NCBI GenBank assembly: GCA_902778995.1
Contig: CACYZW010000006.1
Coordinates: forward strand, 16,755 to 76,367
Length of the DNA stretch: 59,613 nucleotides
Direction: 5' to 3'
DNA from: an uncultured Eubacteriales bacterium
Lineage (GTDB): Bacteria > Bacillota > Clostridia > Christensenellales > Aristaeellaceae
This document shows, in pieces, positions 1-59,613 of this stretch. Under the pieces are notes generated by a model, which made no database searches, was not told the DNA's origin, and was given only the letters and a program-made list of their open reading frames with translations. The first letter of the stretch is position 1. Every line of letters starts with the position of its first letter. A program made the translations under genes and the position numbers.

Positions 1-420
1 TGACAGATTTGCCTGAACCCTTTCGGGATTCCGGGCGGCAAATCTGCAAGGAAGACATTTTTACTCTGGTCGACAGGCTTCCCGGCGTAAAAATGCCCCG
101 TTCCCGCCGTACATGCCGCCGGGAACGATTGAACATTGGAGGGGCTGCTCCCCTCCAATACCTCCCTGCATAGTTTGCTTATACGGTGAATGGTAACGAA
201 CGCCGTAACTGTCGAAGGGGGACAGATCCCCCTTCGAACAGGCGCGACGCTTCAATCCGCAGGATTGAACCGTCCGCGTCCCGGCCTTTGGCCGGGATGG
301 AAAACCTGAAAGGTTTTCCACCTTGACATCCCCTTTCTTCTGGAAAATGGGATTTTCCGCCATAAAAATGCCTGCGGGGTCGGCGTACACGCCGCCGCCC
401 CCGATTGGAAACGAGTGCCC
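1..420. repeat. Dense array of short palindromes (hairpin wall)
   Basis: No credible gene lies here. The stretch is a succession of near-perfect inverted repeats: arms at 4-13/37-46, 99-105/121-127, 136-144/150-158, 212-221/228-237, 251-258/262-269, 280-286/290-296, 298-307/311-320, 342-348/352-358 and 381-394. Most have 3-6 nt loops. Parts of it recur inverted near 5770-5850, and a fragment recurs near 38045. This looks like a dispersed, possibly mobile, structured repeat downstream of the c-di-GMP operon. It may continue left of the window. Confidence 0.6.
338..415. repeat. Inverted repeat flanking the c-di-GMP operon, left copy
   Basis: About 78 bp nearly identical to the reverse complement of 5766-5848. 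Shared blocks include GGAAAATGGGATTTTCCGCC, then ATGCCTGCGGGGTCGGCG and CCGCCCCCGATTGGAAA. The two copies bracket the pair of c-di-GMP genes. Confidence 0.75.
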
Positions 421-428
421 TGAGTTGT

Positions 429-505
429 AACGAAACGCCGCATAATGAAGCAGTGCAGCAACGAGATGAATTTAGTCGATTGCAAACCGCTAATTTCGAA
501 GGCCG
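429..505. repeat. Partial copy of the 'CCGCATAAT' MITE-like family
   Basis: The run starting CGAAACGCCGCATAATG, followed by GTGCAGCAACGAGATGAATTT and GTCGATTGCAAACCGC, matches the left two-thirds of the element at 41244-41407. The right terminal repeat is missing. It lies just downstream of the stop codon of the first gene. Confidence 0.55.
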
Positions 506-532
506 CCGGCGACGGCGCGCATTTTCAGGGGA

Positions 533-1669
533 TCATCTCGGGTTGCGCCTTCTGTCCTTCAGCTCGCCGGAGGCGTGCCTGGCCTGCTTCTCCCTGTACA
601 TCGCGTTGTCGATGGCCTCCATAAAGCCGTCCTTGTCCTTCATGTCAAAGACCGCGTGGCCCATGGACAGGCTGATGGTGTACGGGCGTCCCGACGTCTG
701 GTTGAAGGTCTCCACCGCCGCCCTGATCCTGTCCTCCGCCTCCTTTATTTTTTCTTCCCGGTTTGTCGTAAGCAAAAGTATGAATTCGTCTCCGGCAAAG
801 CGGGTGGCGATGCTGCCCTCCGGGGAAACCTCCAGCAGCAGCGTCGCCGTCTCCCTCAGTGCCTCGTCGCCCGCGGAGTGGCCGAAGCGGTCGTTGATAT
901 CCTTGAAATAATCCATGTCCATCATAATTCCGCTGCGCCCGGTCCAGGTGTTTAATACCCGATCGAGGAAATGGCGGTTATAGAGCCCCGTCAGCGGGTC
1001 CCGATAAGCCAGCTCGGTCTGCGTGCTCATATAGAGGGCGGCCAGCCCGATCGACGTGCAGCACCAGGCAAGCGACAGGCCGTAAAACATGCTCTGAAAC
1101 ACGATGCCGATCAGAACCGGCGTCAGGAATATCCATATCGGGAAGAAAATCTCTGTACCATGATTCCGCTTGTATCTGTGCACTACATAGATGCTGTTAC
1201 CGATCATCAGAAAAGACACGGCGTACAACAGATAACCGTAGGGCAGCCGGCAGTAGGCGTTCTGTTCGTCGACGCGGAACAGATAGTGTCCGAAGAGATT
1301 GCCCAGAACGGCGACCCAGCTGATGGCGAGCAGGATCATGTGCGGCCTGTAGACGGTCGTCAGCCTTTTCTCCTTTCTGTAGAGGTGATAATCCACATAC
1401 AGCACCCACAGCATTGAAAACAGCGGATTTCCCAAAAAGAGCCACGTATTCGAAACCCATACCATCACCCTGCAGATGGTAAATGGGTACCCGTCGACGA
1501 GGAAGGAGATCATTTCCATCAGGCAACAGCTGAAGCTGATGAGCAGCAACGCCGTCAGCAGCCTGGAATCCAGGTCGTTCCCCCTGCGATCCATAGAGCT
1601 GATGTTGAGAACGGCCAGCGCCAGAAACATGCCTATGCAATTGGTTATGACAATTGATTGTATGTTCAC
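533..1669 (-). CDS. Membrane-anchored GGDEF protein (probable diguanylate cyclase)
   Basis: A 378-aa protein. The N-terminal ~220 residues contain six or seven hydrophobic segments, and residues ~225-360 form a GGDEF domain (entry motif DPLTGLYNRHFLD, metal site MMDMDYFKDIND, active-site loop RFAGDEF). The first Gly of GGDEF is Ala, a substitution found in some active cyclases. No RxxD inhibitory site is visible just upstream of the loop. The likely role is synthesis of cyclic di-GMP at the membrane in response to an unknown signal. Its ATG overlaps the stop of the upstream 1321-aa gene by 4 nt (ATGA), so the two are co-transcribed and translationally coupled. The family call is firm; activity is inferred. 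Confidence 0.88.
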   Translation of the reverse strand: MNIQSIVITNCIGMFLALAVLNISSMDRRGNDLDSRLLTALLLISFSCCLMEMISFLVDGYPFTICRVMVWVSNTWLFLGNPLFSMLWVLYVDYHLYRKEKRLTTVYRPHMILLAISWVAVLGNLFGHYLFRVDEQNAYCRLPYGYLLYAVSFLMIGNSIYVVHRYKRNHGTEIFFPIWIFLTPVLIGIVFQSMFYGLSLAWCCTSIGLAALYMSTQTELAYRDPLTGLYNRHFLDRVLNTWTGRSGIMMDMDYFKDINDRFGHSAGDEALRETATLLLEVSPEGSIATRFAGDEFILLLTTNREEKIKEAEDRIRAAVETFNQTSGRPYTISLSMGHAVFDMKDKDGFMEAIDNAMYREKQARHASGELKDRRRNPR

Positions 1670-4600
1670 GTCATCCTCTCTCCTTCAGCCGTATTCTCCG
1701 GTTTCCATGCCAAGAACTGCTCGGGCGGCAGGGGTTTGGCGTAGTAGTAGCCCTGGAAGCTTTCCACATGGTAGCGCTTCAGAATATCCCGCATGCCCCC
1801 GGTCTCGATGCCCTCGACGCACACCTTTGCGCCGAAGATGGAGGCGAGATCGGCGACGGTTTTCACGATCTTTCTCTCGATTTCATTTTCCTCTATCTTC
1901 TGAACAAAGCGACGATCGATCTTGATGATGTTGATGGGAATCTCCCTGAGGATGGCCAGGGAGGAAAAGCCCGTTCCGAAATCGTCCAGCGCCACCAGCA
2001 CGCCCCTGGATTTCAGGTTGACGACCACGTTTTTCAGAAGGTCCAGGTCCAGCAGCCGACACCGCTCCGTCACCTCGAAGCACAGGTGCTCCGGCGGATA
2101 GCCGAGGTCGTCCAGTATGCGGAGCACCATGTCCACAAAGTCCGGCTTCTCGATCTGCGTATAGGACAGGTTGACATTGATGACGAAGCCGGGATGCCGC
2201 TTCAGGATCTGCTTGGCCACGAGGATGGACTCCCGGATGATCCATTCGCCAAGCTCGGGAAACAGCGGGTCCGATTCCAGTATCGGAATAAACTGATCCG
2301 GGGGAACCATGCCGTAGACGTCGTTTTTCCAACGAAGCAGCGCCTCCGCGCCGATCAGCGCCTCCGTCTGCGCGTCCACCACCGGCTGATACAGCAGATA
2401 AAAGCCCTCGTAGCCATGTATGATGGATGCGCGTATCGCGTGGAGCTTTTCGAGGCGCTGATTGTCCCCCCTGGTCGGGTCGTTCCGGAATTCCACCATG
2501 TCTCCGTGGGAGCGCACCTTGGATTCCTCGTCCGCATAATTCAGACAGGCGTACACCGTCTGGGAATCCACGTCGAAGCTGTCCAGCCTCAGCGCGCCGC
2601 AGTGCAGGTCGAGCAGGATCTTCCTGCCGTCCACCTCGAAGCCCTCGTGGAGGAAGGCGCGGAATCGGTCGTAGCCCTCCCGCAGCTCCGCGACGGAAAA
2701 CGCGTTGCTGAGCACCGCGAACTTGGTTCCGTCGATCCTGTAGACGTGTCCCCGGTTGCCCGTCTTTTCATATACCTCCCGGGCGTAGAGCTGCAGCACG
2801 CGGTTGCCGAAGTGATACCCGTACATCTCGTTGATCTCGGAAAATTTGCTGATGCCAAACAGCGCCACGCTGAACCCCGCGTTCCGCTTGATGCAACTGT
2901 CCAGATCCTCGAAAAAGCCGTATTGATTCCTCAGGCCCGTCAGGGCATCGACGTGCCCCTGCATGCCATGGTTGCGAATGCTCCCGGCGAAGTAGTCCGG
3001 TTCGCCGGACGGGTCCCGTATCACGACGCCGCGACAGGTGCACACGTCGTATTCGCCCGTGGCCCGCCTGGCCCGGTACTGCATGTCGTGCCCTGCGGCG
3101 TTGCCGGAGAATATCTCGTCGATGCCCTTGCGATAGGCCGCCCGGTCATCCGGGTGAATGTGGTCTTCCCATATATCGCCCGCGCCGTACATGTATTCGG
3201 AGGGCAGGCCGAAGGCGTCCACCGCGTTCTTGGACCAGCGGGAGAAGTCGTATTTCATGTCGCAAAGGAATATGTAGCTGCCCTCCGAAACCACCTCGAA
3301 CGACCTGAACAGGCCGTCCACCAGGTAGCGCCTGTCATCGGTGATTAGCCTGAAATTCGCCTTCTGCTTCAGGGAGCGGGTCTCCAGCAGCAGCTTCTGC
3401 TCCTTCAGGCGCGTCTTGTCCCCATACATCTGGCTGTCGGCGCGGTTGAACACGTCCCCGACGGTGCGATCCGCATACGGCTGATACTCCGCCAGGCCCG
3501 AGGCCACGACGGGGCCCTCGCCGATGCGGATGTTCTCCTCTATCCGCCTTCTCAGGCCGGAGATGAGGCTCGTCCGGTTCTCATAATCCCGGCCCCTGAG
3601 CACCGCGACGAATTCATCCCCGCCGATGCGAAACACCGGACTGTGGCTGAAAACGCGGCAGATCAGCAGGCAGGAGGTTTTGATATATTCGTCCCCCGCC
3701 TTGTGCCCCTCGGTATCGTTGATCGCCTTCAGGCCGTTGATGTCGCAGATGACGATGCCGAAGGATGCGTTTCCCTGCTCTATCTGCCTTTGAAGCTCCT
3801 GCTCCATCTCTCGATAGGCCGTCTTGTTCTTTGTGTGCGTCAGCTCGTCCCGCCGGGCCATCTCGTTGGCCATGGAGAGCGCCGTCAGGTGCTCCTGCTC
3901 CCTGCGGACGTCCTCCTCGCGGTTTTCGATGCAGATGATAAAGTGGCTGTGATCGGAGGAATAGGTCACCGACATGCGCGTGTACTGCGTTTTATCGCCG
4001 TCCACGATCATCCGATAATCCTCGGTCAGCTGCCGCCTGGTCTCAAGCCTGGAGATCAGGTTGTCCCGGTCGAGGAAGAGCCCGATGCGCTCCCGGTCCT
4101 CGGAATAGATGAGCCTGTCCAGGTTCTTCCTGGATGCGGCGAAGAAATCCTCGCCCTCCTCCTGCACCTTCAGCTTTCCGGACTGGTTCTTTGTCCCGAG
4201 CTCCGCGTAATTCGAGGTTGCACAGTCTATGTAATAGATCAGATCGTAATGGGAGGCCAGCCGCTCCGCAATCTGCGTAAAGGTGACGTTCCGCTTCTGA
4301 TCCGCCTTCCTGGCAAGCTGCGCCTGTACCTCCGCGTCGATGTTCTCGATGCACACGATGATATGCTTGCCGTCCCTGGCCATGATCTCCGTATGGCGGA
4401 TGTGCCTGACCCGGCCCTCGACCACCAGGCGGTAGGTGATTGAAAAGGCGTTGCGATGCTTCAGGTTTTCCAGCATCGCGTCCTTGTAGTGTACGCCGAG
4501 GGCCCTTTCCTGATCCTCTGGGTACACGTACTTGCGAATGCTCCGCCTGCTCTCGGCAAAAAAATCGTCCCCCGTCGCCGGCACGTTCAGCTTTTTGTAT

Positions 4601-5631
4601 TCGTCCGTCGAGGAAATCTCAACGTAGTTGCTGGTGGCTATGTCGACATAATAGAGCGTGTCGTACTGCTCGGCGAGGCTCGCGGTGATCTGATTGAATA
4701 TCTCCCTTTGGCGGGCAATTTCCTTATTCTTTTCGCCCTTGCGATACTGCGCGTCGATATTGTTGAGCCCGACGACCAGCCGCGGGCCCTCCTGCTCCTG
4801 CACCATGGCGGCGCTCATCTGGACGTAGACGGGCCTGTTCTCCATCATGAGGCGGTAGACCAGGGTAAAGATGCCGCCGCCCTCGATTTCCGCCATGACG
4901 TTTTCCCTGGTGAAGGTCGACAGGAAGCGATCCAGGTCCTCGGGACAGTTGAACTGCCTGGCCACCTCGCGAACCTTGTCAAAGAAGCCCTCGCCCTCCG
5001 TCGCCTGGGCGAAGCTGTCCACATAATCGTCGGTCGAGCTGAATTCGCGGTAGCGGTCCGTCTCGGGATCCACCACGTAAACGACGATAAAGTTGCCCGT
5101 GAGGGCGTGGAGGCGGGCGTAGACGATCCGCTCCTCCTGCATCCGCGCCTCCGCCTGGCGCTGCCGCATGAGCTCGTCGATGTCCGACACGGCGATGACG
5201 ATGAAGCGCCCGTCGTCCGCCATCCGGGAGACCTTCATGTGCACATAGAAGGCCCTGCCATCCTTGATCCTGCGGTAGGTCATCTCAAACACCCTGGATC
5301 GATCCAGGGCCGCGGCGAGGAAATCCCGGTTCATCGCTGCCACAAAGGCCGCCTGATCCTCCGGATGTACGTACAGCTTTGCCTCCCGGGCGCAGCTGGC
5401 GAAGAAATCCGGGCCCCGCCTGCTCTCGCAGAGCACGCCGAGATCGTCGTCGGTGCGGTATTCGACAAAGGCCTCGGTGTCCATATTGACATGGAACAGA
5501 TCCGTATAGCCCCTGGCCAGCGCCTGGGCGATGTGGGCATAAGTCCTGTTGATATCCCACGCCGTTTTATCTTCCTTTGCTGCGGCGTTCTCGCGCTTTG
5601 CGCGATCCCTGTCCGTCCCGTCCTGGCGCAT
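1666..5631 (-). CDS. Multi-sensor PAS-like/GGDEF/GGDEF/EAL cyclic-di-GMP protein
   Basis: A 1321-aa soluble protein with no signal peptide or membrane segment. Four consecutive ~120-aa sensor repeats fill residues ~25-570 (signature YYVDxxTxxYxExSSTDEY ... FF ... EDxxRF). Then come a GGDEF domain with an intact RIGGDEF loop (~590-740), a PAS_3-type domain (~765-880), a second GGDEF with a ruined loop (RIDGTKF, ~890-1040) and an EAL domain (~1060-1310). The EAL domain keeps its catalytic signatures: AEALLRW, NVNLS, EVTER, DDFGTGFSS, KIDRRF and VEGIET. It could both make and degrade cyclic di-GMP. The start is an ATG with GAGGAGGA 7 nt upstream, and a clear promoter precedes it. Confidence 0.9.
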   Translation of the reverse strand: MRQDGTDRDRAKRENAAAKEDKTAWDINRTYAHIAQALARGYTDLFHVNMDTEAFVEYRTDDDLGVLCESRRGPDFFASCAREAKLYVHPEDQAAFVAAMNRDFLAAALDRSRVFEMTYRRIKDGRAFYVHMKVSRMADDGRFIVIAVSDIDELMRQRQAEARMQEERIVYARLHALTGNFIVVYVVDPETDRYREFSSTDDYVDSFAQATEGEGFFDKVREVARQFNCPEDLDRFLSTFTRENVMAEIEGGGIFTLVYRLMMENRPVYVQMSAAMVQEQEGPRLVVGLNNIDAQYRKGEKNKEIARQREIFNQITASLAEQYDTLYYVDIATSNYVEISSTDEYKKLNVPATGDDFFAESRRSIRKYVYPEDQERALGVHYKDAMLENLKHRNAFSITYRLVVEGRVRHIRHTEIMARDGKHIIVCIENIDAEVQAQLARKADQKRNVTFTQIAERLASHYDLIYYIDCATSNYAELGTKNQSGKLKVQEEGEDFFAASRKNLDRLIYSEDRERIGLFLDRDNLISRLETRRQLTEDYRMIVDGDKTQYTRMSVTYSSDHSHFIICIENREEDVRREQEHLTALSMANEMARRDELTHTKNKTAYREMEQELQRQIEQGNASFGIVICDINGLKAINDTEGHKAGDEYIKTSCLLICRVFSHSPVFRIGGDEFVAVLRGRDYENRTSLISGLRRRIEENIRIGEGPVVASGLAEYQPYADRTVGDVFNRADSQMYGDKTRLKEQKLLLETRSLKQKANFRLITDDRRYLVDGLFRSFEVVSEGSYIFLCDMKYDFSRWSKNAVDAFGLPSEYMYGAGDIWEDHIHPDDRAAYRKGIDEIFSGNAAGHDMQYRARRATGEYDVCTCRGVVIRDPSGEPDYFAGSIRNHGMQGHVDALTGLRNQYGFFEDLDSCIKRNAGFSVALFGISKFSEINEMYGYHFGNRVLQLYAREVYEKTGNRGHVYRIDGTKFAVLSNAFSVAELREGYDRFRAFLHEGFEVDGRKILLDLHCGALRLDSFDVDSQTVYACLNYADEESKVRSHGDMVEFRNDPTRGDNQRLEKLHAIRASIIHGYEGFYLLYQPVVDAQTEALIGAEALLRWKNDVYGMVPPDQFIPILESDPLFPELGEWIIRESILVAKQILKRHPGFVINVNLSYTQIEKPDFVDMVLRILDDLGYPPEHLCFEVTERCRLLDLDLLKNVVVNLKSRGVLVALDDFGTGFSSLAILREIPINIIKIDRRFVQKIEENEIERKIVKTVADLASIFGAKVCVEGIETGGMRDILKRYHVESFQGYYYAKPLPPEQFLAWKPENTAEGERMT

Positions 5632-5682
5632 ATCCGGTCCTCCTCGTCGGCTAAAGCAGCGGGGGTATAGCTTAACAAATAT

Positions 5683-5711
5683 ATTATATCACATAAGCAG
5701 AAACGTGTCCA
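5683..5711 (-). promoter_or_regulatory. Sigma-A-type promoter of the c-di-GMP operon
   Basis: On the minus strand: -35 TGGACA (5706-5711), a 17-nt spacer and -10 TATAAT (5683-5688), about 50 nt before the start codon. The flanks TTATGGACA and TATAATATATTTGT are repeated exactly in the promoter of the other GGDEF/EAL gene at 45138-45167. Confidence 0.75.
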
Positions 5712-5765
5712 TAAAAACATATGCAAATTCTCCGTAGCGTTGGTTACAGCCCGGTTACTGCTCAG

Positions 5766-5848
5766 GGTTCCCCTTTCCAATCGGGGGCGGCGGCGTGTAC
5801 GCCGACCCCGCAGGCATTTTTTATGGCGGAAAATCCCATTTTCCAGAA
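5766..5848. repeat. Inverted repeat flanking the c-di-GMP operon, right copy
   Basis: Reverse-complement copy of 338-415. The neighbouring sequence to 5940 also resembles the opening of the window (a GCAGATTTTGC-type block near 5865). No gene is credible in 5712-5951: the reading frames there are made of repeat sequence. Confidence 0.75.
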
Positions 5849-5951
5849 GAAAAATGCCTTCCTTGCAGATTTTGCGGCCAGATTATCTGCGATAATCAAG
5901 CAAAATCTGTGGGGGACGAAGCCGGAGGCTGAGCAGTAACACAGCCCGCAG

Positions 5952-8900
5952 TCACCCTGTGACGGTTCGCCTCGCAAAGCGCGCCTCGTGCGCCATGCCG
6001 TCGTCGGTCATCTCGATGAAATCCCCCGCCACCGGCCGGCCGTCGAGGACGACGCCCACGGCGCCCCGTTCGCACACCAGCCGGTAGCGGCTCCTGCCAT
6101 AGCTGACCGTCACCGCCGCGCGGGGCCAGTCGCCCAGCAGCGCGTTGAGGCGCACGGCATTGCCCCGGCGCTCATAGCCCAGCAGCGCGAGTATGGCCGT
6201 ATACATCCACCCCGCCGCGCCGGTGTACCAGGTCCAGCCGCCGCGCCCCCGCATGCTGGGCCTGTCGTAGATGTCCGCCGCCATCACGTAGGGCTCCACC
6301 CGATAGACCTCCGCCTGCGCCGGGCTGCCCGAATGGTTATAGGGCAGCAGCATCTGAAGCATCGCGTGCGCCCGCGCTTCATCGCCCATGTCAATCAGCG
6401 CCAGCAGCAGCCACAGCGCCCCGTGGGTGTATTGGCCGCCGTTCTCCCGCACGCCCGGGGGATAGCCCCGGATGTAGCCGGGGTCGGGCCCACAGCCGTC
6501 GAAGGGCGGCGTCAGCAGGCGGACGATGCCCGCGTCGGCATCCACCAGCATCCGCCAGGCAGCGTCCAGCGCCATCCCGCAGCGCGACCGGTCCAGCCCG
6601 GCCAGCGCGGCCCAGGCCTGGGAGACGGCGTCGATGCGGCACGCGTCGCAGTCTGCGCTCCCCAGGGGCTTGCCGTCGTCGTCGAAGGCCCGCAGATACC
6701 AGCCGCCGTCCCAGCCGCAGGCCTCCGCCGCCAGGCGCAGGGTCTCCGCCGTCCGCCACAGCCACACCCGATCCGCCTCCTCCGGCGCGACGCGGCGATA
6801 GCGGTCCGCGCAGGCGATGGCAAACTGGGTCAGCCACACGCTCTCCCCCGCGCCCCGCGCCCCCACGCGGTTCATGCCGTCGTTCCAGTCCCCCGTCCCC
6901 ATCAGCAGCAGGCCGTGATCGCCCCGGCGGTAGGCCCTTCGGAAGGCGCGCATGCAGTGGCCGTGCAGCGTCTCCACCGTCGCTCCCGGCGCCATCTCGC
7001 AGTAGACGTCGGACTGTCCCCCGGGGATCGCCACGCCGTCCAGATAGGCCACCCGCTCGGCCAGCACGCCGGTATCGCCGGTGGTTTCCACATAGGCCGC
7101 CGTCACCCAGGGCAAAAACAGCATGTCGTCCGAGATGCGGGTGCGCACGCCGCTGAAGGGCTCGTGCCACCAGTGCATCACGTCCCCGGCCTCGAACTGG
7201 CGGGCGGCGCAGCGCAGCAGGTGGGCGCGCGCCCGCTCAGGCTCGTGGTGGAGCAGCGCCAGCATGTCCTGAAGCTGGTCACGGAAGCCCCAGGCCCCGC
7301 CGGGCTGGTACAGCCCCGTGCGCCCCAGCACCCTGGAAGCCCGCACCTGGTGGATCAGGAAGCCGTTCGCCAGCGCGTTCAGAGGCGCGTCCGGCGTCTC
7401 TATCGTCAATTTTGACGGAAGCTGTTCAAGCGGCGTCTCCGCCTCCGAGCGCCATTCCCGCGCCCGCCTTCGGGCCGAGGCCACGTCTGCAGCCCAGCCC
7501 AGCGCGAAGCGCAATTCGCGCGCCTCGCCCCGCCGCATGCGCAGCGGCACGCTGAGGGAAGCCCCCTCCCGCCCCATGAACGCGCCGCCCTCGGTCAGCG
7601 CATCCGAAGCCGCGAACCACCCGACACCGGGCATCGCGCCGGTGGCGAAGCAGGCCCCGTCCTCGTACCAGCAGTTCAGGGCGACGGCGTCCCGCACGTC
7701 GGTGCCCATCAGCCAGTTCACACCGCCCTCCAGCCGGAACGCCTCGCCCCGCAGCCGCCGGTTTTCAACGGTCACGTCGATCCGCGCCTCGGCCCGGTCG
7801 GGATGCATAGACAGGCATGTCTGCGCCCCGACCCTCGCGGCGTCGATGCGATAGCGCGTACACCGGGCGTCGTGGACGACCCGGAAGGGCACTCGGGGGC
7901 GTTCCCCCGGCAGCAGCCCGAGGGCTTCCTTCCGGTCGTCGTCCACGAGCCGCAGCCCGAGGCCCCAGCCCTCCCGAAGGGCGTCGTTGCCGAAGGGGGT
8001 CAGCCTGCCGCTTCGGCTGTTGCCCCGCCAGAAGAAGCCGCCGCCCCGCTCGGACAGCAGCATGCCTCCGGCGTCGTTCGCCAGTATGTTGCACCAGGGG
8101 GCGGGCGGGAGGCGGTCCGGCAGTACGTCGATGGCGTAGCCGCCGTCGCCGGTAAAACCGCCGTAGCCGTTGTCCGCCAGCCTCTGTTGGGGCGTCAGCA
8201 GGCTGCGGCCCGCGTCCATCAAGCGGCAAATGGCTTCCCCGAAGCCCGAAGCGTCCGCCAGCTTTTGGCGCACCTGGGCGTCGAAATCCCGGCACGCGAC
8301 GAAGGACGCCGAGGCAAACCGCGCGAGGGCCCGCTGCCCTTCGCCGTCCAGATGCCCGCCATCCAGCAGCCACACCCCGCCGGGGGCGCGGCGCAGCCGG
8401 TTCAGGTGGGACGCCGAGATCAGGTTCTCCAGCATATCCCGGACGGGGCGGTTGTAGCCGGGGCCGCCGTCGTCCACAAAAGCCAGATCCGCATGCAGCC
8501 CCATGGCGCGGTAAAACCCATGCGCCCGTATGAGGGCGCGCGCAGGCCCGTCGTCCGATGCCCGCGACACAGACATGACCAGCATCGGCCTGTCGCCGGA
8601 CAGCCCCGTCGACCACAGCGCCGGGCGCGATGTGCCCGCCTCGCCCCGGCGCATGCCCCGCGCCCGGGCCGCCAGGGCGCCGTCCGTCAGCAGCGCCGCC
8701 ATCCGTTGCAGGGCGTGGTATTCCCCGGCGCTCACGCCCAGGAAATTGAGCTGCGTTCCGGCGTATATCCCGGCCAGGCGCAGCGTCCGCCGCTGCTGAC
8801 GGGGCTGACGCCAGCGCTCCAGCCATGCCTGGGGCGACGCGCCGCCGTCCAGCAGCGCCAGCGCGAAGCACACCCGCGCCGACTGTCCCGGCGCGAGGCG

Positions 8901-11900
8901 CAGCGCCATGCGCAGCGCGCCCGAGGGGTTCAGCGTCGCGCCCAGGCCGCCGGACAGGGGCCGGGTCAGGGCGTCGCCCGCGCCCGCGTCTAAAAACCGC
9001 CCGGCCAGTTTTTCATAGTCGCATTCCCAGGTCAGCGTCCCCGGCCCCGCCGCCAGCATGACGAGCCTCGCGCCTGACGCATTGGGGCTTCCGGGCCGCC
9101 GTTCAAACAGCAGCGCGTCGGGGGCCAGCAGGGCGCTTTGCACAAAAAGATTCTGAAAGACGGCGTGTGCGCGCCATTCGGCTTCGCCGCAAAGCGCCAG
9201 CGGAACCACGTCCGCCACCGCGCAATCGGCGGGCGCCTCGCCGGTGTTTTTCACATCCACGACCTTCAGCAGCGTGCCGTCCTCCGGGGAGAGGCACGCC
9301 GCCATGGTCGCCTCGAGCCGGTTCACCCCGGCAAAATAGCGGACGACCCCCGGCTCGAAAACCGCAGGGCCGGCCAGCGGCGCGCGGCCGCCGTCGGCGT
9401 CCGTCAGCCAGACCCGCGCCGCGTCCCTGCGATTGCTCAGGTTTCCGTCGAAGCGGTCGACCATGACGCCTTCGCGCCGGCAGTGAATCCCGCCCCCGCC
9501 GTCGCACAGCGCCGTCGTTCCGCCGCCGGACAGCAGGTGGGTCTCGGGAAGGCCGGAATCGATATCGCCCCTGCGGGACGGCCTGTCGCTGGACATCCGC
9601 CCCGCCCGCGCCGCCCGCCGCGCGGGTCGGCGGGGCGGGGCGGCGCACTGCCTTTCCTCCAACAGCAGCGCCAGCGCCCGGGCCTGGGGCAGGGACATGA
9701 AGCACGCCCTCAGGGAATGGCCGGTGAGCGCTTCGCACAGGGCGCACAGCGCCATGCCCTGATGATGGGCCATGTGGCTGAAGACGATGGAGGGCGCGCC
9801 GTCCGCCTCCCCGCGCCGGTAGTCCGCCGCCTCGTAAAGGCCCCACCGCCCCCACCAGCCCAGCGCACGCATGTGCGACAGGTTTTCTGCGGCCTCGCCG
9901 GGTTCGACCAGCGCCGCCAGCGCCGAGGCATAGGGGGCGACCACGCCCTCGGCAGCCTCGCCGTCCAGCGCCAATTCCCGCAGGCCGAAGGCCCTGTACT
10001 GGTAGTTCAGGGCGTCGTCCAGGGCGCAATAGCCCGACTCCGACACGCCCCAGGGCCGCTTCAGCCGACGCCCCTGGGCGATCTGCGCCCGCACCGCCGC
10101 CCGGACGCCCTCGCCCAGCAGCGACAGCGGCGGCGCGTCCAGAAACAGCTCGGGCAGCAGGTATTCAAACATCGTGCCGCTCCAGGAGAGGGGCGCGACG
10201 CCCGCCCCCACCGGTGCGCAGGCCCGGCCCAGGCGCTGCCAGTGGCGCGGCGGGACCTGGCCCAGCATCATGGCGGTAAAGCTGAGTATCCGCGATTCCG
10301 AGGCCAGCAGGTCGTAGTGGGACTGGCTGACCCGGCCCGTCTCCGCATCCATGCCGATGGCAAAAAGCTCCCGCGTCCCGTCGTAGAGCGCCGACAGCGC
10401 CATGTCCTCGGCCAGTGCCCTGGACCGCGCCGAAAGCCTGCCCTCAAGCTCCGGGGTATTGGCGCACAGCAGCAGCGCCGCCGCCAGGTTGCCGCTGTCC
10501 ACGGAGGACACATAGCGGGGCCGCAGCGGTGCGAGGGTGTCGATGTCATACCAGTTGTAGAGCTGTCCGCGCCACTTCTCCATGCGCTCCAGCGCGTCCA
10601 GCGTCGCGCCCACGCGCCGACGCGCCTCGGGCACGCCGATAAAGCCCAGTCGCCGCGCCGAGAGGCAGCTGAGCAGGTACAGGGCGATGTTGGTGGGCGA
10701 CGTGCGCCGGGCCGCGCCCACGGGCGGCTCCAGCTGCACGTTGTCCGGCGGCAGCGGGCTGTCCGCAGGGGTCATGTTGTCCTCGAAGAAGCGCCAGGTG
10801 CGCCGGGCCAGCGCTGTCAGGGTCTTGCGCTGGGCGTCGGTCAGCGGCGTCCGGGCGGCGACGGCCTCCGCCTCCATGTCCCCGACCCAACCCGGCCCGA
10901 TCAGGAACAGCGCGCCCAGCGCCGTCAGCGCCGCGGGACAATGGCCGTTCAGCAGCCCCGGAACGAGCAGCAGCGCCGCCGCGCAGCCGGGCAGCCGCCA
11001 GGCGCGGTCCCGCCCCGAGCGCTCCTCCGCGTCGGCGGCGGTGACCCACTGCAGAAGATGCCTGCCGGAGACCGCCAGCCGCCAGAGCGTGCGCCCCGCG
11101 GCGTCCAGCGCGTTGAACGCCGAAAGCGGCGTGAGCGCCAGCTGCGCCACGGCCCTGCGCCATTTCAGCGCATCCCCGTCCCCCGTGCGCAGCAGCGGTT
11201 CCAGCCCGGCGAGCCCCAGGGTCGCCGCCAGCGCCACGGGGTTGCCCGTCCACGCGCCGCCCACCAGCAGGGCCAGCAGGGCCGGATCCCACAGCGAGCG
11301 GACCAGGTTGTCCAGCATGCGGAAGCGATCCGCCGCGCCCAGGGGAATCTTCGGAGACAACAGCATTGGCAACAGCTGCCAGTCGCCGCGCATCCAGCGG
11401 TGCTGGCGGCGCAGGAACGCGGACAGCGAGGCGGGGTGGCCGTCGTAAAAGGGCACGTCCCCCGCGAAACCCGCCCCGGCCAGCGCGCCCTCGACGAGGT
11501 CGTGGCTCAGCACGCGCCCCTCCGGGAGTGCGCCCTCCACCCGCGCCTGAAACGCCGCCACGTCGTAGATGCCCTTGCCGCCGTAGATGCCCCGGCCCGT
11601 CAGGTTCTGCCACAGGCTTGACGCGCAGACCGGGTAGGCGTCCAGGCCGCCGGAGCCGGCGAACAGGCGCACGAAGCCGTTGACGCAGGCGGAGGGCAGC
11701 GTCTCCATGCGGGGCTGCAGCACAGCGTAGCCCCGCTTTTCACGGGGCCGGTTCAGCGGGTGGGCCATCGCGCCGATCAGCCGGCGCAAATCGCCGGGGA
11801 GGGCGCGGGTATCGGCGTCCAGCGTGATGACGTAATGAAAGCGCCCCTTCAATCTGGCGCAGGCGCCGCCCTCGGCGCTGAAGGCCGCTTCCGAGCCCTC

Positions 11901-13505
11901 CTGGCCCAGCAGCAGCCGGTTCAGGTCCATCAGTGCCCCCCGCTTGCGGTCGCGGCCCATCCACACGCCGTCTGCGGCCAGCAGCGTCCGCCCCCGGCAC
12001 AGGACTGCGTACTTCTCCCGCCCCGCCCGGGCGTTCATCCCGCGAACGCATTCCCGGGCCCGCGCCAGTATGTCCCCGTCGCCGGGCATGTCCCTTTGGG
12101 GCGCGTCCTCGAGGTCGCCCAGCAGCAGATATTCAATGCCCTCGTCCGCCTCCAGGCAGCCGAGCGCCTCCAGGCGGGCGCAAATCTCCCCGGCCCGCTT
12201 CGGCGAGGACAGCAGCACCGGCATCGTCACCAGCGTCCGGCAGTCCTCCGGCAGATGGTCCGTGCCCAGCTTCAGCAGCGGCATCGGCGGAAAAAGGCGG
12301 TCGTAAAATCGGTTCGCCAGCCGAAGGGCGGCCCCCCAGCCCAGCAGGGCGCAGGCGGGAAAGAGCCAGGGCGTCCGGGCGCAGGCCGCCAGCAGCAGCG
12401 CAAGTGCCGCCGCCAGCAGGCACAGAAGGGCGACGGTCTTTCGCCCGGAGGGATCCGGCGTCAGCCGCCTGAGCCGCGTCCCGCCCCGGTTCAGGCGGGC
12501 CAGCAGCGCCTTGCGGCCCGCGTCGTCGCAGAGCCACCAGCAAACCTCCCCGCGAACGCCGTCCCCGCCCCGGGCGGCCTCCACGGCGGCCCTCGCCACC
12601 GAAAGCTCCGGCAGGCCGGTACGCCCTGCGATGTAAGCCGCCTGGCGACGCACCGCCCCCCGGGATTCGTCGTCCATGCGGGCATAGGTGCCCGACGCCT
12701 CCCGGCGCAGAGTCTTGTCCACCTGGGACAGCCGTTCAAAGCATTCCTGCCAGTTCAGCGCGTCGATCATACGACGCGCTGCCAGCAGGTTTTCAAGCCG
12801 CAGGCGCAGGGCGGCCTCCCCCGCCTGTGCCCGTGCGACGACCGCCTCCGCCGACAGCGCCCGCCGCGCCAGGCAGCCTTCCAGCCGACGCCGCGCCCCC
12901 GGCCGGGCCGCCGCCTCCGCTTCCTGCAACGCCTGGGCGATAAAGGCGTCGCTTCCCCGCGCAGGGCTCCCCAGCGGCCTTAAAACCCAGCGGCGGGCCC
13001 GCGAGCACTGTCGCGCCCGATCCACAGCGGCCTCCGCCGCCCGCAGCAGCGCCTGGGAAAGCGCCGCCCGCAGCGCTGCGGGCACCGCCCACAGCTCGTC
13101 CTGGTTCAGCGGCTGGGCGGCGTCCAGCTCGGCAAGGCCGTCCAGCAGACGCCCCGCCGTCAGCGGCGCTTCGCCTTCGCACAGCGCGGCCAGCGCCGCC
13201 TGTATCCTCGGGCGGGCGTTCCATGCGGGCAGGCGCGCGCTGCGGGATTCCTGTGCGCGGCGAACGCAGGCCTCGATCACCGGCCCCTGGGCGTCCAGCA
13301 GCGCGAGGCTCCCGGAGGAATCCCACCGGCGGAGCCGGGCCGCTGCGCTCAAGAGCGCCGCGAGCCTGGCCTGCGCGCGCCGGTCCAGTTTCAGCCTCGC
13401 CGTTCCCCTGACCGCGTTTTCCGCCGCCATGCGCCGCATCAGCGCCGTTTCGCCGCTGTCGCCCACAGATTTTCCCGATTGACCGTCCGCCTGAAACAGA
13501 TCCAT
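5952..13505 (-). CDS. Cyclic beta-1,2-glucan synthase-like protein (GT84 + GH94)
   Basis: A 2517-aa protein. After an Ala/Arg-rich N-terminal region there are hydrophobic segments (~355-390). A GT84 glycosyltransferase core follows, with VITLDADTRALPGDLRRL at ~560 and QHRWMRGDWQL at ~705. Next are further membrane segments (~720-860), a glycoamylase-like domain (~990-1300) and a C-terminal GH94 phosphorylase-like domain with GTGDWNDGMNRVG at ~2205 carrying the expected acidic residue. This matches the NdvB/ChvB architecture, slightly shorter than the usual ~2800 aa. The expected product is a cyclic or linear beta-1,2-glucan. The start at 13505 was chosen because GGAGG lies 8 nt upstream; an earlier GTG at 13550 falls inside a repeat. 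The gene is visibly more GC-rich than its neighbours and stands alone. Confidence 0.85.
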   Translation of the reverse strand: MDLFQADGQSGKSVGDSGETALMRRMAAENAVRGTARLKLDRRAQARLAALLSAAARLRRWDSSGSLALLDAQGPVIEACVRRAQESRSARLPAWNARPRIQAALAALCEGEAPLTAGRLLDGLAELDAAQPLNQDELWAVPAALRAALSQALLRAAEAAVDRARQCSRARRWVLRPLGSPARGSDAFIAQALQEAEAAARPGARRRLEGCLARRALSAEAVVARAQAGEAALRLRLENLLAARRMIDALNWQECFERLSQVDKTLRREASGTYARMDDESRGAVRRQAAYIAGRTGLPELSVARAAVEAARGGDGVRGEVCWWLCDDAGRKALLARLNRGGTRLRRLTPDPSGRKTVALLCLLAAALALLLAACARTPWLFPACALLGWGAALRLANRFYDRLFPPMPLLKLGTDHLPEDCRTLVTMPVLLSSPKRAGEICARLEALGCLEADEGIEYLLLGDLEDAPQRDMPGDGDILARARECVRGMNARAGREKYAVLCRGRTLLAADGVWMGRDRKRGALMDLNRLLLGQEGSEAAFSAEGGACARLKGRFHYVITLDADTRALPGDLRRLIGAMAHPLNRPREKRGYAVLQPRMETLPSACVNGFVRLFAGSGGLDAYPVCASSLWQNLTGRGIYGGKGIYDVAAFQARVEGALPEGRVLSHDLVEGALAGAGFAGDVPFYDGHPASLSAFLRRQHRWMRGDWQLLPMLLSPKIPLGAADRFRMLDNLVRSLWDPALLALLVGGAWTGNPVALAATLGLAGLEPLLRTGDGDALKWRRAVAQLALTPLSAFNALDAAGRTLWRLAVSGRHLLQWVTAADAEERSGRDRAWRLPGCAAALLLVPGLLNGHCPAALTALGALFLIGPGWVGDMEAEAVAARTPLTDAQRKTLTALARRTWRFFEDNMTPADSPLPPDNVQLEPPVGAARRTSPTNIALYLLSCLSARRLGFIGVPEARRRVGATLDALERMEKWRGQLYNWYDIDTLAPLRPRYVSSVDSGNLAAALLLCANTPELEGRLSARSRALAEDMALSALYDGTRELFAIGMDAETGRVSQSHYDLLASESRILSFTAMMLGQVPPRHWQRLGRACAPVGAGVAPLSWSGTMFEYLLPELFLDAPPLSLLGEGVRAAVRAQIAQGRRLKRPWGVSESGYCALDDALNYQYRAFGLRELALDGEAAEGVVAPYASALAALVEPGEAAENLSHMRALGWWGRWGLYEAADYRRGEADGAPSIVFSHMAHHQGMALCALCEALTGHSLRACFMSLPQARALALLLEERQCAAPPRRPARRAARAGRMSSDRPSRRGDIDSGLPETHLLSGGGTTALCDGGGGIHCRREGVMVDRFDGNLSNRRDAARVWLTDADGGRAPLAGPAVFEPGVVRYFAGVNRLEATMAACLSPEDGTLLKVVDVKNTGEAPADCAVADVVPLALCGEAEWRAHAVFQNLFVQSALLAPDALLFERRPGSPNASGARLVMLAAGPGTLTWECDYEKLAGRFLDAGAGDALTRPLSGGLGATLNPSGALRMALRLAPGQSARVCFALALLDGGASPQAWLERWRQPRQQRRTLRLAGIYAGTQLNFLGVSAGEYHALQRMAALLTDGALAARARGMRRGEAGTSRPALWSTGLSGDRPMLVMSVSRASDDGPARALIRAHGFYRAMGLHADLAFVDDGGPGYNRPVRDMLENLISASHLNRLRRAPGGVWLLDGGHLDGEGQRALARFASASFVACRDFDAQVRQKLADASGFGEAICRLMDAGRSLLTPQQRLADNGYGGFTGDGGYAIDVLPDRLPPAPWCNILANDAGGMLLSERGGGFFWRGNSRSGRLTPFGNDALREGWGLGLRLVDDDRKEALGLLPGERPRVPFRVVHDARCTRYRIDAARVGAQTCLSMHPDRAEARIDVTVENRRLRGEAFRLEGGVNWLMGTDVRDAVALNCWYEDGACFATGAMPGVGWFAASDALTEGGAFMGREGASLSVPLRMRRGEARELRFALGWAADVASARRRAREWRSEAETPLEQLPSKLTIETPDAPLNALANGFLIHQVRASRVLGRTGLYQPGGAWGFRDQLQDMLALLHHEPERARAHLLRCAARQFEAGDVMHWWHEPFSGVRTRISDDMLFLPWVTAAYVETTGDTGVLAERVAYLDGVAIPGGQSDVYCEMAPGATVETLHGHCMRAFRRAYRRGDHGLLLMGTGDWNDGMNRVGARGAGESVWLTQFAIACADRYRRVAPEEADRVWLWRTAETLRLAAEACGWDGGWYLRAFDDDGKPLGSADCDACRIDAVSQAWAALAGLDRSRCGMALDAAWRMLVDADAGIVRLLTPPFDGCGPDPGYIRGYPPGVRENGGQYTHGALWLLLALIDMGDEARAHAMLQMLLPYNHSGSPAQAEVYRVEPYVMAADIYDRPSMRGRGGWTWYTGAAGWMYTAILALLGYERRGNAVRLNALLGDWPRAAVTVSYGRSRYRLVCERGAVGVVLDGRPVAGDFIEMTDDGMAHEARFARRTVTG

Positions 13506-13540
13506 AAACCGATCCTCCATACATGATACGGGATACTGAT

Positions 13541-13625
13541 AAGGAAACACCGCATAATCGAGCCGTGCAGTAACGAGATGAATTTTGGTCGTTAATGCCC
13601 CATGAGCATTGTGCGGTATTTCCTT
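13541..13625. repeat. MITE-like element (CCGCATAAT family), 85 bp
   Basis: Terminal inverted repeats AAGGAAACACCGCATAAT and (reverse complement of the right end) AAGGAAATACCGCACAAT enclose ~50 bp. The internal GTGCAGTAACGAGATG is shared with the copies at 38264-38335 and 41244-41407. It occupies the leader of the glucan synthase gene, 36 bp upstream of the chosen start codon. Confidence 0.7.
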
Positions 13626-13666
13626 AAGTATGGACCGGTTTAAGACAAATAATGCGCGACCCCATG

Positions 13667-15100
13667 CTATTCAGAATAACACCGCACAATGCCCATGGCG
13701 CATTGATGTGCCATGGGCATTGTATGGTGTAATGTTATTCTAGGGCGTGTTTCTAAAATGCCTGAAGCGCATTTTCGGCGTCTTTGCCTGCATTTCTGCG
13801 TTGATTTCCCTTGACTTAGCCCCACTAAGCCTGCGGAAAATCGCCTTGAACTGCAGGCAAATCCACTCGAATAAGCCGAGGGGAACGACGCGGTTATCAC
13901 CATCGTGCGCCCGTCCGTGCTCTCGGCGGTTAGCTTGCCCTTGTGGGCTTCACCGACCGCTTTCGCAATCGAAAGCCCGATGCCGTAGCCCTTTGTCGCG
14001 GAATTACGGGAGACGTCGCCGCGATAAAAGCGTTCGAACATGTTGTCGAGGGTCTCCTTCGATATGCCGTCCGTGGTGTTCCGCACCTCCAGGCGGACGG
14101 CCTTGCCCTGCCTGTGAAGGCCTATGCGAATCGTGCCCCGTTCGTCGGAATACTTCATGGCGTTGTCCAGCAGTATCGAGACCAGCTGCCGGATCTGCTT
14201 TTCATTGCCGACCATGGAGAGCATCGGCGCCACGTCCATTTCAAAGGTCTTGCCCCGGGTCAGCGCCAGCCCCTGGAAGGATGCGGCGGTCTCGCTCACC
14301 ACGTCGGAGAGCGGAAATTCGATCATCGTCGCCTTCTCCTGCTCCTCCATGCGGGACAGGAAGATCAGGTCGTTCGTCAGCTCGGCCAGCCGCGTGGTCT
14401 GCTGGCGGATGTCCGAAAGCCATTCGTTGTCGCCGCATTCCATCTCGAGGATCTCCGTATCCGCGTCGATGATGGTGATGGGCGTCCTGATCTCGTGCCC
14501 CGCGTCGGAGATAAACCGCCTCTGCTTTTCATAGCTGCGGGCGATGGGGCGCACGATCCGCGCCGAGAGCAGCACGATGAGCAAAAAGACCGCGGCCAGG
14601 CCGATTGCCGAAATGAGCACGCTCCGGCCCAGCACGCTTTGAAACTGGGTCAGCGGCCTGCCGCAATCCAAAAAGACGATCCGAACGCCGCCCTCTTCAT
14701 CCAGGCGCAGGTAGCGGTATATGTCCTGAAAGCCCTTCGTCCGGCCGCTTTCAAACACCGCGCGGGCATAGCTCTGGGCCTCCTCGGCGTCGACGGCGGC
14801 GATGCGATCCGTCCGCGTCTCCAGAACGTTGCCGTTTGCGTCGAGCAGCACGGAAAAATAGCGCGTTTCAAAGGGCAGCTCCCGCGAACGGTAGCGCGGC
14901 CCGCGCTCCGGCCACTTGTAGTTGTCGTCGATGCGGGGGAATTTGCCCCCGTTTTCCCCCAGCAGCGCCAGAACGCCGTCCGCATCCCGAACGATGCGCT
15001 GATAGTTCATCAGGTTCAGCCCGCCCATGATGATGGCGAGCACCGCGAAAAGCGACAGCATGGAGGCCAGCACCAGCCGGGTTCTCAGCTTGCGGATCAT
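13667..15100 (-). CDS. Sensor histidine kinase with repeat-derived C-terminal tail
   Basis: A 477-aa membrane kinase paired with the upstream response regulator (4-nt ATGA overlap). It has one N-terminal membrane segment (~10-32), an extracytoplasmic sensor region (~33-160) and a second segment (~163-185). The H-box SDAGHEIRTPITII has the phosphorylated His at 202. The N-box is ILLDNAMKYSD, and the G-boxes end in GYGIGLSIAKAVGEAH. Homology to kinases stops at ITASFP near residue 408. The last ~69 residues (SSGFACSSRRFSAG ... VRCYSE) are encoded by a truncated mobile repeat and a palindrome. The catalytic core is complete, so the protein may work, but the native 3' end has been replaced. Confidence 0.88.
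   Translation of the reverse strand: MIRKLRTRLVLASMLSLFAVLAIIMGGLNLMNYQRIVRDADGVLALLGENGGKFPRIDDNYKWPERGPRYRSRELPFETRYFSVLLDANGNVLETRTDRIAAVDAEEAQSYARAVFESGRTKGFQDIYRYLRLDEEGGVRIVFLDCGRPLTQFQSVLGRSVLISAIGLAAVFLLIVLLSARIVRPIARSYEKQRRFISDAGHEIRTPITIIDADTEILEMECGDNEWLSDIRQQTTRLAELTNDLIFLSRMEEQEKATMIEFPLSDVVSETAASFQGLALTRGKTFEMDVAPMLSMVGNEKQIRQLVSILLDNAMKYSDERGTIRIGLHRQGKAVRLEVRNTTDGISKETLDNMFERFYRGDVSRNSATKGYGIGLSIAKAVGEAHKGKLTAESTDGRTMVITASFPSAYSSGFACSSRRFSAGLVGLSQGKSTQKCRQRRRKCASGILETRPRITLHHTMPMAHQCAMGIVRCYSE
13673..13741. repeat. Large palindrome containing the 3' end of the kinase gene
   Basis: Arms AGAATAAC/GTTATTCT and ACAATGCCCATGGC/GCCATGGGCATTGT form an almost continuous stem around a short loop. 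The block ACACCGCACAATGCC resembles the ends of the CCGCATAAT family. It abuts the TA and left end of the other repeat at 13743. It could fold as a transcript-end hairpin for the two-component operon, but no clear T-run follows. Confidence 0.6.
13743..13876. mobile_element. Truncated MITE (GTGTGTTTCTAAA family) inside the kinase gene
   Basis: Starts after TA with GGGCGTGTTTCTAAAATGCC and matches the reverse complement of the intact element at 47129-47286 for ~134 bp (shared GCATTTTCGGCGTCTTTG and CTGCGGAAAA blocks). Similarity ends near AAATCCACTCGAA, where kinase coding sequence begins. The inner end is missing. Confidence 0.72.
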
Positions 15101-15771
15101 TTGATTTCCTCCAGCGTATAGCCCGCGTTCCGCGTCGCTTTGATCTGTATGTTGGCGTTCAATGCCGCCAGCTTCTTCCTAAGGTACGAGATGTACACCC
15201 AGACCACATGGATGTCGGTTTCGCTGTCCTGGCCCCATATGCGCTCCATGAAGTGCTCGGTGGAGATAAGGTGGCGGGGATTGGCCAGCAGCAGCTCCAT
15301 CATCTGGAATTCCTTGCTGGCCAGCCGGAAGCTGTCCGTCGGCGAGGACAGCTCGAAGGTGGCCCGGTTCAGGCAGATGTTGCCCATGCGCATTTCGGAG
15401 GTATTCTGGGTGGACTGCGTGCGCGTCATGGCCCGTATGCGCGCCAGCAGCTCCTTGGCGGCAAAGGGCTTGGTCAGGTAGTCGTTCGCGCCCGCGTCCA
15501 GCCCCATCACCTTGTCATCCACCTCGGATTTCGCCGTCAGCATCAGCACGGGGATGCTGTTGCCGGCGGCGCGGAGCTTCCTCAGCACGGAAAAGCCGTC
15601 CAGCTTCGGCATCATGACGTCCAGTATCACGCCGTCGTAGTTGTTGGAGGCCAGCCAGTCCAGCGCTGCCTCGCCGTCGTACACGGCGTCGGCTTCGTAA
15701 TTGTTCTTCTTTAATATCGCGACGATCGCCCTGGACAGCGACGCCTCGTCCTCGGCAAGCAGCAGTCTCAC
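15097..15771 (-). CDS. OmpR/PhoB-family response regulator
   Basis: A 224-aa protein. The receiver domain (1-115) has the acidic pair E7/D8, phosphoacceptor D51 in ILDVMMP and K101 in LTKPF. The winged-helix DNA-binding domain (~128-222) contains RLASKEFQMMELL and VYISYLRKKL. It starts with GTG, with GGGAGGG 6-7 nt upstream, and overlaps the kinase gene by 4 nt. It is divergent from the export operon beginning at 15993, the usual arrangement when a regulator controls the neighbouring transporter; that link is inferred. The cue is unknown. Confidence 0.93.
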   Translation of the reverse strand: MRLLLAEDEASLSRAIVAILKKNNYEADAVYDGEAALDWLASNNYDGVILDVMMPKLDGFSVLRKLRAAGNSIPVLMLTAKSEVDDKVMGLDAGANDYLTKPFAAKELLARIRAMTRTQSTQNTSEMRMGNICLNRATFELSSPTDSFRLASKEFQMMELLLANPRHLISTEHFMERIWGQDSETDIHVVWVYISYLRKKLAALNANIQIKATRNAGYTLEEIK

Positions 15772-15983
15772 GCAAATCCCTCCCGAAACACATTCCTTTT
15801 GTTCTGTTTGGATAATATCAGCCGTAGCTTAATTGAAGTTAAGCCCTTCCGGTATTAACATTTTATTTACACAAGAACATCGTCCTTTCTGACTTTCGAT
15901 TTAAGTATGCCCTATATAATGCTTACATTCAAGGGGAAAACGATTAATTGCAAACCCAATAACTGCAAACCCATGAAAGGCGG
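15772..15983. promoter_or_regulatory. Divergent control region, two-component system / export operon
   Basis: For the + operon a good -10 TATAAT sits at 15915-15920, but no good -35 is present at the right distance, as expected for an activator-dependent promoter. Upstream, 15828-15845 is the inverted repeat GCTTAATTGAAGTTAAGC, and a further TTAAC lies near 15855, forming a TTAA-box ladder suitable for an OmpR-type dimer. On the minus strand GATATTATCC near 15820 may be the regulator's own -10. Confidence 0.5.
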
Positions 15984-15992
15984 ATGATAAAT

Positions 15993-17060
15993 ATGCAGAG
16001 CGCGCCCAGGCCCAAAAAGAAGCGCATCGTCAAAAGGATCATATTGCTCCTGATCCTGCTTCTTTTGATCGCCGGTATCGGGTACTTCGCCTACAGCTCG
16101 CTGAAGGCGGAATACACCGTCACCTACGACAGCTATACCGCCACCACCGGCAGCATATCCAACGCGCTTTCCTTCAGCGGCAACCTGAGCCTGGTAGACA
16201 GCGCCACCTATACCGCCGGTTCGTCCGGCACGGTCAAGACGATCTACGCGCCCGTGGGCACAGAAGTTGAAGAGGGCGCGAAGCTGCTGCGCCTGTCCAA
16301 CGGCGAAACCGTCACGGCGGACTTCGCCGGTCGGGTGAACAAAGTCAGCGTCAGGGAGGGCGACGAGGTCACGCCCGGCACCGAGCTTGTCCAGCTGGCC
16401 GACTTCAGGCACATGCTGGTCAGCTTCCGCGTGGACGAGTACGACATCAGCGACGTGAGCGTCGGCCAGGCCTGCAAGGTGACGGTCACCGCACTGGAAA
16501 AGCAGTTTGAGACGACTGTGGACGCCATCGATTACATCTCGGCTTCGGAGGGCAACGTGGCCTATTACACCGCCACGGCCTACGTGGATGTGGACGACCC
16601 CACCGTGCTGCCGGGCATGCAGGTCACGGTGAGCATCACCCAGGAGGAGGCGAAGGACGTCGTCATACTGAAGGTGGACGCCGTCAGCTTCGACTTCACC
16701 AACCGGGCCTTCGTCTGGATGAAGAACGCGGCGGGAGAATTGGAGCAGAAGAACATCGCCACGGGCGTGTCCAACGGCAATTACATCGAAATCACCGAGG
16801 GCCTCGCCGACGGCGACGAGGTATTTGCGGAAGCCAAGGCCGAGGAAACCACCTCCCGCAGCCTGTTCGGCAGCCTGTTCGGCGGACAGCGGTTCAACGC
16901 GCCCCAGGGCGGTCCCGGCGCAGGCGGCTTTAACCGGGGCAACAACTCGAATTACGGAAGCGGCGAGCGGCCCAGCTTCGGAAGCGGCGAGCGGCCCAGC
17001 TTCGGAAGCGGCAACGGACCCGGCAGCCCAGGCACCAACGGTTCCGGCAGGAGCAACTGA
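15993..17060 (+). CDS. MacA-like membrane-fusion adaptor of an ABC exporter
   Basis: A 355-aa protein with a basic N-terminus, one membrane anchor (~8-30) and paired lipoyl-like halves (IYAPVGTEVEEGAKLLRLS and FAGRVNKVSVREGDEV). A beta-barrel region and HlyD_D23-like end follow, with little coiled-coil hairpin between the lipoyl halves. The C-terminal ~50 residues are Gly/Asn/Ser/Arg-rich with FGSGERPS tandemly repeated. The ATG at 15993 was preferred because AAGGCGG lies ~9 nt upstream; the in-frame ATG at 15984 touches that site. It is the first gene of the operon. In a monoderm cell it would form an extracellular adaptor on the MacB-like permease. Confidence 0.85.
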   Translation: MQSAPRPKKKRIVKRIILLLILLLLIAGIGYFAYSSLKAEYTVTYDSYTATTGSISNALSFSGNLSLVDSATYTAGSSGTVKTIYAPVGTEVEEGAKLLRLSNGETVTADFAGRVNKVSVREGDEVTPGTELVQLADFRHMLVSFRVDEYDISDVSVGQACKVTVTALEKQFETTVDAIDYISASEGNVAYYTATAYVDVDDPTVLPGMQVTVSITQEEAKDVVILKVDAVSFDFTNRAFVWMKNAAGELEQKNIATGVSNGNYIEITEGLADGDEVFAEAKAEETTSRSLFGSLFGGQRFNAPQGGPGAGGFNRGNNSNYGSGERPSFGSGERPSFGSGNGPGSPGTNGSGRSN

Positions 17061-17061
17061 T

Positions 17062-17787
17062 ATGGATACGATGATGACAGAGCATACATCCGGGGAAGGC
17101 CCGTTCTTCCGCATGGAGAAGATCAACAAGTTCTATCAGATGGGCGAGGAACGGGCGCACATCCTCAAGGACATCGACCTGAATATCGAAGAGGGCGAAT
17201 ACCTTTCCGTGCTCGGCCCCTCGGGCAGCGGCAAGAGCACGCTGATGAACATCATCGGGTGCCTGGACGTGGCTACCTCCGGTCGCTACACGCTGCACGG
17301 ACGCCTGGTGGACGAGCTGACGGAGGCGGAGCTGGCCCGGCTGCGCAGCGAGGAGATCGGATTTGTGTTTCAGAATTCACAGCTCCTGCCCAGGCTGACG
17401 GCCCAGAAAAACGTGGAGCTGCCGCTGATCTACGCGGGCGTCGGCCCGAAGGAGCGCCGCAGGCGCGCCCGGGACCTGCTGGACCGGGTGGGCCTTTCCG
17501 ACCGGATGAACCACTATCCCAACCAGCTCTCCGGCGGCCAGCAGCAGCGGGTGGCCATCGCCCGGGCCCTGGCGAACAACCCCACGCTGCTGCTGGCGGA
17601 CGAGCCCACCGGCGCGCTGGACCAGAAGACCGGCAGACAGGTGATGGTGCTGTTCCGGGCGCTGAATGAAGAGGGCCGCACCATCATCATGATCACCCAC
17701 GACATGAACATCGCGAAGAACGCCCGCCGGGTCGTGCACATCATCGACGGGGAATTAACGGAGGGAGGCAGCGCAAACGATGCTTAG
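17062..17787 (+). CDS. MacB/LolD-type ABC transporter ATPase
   Basis: A 241-aa stand-alone nucleotide-binding domain: Walker [10 protein letters not shown] (~54-62), Q-loop [12 protein letters not shown], signature [15 protein letters not shown], Walker [13 protein letters not shown] and H-loop ITHDM. It powers the FtsX-fold permease encoded downstream. The ATG at 17062 follows GGCAGGAG by 8 nt and the adaptor stop by 1 nt. Its last residues, TEGGSANDA, are encoded by the first copy of a 29-bp sequence repeated twice more at 142-bp spacing. Ancestrally its stop almost certainly overlapped the permease start directly, as the third copy still does. Confidence 0.94.
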
Positions 17788-18070
17788 CATTTTCGGTATA
17801 GCCTCGGCAGCGCTGCCGACTGGCGCCCAGCACACCGCCGCAGGCGGATGGCTGTGCAGGCGCGTAGCTGCGACGCGGCGAAGCCGTGGGGCAGCCGACA
17901 CGGAGGGAGGCAGCGCAAACGATGCATAACATTTTCGGTATAGCCTCGGCAGCGCTGCCGACTGGCGCCCAGCACACCGCCGCAGGCGGATGGCTGTGCG
18001 GGCGCGTAGCTGCGACGCGGCGAAGCCGTGGGGCAGCCGACACGGAGGGAGGCAGCGCAAACGATGCTTA
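17758..18070 (+). repeat. 142-bp tandem duplication between ATPase and permease genes
   Basis: Two full units (17758-17899 and 17900-18041) plus a 29-bp third start (18042-18070). The units differ at very few positions (CTTAG versus CATAA after ATG; CAGG versus CGGG). Each unit holds the ATPase 3' end, a GGGAGG ribosome-binding site, an ATG, and ~113 bp of foreign-looking sequence with the palindrome CGGCAGCGCTGCCG. The high identity between units indicates a recent event. Confidence 0.9.
17780..17929 (+). CDS. Duplication-created 49-codon frame 1
   Basis: Uses the copied permease ribosome-binding site and ATG, reads through the inserted segment ([17 protein letters not shown]...) and ends with the copied ATPase tail TEGGSANDA. 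Its ATG overlaps the ATPase stop by 8 nt, and its own end overlaps the next frame by 8 nt. The frame could be translated and keep ribosomes moving toward the permease. There is no sign of a selected product function. Confidence 0.35.
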
Positions 18071-18071
18071 A
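17922..18071 (+). CDS. Duplication-created 49-codon frame 2
   Basis: Almost identical to the preceding frame ([17 protein letters not shown]...) and again ending TEGGSANDA, at a TAA overlapping the true permease start (ATG at 18064) by 8 nt. This preserves the original stop/start coupling. Existence as a protein is untested. Confidence 0.35.
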   Translation: MHNIFGIASAALPTGAQHTAAGGWLCGRVAATRRSRGAADTEGGSANDA

Positions 18072-19275
18072 ATCCATCCGTTCCACGCTCATGATGATCG
18101 GCGAATGCTTCCGGATGTCCCTCGCCAATATACTGAGCAACCGCGCCCGATCCTTCCTGACGGTGCTGGGCATACTGATCGGCGTGGCGGCGGTCATCGC
18201 CCTGATCACCACGGTCAACGGCTTTTCCGGCTCCCTGTCCAGCTCCTTTTCCAGCATGGGCGCGGGCACGCTGACGGTCACCGTCTCCGGCAGCGACCTG
18301 AAGAGCGGCATGACCACCGGGGATTTGGAGGAACTGACGACCCTGGACGCCGTGGAGGGCATCACTCCCAACGTGTCCCTCAGCGCAAGGGTCTCCCGGG
18401 GCGGCAATTACGAAACCAGGATATCCGTATCCGGCAAGAACGCCTATTACTTCCGCCAGAACGGGGACATCCTCACCCGGGGCCGGACCATCAACGTCAC
18501 CGACGAGGACAACATGACCTTCGTATGCCTCATCAGCCCGGACATGGTGGAGACATTCTTCTACGGCGTCGATCCCATCGGCGAGAGCCTGTACGTGAAC
18601 GGCATACCCTTCCTGGTGGTCGGCCTGCTGAAGGAGAACAGCGATTCCAGCATCGCCGGCATGATGAACGGCAGCCCGGATATCCTCGTTCCCTACACCA
18701 CCGCCATGAAGATGAACAACACCAGCGTGGTGACATCCTTTACGGCTTATCTCGCAGAGGGCTGGAATACCGAAACCGCCACCGATGTCCTTGAGGCGAA
18801 GCTGGACGAGATGTTCAGCTACGAGGAGGACTGCTACGAGATCATGGACATGTCCTCCATCGAGGACACCATGAAGAACATGCTGAACATGGTCTCGGCG
18901 CTGCTGGCCGGCATCGCCTCCATCGCGCTGGTGGTAGGCGGCATCGGCATCATGAACATGATGCTCACCACCGTCACCGAGCGCACCGTCGAAATCGGCC
19001 TGAAAAAGGCGCTGGGCGCGATTCCCTGGCAGATTCAGATGCAGTTTTTGATCGAATCCTTCCTGCTGTCCGTCATCGGCGGCATAGCGGGCATACTGCT
19101 GGGGCTGCTGCTTTCGCTGATACTGTCGAAGGTCATGGATACCGATTTCGCCATATCGGTGTTCGCCATCGTGCTCGGCGCGGGCTTCTCCGCCGCCGTG
19201 GGCATCATCTTCGGCTGGGCGCCTGCGCGCAAGGCCAGCAAGCTGAACCCGATTGACGCCCTGCGTTCCGCATAA
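18064..19275 (+). CDS. MacB-like ABC exporter permease (FtsX fold)
   Basis: A 403-aa protein with one N-terminal membrane helix (SFLTVLGILIGVAAVIALITT, ~27-50), a large extracytoplasmic MacB_PCD-type domain (~50-280) and three C-terminal helices including VVGGIGIMNMMLTTVTERT, the hallmark FtsX/MacB segment. The ATG at 18064 is the third copy of the duplicated start region. With the upstream ATPase it should form a mechanotransmission exporter. Substrates of such pumps include peptides, lipoproteins and antibiotics; none can be named here. TCS linkage suggests an inducible envelope or antimicrobial-peptide response. Confidence 0.92.
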   Translation: MLKSIRSTLMMIGECFRMSLANILSNRARSFLTVLGILIGVAAVIALITTVNGFSGSLSSSFSSMGAGTLTVTVSGSDLKSGMTTGDLEELTTLDAVEGITPNVSLSARVSRGGNYETRISVSGKNAYYFRQNGDILTRGRTINVTDEDNMTFVCLISPDMVETFFYGVDPIGESLYVNGIPFLVVGLLKENSDSSIAGMMNGSPDILVPYTTAMKMNNTSVVTSFTAYLAEGWNTETATDVLEAKLDEMFSYEEDCYEIMDMSSIEDTMKNMLNMVSALLAGIASIALVVGGIGIMNMMLTTVTERTVEIGLKKALGAIPWQIQMQFLIESFLLSVIGGIAGILLGLLLSLILSKVMDTDFAISVFAIVLGAGFSAAVGIIFGWAPARKASKLNPIDALRSA

Positions 19276-19310
19276 CACCACGACAACAAATATAAAAGGA
19301 GGTTATCCCC

Positions 19311-20486
19311 ATGAAGTTCCACTCCAAGCGCATTCTGACCGCCCTTACCGCCGCTGCCGTCCTGCTCTCCCCCTGCGCCCTGGCGGATACCATCACCTTC
19401 AACGGCACCGTCGCCGCCGGTGAAACCTGCGAGGTCTACGCCCCCATCGGCGGCACGGTGGCCAGGGTGAACGTGGAGGCGGGGCAGAAGGTCGGGGCGG
19501 ACGACGTCATCGTCAGCCTGTCCACCGCGAAGGTATACGCCGAGGAGAGCGGCGTCGTGACCGGCATCTTCGGCCAGCCGGGCGACAACGCCGAGACCGT
19601 CGCCAACAAATACGGCGCGGTGATGTACATCGAGGGCGAGAGCGTCTACAGCATCGCCGCGTCCACCGACAACGCCTACAACTCCACGGCCACCAAGTTC
19701 GTCCACGTGGGCGAAGACGTATGCCTCAGCTGCTATTCCGACGGCAAGCACACCGGTACCGGCGTGATCACCGCCATCGAGGGCACCGATTACACCGTCC
19801 GGGTGACCTCCGGCGAATTCCTGGTGGGCGAGACCGTGAACGTCTACCGCGGCGAAAAGGCCATCTCCACCAAGCGCATCGGCCGGGGCAAGCTGAGCCG
19901 CACCAACCCCACCGCAGTGACCAGCACCGGCAGCATCGTGGCCTTCGCTGTGGCCGAGGGCGACAGCGTGCAGCGGGGCGACCTGCTGTTCGAGACCCTG
20001 GACGGCAGCTTCAACGGCCTGTACATGTCGGGCAGCGACATCACCGCCGGCGTGGAGGGCACCATAAGCCGGATCGACGCCCAGCAGGGCAGCGCGATCC
20101 AGAAGGACAGCGTCGTGGCCGCGCTCTATCCCGAGGGCTCCATGCGCATCGAGGCGCAGATCGAGGAGGCCAACCTCGCATCCATCGCCGTCGGCGATCC
20201 GGTGAGCATCGAGCTGCTGTGGAACCAGGACGAGGACGTGACCTATGAGGGCACGATCACCATGATCTCGGCGATTGCGGACAGCAATGAGAGCTCCGGC
20301 GACGCCATGAGCTCCGAGACCGAGGCCAGCGACACCGTCACCTATACCGTATACGTCGATTTTACGCCCGACGAAAACACCCGCTACGGCATGAGCGCGG
20401 TGATCACGACCCTGGACGCGGCGTATGCCGAAGCCGACCAGGATGCGGAGGGCGGCGAAGAGGTGAGCGAAGATGCGCAGGATTAA
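19311..20486 (+). CDS. Secreted HlyD/lipoyl-type adaptor-like protein (second adaptor)
   Basis: A 391-aa protein with a signal peptide (cleavage probably after CALA, ~25). Two lipoyl/biotinyl-like beta modules follow: VYAPIGGTVARVNVEAGQKV with its partner at ~60-85, and IVAFAVAEGDSVQRGDLLF near 205-225 with GVEGTISRIDAQQGSAI. A barrel-like C-terminus ends in an acidic tail (DQDAEGGEEVSEDAQD). There is no membrane anchor after the signal peptide and no coiled-coil hairpin. It is clearly related to the third adaptor at 23887. AAAGGAGG lies upstream of the ATG. It overlaps the following gene by 14 nt. Confidence 0.78.
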   Translation: MKFHSKRILTALTAAAVLLSPCALADTITFNGTVAAGETCEVYAPIGGTVARVNVEAGQKVGADDVIVSLSTAKVYAEESGVVTGIFGQPGDNAETVANKYGAVMYIEGESVYSIAASTDNAYNSTATKFVHVGEDVCLSCYSDGKHTGTGVITAIEGTDYTVRVTSGEFLVGETVNVYRGEKAISTKRIGRGKLSRTNPTAVTSTGSIVAFAVAEGDSVQRGDLLFETLDGSFNGLYMSGSDITAGVEGTISRIDAQQGSAIQKDSVVAALYPEGSMRIEAQIEEANLASIAVGDPVSIELLWNQDEDVTYEGTITMISAIADSNESSGDAMSSETEASDTVTYTVYVDFTPDENTRYGMSAVITTLDAAYAEADQDAEGGEEVSEDAQD

Positions 20487-22668
20487 GCGCCTGCTGTCCC
20501 TCGCCATGGCCGGCGCGCTGATGCTGTGTACGACGCTGAGCGAAGCCCTTGCCAGCGGCGACGCGGCAGGCGGCGCCAAGGCTTCCGCCCAGGCGACCAG
20601 CGAAGCCTCCGCCAGCGGGAAGGCGGCGTCGAAGAAGGCCTCCAAAAAGGAGAGCCAGAAGGAAAAGGCGTCAAAGGCATCCGACAAGAAAGCCGAACAG
20701 GAAGAACAGGCCAAAACCTCTGATAAGGAGGATAAAAAGGCAGAGGCAACAAAGGCATCCGACAAGAAGGCCGAACAGGAAGAACAGGCCAAGGCCTCCG
20801 GTAAGGAAGATAAAAAGGCAGAGGCGGCAAAGGCCTCCGACAAGAAGGCCGAACAGCAGAAGGAAGAAAAAGAGGCCCAGTCGGAAAAGGAAGTCAAGCT
20901 CACCCTCTCCATCGCCAGTCCAGACGGTCTGGCCAAGGCAAACGGCGCGTATCAGGTGGATCCCGCCGAGGTCAGGACGCTGAAGCTCGCCTGGTCCTGC
21001 AAGGGCACCTGCGACAGCTATGAGGTCAGCGTTTCCGGCGGCGTCTACAGCGACACGACGACCAAGACCTCCGTGAAGCTGTCCGTGGGTTCCCTTCCCG
21101 AAGGCAAGTACACCGCGACCGTCAAGGCCGTCCGCGACGGCAAGACCGTCGCAAAGAAAAGCCTGAGCTTCCAGATCGTCCCCTCCGGGCAAAAGGCAAA
21201 CGACGATGCACAGGAAGCCGCCGGGGCCGGAGCTGCCGAAACCACCGTTCAGGAGCCGCAGGTCGAAGGCGAAGCCCCCTCTGAGGAAATCGTTCAGGCG
21301 CAGCAGGACGAAAGCCAAGCGCCTGATGACGAAATCGTTCAGGCGCAGCAGGACAAAAGCCAAGCCCTTGCCGATGACACCGTACAAGAACAACAGGACG
21401 AAAGCCAAGCCCCTGCTGATGACACCGTGCAAGAACATCAGGAAGAAGGCGAAGCCTCTACCGACGACACTGTTCAAGAGCAACAGGAAGAAAGCCAAGC
21501 CCCCGCCGACGACACTGTGCAGGAGCAACAGGAAAAAAGCGAAGCCCCTGCTGAGGACACTGTGCAGGAGCAACAGGAAGAAAGCCAAGCGCCTGGTGAT
21601 GAAATCGTTCAGGAGCAACAGGAAGAAGGCGAAGCCCCTGCTGAGGACACTGTGCAGGAACAACAGGACGAAAGCGAAACCCCTGCTGAGGACACTGTGC
21701 AGGAACAACAGGACGAAGTAGAAGCCCCTGCTGAGGACACTGTGCAGGAGCAACAGGACGAAAGCGAAGCCCCTGCTGAGGACACTGTGCAGGAGCATCA
21801 AGACGAAAGCCAAGCCACCGCCGATGGCACCGTGCAAGAACAACAGGAGGAAAGCCAAGCCCCCGCCGATGAAACCGTTCAGGAGCCGCAGGCAGACGAC
21901 GAAGCCCCCTCTGACGATGCATCCACCGATGACGCCCCTCAGGCGTCGCAAAGCGAAATCGAAGTGCCTGCAGGTGAAATCGTTCAGGAACAGCAGTGCG
22001 AAGGCGAAGCCCCCGTCGGGGATGTGTCCGGCGGCGACGTTGTTCATGTGGCGCAGATCGCGGATGAAACACCCGTTGACGAAATCGCTCAGGCATCGCA
22101 ATCCGACGATCAGACACCCCCCGACAGCGACACTCAGATTCAGCAGTCCGAGGAAGCCATCGTCGAAGCAGCCGTGCAGGAGCCCCAGGGCGATCAGGAT
22201 GCGCCCGCTGCGGACCCGCAGAGCGCGCCGCAGGCATCGGAGGACGGGATTGCGCTGGACACCGGGATCGACTTGGAGCTCTCGAATGTGGAAATCGACC
22301 CGGACATTCAAGTCACGCCGGTGGACGCGAACGGAAGCCCTGATTTGGAAGCGTCGGCCGGCCCGGAGGTATCCAACGCAGGCAAAGCGCAGGAAACCCG
22401 CCTCACGCTCTCCATCATCGGCATGCCGGGCCTGTCCATTGTCAACGGCGCGTACCGCATCGACCCGACCCAGGCCAGCGCGCTGAGCCTCGTCTGGGAT
22501 TGCGACGGCGCATGCGACGGGTACAGGGTCAGGGTGTCCGGCGGAGCTTACAGCGCCTCCACAAAGGACACGAATCTGACGCTGCCCCTCGCCGGGCTGG
22601 CTGACGGCGGCTACACCGCCACGGTTACGGCGCTGGCGGACGGAAAAAGGCCGCATCGGCCAAGCTGA
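20473..22668 (+). CDS. Repeat-bearing secreted surface protein, N-terminal part (frameshifted)
   Basis: A 731-aa frame. It has a signal peptide (~1-27), a Lys/Ala/Glu-rich low-complexity stalk (KASDKKAEQEEQAK units, ~28-140), an Ig-like module (~142-240, with CKGTCDSYEVSVSGGVY), about fifteen 15-residue acidic repeats (TVQEQQDESEAPAED type, ~256-480), a degenerate acidic region, and a second Ig-like module (~640-725). It then stops early at PHRPS. Going back one base at the A5 run 22644-22648 restores DGKKAASAKLSFEI, which matches the other modules, and continues into the next frame. The intact product would be ~1150 aa. It is encoded inside the export operon, so it may be a partner of the adaptors or a cargo. 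Confidence 0.72.
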   Translation: MRRIKRLLSLAMAGALMLCTTLSEALASGDAAGGAKASAQATSEASASGKAASKKASKKESQKEKASKASDKKAEQEEQAKTSDKEDKKAEATKASDKKAEQEEQAKASGKEDKKAEAAKASDKKAEQQKEEKEAQSEKEVKLTLSIASPDGLAKANGAYQVDPAEVRTLKLAWSCKGTCDSYEVSVSGGVYSDTTTKTSVKLSVGSLPEGKYTATVKAVRDGKTVAKKSLSFQIVPSGQKANDDAQEAAGAGAAETTVQEPQVEGEAPSEEIVQAQQDESQAPDDEIVQAQQDKSQALADDTVQEQQDESQAPADDTVQEHQEEGEASTDDTVQEQQEESQAPADDTVQEQQEKSEAPAEDTVQEQQEESQAPGDEIVQEQQEEGEAPAEDTVQEQQDESETPAEDTVQEQQDEVEAPAEDTVQEQQDESEAPAEDTVQEHQDESQATADGTVQEQQEESQAPADETVQEPQADDEAPSDDASTDDAPQASQSEIEVPAGEIVQEQQCEGEAPVGDVSGGDVVHVAQIADETPVDEIAQASQSDDQTPPDSDTQIQQSEEAIVEAAVQEPQGDQDAPAADPQSAPQASEDGIALDTGIDLELSNVEIDPDIQVTPVDANGSPDLEASAGPEVSNAGKAQETRLTLSIIGMPGLSIVNGAYRIDPTQASALSLVWDCDGACDGYRVRVSGGAYSASTKDTNLTLPLAGLADGGYTATVTALADGKRPHRPS
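21241..21930 (+). repeat. 45-bp coding tandem repeats (about 15 units)
   Basis: Units of 15 codons, consensus TVQEQQ(D/E)ES(E/Q)APA(E/D)D, start after the first Ig-like module. Central units are nearly identical in DNA (GACACTGTGCAGGAGCAACA recurs), while the edges are degenerate. Such arrays change copy number readily by recombination. Not a CRISPR: units are contiguous and keep a reading frame. Confidence 0.85.
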
Positions 22669-22721
22669 GCTTTGAAATCGCCACGCCTGGGGAAGCGCCG
22701 GGGGAAGAGGCGCGCCTGTCG

Positions 22722-23927
22722 ATGACAGTCGCCGCGCCCCAGGGCCTGCCCATCACCGACGGCGCGTACCAGGTCGACGCCGCCGAAAACGATGCGCTGA
22801 CCTTCGCCTGGGAATGCAGCGATGCCTGCGACAGCTATGCCCTCAGCGTTTCCGGCGGCGTCTACAGCGGCACGACCGCCGATACCGCGCTGACGCTTCC
22901 CCTCGAAGGGCTCGCCGCAGGGCGCTATACCCTCGAAGTCGCCGCGCTCAGGGCCGATACTGAAATCGCCCGGGCAGAGCTTGCGTTTGAAGTCATCCGG
23001 GCGGAGGCATTGACCCTTTCGATCACCGACCCCAAGGGGCTTGCGCCCACCGACGGCGTCTATGTCATCGACCCCGCAAAGGTGAAATCGCTGACATTCG
23101 CCTGGCAATACCAGTCAGTATGCGAGAAGTACCGGGTCGCCGTCTCCGGCGATGTCTACAGCGCCGAGACCACCGATACCGCGCTGACGCTCCCCCTCGA
23201 CAAGCTCTCCCCCGGACAGTATACCCTTACGGTGGAGGCCCTGATGGGCGACCAGGCCGTGGCCCGGGCCGAGCTGGTCTTTAAAATCGACGACGCCGGG
23301 CAGAAGCCCGAAGATCAGCCCTCCCAGGGCGGCATGCCCAAGGGCGGCACGTCCAGGCAGGGCGGCGCTCAGGGCGGCGCACCCGAGGCGGAGCAGGGCT
23401 TCCGCGTCACGCCCGGCGAGGCGCTGGTCAGCACCCATACCTCCGGCACCCGCGACATGCGCATCTACGGCACCGTGGCGCTGACGCTGGACACAGGCAG
23501 CGCCATGACCGAGCTGGTCCTGGGCGGCACGCCCCTCGGCATTGTGCTGGACGGCGGCGCCACCGCCTTCACCGGCAGCATTGAGGGCGACACGCTGACG
23601 CTTTCCGCCGAAGCTGGCAAAACCTGGACGGTGAACGGGCGCGCGCTGAAGATACTGTCCGCCAGCGGCATCGACAGGCTCGTGCTGTGCGCAGGGACAG
23701 GCCGCGCGGAGCTGGCCACGGTTCAGGCGCTGCGGGGCAACGCCTACGCCCGGCTGCGGGGCGAGGGCTTTGTCTCCGCCGACTACAATTATCAGGTCAG
23801 CGACGCAGGAATAATTATAGCGGTCGCCGGGGGCATCTACCGCCTCGGCGCCGGGGACGAGCTGATTCCAATGGAAGGTGATGTAAGTGCTGAAACGATG
23901 GTGTGTTCTGCTGGCGGCGCTGTTTAG
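22722..23927 (+). CDS. Repeat-bearing surface protein, C-terminal part after the frameshift
   Basis: A 401-aa frame, probably the continuation of the gene starting at 20473; the ATG at 22722 lies within homologous sequence and lacks a convincing ribosome-binding site. It carries two further Ig-like modules (CSDACDSYALSVSGGVY and SVCEKYRVAVSGDVY), a Gly/Gln-rich linker (~205-225) and a beta-rich C-terminal region of ~170 residues. There is no LPxTG signal or terminal membrane helix, so attachment, if any, is noncovalent. Its end overlaps the next gene by 41 nt. If the shift is real and uncorrected, this part is not made as one protein with the front half. Confidence 0.68.
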   Translation: MTVAAPQGLPITDGAYQVDAAENDALTFAWECSDACDSYALSVSGGVYSGTTADTALTLPLEGLAAGRYTLEVAALRADTEIARAELAFEVIRAEALTLSITDPKGLAPTDGVYVIDPAKVKSLTFAWQYQSVCEKYRVAVSGDVYSAETTDTALTLPLDKLSPGQYTLTVEALMGDQAVARAELVFKIDDAGQKPEDQPSQGGMPKGGTSRQGGAQGGAPEAEQGFRVTPGEALVSTHTSGTRDMRIYGTVALTLDTGSAMTELVLGGTPLGIVLDGGATAFTGSIEGDTLTLSAEAGKTWTVNGRALKILSASGIDRLVLCAGTGRAELATVQALRGNAYARLRGEGFVSADYNYQVSDAGIIIAVAGGIYRLGAGDELIPMEGDVSAETMVCSAGGAV

Positions 23928-24873
23928 CTTCTCCTCCGTCGCCCTGGCTGAGTATTACGAGGGCAAGACCGCGGCGCTCAGCACCGTGACCGTCTGCGCG
24001 GAGGCCGACGGCACGATCGAGGCGGTTCGAGCGCTCGAGGGCCAGCGGGTGGCGGCGGGCGAGGCGCTCTTCCGGCTGCGTTCCGAAAGAACCTTTTCCT
24101 GCCAGGACGGCACGGTTTCCCTGGTGAACGCAGATGTCGGCGACAGCGTCGGCGGCACGGTGCTGGAGATCATGCCGAAGGAGCGCTACACCGTCTACTG
24201 CACCGTGGAGAAGGCCTATCAGAGCGCCGCCGCCACGCTGGTACACAGCGGCGAAACGGTCTACGTGAAGTGCACGACGGACGGCAGCCACCGCGCCGTG
24301 GGCGTCGTCACCCAGATCGACGGTTCGGAATACCGGGTATTGACCCTGGGCGGCGAGCTGTACCTCGGCGAGACGGTCTACCTGTACCGCGACGCGGATT
24401 TCACCGCCGCCCAGCGCGTGGGCATCGGCACCGTGGTCGTCAGCGACACCCAGACTTATGAAGCCAGCGGAACGCTGACCCGGCTGATCGTCGCCGCGGG
24501 CGACGAGGTGGAGCGCGGACAGCTGCTCTTCGAGGTGAACGGCGGCGAGATCCCCGCGCCGATCGACGGGATCATCACGGCGCTGTCCTGCCACGCCGGA
24601 GATTCCGTCGGAAAGGATCAGGCCGTGGCGGAGCTGGTTCCCGACGGGGAGATCGGCGTGGAGATCCAGCTGGACGAGGCCGACGCCGCGCAGATTGCGG
24701 TGGGCGACGCCGCCCTGTTGACCCTTGCGGGACAGGAGGACGAGGACGCCATCGAGGGAACGGTGGTGGAAATCTCCGCCATTGCCAAATCCGACAAGTA
24801 CACCGTGCGCATACGCCCCGAAACCGATATGGCCCTACCCCTGGGAATGGGCGTGGGCGTGCGGTTGTCGTAA
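23887..24873 (+). CDS. Secreted HlyD/lipoyl-type adaptor-like protein (third adaptor)
   Basis: A 328-aa paralog of the 19311 protein. It has a signal peptide (~1-21, ending VALA), lipoyl-like halves at ~30-60 (GTIEAVRALEGQRVAAGEAL) and ~195-255 (LIVAAGDEVERGQLLFEV; GIITALSCHAGDSVGKDQAV), and a barrel region to the end. Both paralogs share the middle block GExVY(L/N)YR. It starts with GTG, with GGAAGGTGA ~6 nt upstream. Last gene of the operon, followed by a strong terminator at 25081. Function inferred only from fold and position. Confidence 0.75.
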   Translation: MLKRWCVLLAALFSFSSVALAEYYEGKTAALSTVTVCAEADGTIEAVRALEGQRVAAGEALFRLRSERTFSCQDGTVSLVNADVGDSVGGTVLEIMPKERYTVYCTVEKAYQSAAATLVHSGETVYVKCTTDGSHRAVGVVTQIDGSEYRVLTLGGELYLGETVYLYRDADFTAAQRVGIGTVVVSDTQTYEASGTLTRLIVAAGDEVERGQLLFEVNGGEIPAPIDGIITALSCHAGDSVGKDQAVAELVPDGEIGVEIQLDEADAAQIAVGDAALLTLAGQEDEDAIEGTVVEISAIAKSDKYTVRIRPETDMALPLGMGVGVRLS

Positions 24874-24947
24874 TGATTCAGCCCTCCCCGGCACACCTGT
24901 GGGAAGTATCGAAGGGGGCTGTAATAATAAATGCCTCTGACGCAACG

Positions 24948-24969
24948 GGAGACCCCCTTCGGGGTCTCC
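24948..24969 (+). terminator. Weak hairpin, first copy of a duplicated terminator-like sequence
   Basis: GGAGACCCC/GGGGTCTCC stem with a short TTC-type loop and no T-run. The surrounding TCTGACGCA(A/G)CGGGAGACCCC is repeated at 25076-25097. Confidence 0.45.
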
Positions 24970-25080
24970 GCCGTAAATGACCGCATTTTGAAGACGACGC
25001 CAACACAGCAAGCAGAAAATTCTTCCTCTCTTCTTTGATCGGAAGGATTTTCTGCGTTTGCGGCCTTTGTCAGCGGTCTG

Positions 25081-25130
25081 ACGCAGCGGGAGACCCCTTT
25101 CGGGGTCTCCCGCTGCGTTTATTTTGTTTG
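25081..25130 (+). terminator. Strong Rho-independent terminator of the export operon
   Basis: A 17-bp perfect stem (ACGCAGCGGGAGACCCC at 25081-25097, its complement at 25102-25118) with TTTC loop, followed by TTATTTTGTTTG. It sits between the convergent export operon and the 25136 gene. Confidence 0.85.
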
Positions 25131-25135
25131 CTGCC

Positions 25136-25777
25136 TTATTCGCTCTCGTCGCCCAGCTCGGCGCGGCGGCGGCGAATGTTCTTACAGGCCTCGGTCAGCT
25201 CGTCCTCCACCGAGGAGAGCAGCTGGTAAGCGTCGTGCTGGGCCTTCAGGCGAACCTCGCTGGCCTCCACCCGGGCGTCGTTCTTGATGATGCGGGCCTC
25301 CTCCCGGGCCTGGCGCAGTATCTCGCTCTCGTCGATCATGTGATCGGCGCGCTCCTGGGCATCCTCCAATATGGCGCGGGCCTCGTTTTCCGCGTCCAAC
25401 ACGCGCTGCTCGGCATCCTCCCTGGCCCGTTCGAGCGCGGCGTTGACCCGCATCTCGGCAGAGCTGATGCGGTTCATGGCCTTGGTCTCGGCCTCGTTCA
25501 TGATGCGCTCCTGTTCAGAATACATCTGAAGACCGTACTGCACGGCGTCAGGCAGGTTTTTTTCCATATCGTCGATAATCATCAGGCATTTTTCAGCGTC
25601 GATGATCTTCTTCCCGGTCAGCGGCACACTGGTGCCCGAGTTGATCGCCGCGCGAATATGCTTGAGGAGTTCGAGGAAATAGCGCATGTCGTTGACTTCG
25701 TCCATCTGACGGGTCTGCTGATTTTCGCGGGTACCCTGCGCTTCTTCCTCGTAAAACTTGTCCTGCTCGCGATCCAT
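25136..25777 (-). CDS. Coiled-coil protein, ATP-synthase-b/DivIVA-like
   Basis: A 213-aa, highly charged, cytoplasmic protein. The N-terminal ~70 residues (MRYFLELLKHIRAA, ..KIIDAEKCLMIIDDMEKNLP) form a helical cap. Residues ~85-200 are a long coiled coil rich in Ala/Glu/Arg (NAALERAREDAEQRVLDAENEAR). Proteins of this shape sit beside rsmD/coaD in many Clostridia and are annotated loosely as ATPase-like; no nucleotide-binding motif is present. GGAAAGGAAGGG precedes the ATG. Function unknown. Confidence 0.8.
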   Translation of the reverse strand: MDREQDKFYEEEAQGTRENQQTRQMDEVNDMRYFLELLKHIRAAINSGTSVPLTGKKIIDAEKCLMIIDDMEKNLPDAVQYGLQMYSEQERIMNEAETKAMNRISSAEMRVNAALERAREDAEQRVLDAENEARAILEDAQERADHMIDESEILRQAREEARIIKNDARVEASEVRLKAQHDAYQLLSSVEDELTEACKNIRRRRAELGDESE

Positions 25778-25868
25778 CGTTTAGCCCTTCCTTTCCGCAC
25801 CCGGCCGCCGCCTGATGCAGCTTATTCTGCCCGGGTCTTCCGGTTTAATCCATGTTAATGCAACTGTC

Positions 25869-26441
25869 TCAGCCGTCGGCATTCACGGCGCTGATCTCCG
25901 CAAAATCCACCGCCGTGTCGCCGTATTGCCGGGTATCGAATACCCTTACGGCGCGGGGCAGCGGCGCCTGGACGTCCTTGCGGCGCTCCATGACAATCAG
26001 GCAGCCCGGCGCAAGCATGTCACCAGCCAGCAGCCGCGCAATCGCGTCGCCATAGGCTTGCGCCATGCGGTACGGCGGATCCAAAAATACAAGATCGAAT
26101 ATCCGGCCCTCCAGCGCTGCAATGGCGCTGCGATAATCCTGATTGAGTATATCTATGCGAAATTCAAAATCGTCCTTCAGCACGTTGCGCGCGTTCCGGT
26201 CGATAACCTGCCAGGCCTGGCGGGAATTGTCCACGACGACGGCGCATTCCGCCCCCCGGCTGAGCGCTTCCAGCGCCATAGCGCCGCTGCCGCCGAACAG
26301 ATCCAGCACCCGCGAATCCAGCACGCGGGAACCGATGATGTTGAACAGCGCGCCCCTGATTTTGTCCGAGGTCGGGCGCGTATTATCCCCTGGGGGCGCA
26401 AACAGCGACCTTCCCTTGGCCTCTCCGGCTATTATACGCAT
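25869..26441 (-). CDS. rsmD: 16S rRNA (guanine966-N2)-methyltransferase RsmD
   Basis: A 190-aa Rossmann-fold methyltransferase of typical length. It starts MRIIAGEAKGR, has RPTSDKIRGALFNII, the SAM-binding loop VLDLFGGSGAMALEALSRGA (~45-64) and the catalytic DPPY motif (FLDPPYRM, ~119-126). It modifies G966 of 16S rRNA during 30S assembly. It has its own promoter at 26466-26494 and likely shares a transcript with the coiled-coil gene 91 nt downstream. The coaD gene that often follows is not here. Confidence 0.95.
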   Translation of the reverse strand: MRIIAGEAKGRSLFAPPGDNTRPTSDKIRGALFNIIGSRVLDSRVLDLFGGSGAMALEALSRGAECAVVVDNSRQAWQVIDRNARNVLKDDFEFRIDILNQDYRSAIAALEGRIFDLVFLDPPYRMAQAYGDAIARLLAGDMLAPGCLIVMERRKDVQAPLPRAVRVFDTRQYGDTAVDFAEISAVNADG

Positions 26442-26465
26442 AGCTTCACCTATGATATTGCCTTA

Positions 26466-26494
26466 ATTGTATCATAATTGCGCAATATTTGCAA
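26466..26494 (-). promoter_or_regulatory. Sigma-A promoter of rsmD
   Basis: Minus strand: -35 TTGCAA (26489-26494), 17-nt spacer, -10 TACAAT (26466-26471), ~25 nt before the rsmD start. Confidence 0.7.
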
Positions 26495-26513
26495 TCGGTT
26501 TTTCGAAAAAATA

Positions 26514-27161
26514 TCAAATTTCGGGTCGTTGGGCTTTCGGCGCCGATTTTTTTCGCCCCACCCGCGATTTTGCCTTTGCCCGACGCTTGCCCTCGGCCAT
26601 GGCCTTTTCCGATTTTGCCCACAGCCTGGGCCCCTGCATATACCCCGCGAAGGTGCATAGCGGCAGCACGAAGGGCGATATCATCAACACCGCAGCCACG
26701 GGCCCCGTCAGGCGGTCGAAGGTCTGGCTGAAGGGCAGCATCGCCGGCCAGAAGGGCAGCGCCAATACCCAGGACACCAGCCGCATGACGACGTCCGCCG
26801 GATGCGCCTTCAGCAGCGACAGCACGATATACAGGCAGCCTGCCACATAGGGGATCAGCGCCGAGAGCAAAACGCCCTTCACGCCCGTGGACACATCCCA
26901 GGCGCGTCGCTGCACCTTTTCGTCCACCTGGCCATAGGAGGGGCTTTGCGGGTCCCGGGCCCGCGCCACCGTCTGCAAAATGCAGCATGCCTCATGGCCG
27001 AAGGCCATGCCCTGTCGGAAGGACAGAAAAAGCGCCCCTGCCAGGCAGATCAGCCCCAGCACCGTCCAGGGCGTGGTGCCCAGCGTAAACATGGCCAGGT
27101 TCAGCACGATCAGCATGGCCAGCGTGGTGGCGTTGGATCGCCACATGTCCTTGATACTCAT
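26514..27161 (-). CDS. Conserved membrane protein of unknown function
   Basis: A 215-aa protein with about five hydrophobic helices (MLIVLNLAMFTLG; VLGLICLAGALFL; GVLLSALIPYVAGCLYIVLSLL; VSWVLALPFWPAMLPF; VAAVLMISPFVLPLCTFAGY). The very basic C-terminal tail (KRRAKAKSRVGRKKSAPKA) probably faces the cytoplasm. It starts 17 nt after the alanine racemase stop, so it is likely co-transcribed. No family was recognised. Confidence 0.8.
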   Translation of the reverse strand: MSIKDMWRSNATTLAMLIVLNLAMFTLGTTPWTVLGLICLAGALFLSFRQGMAFGHEACCILQTVARARDPQSPSYGQVDEKVQRRAWDVSTGVKGVLLSALIPYVAGCLYIVLSLLKAHPADVVMRLVSWVLALPFWPAMLPFSQTFDRLTGPVAAVLMISPFVLPLCTFAGYMQGPRLWAKSEKAMAEGKRRAKAKSRVGRKKSAPKAQRPEI

Positions 27162-27178
27162 ACGTCACACCCCGCGCT

Positions 27179-28276
27179 TCAATCGACTGTCTCCACGGGA
27201 ATCCGGGGGCTGAAGCCCAGCATGATCTCGTAGGGGATCGTCTCCGCCAGTTCCGCAAGCTCATCGGGGGTGATGCGCTCATCCCCCTGGCGGCCCATCA
27301 GAATGACTTCGTCCTCCAGATCCACTTCGGGAATGTCGGTGACATCCGCCATCATCATGTCCATGCACACCCGCCCGATCAGCGGCGCCCGCCGCCCGCG
27401 CACCAGCACGGAGGCCCGGTTGCTCAGTATGCGGGGATAGCCGTCGCCGTAGCCGATGGGCAGCGTCATCACCAGCGTGTCCCTTTGGGCCGTGAACGTG
27501 CGGCCATAGCCCACCGTCTCCCCCGCGCCGATCCATTGCAGGCGGATGGGCCGGGTTGCGAGCGTCTGGGCCCAGGTCAGTTCGTCCGCCAACTCCGGCA
27601 CACAGCTGCCGTAGAGCACGATGCCGGGGCGCACCATGTCGTATTGCAGCGCCGGGTCCAGCATGGCCGTGGACGCTGCGGCATGGGCGAGCGGCCTGTG
27701 GCCCGCCTCGCGGATCAGCGTCAGCGACCGGGCAAAGCAGCGGTTTTGCTCCGCAGTAAAGGCGGGATCGACGTCCGCGACGCAAAAGTGGGTGAATACG
27801 CCCTCCATGTCCACGTCCGGGCAACGCCGCCACCAGGCCAGCACGGCGCGAAGGTCGTCCTCGCCCTTTACGCCGATGCGGGACATGCCCGTGTCGATCG
27901 CCAGATGCGCCCTGGACCGCCTGCCGCAGCGCACGGCCTCGTCCTGCAAAACATCCAGCATGCGGGGCGTATACACCGCCTGGGACACCCCGGCGCGCAC
28001 AGTCCGGCGCAGCGAGGCCTCCCCCGCGCCGCCAAGCACTAGTATCATACATTCAATGCCCGCGCTTCGAAGCGTCTCGGCCTCCTCCACGATCGCCACG
28101 GCGAAGGCGTCCGCCCCGGCGCTCAGCAGCTTTTTCGCCGTCTGAACGCTGTCATGGCCGTAGGCGTCGGCCTTGACGACGCACATCATGCGCACGCCCT
28201 TGGGAATGTGGGCACGGATCGCCCTGGCGTTGGACGCGACGGCGTCGGTGGAAATCCTCATGATCGTGGGTCGCAC
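27179..28276 (-). CDS. alr: Alanine racemase
   Basis: A 365-aa fold-type III PLP enzyme making D-alanine for peptidoglycan. The catalytic lysine is K35 in VVKADAYGHD. The second catalytic base is the Tyr of ETVGYGRTF, and MDMMMADVTDIP marks the C-terminal beta domain. The GTG start at 28276 was chosen because GAGGGAGG lies 8 nt upstream and the preceding in-frame sequence lacks homology. Its promoter is at 28360-28388. Whether it is biosynthetic or catabolic cannot be told, but nothing nearby suggests alanine catabolism. Confidence 0.94.
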   Translation of the reverse strand: MRPTIMRISTDAVASNARAIRAHIPKGVRMMCVVKADAYGHDSVQTAKKLLSAGADAFAVAIVEEAETLRSAGIECMILVLGGAGEASLRRTVRAGVSQAVYTPRMLDVLQDEAVRCGRRSRAHLAIDTGMSRIGVKGEDDLRAVLAWWRRCPDVDMEGVFTHFCVADVDPAFTAEQNRCFARSLTLIREAGHRPLAHAAASTAMLDPALQYDMVRPGIVLYGSCVPELADELTWAQTLATRPIRLQWIGAGETVGYGRTFTAQRDTLVMTLPIGYGDGYPRILSNRASVLVRGRRAPLIGRVCMDMMMADVTDIPEVDLEDEVILMGRQGDERITPDELAELAETIPYEIMLGFSPRIPVETVD

Positions 28277-28359
28277 GAATACAGCCTCCCTCTCCGGTCT
28301 CCGCCCCCAAGGGGCGGCAACCGGCAAAAATGATGCATTTTACAGGGCATTACCCGTTT

Positions 28360-28388
28360 ATTATAGCCCTATTTTGTCCAAATTGCAA
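28360..28388 (-). promoter_or_regulatory. Sigma-A promoter of alr
   Basis: Minus strand: -35 TTGCAA (28383-28388), 17-nt spacer, -10 TATAAT (28360-28365). Confidence 0.75.
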
Positions 28389-28427
28389 TACGGATGTCCA
28401 ATTATCGTCATTTTTAATGTTTGCTTA

Positions 28428-28456
28428 TTGCAAATCGGGCCTCAGGCGTGTATACT
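28428..28456 (+). promoter_or_regulatory. Sigma-A promoter of the DUF624 gene
   Basis: -35 TTGCAA (28428-28433), 17-nt spacer, -10 TATACT (28451-28456). It is back to back with the alr promoter; the -35 elements are 39 nt apart. Confidence 0.78.
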
Positions 28457-28511
28457 GTACAGAGTAAGCGCAGGCGCTACATTATATATGCGACACAGGT
28501 GGAGGTAGTCT

Positions 28512-29444
28512 ATGGCCATACGCGATTTGATGAACAATTATTTTTACGGCAAGCAGGGCAAGGGCGATTTTACCGTGGCCGACATGCCCAAGAACCGGCT
28601 GGCGCTGTTCGGCGAGGTGCTCAAGGTACGCTGGAGCAGCCTGTTCGGGGTGAACCTGCTGTACATGATCGCCTGGATCCCCGCCATCGTGTGGACGTTT
28701 ATCAATATTCTCGCGCTGTACAACCTGCTGAACGCCGAACCGGGCGCGGTCCCCGGCGACGTGGGAGGGCTTTTGAACACCTGGCTTCTGGTGCTCGCGC
28801 CCTGCATCGCGATCACGGGCCCCTTCAACGCGGGCGTCACCTACGTGCTGCGCAACTGGGCCCGCGACGAACACAGCTTCGTGCTCAGCGATTTCAAGGA
28901 CGCCCTCAGGGACAACTGGAAGCAGGCGCTGGTGATCTCGTTGATCGACGGCTTGATGCCCTTCCTGGCGGTGACCTGCTGGCGCTTCTACGGCGGCATG
29001 ATGAAGCAGAACCTGATCTTCATGCTGCCTGCGGCCATGGTGCTGCTGATGAGCGTGCTGTGGACGCTGGCGAGCATGCTGGCCTACCCCATGCTGGTCA
29101 CCTACAGGCTGAGGACCCGCGACGTGATCCGCAATTCATTGCTGATGACCGTGGCGAAGCTGCCCTACGCGCTGCTGATCAAGCTGGCAACGCTGTTACT
29201 GCCCGCCCTGGCCTACGGGCTGATGGTGCTGATTCCGAGCATACAGATGCAGATACTGCTGGTCGTGACCGCGCTGTACCTGACCTTCATGGTGGCCTTC
29301 AACAAGCTGATCACCGTCTCCTACGCCAACTGGCTGTGCGAAACCTATCTGAACCCGCGGATCAAGGGCGCGCGCACGAACATCGGCCTGCGCCCGGAAA
29401 ACTGGGATGACGTGACCTATATTCCGGAGGACGACGAGGAATAG
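28512..29444 (+). CDS. DUF624 (YesL-like) membrane protein
   Basis: A 310-aa protein with about six membrane helices. The family core is visible: LFGVNLLYMIAWIPAIVW, then CIAITGPFNAGVTYVLRNWAR, then DFKDALRDNWKQALVISL. YesL-type proteins occur beside carbohydrate ABC transporters but their biochemical role is unknown. GGTGGAGG lies 7-8 nt before the ATG. The U32 gene follows after 69 nt on the same strand and may share its promoter. Confidence 0.85.
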   Translation: MAIRDLMNNYFYGKQGKGDFTVADMPKNRLALFGEVLKVRWSSLFGVNLLYMIAWIPAIVWTFINILALYNLLNAEPGAVPGDVGGLLNTWLLVLAPCIAITGPFNAGVTYVLRNWARDEHSFVLSDFKDALRDNWKQALVISLIDGLMPFLAVTCWRFYGGMMKQNLIFMLPAAMVLLMSVLWTLASMLAYPMLVTYRLRTRDVIRNSLLMTVAKLPYALLIKLATLLLPALAYGLMVLIPSIQMQILLVVTALYLTFMVAFNKLITVSYANWLCETYLNPRIKGARTNIGLRPENWDDVTYIPEDDEE

Positions 29445-29513
29445 CCGCCCCGCCGATACCTTTCCGCGTTCAGAAGTACACCCCTAAAAAGACGTCGCGA
29501 AGGAGCCTTGCCC

Positions 29514-30734
29514 ATGCCAAGCCTTGAATTGCTGGCCCCTGCCGGGGACATGGAATGCCTGCGGGCGGCGCTGCGCTTCGGCGCGGACGCCGTGTACGTG
29601 GGCGGCCCGATGCTGCAGCTGCGCGCCGCGAACGCGGGCTTTTCCATGGACGCGCTGGCGCAGGCCGCAAAGGAGACCCACGCCCTGGGGCGCAGGCTGT
29701 ATGTGACCGTCAACGCCTTCCCCACCAACGATGAGCTGGAAGCCCTGGGCGACTATGCCCAGGGTCTTTTCGCGCTGGGCATCGACGCGGCCATCGTCGC
29801 CGACATGGGGGCCGTCGCCGTCATGCGCAGGGCCGCGCCCGGCCTGCCCATCCACGTCAGCACCCAGGCCAACTGCATGAACTGCGCCGCAGCCACGGCC
29901 TGGTACGACATGGGGGCCAGCCGCGTGGTGCTGGCCCGGGAGATGACCCTGGCGCAGATCCGCCAGCTGCGCGAGCGTACCCCCGCCGGCTTGGAGCTCG
30001 AGGCCTTCGTGCACGGCGCGATGTGCATGGCCTGGTCGGGCCGGTGCATGATCAGCGCCTACCTCACCGGACGCAGCGCAAACCGGGGCGCGTGTACCCA
30101 GTCCTGCCGCTGGCGCTATGCCCTGATGGAGGAGAAGCGGCCCGGCGAGTACTTCCCCGTGGAGGAGGACGAGCGGGGCACGACCATACTCAGCGCATAC
30201 GACCTGAACTGCATGGGCTTTCTGGATCAGATCGCCGACGCCGGGGTCACGTCCTTCAAGATCGAGGGGCGCATGAAGTCCCCCTATTACGTGGCCACAG
30301 TGACAAACGCCTACCGCCTGCGCCTGGACGGCCTGAAGAAGGGCCCGATCGACGGGAAGACCCTGGCGCTGCTCCAGCGGGAGCTGGACGCCGTCAGCCA
30401 CAGGGCCTATGCCTCGGGCTTCTATTTCGGCGAAATGAAGCACCACGCGCCGGACGACGGGGTCTATCGCCAGGATTGCACGTTCGTGGGCACCGTCGTG
30501 GCGCGGCTTGACGGCGGACGGACGCGGGTGGAGCTGCGCAACCGCATAGAACAGGGCGACCTTGTGGAGATCCTCGCTCCCGGCAGTCTGGGACAGTCGT
30601 TCGTCGTCGAGGGGCTGACCAGCCCGACGGGCGCGCCGCTTACCCGCGTCGTGGAACCCATGACGCTTTTCGACATGGACGCGCCGGAGGATTTGCAGCC
30701 CGGCGATATGCTCAGAAGGCGCGTCGCCGGCTGA
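29514..30734 (+). CDS. U32-family protein, probable tRNA hydroxylation factor (TrhP-like)
   Basis: A 406-aa protein. It begins with a TIM-barrel-like region (LELLAPAGDMECLRAALRFGADAVYVGG) and carries the U32 signature EAFVHGAMCMAWSGRCMIS at ~160-180, with the conserved Cys residues (also GACTQSCRWRY). A C-terminal beta domain starts near residue 330. Characterised relatives (YegQ/TrhP, YrrN/YrrO) hydroxylate U34 of tRNA using prephenate, with an Fe-S cluster on the Cys residues; older annotations say collagenase-like peptidase. The ATG at 29514 follows AAGGAG by 8 nt. Confidence 0.88.
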   Translation: MPSLELLAPAGDMECLRAALRFGADAVYVGGPMLQLRAANAGFSMDALAQAAKETHALGRRLYVTVNAFPTNDELEALGDYAQGLFALGIDAAIVADMGAVAVMRRAAPGLPIHVSTQANCMNCAAATAWYDMGASRVVLAREMTLAQIRQLRERTPAGLELEAFVHGAMCMAWSGRCMISAYLTGRSANRGACTQSCRWRYALMEEKRPGEYFPVEEDERGTTILSAYDLNCMGFLDQIADAGVTSFKIEGRMKSPYYVATVTNAYRLRLDGLKKGPIDGKTLALLQRELDAVSHRAYASGFYFGEMKHHAPDDGVYRQDCTFVGTVVARLDGGRTRVELRNRIEQGDLVEILAPGSLGQSFVVEGLTSPTGAPLTRVVEPMTLFDMDAPEDLQPGDMLRRRVAG

Positions 30735-30804
30735 TCCCCCGAGCGCTTCGTGTGGCGCCAGTGCTAACAATTTCTTACATTTGAGTTCAGAATTCTCCCG
30801 AAGG

Positions 30805-30833
30805 TTGCCTTTTCGACGCCTCCATGTTATAAT
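30805..30833 (+). promoter_or_regulatory. Sigma-A promoter of the Wzz-like gene pair
   Basis: -35 TTGCCT (30805-30810), 17-nt spacer, -10 TATAAT (30828-30833), 43 nt before the chosen TTG start. Confidence 0.78.
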
Positions 30834-30876
30834 GGGAACGGTGATTTATACACACTTCGGAACGGAGGGAAATGGA

Positions 30877-32478
30877 TTGGACACAAACGAACGCGGAAAC
30901 GATAAATCCGCGCACATTGACAAGGACACGCGCATCAACCTCGTCCTGAACAACCCCCGTGGCAGCGACGATTACGTCGACCTCGGCCATGTCTATCAAA
31001 ACTTCAAGAGACTGAAGAAAATTTACGCATGGGTGCTGCTGCTGTGCCTGGTGGCCGGCATCTGCGCGTCGCTGCTGTGGTATCAGTTCACCGAGCCGCC
31101 GCTTTCGGTTTCTTCCGTCGTCACGCTGGATTACGAGATACCCAATCCGCTGCTTGATCCGACGAAGAATATCAAGTACACTCCCTCGCTGCTCGAGGAT
31201 GAAACCATACCCCGCACAGTACAGGTTCCCGACCTGACCGCCCCCGACGGCTCCGAACTGGATCTGGGGCAGATCACATCCTCCTATGTGCTGCAATCGG
31301 CCATCAGCGGCCTGCGGCTTTCCCAGCCCGTCACGCTGGCCAACCTCAGCAGCAACATCAAAATCGAGAAGATCCTCACAGAGGACAGCCGGCGCAAGCA
31401 GGAGATCGCCGCCAGCATGCTGCAGGATAAAAACTCGTCCGCATATGACCAGATTCAGGACATCCAGCTGATCTACGAGAACCAGTTCGTCGTCACCCTC
31501 ACCAACGGCTTCGGCGACGAGGATTCCAACGTCAAGTATTACCTGACCAGCAACGAGCTGCGCCTGATACTGGATCGAACCCTCGATGCCTACAACGACT
31601 ATCTGGCCCTGACCTACGCCGACAACACCCTTCCGGCCAACGAATTCTCCCTCATCAATGCGCAGACGCTGGATCTGCCGGAGACGCTGGACCAGCTTCG
31701 CACGTCCATCGACAACCTTTACGACTATTGCAATAACAAATCGGATACCGCAAAGGCCTATCGCTCGTGGCGCACGGGGCTTTCCCTCAACGACCTGATG
31801 GAGCACCTGCAGCAGGTCAAGCGCGTCGACGTGGATTACCTGTACGCCTGCATTCTCGGCAACGGCATCGCCAGAAATCCCGTCGCCATGCAGATGAACC
31901 TGCAGTATCAGCTTCGCAACGCCCAAACTGATCTGGACCATATCAACGAAAAGATCGCCAATACCCAGAGCCTGCTGGATGGCTATAAAAACGATGAGAT
32001 ACTCATCTCCATGCAGGACAGCGACGCCACCAAATCCACCACCGCCGCGACCAATTACTACAATAAACTGGTCCTCGAACAGGCTCAGAATTACAGTCAG
32101 GCCACCGAGCTGGAAACCGCCATCGCCAATCTGAACGAAAAGATCCGCCAGATGACCGAAAACGCCGGACAGGCCGATACCCAGGCCTATGACGAAGAGC
32201 TTGAGCGGATTCTCGCCAGCTGTACAAAATGCTATGACAGGGTCAATTCCCAGTTGAAGGAGATCACGACCAGCGCGTTCTACACCACCTACCTGGAGCA
32301 TTCCTCGGCGGAGGGCAAAGCCGTGAACTTCATCGTCGGCGCGATGAAAAAGCTGATCATCGGCATTTTCGCCGGCCTCGTCATCGGTTTCGGCATTTGG
32401 TTCCTGGCCGCGCTTTTGCCGGAGTTCAAGGGCAAAAAGCGTGAAACGGTCGACGGAGAGGAGGCTGCAAAACAATGA
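30877..32478 (+). CDS. Wzz-like chain-length/envelope protein 1
   Basis: A 533-aa protein with a cytoplasmic N-terminus, a membrane helix (YAWVLLLCLVAGICASLLWYQF), a long extracytoplasmic helical region with coiled coils (~300-480) and a second helix (LIIGIFAGLVIGFGIWFLAALL) near the C-terminus. This is the two-helix topology of Wzz/CapA polysaccharide co-polymerases, but sequence motifs are weak and no tyrosine-kinase domain follows. The TTG at 30877 is used because ACGGAGGGA sits 7-8 nt upstream; the nearby ATG at 30872 is out of frame. The stop overlaps the next ATG by 4 nt. Confidence 0.75.
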   Translation: MDTNERGNDKSAHIDKDTRINLVLNNPRGSDDYVDLGHVYQNFKRLKKIYAWVLLLCLVAGICASLLWYQFTEPPLSVSSVVTLDYEIPNPLLDPTKNIKYTPSLLEDETIPRTVQVPDLTAPDGSELDLGQITSSYVLQSAISGLRLSQPVTLANLSSNIKIEKILTEDSRRKQEIAASMLQDKNSSAYDQIQDIQLIYENQFVVTLTNGFGDEDSNVKYYLTSNELRLILDRTLDAYNDYLALTYADNTLPANEFSLINAQTLDLPETLDQLRTSIDNLYDYCNNKSDTAKAYRSWRTGLSLNDLMEHLQQVKRVDVDYLYACILGNGIARNPVAMQMNLQYQLRNAQTDLDHINEKIANTQSLLDGYKNDEILISMQDSDATKSTTAATNYYNKLVLEQAQNYSQATELETAIANLNEKIRQMTENAGQADTQAYDEELERILASCTKCYDRVNSQLKEITTSAFYTTYLEHSSAEGKAVNFIVGAMKKLIIGIFAGLVIGFGIWFLAALLPEFKGKKRETVDGEEAAKQ

Positions 32479-33884
32479 AAACGAAAAAGACCCACTGGCT
32501 GCGCAACAGCATCGCCATATTGCTGCTCTTCTGCATCGGCGGCCTTGTTCTGACCTGCGTTCAGTTTTTCGGCAACCCTGATCCCACCTACGCGACGGCC
32601 ACCATAGAATTCAACTTTGAGGGCGCCGCGGACGGCATCGCCCCCAACGGTTCGATGTTCAACCTCTCCGACATTACCTCCGAGGAGGTGCTGACCAATG
32701 CCCTGACGGAGTGCGGCATGAATGAAAAATACACCGTCGAGCAGCTTCAGGAATCCCTCGTGACCCGCGGCGTCTATCCGGACGATTTCGTCGGGAAGGT
32801 CAGCAGCTATGAATCCCTGCTCAATTTCAACACCAACCACGAGGCCTCCGTCTCCAATTACCACGCGACCACCTATAACGTCGAGCTGTACAACGACTTT
32901 GACAAATCAATGCCCCAGGACCAGCTCGAGACCCTGTTGAAGGCCATCGTAGCCTCCTACAAGACCTTCTTTGCCAAGGCCTATGCCAACGGCCTGGACC
33001 GGGACGACCTGTCAAAGCTGTCCGAGCGCGACTACCCCCAGCAGATGGACATCATCGAGGCCTATTTCAACATACTGTCCGAATACGCCATGCAGATGTA
33101 CGCGCGCCGTCCGGCCTTCGTATACGAGGGCGTGAGCTTCAACGACATCAGCGTTCGACTGGAAAGCCTGATCGCCACCGATGTCGACCGTCTGAGGGCG
33201 GATATGACGCTGAATGGCCTCACCCGCTCTCTGGACCGCCTGAAGAGTCAATACACCTTTGAGATCAGCGACTTGCAGAACCAGCAGAAGAGCCAGAAGG
33301 TCTGCCTCACCCGGCTGGACAAGCTGATCGAATCCTACGAAAAGAACGGCATCGTCTACGTCAGCAGCGGCAACAGCGTGACCAAGATCGACAACAACGC
33401 CAGCGTCACCTACGACACCCTGGTCGGCCAGCGCAAGTCCGTCACCGACGACATCACGGACCTTGGCACCCGGATCATCACCTACGAGCAGCAGCTGGCG
33501 GACCTGGAGGGCGATGAAGACAGCATCGCCGCCCAGAGCGAAGCCGACGATGCCCCGGAAACCGCCGAGCCGCAATCTGAATCCGATCGGGCCGAAATAG
33601 TCGCCGCGCAGACCGCCGTGCTGGAAAGCAACATCGACGCGTTGGTGACAAAGAGCAACGCGGTTCTGGACGATTTTGAAAACATGCTGGACGCCTTCAA
33701 CAAACAGGAGATCAACGATCGGACCGTCGCCGTCACCAGCTACAACTATATAACGCCAAAGGTTCTCTCCGGCGCCTTCGTAGTCGCGGCAATCAAGACC
33801 GCCGGCCCCATCTGCGCCATTGGCCTCATGCTCTGTCTGGTGATGATCATCCACAGCCGCAGACGTGAAGCACGGCAAAAATAA
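32475..33884 (+). CDS. Wzz-like chain-length/envelope protein 2
   Basis: A 469-aa partner of the preceding protein with the same plan. The N-terminal helix is SIAILLLFCIGGLVLTCVQFF, a long extracytoplasmic domain with coiled-coil stretches (~245-390) follows, and the C-terminal helix is AAIKTAGPICAIGLMLCLVMII before a basic tail. Its ATG overlaps the upstream stop (ATGA). No glycosyltransferase, flippase, polymerase or kinase gene is adjacent, so assignment to a particular polymer is not possible. The two may form a hetero-oligomer. Confidence 0.72.
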   Translation: MKTKKTHWLRNSIAILLLFCIGGLVLTCVQFFGNPDPTYATATIEFNFEGAADGIAPNGSMFNLSDITSEEVLTNALTECGMNEKYTVEQLQESLVTRGVYPDDFVGKVSSYESLLNFNTNHEASVSNYHATTYNVELYNDFDKSMPQDQLETLLKAIVASYKTFFAKAYANGLDRDDLSKLSERDYPQQMDIIEAYFNILSEYAMQMYARRPAFVYEGVSFNDISVRLESLIATDVDRLRADMTLNGLTRSLDRLKSQYTFEISDLQNQQKSQKVCLTRLDKLIESYEKNGIVYVSSGNSVTKIDNNASVTYDTLVGQRKSVTDDITDLGTRIITYEQQLADLEGDEDSIAAQSEADDAPETAEPQSESDRAEIVAAQTAVLESNIDALVTKSNAVLDDFENMLDAFNKQEINDRTVAVTSYNYITPKVLSGAFVVAAIKTAGPICAIGLMLCLVMIIHSRRREARQK

Positions 33885-33901
33885 GCGAATCGCTATAACG
33901 G

Positions 33902-33948
33902 CACACGCCCTTTCGCGCGACAGACGGCGCGGGAAGGGCGTGTGTTTT
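33902..33948 (+). terminator. Rho-independent terminator of the Wzz-like pair
   Basis: Stem CACACGCCC...CGCGC / GCGCG...GGGCGTGTG followed by TTTT. Confidence 0.75.
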
Positions 33949-34309
33949 ATATGTGTGGGTAATAAAGGACGGAGAAAGTCGCAGGGATTTGGTCAGTCGT
34001 CACAGAAGGCCGGGTATGGCGGCAGATTGCCGCCGCAAAAGGCCCGAACCATCGCCTTTGCCTGCTTCCCCGGCGGGCCCTGACAGGGTCACAGGATTTC
34101 GGCGACAATCGTCCGCCTGTACGCTTTCCCCAAAATCGTCTGACCCCCAACCGTCGCAGCGCTCTGCCGCTACGCCGACCGGGAGTCAGTGGTTTTTATT
34201 ATGCGTCCGGCCTTGCCGGTATGCTTATGTTATCAAACAATTATGAACCCGGCGTGAACTCAGGAAGGTAATTTTTGGTTATTTGTGGGTCGATGCTCCG
34301 CGCCAACCG
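33949..34309. other. Intergenic region without a credible gene
   Basis: Lies between convergent units. It holds a small perfect palindrome GGCGGCAGATTGCCGCC (34019-34035) of the type seen in the palindrome-rich repeats, and otherwise nothing recognisable. Short reading frames here have no ribosome-binding sites or recognisable sequence. Confidence 0.5.
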
Positions 34310-34936
34310 TCAGGCAAAATTCTTGACGATCACCAGCTCGATACAATCTCCCTTGACGCCCACGATCACGTCGTCGGCCAGCTTGCCGACGATGGATTTT
34401 TCCAGCTCGTTCCGGGCTTCATCCACATCCGAGTCCTGAACGCTCTGTTCCGCCAGGCCCTCGCGGTAAGCCTCCAGCGTCCAGATCGGAACCATGGCGT
34501 CGACGGCGAAGCCGCTGACGCTTGCGGGGTTGACCGCGCCGTACCGCGCCACCTCGCGGCCATAGTCGTTCATGGTTCGGCCGAAGCTGTGCATTGCGCT
34601 GGAAACCACGTCGCGCACCATGGCCATGAAGCCCTTCGCGGCGGCGTTTCTGCCCGTTTTTGACACGGAGAGCAGCTCCTCCTTCCTGTCCGCGTTCATA
34701 TCCGCCGTCGCCTCCAGGTGAATCTCACAGCGCCTGCCCTCGCTTTCAAACCAAAGCCGCCCGTAAAAATCGTCCACCAGCCCCTTCACCAGGCCCAGCG
34801 TCTCCTCCACCAGCAGGCTCAGCCGCAGCGTGTCGTGCCTTTCCAGGCCGAGATCGGCGGCAAACTCCTCCGTCGCGTAGCGCGCCGCCGCCATGCGCCC
34901 GGCGTCGCTGTTGACCATAAAGACATCTGATTTCAT
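34310..34936 (-). CDS. Hypothetical protein, possible degenerate GHKL ATP-binding fold
   Basis: A 208-aa soluble protein. Residues ~38-58 (RLSLLVEETLGLVKGLVDDF) resemble the helix that carries the N-box of anti-sigma-factor and histidine-kinase-like ATPases. The expected GxG-type motifs are missing, and the central region (~95-165) is unique. The C-terminus (DDVIVGVKGDCIELVIVK) is beta-rich. AGGAGGT precedes the ATG. It starts 12 nt after the 613-aa membrane gene, so it is the last gene of a three-gene operon. The fold suggestion is tentative. Confidence 0.65.
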   Translation of the reverse strand: MKSDVFMVNSDAGRMAAARYATEEFAADLGLERHDTLRLSLLVEETLGLVKGLVDDFYGRLWFESEGRRCEIHLEATADMNADRKEELLSVSKTGRNAAAKGFMAMVRDVVSSAMHSFGRTMNDYGREVARYGAVNPASVSGFAVDAMVPIWTLEAYREGLAEQSVQDSDVDEARNELEKSIVGKLADDVIVGVKGDCIELVIVKNFA

Positions 34937-34948
34937 TGATATGACCTC

Positions 34949-36790
34949 CTATTCGTCGGCTGTCTTTTCGTCCGTGCTCTGTAAGTTCAGATCCACAATG
35001 TCCGGCTCGTCGGTGATGCCCGCGCCGGTATTGGGATGGATGCAGGAATATACAAGGTCACCGGTGAAGCATATCAGCAGCGCAAGGCAGACGCCCACCA
35101 ACAGCTTCGGTTTCATGCGCATCGTCATCGCGTCGATGACGGGCACCAGCAGGTAGACCGCGGCCATGCCGCCCAGCATGAACACCGCCAGGCCCTCGCC
35201 GCAGATCCTTCCGTCCAGGTTCAGGAAATAGCCCGTGTAGTCCCACCAGCGCATGCCGGTGATCTTCTCGGTGATGAAGGAGGTCATATACTCCACGAAG
35301 CCGCACAGCACCACGATGGCCGCCGCCTCCAGCACGGGCTTGGACCGGAAGCGGTTCAGCAGCACCGCGATCATCACCACGCCTGAGCCATAGATCGGCA
35401 GCCAGGGCCCATGCAGCATGCCCCGGTTGGAAAACTGGCCGAAGCGGATCAGATTCAGCGCGACCTCCCAGACCCAGCCCACCATGCAGAAGGAAAAGAA
35501 CACGATCACCAGCGTCCAGAGCGTGCAGGGGTTCATATAGCTGATCCTGCCGGTGATGCTGGATTGTGTGCTGTCCCACAGCGGGTTCATGCGCCTGGGA
35601 TAGGCCTTGCCGTTCATCTCAAGCCGCTCCACCAGGGTCTGCCTGCGCATGCCCTCCTGGCGTCCGTAGATCTTCTTTTCCGCCAGCGTGCCCATCCAGA
35701 TGCCGAAGTTGCGCGCAAACAGGCGCTTCACGGGAGGCAGCTCCACGATGTCGTCCAGTATGATTTCCTCGTTCCGGGCGATGTCGGCATAGCGCTCATG
35801 GAGCGTCTCCGCGTCCGCCGGTTTGAACAGGCATTCGTCGTCCAGGCGCTCCACGCCCTCTATGCCCTTTTCCTTGGCCAGTTGGCGCAGGGCGGCATAG
35901 TATTCGGCATAGGCCGCCACGCGATAGGGCACGCCCCACAGCACGTCCACCGCGCCGAAGGTGACAAAACCCAGTATAAACCAGCCCAGATAGGACAGCT
36001 CCAGCTTGAAGCACTCCCATTTGTGGCCGTTCATCATGCGCCGGGAAAGGTTGACGGCTTCCCTGGGGTGAACGTCCGGGTTTTCCGCCACGATAAAGGG
36101 CACCAGGAAGTAGGAATAGTGCTTGATGAAGCCGCCGATGATCGTCAGGCTCCACAGCGATTCGTAGACCGTTTCCAGCAGCAGCGTCAGCGCCGCCCGT
36201 TTCCAGCGCTTGACCAGCTTGATGTGAACCAGGTGCGCCGTGGGCACCACCTCATAGCTGCGCGCCTCCAGCGCGCCCCGGCGCAGAACGGCCTGGTACA
36301 CGTTGCGCAGGAATATCCACACCGCCAGATACACCGCCAGCCCGAGCAGCACCATGAGCATCAGGAATATATCCTTGGAATGGAGCGCGGTATGCACGGC
36401 CGTGCTGATCATGGCGACCAGATACCCGGAGCCGATGTTGTTCACCAGCGCGGCCAGCACACCCCGCTGCCGTCCAAGGACGGACCTGGGGCTGGTGGCC
36501 TGCTTCAATAGCTTGATGCGCTCCGAAGCCTGTATATTTCCGGCTTCGATGTTGTCCTCGATCACGTCGTTGATTACCTTCCGCCACACGCTCCGGTCGC
36601 TGCCGATGCCCTCGAGGGCTATCTGGATCTGACGCCCCCTCAAGACCTCATACCAGGTCTGGGCGTTGCTCAGCACGTTGTTGAATTCGGTGCCTATGAA
36701 TATGGACAGGGCGCACAGCAGCGTCAGCAACACGTAGTGGCGCTTCACGGTACCCCTCGCCCGCAGTCGAATATGCTTCAAATCAATCAT
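34949..36790 (-). CDS. DUF975 / CmpB-type membrane fusion protein
   Basis: A 613-aa polytopic protein joining two Firmicutes membrane families. The N-terminal ~390 residues are DUF975-like (ALTLLLETVYESLWSL, YFLVPFIVAENPDVHPREA, SRRMMNGHKWECFKLELS). The C-terminal ~200 residues are the 'putative ABC transporter permease' CmpB family (FCMVGWVWEVALNLI, NRGMLHGPWLPIYGSG, GFVEYMTSFITEKITGMRWW). Despite that family name there is no ABC partner here. About nine to ten helices in total, with a cytoplasmic linker (~330-430). It starts 13 nt after the phosphoesterase stop. Role unknown. Confidence 0.82.
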   Translation of the reverse strand: MIDLKHIRLRARGTVKRHYVLLTLLCALSIFIGTEFNNVLSNAQTWYEVLRGRQIQIALEGIGSDRSVWRKVINDVIEDNIEAGNIQASERIKLLKQATSPRSVLGRQRGVLAALVNNIGSGYLVAMISTAVHTALHSKDIFLMLMVLLGLAVYLAVWIFLRNVYQAVLRRGALEARSYEVVPTAHLVHIKLVKRWKRAALTLLLETVYESLWSLTIIGGFIKHYSYFLVPFIVAENPDVHPREAVNLSRRMMNGHKWECFKLELSYLGWFILGFVTFGAVDVLWGVPYRVAAYAEYYAALRQLAKEKGIEGVERLDDECLFKPADAETLHERYADIARNEEIILDDIVELPPVKRLFARNFGIWMGTLAEKKIYGRQEGMRRQTLVERLEMNGKAYPRRMNPLWDSTQSSITGRISYMNPCTLWTLVIVFFSFCMVGWVWEVALNLIRFGQFSNRGMLHGPWLPIYGSGVVMIAVLLNRFRSKPVLEAAAIVVLCGFVEYMTSFITEKITGMRWWDYTGYFLNLDGRICGEGLAVFMLGGMAAVYLLVPVIDAMTMRMKPKLLVGVCLALLICFTGDLVYSCIHPNTGAGITDEPDIVDLNLQSTDEKTADE

Positions 36791-36803
36791 TGAATCGTTT
36801 CCT

Positions 36804-37976
36804 TTAGCCCTTGAATATCAGGTTGACCACGGAGATCTCACTGTCGGTGCCCACCCGCATCGGCGGGCCGTAATAGCCCACGCCGGCGGTGACGACGGTA
36901 TCCAGATCATGCACCCGTTCATAGCCCCAGGCGTTCTCGTTGAACAGGGGAATCACCACGTTTCCGGGGAACAGCTGGCCCGCGTGGGTATGGCCGCAGA
37001 GGGCCACGTCCGCCCCGGCTTCCTTCAGCGCCTTGAACTGCTTGGGCTCGTGCTGCAAAACCACCACCGGCAGGCGCTCATCGACGCCGGAGAGCAGCTC
37101 CGCCGCCGTCATGCGGTTGGCGGTGCCGTCGCCGGCCTTTTCGCCGTCCACCCTGCCCGCGATCTGCACGCCCCCGACGGTGACAATCTCGTCGTTCAGC
37201 ATCGTAAAGCCGCTGTCCGCACAGAACTGCTCGATCTGTGCCGAGCGGAAGGCCTGGCTGACGGGCGAGATGGGAAAGCCGCCGAAGAGGGTCTCCTCCA
37301 CATCGTGGTTGCCGTACACCGCGTAGACGCCGTACTTCGCCTTCATGCCCCGAAGGGCCTCGGCATACTGCTCCGGATGGGACAGGCCCGCATAGCTGCT
37401 GGTGAAGATGTCGCCGGCGATGAGCACCACGTCGGGCTGTTCTTCGTTGACCAGCGCCACCATCCGCTGTGTGGTGGCCAGCCGGGAATTGACGCTCAGG
37501 TGCAGATCCCCCAGCAGCACCACCTTCATGTCCTCGCCGGGCTTGTCCACCGCGATATCGTAGCGCTTCACCACCGTGTTCTGTGCGTGCACCAGTCCGT
37601 AGCCCAGCAGCGCCAGCGCGGCAACGAGGGACAGGCACAGCATGCCGCCGTGCCAGTTCCGCGCCAGCCTTCCCCCGCTGGCCAGGCGGAACATTGCCGC
37701 GATCAGCAGCAGCATCAGCAGCAGCCAGCCGTAATACAGGTAAAAGCCCAGCCAGACGTTGCCCGCCGCCTGGAGGGCAAACTTGACGGGGCTGTCCGGC
37801 AGGAACGCGCCCGCCATCGGGATCAGCGACAGCAGGGTATAGGCCGTAAGCCAGTATTTGCGCAGCCCCGCCGCACGTCGGGCGGTGCGCGGCCAGCGCC
37901 GCAGGCACAGGTCGGTCAGGTACGCCGCCAGGGAGGACAGCGCGATATAGACAGAAATCAGTATGACAGACGCCAC
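36804..37976 (-). CDS. Membrane-anchored calcineurin-like metallophosphoesterase
   Basis: A 390-aa protein with four N-terminal helices (~1-130) and a YkuE-like phosphoesterase domain (~150-385). All metal-binding motifs are present: LLGDLHLS, IAGDIF, YGNHDVE, LQHEP and GHTHAGQ. The domain probably faces outside and acts on a phosphodiester, for example in lipid or glycan metabolism; the substrate is unknown. The GTG start has AAGGAG 7 nt upstream. It heads an operon with the DUF975-CmpB gene. Confidence 0.9.
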   Translation of the reverse strand: MASVILISVYIALSSLAAYLTDLCLRRWPRTARRAAGLRKYWLTAYTLLSLIPMAGAFLPDSPVKFALQAAGNVWLGFYLYYGWLLLMLLLIAAMFRLASGGRLARNWHGGMLCLSLVAALALLGYGLVHAQNTVVKRYDIAVDKPGEDMKVVLLGDLHLSVNSRLATTQRMVALVNEEQPDVVLIAGDIFTSSYAGLSHPEQYAEALRGMKAKYGVYAVYGNHDVEETLFGGFPISPVSQAFRSAQIEQFCADSGFTMLNDEIVTVGGVQIAGRVDGEKAGDGTANRMTAAELLSGVDERLPVVVLQHEPKQFKALKEAGADVALCGHTHAGQLFPGNVVIPLFNENAWGYERVHDLDTVVTAGVGYYGPPMRVGTDSEISVVNLIFKG

Positions 37977-38065
37977 GTTGCTACTCCTTCACAAGTCACT
38001 TTTGCAGGTGACTGTTCAGTCGCAGCCTGAATGGTCACCGCCGCCGGAATGGAAAACCTGAATCC

Positions 38066-38170
38066 AACACCGCACAATCGAATCGTGCGGCAAAGGGAAG
38101 AAATTGCAGCCGATTGCAAACCGCAGATTGCGAAGCTCTGCCGCCGGCAAGTCGGGAAACCGGCAGAAGC
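38066..38170. repeat. Degenerate copy of the CCGCATAAT repeat family
   Basis: AACACCGCACAATCG, then ATTGCAAACCGCAGATT and CTGCCGCCGGCAAGTC, parallel the internal part of 41244-41407. Just upstream, GGAATGGAAAACCTGAA resembles 293-310 in the first palindrome array. Confidence 0.5.
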
Positions 38171-38192
38171 CCCATCCGGTAAAACCCGAAAC

Positions 38193-38229
38193 GGGATTGC
38201 CGAAACGGCGCAAGCCGTTCGGCAATCCC
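38193..38229. terminator. Hairpin between M4 peptidase and phosphoesterase genes
   Basis: GGGATTGCCGAA / TTCGGCAATCCC stem with an inner ACGG/CCGT. It could end transcription from the peptidase gene; only scattered T residues follow. The rest of 37977-38263 is degenerate repeat with no gene. Confidence 0.5.
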
Positions 38230-38263
38230 CGCCCGTCAACGGGCCATCGGGCATTTCATCCAT

Positions 38264-38335
38264 TATAGGAAATGCCGCATAATCAAGTCGTGCAGTAACG
38301 AGATGCGCCATGAGCATTGTGCGGTATTTCCTATA
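38264..38335. repeat. MITE-like element (CCGCATAAT family), 72 bp
   Basis: Ends TATAGGAAATGCCGCATAATC and (reverse complement of right end) TATAGGAAATACCGCACAAT, near-perfect inverted repeats including TATA at both edges. It lies 6 bp beyond the stop of the M4 peptidase. Confidence 0.72.
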
Positions 38336-38341
38336 GCATCG

Positions 38342-41131
38342 TCATGCCGCATCGGCAATCTGCGCGCCTTCGTCGGTCGGGGCGCTTTCTTCATCGGGCG
38401 TCTGTGCGCCCTCAGCCGTCCCCTCCATCAGTGCAGTCACATCGTCCATGAGCTTGTCCATGGTCTCCTCGTCCAGCACCGTCGTCTTCTCAAGGCCGTC
38501 CGCGCGGATTTCGCAGATTTGGCCGGGCTTGATCTCAAACAGGAACATCCGTGTCAGCCAGGCCCAGTTATTCATCGCATCCTGGACGCCTGTCAGGATC
38601 GCGCGCACATCCTCGAGGCTTAAGGTGGGCAGCGCCTCCAGCTGCTCCCCGGCTTTTGTTCCGGCTGCCTCGTCTTTCTCCGCCTCGGCCATGATGGAAT
38701 CCAGCATGCCGTTCAGGAAGCCCAGATCAGGCATTTCAGATTCGGACTGCTCCGCGGTTTTGCCATTCACAAGCACGTCCCTGACGATGCCGCCCATGTC
38801 GAACCAGCGCCCGCAGTAGACCGCCAGGCCCGCCGTCCTGGGCTGCATGGAATTGGGCTTGAGCTCCAGGCGCAGCATGACGGGAACCGTCTGTCCGGGC
38901 CGGCACACCATGCGCACGGTGCGACCGTCCTGACCGGCGGCGCCTATGCCCGAATAGAGCATGTCGCCAAAATACTTCCTGACCCAATCGTAGAGGGCCT
39001 TAAGCATAAGGTCTTTCCCGGGGTCGGCCGCGTCATCCGCGCTGATTTCAGCCTCTGCAGCCGCTTCCCCTGCGGTTGCCGCTTCCGCCGCATCGTCGGG
39101 CTCGGCGAAATATGCTGCGAGCATATTGACGATGCGGTTCGGCACGTCCTCCCGCTTCAAGCCGCCCTCCGGCGCGAGGATCGACGCCAGCTCGTCCAGG
39201 CTGTTTTCATAGCCGGGATTGCCCTCCACGATGTCGATGGCCCGCTGGATCGCGCCGTTCAGATTGACGCTGAGGATATACAGCGCCCAGTTGCCGTCGG
39301 TGAACTGCTCGGTGTCGGGCAGGGTCATCGTCACCAGAGCCCGGTCGTCGTCAAAGGCCTCGGGCATCTCGTCGGTGCGCAGGCGGGTGGCGTCCATGGC
39401 CGCCTCCAGCCCGCTCGCGTATTTTTCCAGGCCGAGGTTTTTCAGCACCCAGGGCATCAGCTCGCTGAGCTGGGCGTAATCGGTGCCGGGCACCATGGCG
39501 CAATCCACCGCGAACCAGTAGGCCCGGGCCTCCTCCAGCGTCATGCCTTCCTTTTCGCACAGCCGCCAGGCCACGTTGTTCAGCAGCGAGGAATTGGCAT
39601 GTACGCCGCCCCGGTCGTTCAGTTCGGTGGGATCCTTCACCTTGGGCACGTAGTAGATGTCCCAGGCGTATCTCGGCTGACCGTATTCCTGCGGGTCGCT
39701 CATGCTGCGTATGGTCTGGTCGATATCCTCGCCAAGCAGCCATTCCGGGTCGTCCTTTTCCCCGCGTTCCTGGTACATATGGTCGCAGATATTTCCCTGG
39801 ATGTCGCTCATGGCCTCGTTGATCGCGCCGTAATCGTTTTTATAGGCGTTGTAGGTCATCACGGAATGGGTCACGCAATGGGTAAACTCGTGGGCCAGCA
39901 CGTCCAGGCACTGGGAAAACTGGTTGACGCTGCTGGACAGGAACAGCTGCCAGCCGTAGTAGCGGCCTGCATAGGCGGCGTTGTCGATGGGTTCGTGATC
40001 CTTGTCGCAGTAGTCCTTCAGAATCAGTATGGGCGTGCCCAGGCCGTCGCCGCCCACCCAGCCGATGGCCCTGTAATAATCCCAGGCGCGGCAGTAGTTG
40101 TACAGCGACAGCAGGCAGGTGTTGTCCCAGCCGGTATTGTCCTTGCTGGCCTCCAGCACCACCCGGCCCTTGTCGTACAGGAAATCATAGCAATCGGCCA
40201 CCGCGATGCGGCGCTCCAGGTTGCCCAGATAGTACATGCCCGTGCGGGAATCCCGCATCAGCTGGACGGTGATTTCCATTTCGCTGCCGTCGGCGAGGGT
40301 CACGTTGCCGGTATATTCCGCAGGCTCCATGAACTCGAACACATAGGCGGCGTCGTAGCCGGCCTCGCTGACCTCATCCCCGGGCATGACCGTGGGCAGG
40401 CTGTACAGGTATTCGCCGCTCAGATCCACATAATGGGCCAGGTAGGGCAGCTCGGAGCTGCCGGTGATGCTGGCCGAGGGGTTGTTGGTGTACACCACCC
40501 AGACGAAGCGGCTCTCCTCCTTTTCCTCCTCGGATTCCATGTCGATGTCCAGGTTCACGGGCAGGACCAACTTGTCGGTGCGGCCCTCGAGCAGCTCGGG
40601 CGCCGCCTTTTCCGCGTCCTGGTAGTGCTTCAGCACCAGTGCTTCCGCCGCCTCGGCGGCGATGCCTTCGGAAACCTCCGTTTCGGGCAGCTCGACCTCC
40701 ACGCTGCTGACCAGGCCCAGCATCCTGCCCTCCTCGTCGGTGACGACCTTCACCGCGCCGCCGGATACGGTCACGCCCGAATACATCTGCTGGAACACGT
40801 AGTAGCGGTTGCCGCTGGTGTCGGTGAGGGTGCGCCAGGGCTCGAACCGGGTGCGGCCGTCGCCGCCCAGCAGCGTGATCATGTCCGCCACCACCCGGGC
40901 GGCGTCCTCCATGCTGGTCACGGGCTCGTCCGTACAGGCGCCCTCCACAAAGGTCACGCGCCCGTCGTGGGTATACACCTTCGCCGCCCCGCCGTTCAGG
41001 GCGTCCAGCGCCTCGAGGGTCATCTGGCCCTCCCCAGCGTTCGAGCCGGTTTCGGCAAAAGCCGCCGTCGCGCCCAGAGCCATGACCAGGGTCAGCAGCA
41101 TCGCCAGCGCGCGCTTCATCGTCTTGAACAT
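38342..41131 (-). CDS. Secreted thermolysin-like (M4) metallopeptidase
   Basis: A 929-aa preproprotein. It has a signal peptide (~1-26, ending AFA), an FTP/PepSY-type propeptide region (~30-250) and an M4 catalytic domain (~300-600). The zinc motif is HEFTHCVTH (~413-417), the third ligand lies in GAINEAMSD (~437), and the proton-donor His is in GVHANSSLLNN (~510). The C-terminal ~320 residues are an extra domain of unknown role with Ala/Glu-rich linkers and no cell-wall anchor. AAGGAGA lies before the ATG. It is likely exported to digest proteins. The gene stands alone, with MITE-like elements on both sides. Confidence 0.9.
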   Translation of the reverse strand: MFKTMKRALAMLLTLVMALGATAAFAETGSNAGEGQMTLEALDALNGGAAKVYTHDGRVTFVEGACTDEPVTSMEDAARVVADMITLLGGDGRTRFEPWRTLTDTSGNRYYVFQQMYSGVTVSGGAVKVVTDEEGRMLGLVSSVEVELPETEVSEGIAAEAAEALVLKHYQDAEKAAPELLEGRTDKLVLPVNLDIDMESEEEKEESRFVWVVYTNNPSASITGSSELPYLAHYVDLSGEYLYSLPTVMPGDEVSEAGYDAAYVFEFMEPAEYTGNVTLADGSEMEITVQLMRDSRTGMYYLGNLERRIAVADCYDFLYDKGRVVLEASKDNTGWDNTCLLSLYNYCRAWDYYRAIGWVGGDGLGTPILILKDYCDKDHEPIDNAAYAGRYYGWQLFLSSSVNQFSQCLDVLAHEFTHCVTHSVMTYNAYKNDYGAINEAMSDIQGNICDHMYQERGEKDDPEWLLGEDIDQTIRSMSDPQEYGQPRYAWDIYYVPKVKDPTELNDRGGVHANSSLLNNVAWRLCEKEGMTLEEARAYWFAVDCAMVPGTDYAQLSELMPWVLKNLGLEKYASGLEAAMDATRLRTDEMPEAFDDDRALVTMTLPDTEQFTDGNWALYILSVNLNGAIQRAIDIVEGNPGYENSLDELASILAPEGGLKREDVPNRIVNMLAAYFAEPDDAAEAATAGEAAAEAEISADDAADPGKDLMLKALYDWVRKYFGDMLYSGIGAAGQDGRTVRMVCRPGQTVPVMLRLELKPNSMQPRTAGLAVYCGRWFDMGGIVRDVLVNGKTAEQSESEMPDLGFLNGMLDSIMAEAEKDEAAGTKAGEQLEALPTLSLEDVRAILTGVQDAMNNWAWLTRMFLFEIKPGQICEIRADGLEKTTVLDEETMDKLMDDVTALMEGTAEGAQTPDEESAPTDEGAQIADAA

Positions 41132-41243
41132 GCCTTATTCTCCTTTCGTCGATCCTTCGATCCCGACGGCATCAAAGCCGTCGGCGTACCTCTCGTCGAA
41201 TGCAAAACAATCCGTTCGCCGGCGCGGGAAGGCTTCGCCTTCC

Positions 41244-41407
41244 AAGGAAATACCGCATAATCGAGTCGTGCAGTAACGAGATGAATTTTGGTCGATTGCA
41301 AACTGCAGATTTCGCAGGCTTGCTGGCGGCAAGTCAAGAAATCAGCAGACAGCAAGCGGCTGAAATTCAGCCGTTAATGCGCCATGAGCATTGTGCGGTA
41401 TTTCCTT
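41244..41407. repeat. MITE-like element (CCGCATAAT family), 164 bp
   Basis: Longest copy seen: left end AAGGAAATACCGCATAATCG, right end ATTGTGCGGTATTTCCTT. The internal TTGCAAACTGCAGATTT is absent from the short copies. It occupies the region upstream of the M4 peptidase. The remainder of 41132-41592 shows no gene. Confidence 0.72.
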
Positions 41408-41500
41408 TACGCCTGCGCCCGTATTGTATCGCCTGTAGCGTCACAACCGCGTCACAGGGAATGCGACGCCCACGGGCCACAGTCCATCCGCCTATATTAC

Positions 41501-41541
41501 AGTGTGTTTCCAAATGCCTGAGGTGCACTTGGAAACACACT
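41501..41541. repeat. Minimal palindrome of the GTGTGTTT MITE family
   Basis: AGTGTGTTTCCAA and TTGGAAACACACT are perfect 13-bp arms around 15 bp. The left ~30 bp match the end of the full element (GTGTTTC(C/T)AAATGCCTGA). It may be an internal-deletion derivative. Position just past the stop of the GGDEF/EAL gene suggests it can act as a transcript-end hairpin. Confidence 0.65.
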
Positions 41542-41592
41542 ATAGCACAAAGATCATGTATTTAGTAAGGCATGTTTGTTTGAATTTGCGTT

Positions 41593-44500
41593 TTATTCTG
41601 GCTGATGCTCGCCGTCCCACCGGCACAGGGCGTCGGCGCGCTCGAACACGGCGGCCACGCTGCCGGAGCCGTCGTACCTCGCTATGCCGCAGGCGATCAC
41701 CGCGCCGCCGCTTTCCCTGTTTTTGCGGTTGCTGTCCTTCAGCGCCTCGGCCAGCGCGTCGATGGTTTCATAGTCGTGCCCCTGGGCGATGGCCGCGAAC
41801 TGGTCCCCGCCCACGCGGAACACCGGGCTGTGCTTGAAGGTGTTGCAGATGATGGCGCAGCCCTCGCGGATCAACCGGTTGCCGGCGTCCTTGCCCTGGG
41901 TCTGGTTCACATGGCCGAGGCCGAGCACGCGGCAAAGGGCGATTGCGTATCTGACGGACTGGCCGTCCTCGATCTGCCGCGCCAGGTTCTGGGACATGCT
42001 GTCGTAGGCCATCCGGTTCTTCACGCCGGTCAGCGTGTCCAGGTTCGCCCTGCTGCGCGCCGCGGCCAGCTTCCGCTCGTAATCCTGCTCCCGGCGCACC
42101 TGGTCGTCGATGTTGTTGATCCCGACGATCAGCTGGGGGCCGTCCTTTTCCTCCACCAGCGCGGCCTGGCAGGAGACGTATGTGGGCTCGCCGTCCAATA
42201 TCATCCGGTATTGCACCGTAAAGAGGCCATTGTCCCGGATTTCCACCATCACCTTATCCCGCGTGAGCATCGTCTGGAACTTTTCAACGTCCTCGGAATA
42301 GACGTGCTGCACGCTCGCCTTTCGGGACTGGGCCCAGAAATCCTCGCCCTCCTTGGGCAGATTCAGGCCCGCGTAATCCCTGGTGGCGCTGTATTCGACG
42401 TAATGGCCCGTATCCGGATCGACGGTGTAGATGCAGATAAAGCCCTTCGTGAGCGCGTTGATGCGCGAATAGGTGGCCTGCTCCGCCTCGAGCCTCGCCA
42501 TCGCTTCCTTTTGCCGCATCTGGGCGTCCACGTTGCTGACGCCGATGATGATGTGCTTCCTGTCCGTGCGCATGCGCACCGCCTTCATGTGCACATACAC
42601 GGGGTTTCCGTCCATCAGCAGCCGGTAGGTCAGCGTGAAGGTGCCGTGCTCGTCCAGGGTCCGCAGCACCTTTTCCCTGGTAAAGGCCTCTATAAAGGCC
42701 TCCCTGTCCCCCTTGTAGATGAACAGCTGGGCGTCCTTGGCGCTGGCGTTGAAAAAATCCGCGCCACGGCGCTCCACCGCGAGATCCCCCAGGCCGGCGT
42801 CCGGCGTGTATTCGATGAACTGGTTCGTCTCCGTGTCCACATAATACAGGTTGATATAGTCCGAGGACAGGGCCCGGGACATGTCCGCAAAGCTCGTGCC
42901 GGCGCTGCGCGGCTCATCCACAATCGCGAGAACCGCCACGGCAATCGCCGCCGCGCCCGTAACGGGATTGACGGCGACCCGCCGGATAAACGAGTGGATC
43001 GTGGTCTTATCGTTGATCGGCTCATCGACGACGGCGCGGTTGCCGTCCCGGCTGCAGCGCATCACCGCACCCATGAAAGCGGCCCCATGTCCGCTGGGCA
43101 GCCCGCAGGAATCCAGCGTCTGGTCTGTGGGGGTCACGCCATAGAGCCGCTCCATAAAGTCGCGGTAGGACCTGTTGCAGCGGGTGTAGCGCACCTGGCT
43201 GCCGTTGACCTCCATGATGGCCATCGGCAGGGTGTCGAAGTACCGGCGGAGGGAATCGTCGCCCTCGCCGGCGCTGTCACCGGCGATCGTGGCCATGTCG
43301 TACAGGTTGACCCGGCCCAGCGTAGCGTAGTATTCCGACTCCTCCGGGTTTTCAAGGCGTATGTCCTTTCCGCTCTCGACGAATTCAAGTATCGTGTCGA
43401 AGGGTATGGGCTTGCTGTAATAGAAGCCCTGGGCCTTCGTACAGCCGATCTCCCGAAGGAACTCGATCTGCTCGACCCGCTCCACGCCCTCGCAGACGGT
43501 CTCGACGCCCAGGCCGATGGCCATCCTGGCCAGCTCGGTCAATATGATCCGGCACTCGTCGCCGCTGTTGAACTGCTGCATGAAGCGCATATCCAGCTTG
43601 ATCAGGTCGAAGTGGATGCTCTGCAGCACGTCCAGCGAGGAGTAGCCGCTGCCGAAGTCGTCCATCCACACTTGGAAGCCCAGCTTTTGGAAGCGCTCCA
43701 CCTGCCCCTTCATGAACTCAAAGTCGCTGCCGATGACGCTCTCCGTGATTTCGATGGTCAGCATGGACCGGGCGATGCCAGCGTCATCCACACGGCGGCG
43801 AATCTCCTCCACGATGTCGCACATGTCGAAATCCGAGCGCGAGAGGTTCACGGACTGTGGGATGGGATACATGCCGACCTCGGTCATGCGCTTCATCTTC
43901 TCGAGGACCTGCTCCACCACATAGAGGTCCAGCTTGTAGATCAGCTTCGATTCCTCCAGCGCGGGGATAAAATCCGCCGGGGACAGGAAGCCCCTGACCG
44001 GATCGATCCAGCGGGACAGGGCCTCCTCGTCGCAAACCCGGTCGTTGGCCACACGGATGATCGCCTGGTAATAGACCTTGATCCACTTCTCCTCGATGGC
44101 CCGGTCGATGTTTTCGATGATGTACTGCTTCTTCTCCGCGTCGTCGTTCAGGTGCTGGCTGTAATAGTTCACGGCCATGCCGTACTGCCCTTTGATGGCG
44201 GTACAGGCCAGCTTTGCCCGGTCGCAGGCGACGCTGGTGTGCACGCGCTCCGACTGCCTGGGATAGACGCCTACGTGCAGCGGCAGGGATTTGCCGCCGT
44301 TCATCTGCTGGCATTCGGCGAACATGCGCCGTATCTTCTCCTGGAGCCCCCGCTCCTCGGTCTGCACCGCGAAATGATCCGCCCCGATGCGGCAGCAGCG
44401 CTCCGCGCCGAATACCCTGATCAGGACCCTCGCAAATTCGCGCAGCAGCTTGTCGCCCTCCGCGAAGCCGTGCCGGGTGTTGTAAAACTTCATGCCGCTG

Positions 44501-45087
44501 AAATCCATGTACAGCAGCGCCGGATTGTCGCCCCTTTCCCGCATGGCCTCCTTGCCGGCCTCGGCCAGCTCAAAGAAATAGGTCATGCTGGGCAGCCCGG
44601 TCAGGTAGTCGTAGTAGCTGGCCCGCAGGATGCTCTCCTCATGCAGGGCGTTGCTCAGGGATTCGTTCAGCACCGTGCCCTCGCGATTCTTGCCTTCGCT
44701 GTAGACGCCCTCGTCCGCATACCAGATCTGCGCAAGGCGAACGCCGGTCGGCGTGAACACATGCTTGCCGTAGGCGTGAATGACGATATACCCCGCGCCC
44801 TTCGGATTTTTCAGGCGGTAGATCGATTCAAAACGGCCTCTATCCCGCATGAAGCGATAGACGGCGTTTCCCACCCGCGCAACGTCGTCGGGATGTACGT
44901 TTCTGTAGGTATCGTGATTCATGGCGGCGTAGACCGCTGCACGATCCGCAGAGCCCACCAGCTCGCAAAAACCGTCGGATACGGCGAGAGTCACGATGCT
45001 CTGATCGACGAGCTGAAAGACCGCGAAGGGAACCGGCATGCTCTCCATGAGACGTTGATCCTGTTCTGAAAAGCGGTATCTATCCAT
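41593..45087 (-). CDS. Multi-domain GGDEF/EAL/PAS-like/GGDEF cyclic-di-GMP protein
   Basis: A 1164-aa soluble protein. In order: a PAS domain (~5-130), a degenerate GGDEF (loop RIGADHF, ~160-310), and an EAL domain (~320-570) with EEALSRW, SVNLSR, EITES, MDDFGSGYSS, IKLDMRF and CEGVER. Then come a short PAS (~610-700), two of the ~120-aa sensor repeats also found in the 1321-aa protein (~720-845 and ~850-975), and a C-terminal GGDEF with GGDQF (~1000-1150). Both cyclase loops deviate, so phosphodiesterase output is the more likely activity. The ATG at 45087 follows GGGGAG by 8 nt; an earlier in-frame ATG at 45126 has no such site. Confidence 0.88.
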   Translation of the reverse strand: MDRYRFSEQDQRLMESMPVPFAVFQLVDQSIVTLAVSDGFCELVGSADRAAVYAAMNHDTYRNVHPDDVARVGNAVYRFMRDRGRFESIYRLKNPKGAGYIVIHAYGKHVFTPTGVRLAQIWYADEGVYSEGKNREGTVLNESLSNALHEESILRASYYDYLTGLPSMTYFFELAEAGKEAMRERGDNPALLYMDFSGMKFYNTRHGFAEGDKLLREFARVLIRVFGAERCCRIGADHFAVQTEERGLQEKIRRMFAECQQMNGGKSLPLHVGVYPRQSERVHTSVACDRAKLACTAIKGQYGMAVNYYSQHLNDDAEKKQYIIENIDRAIEEKWIKVYYQAIIRVANDRVCDEEALSRWIDPVRGFLSPADFIPALEESKLIYKLDLYVVEQVLEKMKRMTEVGMYPIPQSVNLSRSDFDMCDIVEEIRRRVDDAGIARSMLTIEITESVIGSDFEFMKGQVERFQKLGFQVWMDDFGSGYSSLDVLQSIHFDLIKLDMRFMQQFNSGDECRIILTELARMAIGLGVETVCEGVERVEQIEFLREIGCTKAQGFYYSKPIPFDTILEFVESGKDIRLENPEESEYYATLGRVNLYDMATIAGDSAGEGDDSLRRYFDTLPMAIMEVNGSQVRYTRCNRSYRDFMERLYGVTPTDQTLDSCGLPSGHGAAFMGAVMRCSRDGNRAVVDEPINDKTTIHSFIRRVAVNPVTGAAAIAVAVLAIVDEPRSAGTSFADMSRALSSDYINLYYVDTETNQFIEYTPDAGLGDLAVERRGADFFNASAKDAQLFIYKGDREAFIEAFTREKVLRTLDEHGTFTLTYRLLMDGNPVYVHMKAVRMRTDRKHIIIGVSNVDAQMRQKEAMARLEAEQATYSRINALTKGFICIYTVDPDTGHYVEYSATRDYAGLNLPKEGEDFWAQSRKASVQHVYSEDVEKFQTMLTRDKVMVEIRDNGLFTVQYRMILDGEPTYVSCQAALVEEKDGPQLIVGINNIDDQVRREQDYERKLAAARSRANLDTLTGVKNRMAYDSMSQNLARQIEDGQSVRYAIALCRVLGLGHVNQTQGKDAGNRLIREGCAIICNTFKHSPVFRVGGDQFAAIAQGHDYETIDALAEALKDSNRKNRESGGAVIACGIARYDGSGSVAAVFERADALCRWDGEHQPE

Positions 45088-45137
45088 ACGCTGCACTCCC
45101 CGGTTGATTTGGCACTTGGGTATCATTTCACAAATAT

Positions 45138-45167
45138 ATTATACCATGATGACACCGGGTTTGTCCA
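45138..45167 (-). promoter_or_regulatory. Sigma-A-type promoter of the second GGDEF/EAL gene
   Basis: Minus strand: -35 TGGACA (45162-45167), 18-nt spacer, -10 TATAAT (45138-45143). TTATGGACA and TATAATATATTTGT are identical to the promoter at 5683-5711. Confidence 0.72.
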
Positions 45168-45344
45168 TAACAAATATCCTGCGCTCCATGGGCGTTTTAA
45201 TAAAGAAGGCCGCCCAAAACACCCATCCGCATGGAGACATCCGTTCTGGCGGCTGATCGTCGCCGCTACAGAGTGGTCTGCGCTGTATTGGGTGTCCTGA
45301 GGCAGCCCTGTAACGATTCGGTCCTGTACGTTCGCCCGGCTGAA

Positions 45345-46760
45345 TTATGCGCTCTGCCGCGCGCGGTTCAGCTTGACCACATAGAACGCGAAGCAGGCGA
45401 CGGCGAAGACGCATCCCACCGGATACCCGATGCCCGCGCCCAGGCGGAAGCCCTCGTTCGCCATCAGTATGTAGGTCATGGAGACGGCGGACATGAAGGT
45501 CGCGGGCAGGGCGGTGATGAGGCTCGTCAGCTTGTTGGCGTTGGTCTTGAGCAGATAGGCCGTGGCCACCCACAGGGAAATCATCGCCAGCGTCTGGTTG
45601 GACCAGGAGAAGTAGCGCCAGAGCACGTTGAAGTCCAGCTGGGTGAGCACGGCGGAGACGGCCAGCAGCGGGATCGTCACCACCAGGCGGTTCCTGATGG
45701 GCTTCTGGTTCAGGTTGAAGACCTCGGAGAGGATCAGACGCGCGCTTCTGAACGCCGTGTCGCCGGAGGTGATCGGGCAGGCGATGACGCCCACGATGGC
45801 CAGCAGGCCGCCCACCGCGCCCAGCATGCCGGTGGAGATGTCGTACACCACGCCGGACTGGCCCAGGTTGGTCAGCGCCTCGTTCAGGCCGCCGGTCGCG
45901 CCGTAGAAGGCCACGCCGCCCGCGGCCCACACCAGCGCGATCACGGATTCAGAAATCATCGCGCCGTAGAAGACCCTGCGCCCCTCTCGCTCGGAGGTGA
46001 TGCACTTTGAAATCACCGGCGACTGCGTGGCGTGGAAGCCGGAAATCGCGCCGCAGGCCACGGTGACGAACATATAGGGCCAGACGGGCAGGTTCGACGG
46101 ATGCAGGTTTTGAAGCGTCAGTTCAGGCAAATGGAAGCCGCCGAAGATCGTGCCGCCCAGTATGCCCACCGCCATGACGATCAGCACCGTGCCGAACACC
46201 GGGTAGAGCCTGCCGATAATCTTGTCAATGGGCAGCAGCGTCGCCAGCACGTAGTAGAGCAGTATGACGACGACCCACAGCATGGTGTCGTTCTCCATCG
46301 GGGTAAGCCTTGCGATCAGCGCCGCGGGGCTGTTGACGAACACCGTGCCGGTCAGCAGGAGCAGCACCACCGAAAACAGGCGCATGCCCCACTTCGCGCC
46401 GTTGCCCAGATAGATGCCGGACAGCTCGGCGATGGACTTGCCCTCGTGCCGCTCGGAAACCATGCCGACCATATAATCGTGCACCGCGCCGCCCAGCACG
46501 GAACCGAATACGATCCACAGGAACACCACAGGGCCGAAGCACGCACCCATCAGCGCCCCGAAGATGGGGCCCGTGCCCGCGATGTTCAAGAGCTGCACCA
46601 GGAAGGCGCGCCAGGGCTTCATGGGCATGTAGTCCACGCCGTCGTTCATGCTGTTGGCTGGGGTGACGCGATCATCCGGGCCAAAGGTTCTCTCCACCAG
46701 CCTGCCGTAGGTCATGTATCCGACCAGCAGCGCAAGAAATGAAAGCAACAACGTAATCAT
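45345..46760 (-). CDS. cstA: CstA-family carbon starvation / pyruvate-peptide transporter
   Basis: A 471-aa protein with about 12 membrane helices and family blocks TPANSMNDGVDYMPM, NIAGTGPIFGALMGACFGP, HDYMVGMVSERHEGKS and ACPITSGDTAFRSARL. This is the short Firmicutes form (E. coli CstA is ~700 aa). Family members are linked to pyruvate or peptide uptake when carbon is scarce; the substrate here is unproved. An extended -10 promoter may lie at 46890. No paired LytTR or LytS-type regulator is adjacent. Nothing convincing lies in 45168-45344. Confidence 0.92.
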   Translation of the reverse strand: MITLLLSFLALLVGYMTYGRLVERTFGPDDRVTPANSMNDGVDYMPMKPWRAFLVQLLNIAGTGPIFGALMGACFGPVVFLWIVFGSVLGGAVHDYMVGMVSERHEGKSIAELSGIYLGNGAKWGMRLFSVVLLLLTGTVFVNSPAALIARLTPMENDTMLWVVVILLYYVLATLLPIDKIIGRLYPVFGTVLIVMAVGILGGTIFGGFHLPELTLQNLHPSNLPVWPYMFVTVACGAISGFHATQSPVISKCITSEREGRRVFYGAMISESVIALVWAAGGVAFYGATGGLNEALTNLGQSGVVYDISTGMLGAVGGLLAIVGVIACPITSGDTAFRSARLILSEVFNLNQKPIRNRLVVTIPLLAVSAVLTQLDFNVLWRYFSWSNQTLAMISLWVATAYLLKTNANKLTSLITALPATFMSAVSMTYILMANEGFRLGAGIGYPVGCVFAVACFAFYVVKLNRARQSA

Positions 46761-46889
46761 TCGGATTCCCTTCTTTTCGGGGTTATTTGCTGTGCCCTGA
46801 CAGCATCACGGTATTCCGGGCATCGGTCATGCGCCCAGGAGAACGGTCAGTCGATCCGTCGCCCTTTCTGCAATTTGACCCTCAATATG

Positions 46890-46920
46890 ATTTTACCACA
46901 ACAAAGTTAAATTCAGGCAA
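46890..46920 (-). promoter_or_regulatory. Possible cstA promoter
   Basis: Minus strand: extended -10 TGGTAAAAT (TAAAAT at 46890-46895) with TTGCCT 19 nt upstream (46915-46920). Spacing is slightly long. Confidence 0.4.
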
Positions 46921-47128
46921 ATTTGCACGGATGTAATATTACAAATTCTATTGTAAAATTACAGCATGCCGTTTTCATTCCAGTCCACGTACAGTGGGCG
47001 TCGGACAATTTCATATTGCATACGTAGATAATTAACGCATTGCTGTGATACAATGCAGATGCAGCAAAGGCGTTTCGATCCGCCGACTGAAATACCGATT
47101 CCAGATCAGCGTGTGCTTCGACAGTCTA
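46921..47128. other. AT-rich intergenic region upstream of the MATE gene
   Basis: No gene. It is locally AT-rich (GTAATATTACAAATTCTATTGTAAAATTAC contains TGTAATATTACA-like symmetry near 46943-46956). A possible -10 TACAAT at 47049-47054 reads toward the MATE gene without a good -35. Confidence 0.35.
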
Positions 47129-47286
47129 GAGTGTGTTTTTAAATGGAAGGAGATGCAGTTTCGGATGGATTTGACTGTATTTCAAGGCGCTTTTCCGCAG
47201 CTTTAGTGGACCCTAAGGCAAGGAAAAGCAACACAGAAATGCAGTCAAAGACGCCGAAAATGCACTTCAGGCATTTAGAAACACAC
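47129..47286. mobile_element. Intact MITE, 158 bp, TA-flanked (GTGTGTTT family)
   Basis: Terminal inverted repeats GAGTGTGTTTTTAAATG and GAGTGTGTTTCTAAATG (one mismatch in 17) are flanked on both sides by TA. No coding capacity. TA target duplication and short ends fit IS630/mariner-type non-autonomous elements. It sits 95 bp upstream of the MATE gene. Confidence 0.8.
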
Positions 47287-47381
47287 TCTAACATGCGCAC
47301 CGGGAAACGCGCTCTGAAATGTCAAAGGCGCTCCGCGGAATTGCCGGTATGCGCCGAGAGGCGTATGAAAAGAGGTCTCCC

Positions 47382-48758
47382 ATGAATACGATACCCATGA
47401 CGACAGGCGCGCCCTGGAAGCACATCGTCCGGTTCGCGCTTCCCGTGCTGCTGGGTTCCCTGCTCCAGCAGCTCTACAATACCGCAGACGCCATCGTCGT
47501 CGGCAATTTCTCCGGCGAGGCGTCGCTCTCCGCCGTCGGCACAACGGGCAGCTTTACCTTTCTCTTCCTCGCCATCGCCATGGGCTTCTCCGCCGGCAAC
47601 GGCGTGATCGTCGCCCAGCACTACGGCGCAAAGGATATGGCGAAGGTGCGGGAAAACGCTTCGACGGGCATACTGTTCCTGATGGCGCTGGGCGTGGTGT
47701 TCGCGGCACTGGGGTTCGCCGTCGCGCGCCCGGCGTTTTCCCATCTGGTCGGCGTGCCGGAGGGCTATCTCGACCTCACGGTGCAATATTTCCGCATCTA
47801 TGCCCTCGGACTGATATTCCAGTACGGCTACAACATCTTTTCGTCCATACTGCGCGCGGTGGGCGACAGCGCGGCCACGCTGTATTTCCTGCTGATCGCT
47901 TCGGTGCTGAACATACTGCTGGACCTGCTGTTCGTGGCCGCGTTCCATTGGGGCGTCGCAGGGGCCGCCGTCGCGACGGTCATCGCCCAGGCCGGCTCCT
48001 TTGCCGCCGCATACGTCTACATGCGGCGGCGCTACCCCATCTTCCGCTTCGCCCTGTCCGACTACAGGTGGAACCCGCCCCTGATCCGCAGGACGGTGGC
48101 CATAGGCTTCCCGATCTCCCTGCACCTGATGATCGTCTCTGTCGGCCTGACGCTGATCCAGCGCGCCGTCAACGGCTTCGGGCAGGCCATGACCGCCTCC
48201 TTCACGGTGGGCAACCGCATCGAACAGTACCTGAACCTGCCCTTCAACGCCTTCCAGACCACGCTGGCCACCTATACCGGCCAGAATATCGGCGCGGGAA
48301 AGATGGATCGGGTGAAGCTGGGCACGCGGCAGACGATGGCCATGTCGCTGGCATCCACGCTGGTCATCTCCGGCGCGATATGGCTGCTGGCGCAGAACAT
48401 CATCCGCCTGTTCGGCCTGAGCGACCAGGCCGCCGCGTACTGTCTGTCCCACCTGAGGACCGTCGCGATGGTCAACGTCATACTGTCGCTGTACGTGCCG
48501 CTGTTCGGCGTGTTCCAGGGCGCGGGGCACAGCGGCTTCCCCGCAATCGTCGCGGCCCTGTCGCTGTCGGCCAGGGTCGTCACCACCTATCTGTTCAAGG
48601 ATTCGCCGTTCCTGGGCTACCGCATCATCTGGTGGAACGGGCTGTTTGGCTTCGGCCTGGGCCTCGTCGCCAGCTGGACCTTCTATCTCAGCGGGCTCTG
48701 GCAGAGGGGCATGGGCGAGCGGGATTCAAGGGGCGCTGAAGGGCATCTCCAAAACTGA
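47382..48758 (+). CDS. MATE-family multidrug/metabolite exporter
   Basis: A 458-aa protein with ~12 membrane helices in two MATE repeats: the N-half has PVLLGSLLQQLYNTADAIVVG, the second half begins with GFPISLHLMIVSVGLTLIQRAVN. It is probably a Na+- or H+-driven antiporter of the DinF/NorM-like branch; the substrate is unknown. The ATG at 47382 was chosen because AAAAGAGG precedes it and homology begins there; upstream in-frame sequence belongs to the region next to the MITE. It converges with the VanY gene, leaving only 22 bp. Confidence 0.92.
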   Translation: MNTIPMTTGAPWKHIVRFALPVLLGSLLQQLYNTADAIVVGNFSGEASLSAVGTTGSFTFLFLAIAMGFSAGNGVIVAQHYGAKDMAKVRENASTGILFLMALGVVFAALGFAVARPAFSHLVGVPEGYLDLTVQYFRIYALGLIFQYGYNIFSSILRAVGDSAATLYFLLIASVLNILLDLLFVAAFHWGVAGAAVATVIAQAGSFAAAYVYMRRRYPIFRFALSDYRWNPPLIRRTVAIGFPISLHLMIVSVGLTLIQRAVNGFGQAMTASFTVGNRIEQYLNLPFNAFQTTLATYTGQNIGAGKMDRVKLGTRQTMAMSLASTLVISGAIWLLAQNIIRLFGLSDQAAAYCLSHLRTVAMVNVILSLYVPLFGVFQGAGHSGFPAIVAALSLSARVVTTYLFKDSPFLGYRIIWWNGLFGFGLGLVASWTFYLSGLWQRGMGERDSRGAEGHLQN

Positions 48759-48780
48759 TTTTGCAGGCAATTTGGCGGTA

Positions 48781-49806
48781 TCAGCAGTACCCCTGGGTCA
48801 CGATTTCCCAGCCGCTGTCTTCGCTGCGGGCAAGCCACCATTCGTAATCGGTGTATTCCGTGTCAGCCTCCCAGGCGCCGACCTGTTCCTTCGGCGCGTG
48901 GAAGTCCATCAGGAACTTCGCGACACTGGTGTATTTCCCGTCCTTGCTGATCCCGTTCAGCCACTTCAGGTTTTCCCCGGTGCAGTTCGCGTCTCCGGCA
49001 TAGCGGATGCTGTGAAGCTCGCAGCCCTCCCAGGTGGCAAACTGGCACTTGATCTGTACGACCGCCTCCATCAGCGCCTCCTCCGTATAGTTTGCGGAGC
49101 TCCCGAGGTCGATGGTGACAGCCGGCGCTTTCATGCCGCTGAGATACTCCTCCAGCGTGATGTCCTTCTCCGTGATCTCCTTCGCAATGTCCGCGCTGTC
49201 CACATAGCGGATATGCCAGGGCTCGTAGCCGTAGCCGGTGATATGCTCGCGGCCCTCGAGATAGCGCAGGATAAAGCCGTAATCGGCAAGCCTGGCATGG
49301 ATCTTTTCCCAGATCCGGGGATACTGCACCATGTCCTCGTTGTAATACACGTCGGTGAAGCTGCCGTCCTCGCCCTTCAGCTTGAAATACAGATCCAGCG
49401 CAAGGCCGGTGTGGTGCTCGGAGTAGCCGGGCGTGGCGACGGTCTTGGCCGCGTAGTCCGCCCCGTATTTTTCGATAAAGCGATCCATGATGTCCTGCTG
49501 TGCGGCTACGCTGCGGCGGGCGGAATCCAGCTCGAGGTAGATGCCCTCGTTGGCTTCCAGGGCCTCCTTCAGCGCCAGGTAGGCGTCGTAAGCCTTCGCC
49601 TCGACCTCCACCGCATCCCCCACGGAATTGGTGATCGTGACGGTCTGCAGGGCTTCTTCCCAGCCCTCCGGCAGGGGATTGAGCTTGTTGACCAGCGCCA
49701 GATAATCGATCCCGTCGGCAGGGTCGCTTTTCTCCGCCCATGCGGCCACGGTTCCGGCGCCGATAAGCATCGCCGCAACGAGCAGTAATGCCGTGATTTT
49801 CTTCAT
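48781..49806 (-). CDS. VanY-type D-alanyl-D-alanine carboxypeptidase (M15B)
   Basis: A 341-aa exported protein: signal peptide (~1-24), then an M15B domain (~45-225) with SARRSVAAQ, the zinc motif SEHHTGLALDL and the catalytic/ligand block EPWHIRYV. The C-terminal ~105 residues (NYTEEALMEAVVQIKCQF ... WEIVTQGYC) form a small extra domain of the kind seen in secreted Clostridia proteins, function unknown. The expected role is trimming the terminal D-Ala of peptidoglycan stem peptides. No van resistance genes are present, so it is probably housekeeping. Confidence 0.9.
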   Translation of the reverse strand: MKKITALLLVAAMLIGAGTVAAWAEKSDPADGIDYLALVNKLNPLPEGWEEALQTVTITNSVGDAVEVEAKAYDAYLALKEALEANEGIYLELDSARRSVAAQQDIMDRFIEKYGADYAAKTVATPGYSEHHTGLALDLYFKLKGEDGSFTDVYYNEDMVQYPRIWEKIHARLADYGFILRYLEGREHITGYGYEPWHIRYVDSADIAKEITEKDITLEEYLSGMKAPAVTIDLGSSANYTEEALMEAVVQIKCQFATWEGCELHSIRYAGDANCTGENLKWLNGISKDGKYTSVAKFLMDFHAPKEQVGAWEADTEYTDYEWWLARSEDSGWEIVTQGYC

Positions 49807-49834
49807 GTTCGTTTCCCTCCTTATCAGTTGTCAG

Positions 49835-49908
49835 TGAAATACCCCATAATTAACGGGACGAATCTCAACCGTCATGCCGAACGCCCTGTGCATCATGGGG
49901 CGTTTCCC
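49835..49908. repeat. Possible diverged CCGCATAAT-family palindrome
   Basis: GAAATACCCCATAAT at the left and ATCATGGGGCGTTTCCC at the right are imperfect inverted repeats with the same shape as the 72-85 bp copies, but much internal sequence differs. Confidence 0.35.
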
Positions 49909-49931
49909 TTCCCGGGCATTCTTGCCTGTAC

Positions 49932-49970
49932 ACAATCCCCCGGCTCTGAATGTCAGAGGCGGGGGATTGT
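49932..49970 (-). terminator. Hairpin after the first sugar ABC cluster
   Basis: ACAATCCCCC / GGGGGATTGT arms enclosing CTCTGA/TCAGAG. It lies 15 nt beyond the last permease stop (minus strand). The T-run is poor, so termination strength is uncertain. Confidence 0.55.
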
Positions 49971-49985
49971 GCGTCGATGGTAAAA

Positions 49986-51038
49986 TCAGTTGTTCTTCCT
50001 GCGCTTGCCGCGATTGGCGAGCACCACGCTTTGCAGTATGATGAAGAAGCCGAGCATCGCGCCGCTGGCCATCTCCTGCCACCAGGAGGCGTTCAGCGGG
50101 CTCAGGGCGATGATCTTCTGGATGGTCGCGAGGATCATCACGCCGAAGAACGTGCCGATCACGTTGCCCACGCCGCCGGTCAGCAGCGTACCGCCGATGA
50201 TCGAGGCCGCGATGGCGTCCATCTCGCTGCGCATGGCCACGCTGGCGTTGCCCGCAGGCTTGTGCATGAGGAATACGTATCCCGCAAGGCCGCTGAGCAG
50301 GCCGCTGAGCACATAGCTCCAGAAGCAGGTGCTCTTGATGTTGATGCCCAGCATCAGCGCGCTCTGCCGGTTGCCGCCCAGGGCGTAGATGTTGCGGCCA
50401 AAGCGCATGTAGCGCAGCATCAGGGCCATCAGGATGACGACGCAAATGGCGATCAGGGCGCCGATCTCCAGCTTGGCGGGGATCAGGTTGCCGTTCTGGG
50501 CGACGTAGCCCAGCCAGGGTATCTTGATCTTGGCCTTCACCAGCGCCAGGAAGCCCTCGTGGGCCACCTTCACCGGGTTGACCGAAAGCATCGTGGTCAG
50601 GCCCCTGGCCAGGAACATGCCGGCCAGCGAGACGATGAAGGGCTGTATCTCCAGGTAGCTGACCAGGAAGCCCATCATCAGGCCGAAGCCCAGGCCGATG
50701 CCCAGGGCCAGCAGCACCGACAGCGGTATGGACAGCCCGCCGGTATGGGCGTTCAGGAATATGGCGCAGGCCATACAGGTCAGGCTGATGACGCCGCCCA
50801 CGCTGATATTGATGCCGCCGCCGATCATCACGACGGTCAGCGCGCAGGCGATGATGATCAGCGCCGCGTTGTCGTTGAGCAGGTCGAAGATCTGCTGTAC
50901 CTTCAGGAAGCCGCCGCCCAGGAAGATCATCGCCAGGGCGTACATGACGACGAATATGCCGATGCTGATGGTCATCAGCAGCTGGGCGTCGGTGAGGGGC
51001 TCTCTGCCCCGGGTGCGTTTGTTGTTCGCGCCGTTCAC
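49986..51038 (-). CDS. Galactofuranose-type ABC permease (YjfF-like), cluster 1
   Basis: A 350-aa inner-membrane permease of the RbsC/YjfF family with ~9-10 helices. Family signature: MIGGGINISVGGVISLTCM (~95-113), ALGGNRQSALMLGI, and the C-terminal IIGGTLLTGGVGNVIGTFFGV. It starts with GTG directly abutting the TGA of the preceding permease, so translation is coupled. Together with the second permease, ATPase and binding protein it forms a sugar importer. YtfQRT-YjfF takes up galactofuranose in E. coli; the sugar here is inferred only by similarity. Confidence 0.9.
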   Translation of the reverse strand: MNGANNKRTRGREPLTDAQLLMTISIGIFVVMYALAMIFLGGGFLKVQQIFDLLNDNAALIIIACALTVVMIGGGINISVGGVISLTCMACAIFLNAHTGGLSIPLSVLLALGIGLGFGLMMGFLVSYLEIQPFIVSLAGMFLARGLTTMLSVNPVKVAHEGFLALVKAKIKIPWLGYVAQNGNLIPAKLEIGALIAICVVILMALMLRYMRFGRNIYALGGNRQSALMLGINIKSTCFWSYVLSGLLSGLAGYVFLMHKPAGNASVAMRSEMDAIAASIIGGTLLTGGVGNVIGTFFGVMILATIQKIIALSPLNASWWQEMASGAMLGFFIILQSVVLANRGKRRKNN

Positions 51039-52115
51039 TCAGCCCACCCCCTTCCTGAGGGCGGGATTGATGCCGCCGTGCTTTTTCTTCTTCATCAGCG
51101 CGGCCAGCTTTTCCTTCACAACCGGAGAACCGGCCACCACGATGATGATGATGACGATGGCCTTGTAGGCCTTGACGTTGACCGGGCTGACGTTCATGGC
51201 GTACAGCGTGGTGGTCAGCATCTGAATGATGTACGCGCCCAGTATGCTGCCGCTGATCTTGAACTTGCCGCCGCCCAGGTTGTTGCCGCCGATGGCGACC
51301 GCCAGTATGGCGTCCATTTCAATGTCCACCAGCAGCGTCTTGTGGTTCAGCTGGCCCAGGCGGCTGATGCCGATCACGCTTGACACCGACACGCACACGC
51401 CCAGCAACACGAAGCTGAGCAACTTGATGACGGTGGGATTGATGCCGTTCAGCCGCGCCGCGCCCTGGTTGATGCCCACGGACTGGGTATACAGGCTGAT
51501 ATTGGTAAATTTGAACACCAAAGCCAGCAGCAGGCCCACCAACAGCACCGCGAAGATCGGCGTGGGCACCGGTATGCCGGGTATGGTCATGCCGATGGCG
51601 CTGAGGATGGGGCTGTTCAGCTGGGGCGTGGCGTCGCCGTTGATCCAGTAGGCGATGGAGCGTCCGCAGGAATACAGTATCAGCGTGGCGATCATCGGCT
51701 GAATCCGGAACACGGCCACCAGCGTGCCGTTGAACAGCTTGAACAGTATCGTCGCCAGGCAGCAGGCGATCAGCCCCAGCACCACCGAGGGGCCGGTGAT
51801 GGCACCCATGCCCTGCAGCACCTTTACGAACACCGCGCCGGAAATCGCGCCCACCGCGCCCACGGAGATGTCCTGGCCGCCGCAGGCCGCAGTCACCAGC
51901 GTCATGCCCATGGCGATGATGGCCAATTCGCTGGCGCTGTCGATGATGCTGATGAGATTGCCGGTCAGCACCTTGCCGCCCATGCTGTTTTCCGCAATCC
52001 TGATGGCAAAGAAGCCCGGATCCCGGAAGAGGTTAAACAGCAGCAGCAGCGCCAGGGCGATCAGCGGAATCAGCAGTTGGCCCAGATTGGCAATCCATTT
52101 CTTGCGCCGTAACAT
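51039..52115 (-). CDS. Galactofuranose-type ABC permease (YtfT-like), cluster 1
   Basis: A 358-aa permease with hallmark MTLVTAACGGQDISVGAVGA and the C-terminal VAIGGNNLGGGKFKISGSILGA. Start ATG at 52115 lies 1 nt after the ATPase stop codon and ~9 nt after GGGGGGTGAG; an upstream TTG at 52136 is possible but overlaps the ATPase more. It heterodimerises with the neighbouring permease. Confidence 0.9.
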   Translation of the reverse strand: MLRRKKWIANLGQLLIPLIALALLLLFNLFRDPGFFAIRIAENSMGGKVLTGNLISIIDSASELAIIAMGMTLVTAACGGQDISVGAVGAISGAVFVKVLQGMGAITGPSVVLGLIACCLATILFKLFNGTLVAVFRIQPMIATLILYSCGRSIAYWINGDATPQLNSPILSAIGMTIPGIPVPTPIFAVLLVGLLLALVFKFTNISLYTQSVGINQGAARLNGINPTVIKLLSFVLLGVCVSVSSVIGISRLGQLNHKTLLVDIEMDAILAVAIGGNNLGGGKFKISGSILGAYIIQMLTTTLYAMNVSPVNVKAYKAIVIIIIVVAGSPVVKEKLAALMKKKKHGGINPALRKGVG

Positions 52116-52116
52116 C

Positions 52117-53622
52117 TCACTGCTCACCCCCCGCAATGGTCTTCATCACATAGCTCTGCGTCAGCTGTTCGCCGGTCAGCTCGCCCACGATCTTGCGGTC
52201 GCGCATGACGATCAGCCTGGAGCAGGTGCGCAGCATTTCCTCGATCTCCGAGGAGATGAACGTTACGCTCATGTTCTCCTTGGCCAGCTTCAGCACCAGC
52301 TTCTGAATCTCCAGCTTGGTGCCCACGTCGATGCCCCGGGTCGGCTCGTCGAGGATCAGGTAGTCCGGGTGCGTCAGCAGCCACCGGGCCAGGATCACCT
52401 TCTGCTGATTGCCGCCGGACAGCGATTTGATGAGCGTATCCTGTGAGGCCGTCTTGATTTGCAGCGCTTCGATGTATTCATCGGCAAACTGCCGCATCTG
52501 CGCCTTGGTCATCGGATGGAAGAAGCCCTTCATCACCTGCAGGGCCAGTATGATGTTTTCGCGCACCGACAGGTCCGCGATGATGCCGTCGCGCTTGCGA
52601 TCCTCCGGCAGATAGCCGATGCCGTTCTTCATGGCCTCCCGGGGATTGGTGATCTTTACATCCTTGCCCTTCACGCGAACCTTACCGCCGGTCACGCGGT
52701 CCGCGCCGAATATGGCGCGGACGCTCTCGCTGCGCCCTGAGCCCAGCAGGCCCGTGAAGCCGTTGACCTCGCCCTTGCGAATCCGGAAATCGAAGGGACG
52801 GCTGTCGGAGCTGGACAGCGCCTCGGCCTGATACACGACTTCATCGGTTCCGGCGCTCTTCATGCCGATCTGGTCCAGGCTGGCCAGGTCGTTCAGATCC
52901 TTGCCCATCATCTTGGCCACCAGCTCCACCTGAGGCAGCTCCTCGATGGCGTATTCGCCCACCAGCCTGCCGTTGCGCAGCACGGTGATGCGGTCGCAGA
53001 CCTCGTAAACCTGCTCCAGGAAGTGGGTGACGAATATGATGCCGACGCCCCGGGCCTTCAGCTCGCGCATCAGCTTGAACAGCATGGCCACTTCCTTGTC
53101 GTCCAGCGACGACGTGGGCTCGTCCAGGATCAGCACCTTGCACTGCATGTCCACAGCCCGGCCGATGGCCACCATCTGCTGCACGGCCAGCGAACAGCTG
53201 CCCAGCTGCTGTTTGGCCCGGGCCGGTATCCCCAGGTTCTCCAGGATGGCCGTCGCCCGCTTTTCGTATTCCCGCCAGTGGACCACCTCTCCGTCCGTCC
53301 TGCCGATGAACATATTTTCCGCCACCGTCAGGTTGGGACAGAGCGTGATTTCCTGGTACACCGTGCTGATGCCGATGTTCTGCGCGTCCTGGGGCGAATG
53401 GATGTGGGCCTCGGCTTCGCCGCCCTCCACCCAGATGGCGCCGTCGTCCTTTTCATACACGCCCGTCAGCACCTTGATCAGCGTGGATTTCCCCGCGCCG
53501 TTCTCCCCCATCAGCGCGTGAATTTCACCCCTGCGCAGCGTAAAATCCACGTCGTTCAGCGCCATCGTGCCCGGAAACTGTTTGACGATTCCGCGCATCG
53601 TTAAAATCGCTTCGTTCTGCAT
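52117..53622 (-). CDS. Sugar ABC transporter ATPase (YtfR/RbsA-like), cluster 1
   Basis: A 501-aa double nucleotide-binding protein. The first half has Walker A GENGAGKST (~38-46), signature LGSCSLAVQQMVAIGRAV (non-consensus) and Walker B VLILDEPTSSLDD. The second half has a degenerate Walker A (GLLGSGRSES) but a good signature SLSGGNQQKVILARW and LILDEPTRGID. This asymmetry is normal for the RbsA/MglA family. AAGGAG precedes the ATG. It is separated from the binding-protein gene by a hairpin terminator. Confidence 0.95.
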   Translation of the reverse strand: MQNEAILTMRGIVKQFPGTMALNDVDFTLRRGEIHALMGENGAGKSTLIKVLTGVYEKDDGAIWVEGGEAEAHIHSPQDAQNIGISTVYQEITLCPNLTVAENMFIGRTDGEVVHWREYEKRATAILENLGIPARAKQQLGSCSLAVQQMVAIGRAVDMQCKVLILDEPTSSLDDKEVAMLFKLMRELKARGVGIIFVTHFLEQVYEVCDRITVLRNGRLVGEYAIEELPQVELVAKMMGKDLNDLASLDQIGMKSAGTDEVVYQAEALSSSDSRPFDFRIRKGEVNGFTGLLGSGRSESVRAIFGADRVTGGKVRVKGKDVKITNPREAMKNGIGYLPEDRKRDGIIADLSVRENIILALQVMKGFFHPMTKAQMRQFADEYIEALQIKTASQDTLIKSLSGGNQQKVILARWLLTHPDYLILDEPTRGIDVGTKLEIQKLVLKLAKENMSVTFISSEIEEMLRTCSRLIVMRDRKIVGELTGEQLTQSYVMKTIAGGEQ

Positions 53623-53754
53623 CTGGGATTACTCCTTCTTCGGCGATCGCCGACGCCATTCTTCGGATGCCGCCCGCCCGTAAAACGCATGCGCTTTACA
53701 GATCGCGCGCATTTTCAGTGCGCCTTCTCCGGCGATTGTCTGTGTTTTATAAAA

Positions 53755-53798
53755 GGCGCGGTATGAACGCGCGCATTACCGTTCGTTCATACCGCGCC
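53755..53798 (-). terminator. Intercistronic terminator/attenuator after binding-protein gene 1
   Basis: A perfect 15-bp stem (GGCGCGGTATGAACG at 53755-53769 with 53784-53798). On the minus strand it is followed by TTTTATAAAAC. Read-through would lower ATPase/permease expression relative to the binding protein. Confidence 0.75.
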
Positions 53799-53815
53799 CC
53801 GTCTGTCCGTTCGGA

Positions 53816-54787
53816 TTATTCGCCCAGGCCGAAGGTGTCGATGTCCTCCTGGGTGATGGTCCTGGCGTCGAAGCCCTTCTCCTCGGAGATGATCTGGTTC
53901 AGATCGTTCAGGCCTTCGATCTCGCCGCCGGCCTCCAGGGTCTTGATCATGCCGTCGATGACCGCCGCCTGGAAGGGGGAGCACTGGCCGTCATAGTTCC
54001 AGTTGCCGGCCAGCAGCTCGCGCAGGGCCCACTTGTTGCAGTCGAAGCCCATGACGATCACGTCGCCATTCACGCCGTGGGTGATGCCGGCCTTGTCCAG
54101 CGCGGCCACAACGCCGCCGGCCATGCCGTCGTTCTCGGCGTACACGATGTTGAAATCCTCGCCCGCGTCGATGGCGGCCTGGGCGATCTTCTGGGCCTCG
54201 TTGGGATCCCAGCTGTCGCCGCCGGTGCCTTCGCGCACGATGGTCCAGTTCTCAGTGGCTTCGCACTTCTCGGTCAGGGGATCGGAGCGGCCGATCTGCG
54301 CGGCGCTGCCCAGCTGGCCCTGAATGTGCAGAATCTTGTACTCGTCGAGGCCCAGGCTCTCCAGCCACGCCACGGCGGTCTCGCCCTCCTGCCGCATGTC
54401 GGAAACCACGGCCGCGGTGTACAGGGAAGGATCGCAGTCGATCATGCGGTCGAACAGGAACACCTTCACGCCGGCTTCCTGAGCCGCTTCCAGAACCTCG
54501 TCCCAGCCGGTCGCCTCAGCGGCGGAAACCAGGATGTACTGAACGCCCTCGGTGATGAAGCCGTTGGCGGCCTCCAGCTGCTTGTCGGCGGTGGGGGCGG
54601 TGACGAAGGTGGCGTCATAGCCGTTCTCGGCGGTGAACGTGTCGGTCAGGTTCTTGACATTGGCTTCACGATAGCCGGACTCCGAGGGGTCCAGGTTGAT
54701 GATGCCAACCTTGATGCCGTCAGCCAGGGCGGCGCAGCAGCTCAGCGCGAGAATCAGCGCAAGGGCCAGAACGAGAATCTTCTTCAT
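53816..54787 (-). CDS. Sugar ABC transporter substrate-binding protein (YtfQ-like), cluster 1
   Basis: A 323-aa secreted type-I periplasmic-binding fold with a signal peptide (~1-22, ALSCCAALA). Core: IKVGIINLDPSESGYREAN, VQYILVSAAEATGWDEVLE, FLFDRMIDCDPSLYTAAVV, LHIQGQLGSAAQIGRSD and IVYAENDGMAGGVVAAL, closely paralleling the galactofuranose binder YtfQ. The two Cys in the signal region do not form a convincing lipobox, so anchoring to the cell is unclear. It is first in its operon, under the promoter at 54833-54860. Confidence 0.93.
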   Translation of the reverse strand: MKKILVLALALILALSCCAALADGIKVGIINLDPSESGYREANVKNLTDTFTAENGYDATFVTAPTADKQLEAANGFITEGVQYILVSAAEATGWDEVLEAAQEAGVKVFLFDRMIDCDPSLYTAAVVSDMRQEGETAVAWLESLGLDEYKILHIQGQLGSAAQIGRSDPLTEKCEATENWTIVREGTGGDSWDPNEAQKIAQAAIDAGEDFNIVYAENDGMAGGVVAALDKAGITHGVNGDVIVMGFDCNKWALRELLAGNWNYDGQCSPFQAAVIDGMIKTLEAGGEIEGLNDLNQIISEEKGFDARTITQEDIDTFGLGE

Positions 54788-54832
54788 TGCGAAATACCTC
54801 CATTCATTATTGCGGCATCTGTGCCGTTTACG

Positions 54833-54860
54833 TATTATATTTTACCTTAATATGGCCGCA
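54833..54860 (-). promoter_or_regulatory. Sigma-A promoter of sugar ABC cluster 1
   Basis: Minus strand: -35 TTGCGG (54855-54860), 16-nt spacer, -10 TATAAT (54833-54838). Confidence 0.72.
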
Positions 54861-54904
54861 ATGTGAATGCAATCGTTTTAGGAGATGGTTGAATATCATT
54901 TTGA

Positions 54905-54945
54905 AATAAAAAAGAACCGTGGGAAAGGTTGGATTTCCCACGGTT
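54905..54945 (-). terminator. Rho-independent terminator of sugar ABC cluster 2
   Basis: A perfect 12-bp stem AACCGTGGGAAA/TTTCCCACGGTT, 7-nt loop, then CTTTTTTATT on the minus strand, 12 nt after the permease stop. It separates the two ABC clusters. Confidence 0.9.
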
Positions 54946-54956
54946 TACGTTAAATA

Positions 54957-56009
54957 TTATCTGCCCGCCTTCTTCTTGCCGGTATAGCTGACCACCAGCT
55001 GCTGGATCACGATGAACAGCAGCAGCAGCGCGCCTGTGGCGATCTTGCCCCACCAGGAGGACAGCGTGCCGTTGAAGTTGATGATGGCGGGTATGACCGA
55101 TTTCAGCAGCACGCCGAACATGGTGCCGATCATGTAGCCCACGCCGCCGGTGAGCAGCGTGCCGCCGATGACGGCGCTGGAAATGACCTCCAGCTCGCCG
55201 CCCTGCAGGGCCATGTTCCAGCCGGACTTGACCACCAGCACATAGGCGATGCCGGCCAGGGCGGAGCAGAAGCCGTTGATGGCGTAGACGGCCACCTTGG
55301 TCTTGCCCACGGGCAGGCCCATCAGCTTCGCGCTGGATTCGCTGCCGCCGATGGCGTACACGTTGCGGCCAAAGCGGGTGTGCTGCAGCAGTATGGTGCC
55401 CAGTATGATCATCACGATGAATATGATGACTGTCAGGTTGATATTGGTGATGGGCTTGATCTTCACCCATTCCCCGTCCACCATGTGGTACAGCGTGATC
55501 TTGAAGCCTGCCAGGGCATCGATCAGCGGGTGGTTGATGCTGATGGATTCCCGGGAAATCAGGCTGCATATGCCCCGGGCCAGGAAGTTGCCCGTCAGGG
55601 TGGTGATGAAGGGCGGCACGTTCAGGTAGTGAATCGCCGCGCCCATCAGCGCGCCCAGGCCCACGCCGATCAGTATGGATACGATCATGGTGATGACCGG
55701 GGAAATGCCCATGCGCTCGTAGCCATAGGCGATGATCATGCCCGTCAGCGAGGCCACCGAGGCCACGGACAGGTCTATGCCGCCGGTGATCAGCACCATG
55801 GTCATGCCCACGGCGGAGATGCCGTAGTAGGCGTTGTCGGTGAAGAAGTTCACGAAGGTGCGCAGCGTGGTAAAACCGATGCTGCCGTATCGAATCGCGC
55901 CGTAGGCGTAGATGATCAGGAAGATGATCACGGTGGCGTACACCATGATGTACTTCGGGTTCATGATCCGGCTGAACAGGCTCAGCCGCTTTCCGGACTT
56001 TTCACTCAT
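54957..56009 (-). CDS. yjfF: Galactofuranose-type ABC permease YjfF, cluster 2
   Basis: A 350-aa permease very close in plan to E. coli YjfF: ITGGIDLSVASVASLTGMI, the YjfF-typical LISRESISINHPL, YAIGGSESSAKLMGLPV, IGGTLLTGGVGYMIGTMFGV and the C-terminal INFNGTLSSWWGKIATG. Its ATG overlaps the preceding permease stop by 4 nt. Last gene of cluster 2, followed by a strong terminator. Confidence 0.93.
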   Translation of the reverse strand: MSEKSGKRLSLFSRIMNPKYIMVYATVIIFLIIYAYGAIRYGSIGFTTLRTFVNFFTDNAYYGISAVGMTMVLITGGIDLSVASVASLTGMIIAYGYERMGISPVITMIVSILIGVGLGALMGAAIHYLNVPPFITTLTGNFLARGICSLISRESISINHPLIDALAGFKITLYHMVDGEWVKIKPITNINLTVIIFIVMIILGTILLQHTRFGRNVYAIGGSESSAKLMGLPVGKTKVAVYAINGFCSALAGIAYVLVVKSGWNMALQGGELEVISSAVIGGTLLTGGVGYMIGTMFGVLLKSVIPAIINFNGTLSSWWGKIATGALLLLFIVIQQLVVSYTGKKKAGR

Positions 56010-57553
56010 TTGACCGCGCCTCCTTTCGCCATGGCCCTGGCCTGGGAGCGCTTGGCCATCCAGTTGCGCACGGGCTCGGACTGCAGCACGATGACCACCG
56101 CGATAACCATCGCCTTAAAGGCCATGGTCGCCTCGGATGCGACGCCGAAGAAGTACACGAAGGTGACAATGGTGCGGATGATAATCGAGCCGATAATGGT
56201 GCCCACCAGGCTGAACTTGCCGCCGGTCATGCTCGTGCCGCCGATGACGACGGACAGTATGGCGTCGGTCTCGTAGTTCAGGCCGGCGTTGTTGGAGTCA
56301 TTGGACATGATGCGGCTGGAGTAGATCAGGCCGGAGATGCCCGACAGGAAGCCCGTCAGCGCGAACACGATCAGTATGATCACCTTGGAATTGATGCCTG
56401 AAAGCCGGGACGCGCTGGGGTTGATGCCCACGGATTCCACGAAGGTGCCGAAGGCCGTCTTGCGCACGAACACCATTACCGACACCACCACCAGCGCCAT
56501 GATGATGATTGGCGTCGGCAGGAACAGGCAGGAGCCCTGGCCAATCCAGCGGAAGGGGGTGTACATCGTGGTGAACTGCTTGCCATTGGTGGTAATCTGG
56601 GCGATGCCGCGGCCCGAGACCATCAGTATCAGCGTAGCGATGATGGGCTGCAGCTTCAGCTGGCCCACCAGCACGCCGTTGAACGCGCCCATCAGCAGGC
56701 AAACCAGCAGCGGCACCAGCAGCACCAGTATGAAGGGATACACGCTGTAATCGCCGGGGGTCTGGTACAGGGGGTTGGTGGGGTCCCAGCGCATCAGCTT
56801 CAGCGCTATGGCGCCGGAAACGGCCACCAGTGCGCCCACCGAAAGGTCGGTGCCGCCCAGGGCGATGACCAGGGTCATACCCATGCCGATGATCGTGATC
56901 TCGGCGGAGCGGTTGATGATGTCGATCAGGTTGCCGTAAAGCATTCGGCTGGCAGGCTGGTAGCTGATGTTGAAGAAGTCGGGCCGGATGAACAGACCGA
57001 CGATCAGTATCAGTATCTCCGCGATGACCGCCCAGGTGATCTTGGAGCGCATGATCGCGGCAAAATCCAGGTGTTTGGAGCGCAACACGACGATGACTGC
57101 CGCCAGACACAGCAGCAGGCCCGCCCCGAAAAGGATGCCCTGGAGCTTCCAGGCAGTGCGCAGGCTGGAAACCCTGGAGTAGCTGCCGATTACGGTGTCG
57201 TAGGGCGACGCCTCGGCGATGGCCTCCAACGCCTCCTCCGCTGCCGGCTCGGCGACCTCGGCGGGCGCTTCCTCTGCGGGCGCTTCCTCGGCGGGCGCTT
57301 CAATGCCCGCTTCGTCCTCCGTCGTCGCGCCGCTTTGGGCGGCGGCCAGTATGGCGGCGTCAAAATCCGCCTTTACCGTGGCCTCGTCGTGATCGTTGAT
57401 GAAGACCTGCTGAAAGCTGGCGTCAGAGAAACTCAGGTTGTAGTCGGCGTAGATGCTGTCCTTGACCGCGCAGATCCTGCCGAAGAAAAACACGCCAATG
57501 GCCAGCAGCACTGCGCCCGCGGCCAGCAGCACGAAATGTATTTTGTTCTTCAC
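56006..57553 (-). CDS. Galactofuranose-type ABC permease (YtfT-like) with extra N-terminal domain
   Basis: A 515-aa protein. Residues ~180-510 are a normal YtfT-type permease (GMGMTLVIALGGTDLSVGAL; VVIGGTSMTGGKFSLVGTI). In front lies an unusual extension: a membrane helix (~6-27), an extracytoplasmic ~110-residue segment with an Ala/Glu/Pro-rich stretch (EEAPAEEAPAEVAEPAAEEA), and another helix (~140-160). The family is usually ~330 aa. The extension may contact the binding protein or wall; no known domain is recognised. Both ends overlap neighbours by 4 nt. Confidence 0.9.
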   Translation of the reverse strand: MKNKIHFVLLAAGAVLLAIGVFFFGRICAVKDSIYADYNLSFSDASFQQVFINDHDEATVKADFDAAILAAAQSGATTEDEAGIEAPAEEAPAEEAPAEVAEPAAEEALEAIAEASPYDTVIGSYSRVSSLRTAWKLQGILFGAGLLLCLAAVIVVLRSKHLDFAAIMRSKITWAVIAEILILIVGLFIRPDFFNISYQPASRMLYGNLIDIINRSAEITIIGMGMTLVIALGGTDLSVGALVAVSGAIALKLMRWDPTNPLYQTPGDYSVYPFILVLLVPLLVCLLMGAFNGVLVGQLKLQPIIATLILMVSGRGIAQITTNGKQFTTMYTPFRWIGQGSCLFLPTPIIIMALVVVSVMVFVRKTAFGTFVESVGINPSASRLSGINSKVIILIVFALTGFLSGISGLIYSSRIMSNDSNNAGLNYETDAILSVVIGGTSMTGGKFSLVGTIIGSIIIRTIVTFVYFFGVASEATMAFKAMVIAVVIVLQSEPVRNWMAKRSQARAMAKGGAVK

Positions 57554-59046
57554 TGCGCGTCACCTCCCTCGGCGATAATCTGCAATATCCTGCTCTGGGT
57601 GTCGCCATCGAAGGGGCCGTTCAGCTCGCCGGCCTTCTTGCCGTCGCGCATGATGACGATGCGGTTGGAGCAGCGGATGACCTCCTCCAGCTCGGAGGAG
57701 ATGAATATGACGGAAACGCCGTCCCCGCACATCTCCAGCATCAGGCGCTGGATCTCGGCCTTTGCGCCCACGTCGATGCCTCGGGTGGGCTCGTCCAGGA
57801 TCAGCAAATCGGGCTGGGTGGCCATCCATCTGGCCAATATCACCTTCTGCTGGTTGCCGCCGGACAGCTCGCCGATCTTCTTCTCGGCGTCGGGCGTGGC
57901 GATGGAAAGCGCCTTGATGTATTTGTCCGCCAGCTCGTTCTGCTCCGCCCGGCTCAGCGGATGCATGAAGCCCCGCTTGGCCTGCACGGCCAGCATGATG
58001 TTCTCCCGGATGGACAGGTCCTTCACGATGCCGTCCCGCTTCCTGTCCTCGGGGCAGAAGGCCACGCCGGACATGATGGCGTCGAAGGGCTTCTTCACCT
58101 CCACCGGCTTGCCCTTCAGGCTCAGCTTGCCGCTGGTGGGGCGGTTCGCGCCGAAGATCATCTCGGCGGTCTCGGTGCGGCCGGAGCCCAGCAGGCCCGC
58201 GAAGCCCACCAGCTCGCCCTTCTGCATGGTCAGGCTGATGTCCCCCACCGCGCCGGGTGCGCCCAGGTGTTCCGCGTCCAGCATCACGGGCGCGTCCGGG
58301 GCCACGTCGGCGGGATGCATGTCGAATATGTTCTCCATATCCTTGCCCACCATCAGCGTGACCAGCTGCAGCTTGTTGATCTCGCCGATGTCGTAGGTGC
58401 CTATCAGGCGGCCGTTGCGCAGTATGGTCATCCGGTCGGAGATGGCGTAGATCTGATCCAGGAAGTGGGTGATGAATATGATGCCCATGCCCTCGGCCTT
58501 CAGCTCGCGCATGACGTTGAACAGCAGCTGCACCTCGTTCTCGTCCAGCGACGACGTGGGCTCGTCCAGGATCAGTATCCTGGAATCGATGTTCACCGCC
58601 CGAGCGATGGACACCATCTGCTGCACGGCGGTGGAATAATTGGACAGGGGGCGCGTCACGTCGATGTCCAGGTGGAAGCGCTTCATCAGCTCCCGGGCCT
58701 TGGCGTTGATGATCTTCTTCTTGAATTCCCTGCGGCCCACGAAGATGTTCTCGGCCACGGTCAGGTTCGGGCAGAGGTTGATCTCCTGGAACACGGTGGA
58801 GATGCCCATCTCGATGGCGTTCTGAGGGCTGGTGGGCGTAATTTCCTTCCCGTCGAACACGATCGTGCCCTTGTCCTTGTGGTTGACGCCCGTCAGGCAC
58901 TTGATCAGCGTGGATTTGCCCGCGCCGTTCTCGCCCAGCAGCGCGTGAACCTCGCCGGCGCGAAGGAAGAAATCCACTCCGTCCAGCGCCTTGACGCCGG
59001 GGAACTGGATCTCAATGCCCCTCATTTCAAGCAGGTTTTCCGGCAA
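57550..59046 (-). CDS. Sugar ABC transporter ATPase (YtfR-like), cluster 2
   Basis: A 498-aa double ATPase, clear paralog of the cluster 1 protein: Walker A GENGAGKST, ILILDEPTSSLDE, second-half GLLGSGRTET, GELSGGNQQKVILARWM and LILDEPTRGIDVG. The TTG start follows AAAGGAGGG by 6 nt; an internal ATG at 59025 is the alternative. The stop overlaps the permease ATG by 4 nt. Confidence 0.95.
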   Translation of the reverse strand: MPENLLEMRGIEIQFPGVKALDGVDFFLRAGEVHALLGENGAGKSTLIKCLTGVNHKDKGTIVFDGKEITPTSPQNAIEMGISTVFQEINLCPNLTVAENIFVGRREFKKKIINAKARELMKRFHLDIDVTRPLSNYSTAVQQMVSIARAVNIDSRILILDEPTSSLDENEVQLLFNVMRELKAEGMGIIFITHFLDQIYAISDRMTILRNGRLIGTYDIGEINKLQLVTLMVGKDMENIFDMHPADVAPDAPVMLDAEHLGAPGAVGDISLTMQKGELVGFAGLLGSGRTETAEMIFGANRPTSGKLSLKGKPVEVKKPFDAIMSGVAFCPEDRKRDGIVKDLSIRENIMLAVQAKRGFMHPLSRAEQNELADKYIKALSIATPDAEKKIGELSGGNQQKVILARWMATQPDLLILDEPTRGIDVGAKAEIQRLMLEMCGDGVSVIFISSELEEVIRCSNRIVIMRDGKKAGELNGPFDGDTQSRILQIIAEGGDAQ

Positions 59047-59103
59047 AGCAATCCCTCCTTTGGCTTATTTGGGATAATTACGATTTACAGTCAAAAATGA
59101 TTC

Positions 59104-59186
59104 GTACAGGTCCTTCGCTTCGCCCGGGATGGCTGAGATGCCCGCGTGTGTCATCCTGAGCAAAGCGAAGGATCTGTAGGCGCCGT
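59104..59186. repeat. Intergenic inverted repeat with TCATCCTGAGCAAAGCGAAGG
   Basis: TACAGGTCCTTCGCTT and AAGCGAAGGATCTGTA are imperfect inverted arms. The core sequence is of a type found repeatedly between genes in many bacterial genomes. Between binding protein and ATPase of cluster 2. Confidence 0.5.
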
Positions 59187-59223
59187 TACAGGCAACGTGT
59201 CACTATTTGATCTCCTGTGCAAA

Positions 59224-59256
59224 GCGCGGGGCGGCGGGAAACCCGCCGCCCCGCGC
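59224..59256 (-). terminator. Very stable intercistronic hairpin after binding-protein gene 2
   Basis: A perfect 15-bp GC stem (59224-59238 with 59242-59256) and a 3-nt loop, followed on the minus strand by only TTT. It probably protects the binding-protein mRNA 3' end and attenuates downstream transcription, as in cluster 1. Confidence 0.7.
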
Positions 59257-59310
59257 AAGTCTAAGCTACCTCAGTAGGCAGGACTTTGTGTCGGGAAATC
59301 CCGTGAGGGA

Positions 59311-59613
59311 TTAATACTGGCGCTCGTCGATCACATCCGCAGCCAGTATGGAAGTGGTGCCCTCGACCTCGATGCCGCCGACGCAGTCGAACACGCCCTC
59401 TTCGGGGTGCTGGATCTCGCGACCGAAGGTCTCGCCGGCCTCAAGGGCCTCAATGCAAGCCTGGATGGCGGGGCCGTACAGGGGGTTGCACTCGACGGTG
59501 CAGTTCATCTCGCCGGCCACGATGGCTTCGAAGGCGGCCTTGACGGAGTCGCAGCCCACGATGATGATGTCCTTGCCGGGAACCTTGCCGGCGGCCTTGA
59601 TGGCGTCGATGGC
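59311..59613 (-). CDS. Sugar ABC transporter substrate-binding protein, cluster 2 (partial, C-terminal)
   Basis: The C-terminal 100 codons of a type-I binding protein; the frame is open to the window edge, so the start lies outside. KDIIIVGCDSVKAAFEAIVAG, then NPLYGPAIQACIEALEAGE, match the C-lobe of YtfQ/RbsB-type proteins. It heads cluster 2 (binding protein, hairpin, ATPase, two permeases). Confidence 0.9.
   Translation of the reverse strand, partial: AIDAIKAAGKVPGKDIIIVGCDSVKAAFEAIVAGEMNCTVECNPLYGPAIQACIEALEAGETFGREIQHPEEGVFDCVGGIEVEGTTSILAADVIDERQY

Follow-up and report, generated by a model that had tools for sequence, protein, structure and literature searches.

A probable relay of phased reading frames through a dispersed two-hairpin element at an ATPase–permease junction of Aristaeellaceae

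The junction between the ATPase and permease genes of a MacB-like transporter, encoded in a 59,613-nt stretch of an uncultured Aristaeellaceae genome (assembly GCA_902778995.1, contig CACYZW010000006.1; hereafter the window), contains two 142-nt units, each consisting of an 85-nt element core with flanking target copies of about 29 nt that comprise the ATPase tail, a Shine-Dalgarno (SD) sequence and the stop/start overlap (Table 1). Orthologous junctions in related species are either empty or filled, and the phase of the filled ones is invariant. This arrangement is probably best explained by insertion of the element with copying of its target, together with a phased relay of short ORFs that would preserve termination-reinitiation coupling between the two genes.

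Table 1. Features of the transporter locus and the double unit (positions in the window)
Feature	Positions	Strand	Remarks
Periplasmic-adaptor-like gene (HlyD/RND_mfp)	15984..17060	+	Upstream, same strand; TIGR01730 above its cut-off
ABC transporter ATPase, MacB/LolD-like	17062..17787	+	Pfam ABC_tran 3e-35; 3' end overlaps relay ORF 1 by 8 nt
Target copy 1	17758..17787	+	ATPase tail, SD GGAGGGAGG and ATG/stop overlap; single copy at empty junctions
Hairpin 1, 5' arm GGCAGCGC	17767..17774	+	Within target copy 1; 8 bp, perfect with 17810–17817
Relay ORF 1	17780..17929	+	49 codons
Hairpin 1, 3' arm GCGCTGCC	17810..17817	+
Element core copy 1 (hairpins 2 and 3)	17815..17899	+	Covariance model R1, 80.7 bits, E 5.1e-12; one of the 13 rows from which R1 was built
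Target copy 2	17900..17929	+	SD, ATG/stop overlap
Relay ORF 2	17922..18071	+	49 codons
Element core copy 2	17957..18041	+	Covariance model R1, 82.9 bits, E 2.0e-12
Target copy 3	18042..18071	+	SD and permease start; overlaps relay ORF 2 stop
Permease, MacB/FtsX-type	18064..19275	+	403 aa; MacB_PCD 1.9e-32, FtsX 2.8e-20

The initial annotation described a 142-bp duplication that yields two 49-codon frames, each linked to its neighbours by an 8-nt overlap, as far as the permease. The chain is borne out by the ORF coordinates: relay ORF 1 starts 8 nt before the end of the ATPase stop codon (17787), relay ORF 2 starts likewise before the end of ORF 1, and ORF 2 ends 8 nt inside the permease, the ATG of which is at 18064. 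The two copies (17758–17899 and 17900–18041) are also real, differing at 3 of 142 positions and forming a tandem repeat that is not due to chance (TRF score of 607), and a third partial copy at 18042–18071 corresponds to the first 29–30 nt of the unit. Their description as a duplication was, however, incomplete, the unit being a target copy plus an element core. Plain tandem duplication as the sole origin is ruled out, because the core is dispersed and empty orthologous junctions exist. Relative to an empty junction, the window genome carries 284 nt of extra DNA (306 versus 22 nt). Neither a sigma-70-like promoter nor an intrinsic terminator was found within 17600–18200. Other tandem repeats in the window include a perfect 24-nt repeat (16955–17012, 2.4 copies) in the Gly/Ser-rich tail of the adaptor-like gene just upstream, and about 14 copies of a 45-nt unit (21243–21886) arrayed inside a large ORF (20473–22668).

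It is extremely improbable that the second unit is an assembly artefact. Such a suspicion would be natural for a draft genome in 239 contigs, but the copies are not identical, a separate genome (G019) also has chained links, and the conclusion would be unchanged even with one unit.

Orthologues of the permease were found in 23 of the 28 genomes of the genus, and 22 junctions were readable, including that of the window genome and leaving out G020, in which the gene is cut before the junction. Fourteen of the 22 junctions are empty, all with the 8-nt ATG/stop overlap, and eight, including that of the window genome, are filled. The extra DNA in the filled genomes amounts to +284 (window genome, 2 × 142), +127, +139, +130, +136, +136, +61, and +282 nt; the last of these (G019) comprises three links of 142, 61, and 79 nt with chained ORFs of 49, 22, and 28 codons, so the number of links per junction across species is 0, 1, 2 or 3. 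On either side of the extra DNA lies a copy of the target, with ATPase tail, SD and overlap, and each unit therefore consists of one target copy and the inserted DNA. The overlap between the ATPase stop and the first relay ATG measures 11 nt in G005 and G006 and 8 nt in the other six filled genomes. The element core is present in seven of the eight filled genomes (eight cores) and absent from G002.

On a tree of ATPase plus permease, in which 9 of the 19 inner branches were drawn open, filled and empty species are interleaved and the filled state needs at least seven changes. Tree neighbours differing in state are G023/G015, G008/G017, G002/G026, and G006 versus G003 and G004. A single clustered gain was rejected on the basis of these changes, among which precise losses are indistinguishable from gains; they may represent repeated gains, or an old gain followed by precise losses through recombination between target copies. 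Outside the genus, 56 junctions in 55 genomes were inspected, these being the best-scoring rows outside the genus with one row (G029:C88) passed over, and 131 of 250 genomes having a match. None of the 56 is filled, either by length or by the R1 model, and 53 of them have the stop 8 nt into the permease gene, which indicates that the stop/start overlap is old and conserved.

The ATG-to-ATG link lengths in the filled genomes are 142, 142, 127, 139, 130, 136, 136, 61, and 142/61/79 nt. The initial annotation named a unit length varying freely out of frame as evidence against its reading; checked across species, the length is 1 mod 3 in all 11 links of the eight filled genomes, and all 11 are free of stops over 22–49 codons. 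Links joined by 8-nt overlaps can be chained in no other phase. In all eight genomes the last link ends at +8 of the permease start, as at empty sites. Openness by itself is weak evidence, since 25–76% of right-length shuffled inserts are open per link, while phase and openness together are not weak; the 11 links share ancestry and are thus not independent trials. Core spans predicted by R1 are 1 mod 3 at 8/8 transporter-junction sites versus 4/21 other sites of the genus (Fisher p 1.2e-4, or 7e-4 counting six lineages), a comparison covering 29 of the 35 R1 matches and leaving out five without a locus and the tandem neighbour G018:C34:22099. Substituting the 21 cores from other sites into each of the eight junction contexts kept the relay in 24 of 168 combinations, by the same three cores each time, and the other 18 cores broke it; exchange of junction cores among junctions kept it in 56/56.

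Alternatively, ribosomes could initiate de novo on the permease at the last copy of the SD; the micro-ORFs would then have no function and be tolerated as a by-product that arises when an overlap is copied into DNA rich in GC. Because the last target copy includes a complete SD, independent initiation on the permease is possible, and GC-rich DNA is often open, as the shuffled inserts illustrate. This explanation nevertheless appears unlikely in view of the correct phase of all 11 links despite their varied length, the failure of 18/21 cores from elsewhere to sustain a relay, and the 8-nt stop position kept by nearly all junctions outside the genus.

The ATG at which translation would restart lies exactly 35 nt before the core in all seven core-bearing species, a spacing that may reflect shared descent and that equals 27 nt when counted from the ATPase stop (24 nt in G005 and G006). 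The loop between this ATG and the core is mostly unalignable (11–68% identity versus 64–83% at fourfold sites). In G002 and in the third G019 link, the distance from the ATG to the end of a GTGCC arm is also 35 nt. The G002 link and two of the three G019 links have no core and still contain a phased ORF of 22–28 codons, which points to the relay, rather than the peptide or the core, as the thing kept.

These core-less links also bear on whether the 45–49-codon ORFs encode a functional small protein. The ORFs are open in all eight species and have recurring motifs such as VPPTSG and RRVAAT..GAAD, but the motifs correspond to one reading frame of the element, the N-terminal part is the mostly unalignable loop described above, relays persist in G002 and G019 without the core, and at another site a core is read in a different frame. 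Neither window ORF has a Pfam or NCBIfam match. A peptide function is accordingly scarcely credible.

The core follows a common skeleton, CGACTAG – hairpin 2 – CGTAGCTGCGACG – hairpin 3 – GGCAGCCGA. The two hairpins were derived from 13 aligned cores and show compensatory changes in 12 of 22 pairs. In the alignment, 97.2% of cells are paired, and none of 500 shuffles was as high on any of five measures; this test leans in favour of the structure, which was derived from the same 13 rows. In a control with partners slid by 1–3 columns, pairing dropped to 30–51%. The covariance model R1 built from these rows, among which are several junction copies, gave 35 matches in 15 of the 28 genus genomes (E 0.01), a lower bound because 150 candidates were scored per genome. 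The junction cores of G008 and G009, outside the 13 rows, still score 49–53 bits. Among 150 sampled genomes of the family, 18 contain matches, five of them from this genus, with up to 11 per genome. The window's own genome, which is 83% complete, contains only the two tandem core copies, and a search of it for the 113-nt piece revealed no copies beyond these two. No Rfam family covers the element in window positions 17500–18500 or at nine other loci, the two Rfam matches listed being elsewhere or far below the cut-off. Searches of phages and plasmids by blastn gave no match, and a scan of genome contigs with a short SD-like string returned four unrelated loci. In G065 elements lie 20–35 nt from contig ends, as if in assembly-breaking repeats, and two loci of G171 have about 400 nt in common around the element.

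In most cores the TAG within CTAG or GTAG closes two of the three frames, leaving the one that the junction copies use; in the window genome core, CTAG reads CTGG, so that one frame is closed. At some sites an upstream ORF enters the element and the conserved GACTAG (within the first 9 nt of the core) serves as its stop codon.

The structured core raises the question of an RNA regulator in which pairing of the SD region with a complementary arm, as hairpin 1, gates translation of the relay or the permease. The arm is complementary to the local SD region over 6–12 nt in six of seven species (4 nt in G019), with a mean of 8.4 for own arms versus 5.9 for arms of other species, relatives included, and two covarying hairpins are present in the core. 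The 314-nt insert is also more stably folded than its shuffled versions (z −4.9), with the caveat that it includes a repeat; one 113-nt piece on its own shows no such advantage (z −1.2). The predicted accessibility of the SD shows no difference between filled and empty junctions (means of 0.27 and 0.29, 11 empties, p 0.65); it thus gives no structural sign of strict dependence, and sequestration of the SD as a coupling switch is unsupported by it. Since G002 also has a relay with no core, such a regulator is quite improbable as the explanation of the locus, although it could coexist with the relay.

Two other junctions in the genus carry relays with their own type of overlap. In G002, where the element separates a PrgI-family gene from the gene that follows, a 39-codon ORF begins at the upstream stop (TGATG) and terminates 1 nt short of the next ATG; at E 1e-20 the PrgI-family gene is absent from the other genus genomes, and no empty counterpart of this junction was found among them. 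In G012, a 34-codon relay ORF has 4-nt overlaps on both sides. A relay-like ORF at G012:C168 was set aside, as its “downstream gene” appears to be antisense to another gene. At G018:C46 the element lies between two co-directional genes with no relay, which indicates that a relay does not arise automatically after insertion at a junction.

The 3' end of uvrB is a second recurrent site of the element. Six genomes carry it there, five among 23 orthologues plus G024 from the R1 search, and the last ~29 nt of uvrB are repeated behind the element; the identity of the gene was established by the NCBIfam UvrB model, tested on the G023 gene. R1 had no match at the other 18 of the 23 uvrB loci. The unit lengths are 123, 127, 128, 127, 130, and 133 nt, and the stop-to-core spacing is 19 to 23. 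Nothing at this site depends on phase, and yet four of the six units are 1 mod 3, which counts against the relay reading. The type of the central hairpin varies between species at this same site.

Across 41 of 45 loci, flanking repeats score at least 15.5 at all eight transporter cores, all six uvrB sites, G012:C214 and one tandem array, against a control whose upper tail (99% at 21) is inflated because it mixes orthologous sites. Clear flanking repeats thus accompany 15 of the 41 loci as well as the array, and at the remaining sites they are weaker or absent. The right-hand target copy begins 0–3 nt after the core at all 15 sites outside the tandem array. A MITE of a DDE transposon would have terminal inverted repeats and target duplications of fixed length; here the matched length of the target copy varies from 16 to 33 nt, no inverted ends were noticed by eye, and no parent transposase was identified.

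Taken as a mechanism, a small structured dispersed element, mobile now or formerly, would have inserted at the overlap of the ATPase stop and the permease start, with about 29 nt of the target copied on each side. In the window genome the whole unit would then have been duplicated in tandem, which is what the two units look like. A ribosome ending on the ATPase would restart at the ATG 8 nt back, translate the short ORF across the element and terminate 8 nt into the next start copy, continuing from link to link until the permease; it could restart at each link because the overlap is copied along with the target. Each unit would thereby lengthen the operon and leave termination-reinitiation coupling unbroken, and selection would favour an open, correctly phased relay irrespective of the peptide.

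Published reporter data on coupled genes fit such a scheme: coupling is almost lost across gaps of about 20 nt, and reinitiation needs no more of the upstream gene than its last 15 nt, whereas one pair reinitiates across 14–15 nt and de novo initiation reaches 10–30%, so that the effects of gaps are gene-specific (PMC10666635). Given the effect of ~20-nt gaps, inserts of 61–284 nt should uncouple the permease, and the copied overlap, together with about 22 nt of ATPase tail, should re-establish coupling at each link in turn. The relay proposed in the initial annotation is thus well supported by comparison among species, in phase and openness in eight of eight genomes and 11 links, with translation of the micro-ORFs predicted; that account left out the dispersed structured element and its long target copies. 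Its further suggestion, that copy number may tune the permease level, would concern the number of links, which varies here at the species level.

The element most closely resembles the mycobacterial interspersed repetitive units (MIRUs; e.g., that of senX3-regX3) as a short dispersed junction repeat with several consecutive units, oriented with the genes and containing a small ORF that overlaps both neighbours. MIRUs are described as apparently mobile, inserting at start codons, with an inner ORF coupled at −4 nt spacing (PMC12548453, a 2025 review citing Supply et al., 1997), as having no dyad symmetry and small ORFs overlapping their neighbours (PMC4473831), and as 77 and 53 bp in unit length (PMC4213456). 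Arithmetically, both lengths are 2 mod 3, as a 4-nt overlap requires, and the present links are 1 mod 3, as an 8-nt overlap requires. Dispersal, here in 15/28 genus genomes, is common to both, as are the overlapping small ORFs, found at 8/8 filled transporter junctions and two others but not at G018:C46. The present element, however, has two covarying hairpins where MIRUs have no dyad symmetry, and it differs further in the extra hairpin formed with the target copy, the mostly 8-nt overlaps and the ~29-nt target copies. Because of its dyads, it may be regarded as MIRU-like rather than as a MIRU, a functional analogue only, compared by description.

A likeness to GTAG REPs is seen in the short palindromic repeat and in the GTAG directly 5' of hairpin 3, the stem of which has mismatches (REP features from PMC3733652). 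REPs are, however, described as single palindromes of 20–40 bp, while the junction core spans 73–85 nt with two hairpins, and the words “duplication” and “target site” are absent from the main text of that paper. Y1_Tnp occurs in 16 of the 28 genus genomes and in 9 of the 15 element genomes versus 8.6 expected, showing no association, and no Y1 transposase was found in the window's own genome. Unusually long target duplications, of 16–28 bp, are shared with the IS1202 group (PMC10132070), but those elements possess terminal inverted repeats and a large transposase gene (24–26 bp and 1.5 kb, respectively, in the ISAjo2 type), neither of which is seen in the 72–85-nt core. In M. tuberculosis ppe2, downstream translation depends on a translated short ORF with an AUGA overlap, mostly through termination-reinitiation (PMC11260477); it differs in being a leader ORF below a riboswitch and not an inserted repeat between two genes. 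A literature search of partial coverage returned no description of this element, nor of MIRU-like relays outside mycobacteria.

More speculatively, and with rather low probability, the element could represent a new class of mobile repeats that escape operon polarity by their mode of insertion, copying about 25–33 nt of the target and thus recreating any stop/start overlap on both sides, with a hairpin leader of fixed length (35 nt from restart ATG to core at this junction) setting the phase of the ORF through a foldable core. Such long target-copying insertion with no terminal inverted repeats might use an RNA template or differ in some other way from the bacterial transposition known to date.

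Whether overlap coupling is under selection, and whether it can be passed through several links, are the questions that this locus addresses, and its natural variants make both testable. The natural comparison across species suggests that the phase of the hand-over itself is what a coupled junction conserves; DNA may be inserted, swapped, shortened or duplicated at the junction provided that each link remains phased. It also suggests that MIRU-like relay elements exist outside mycobacteria.
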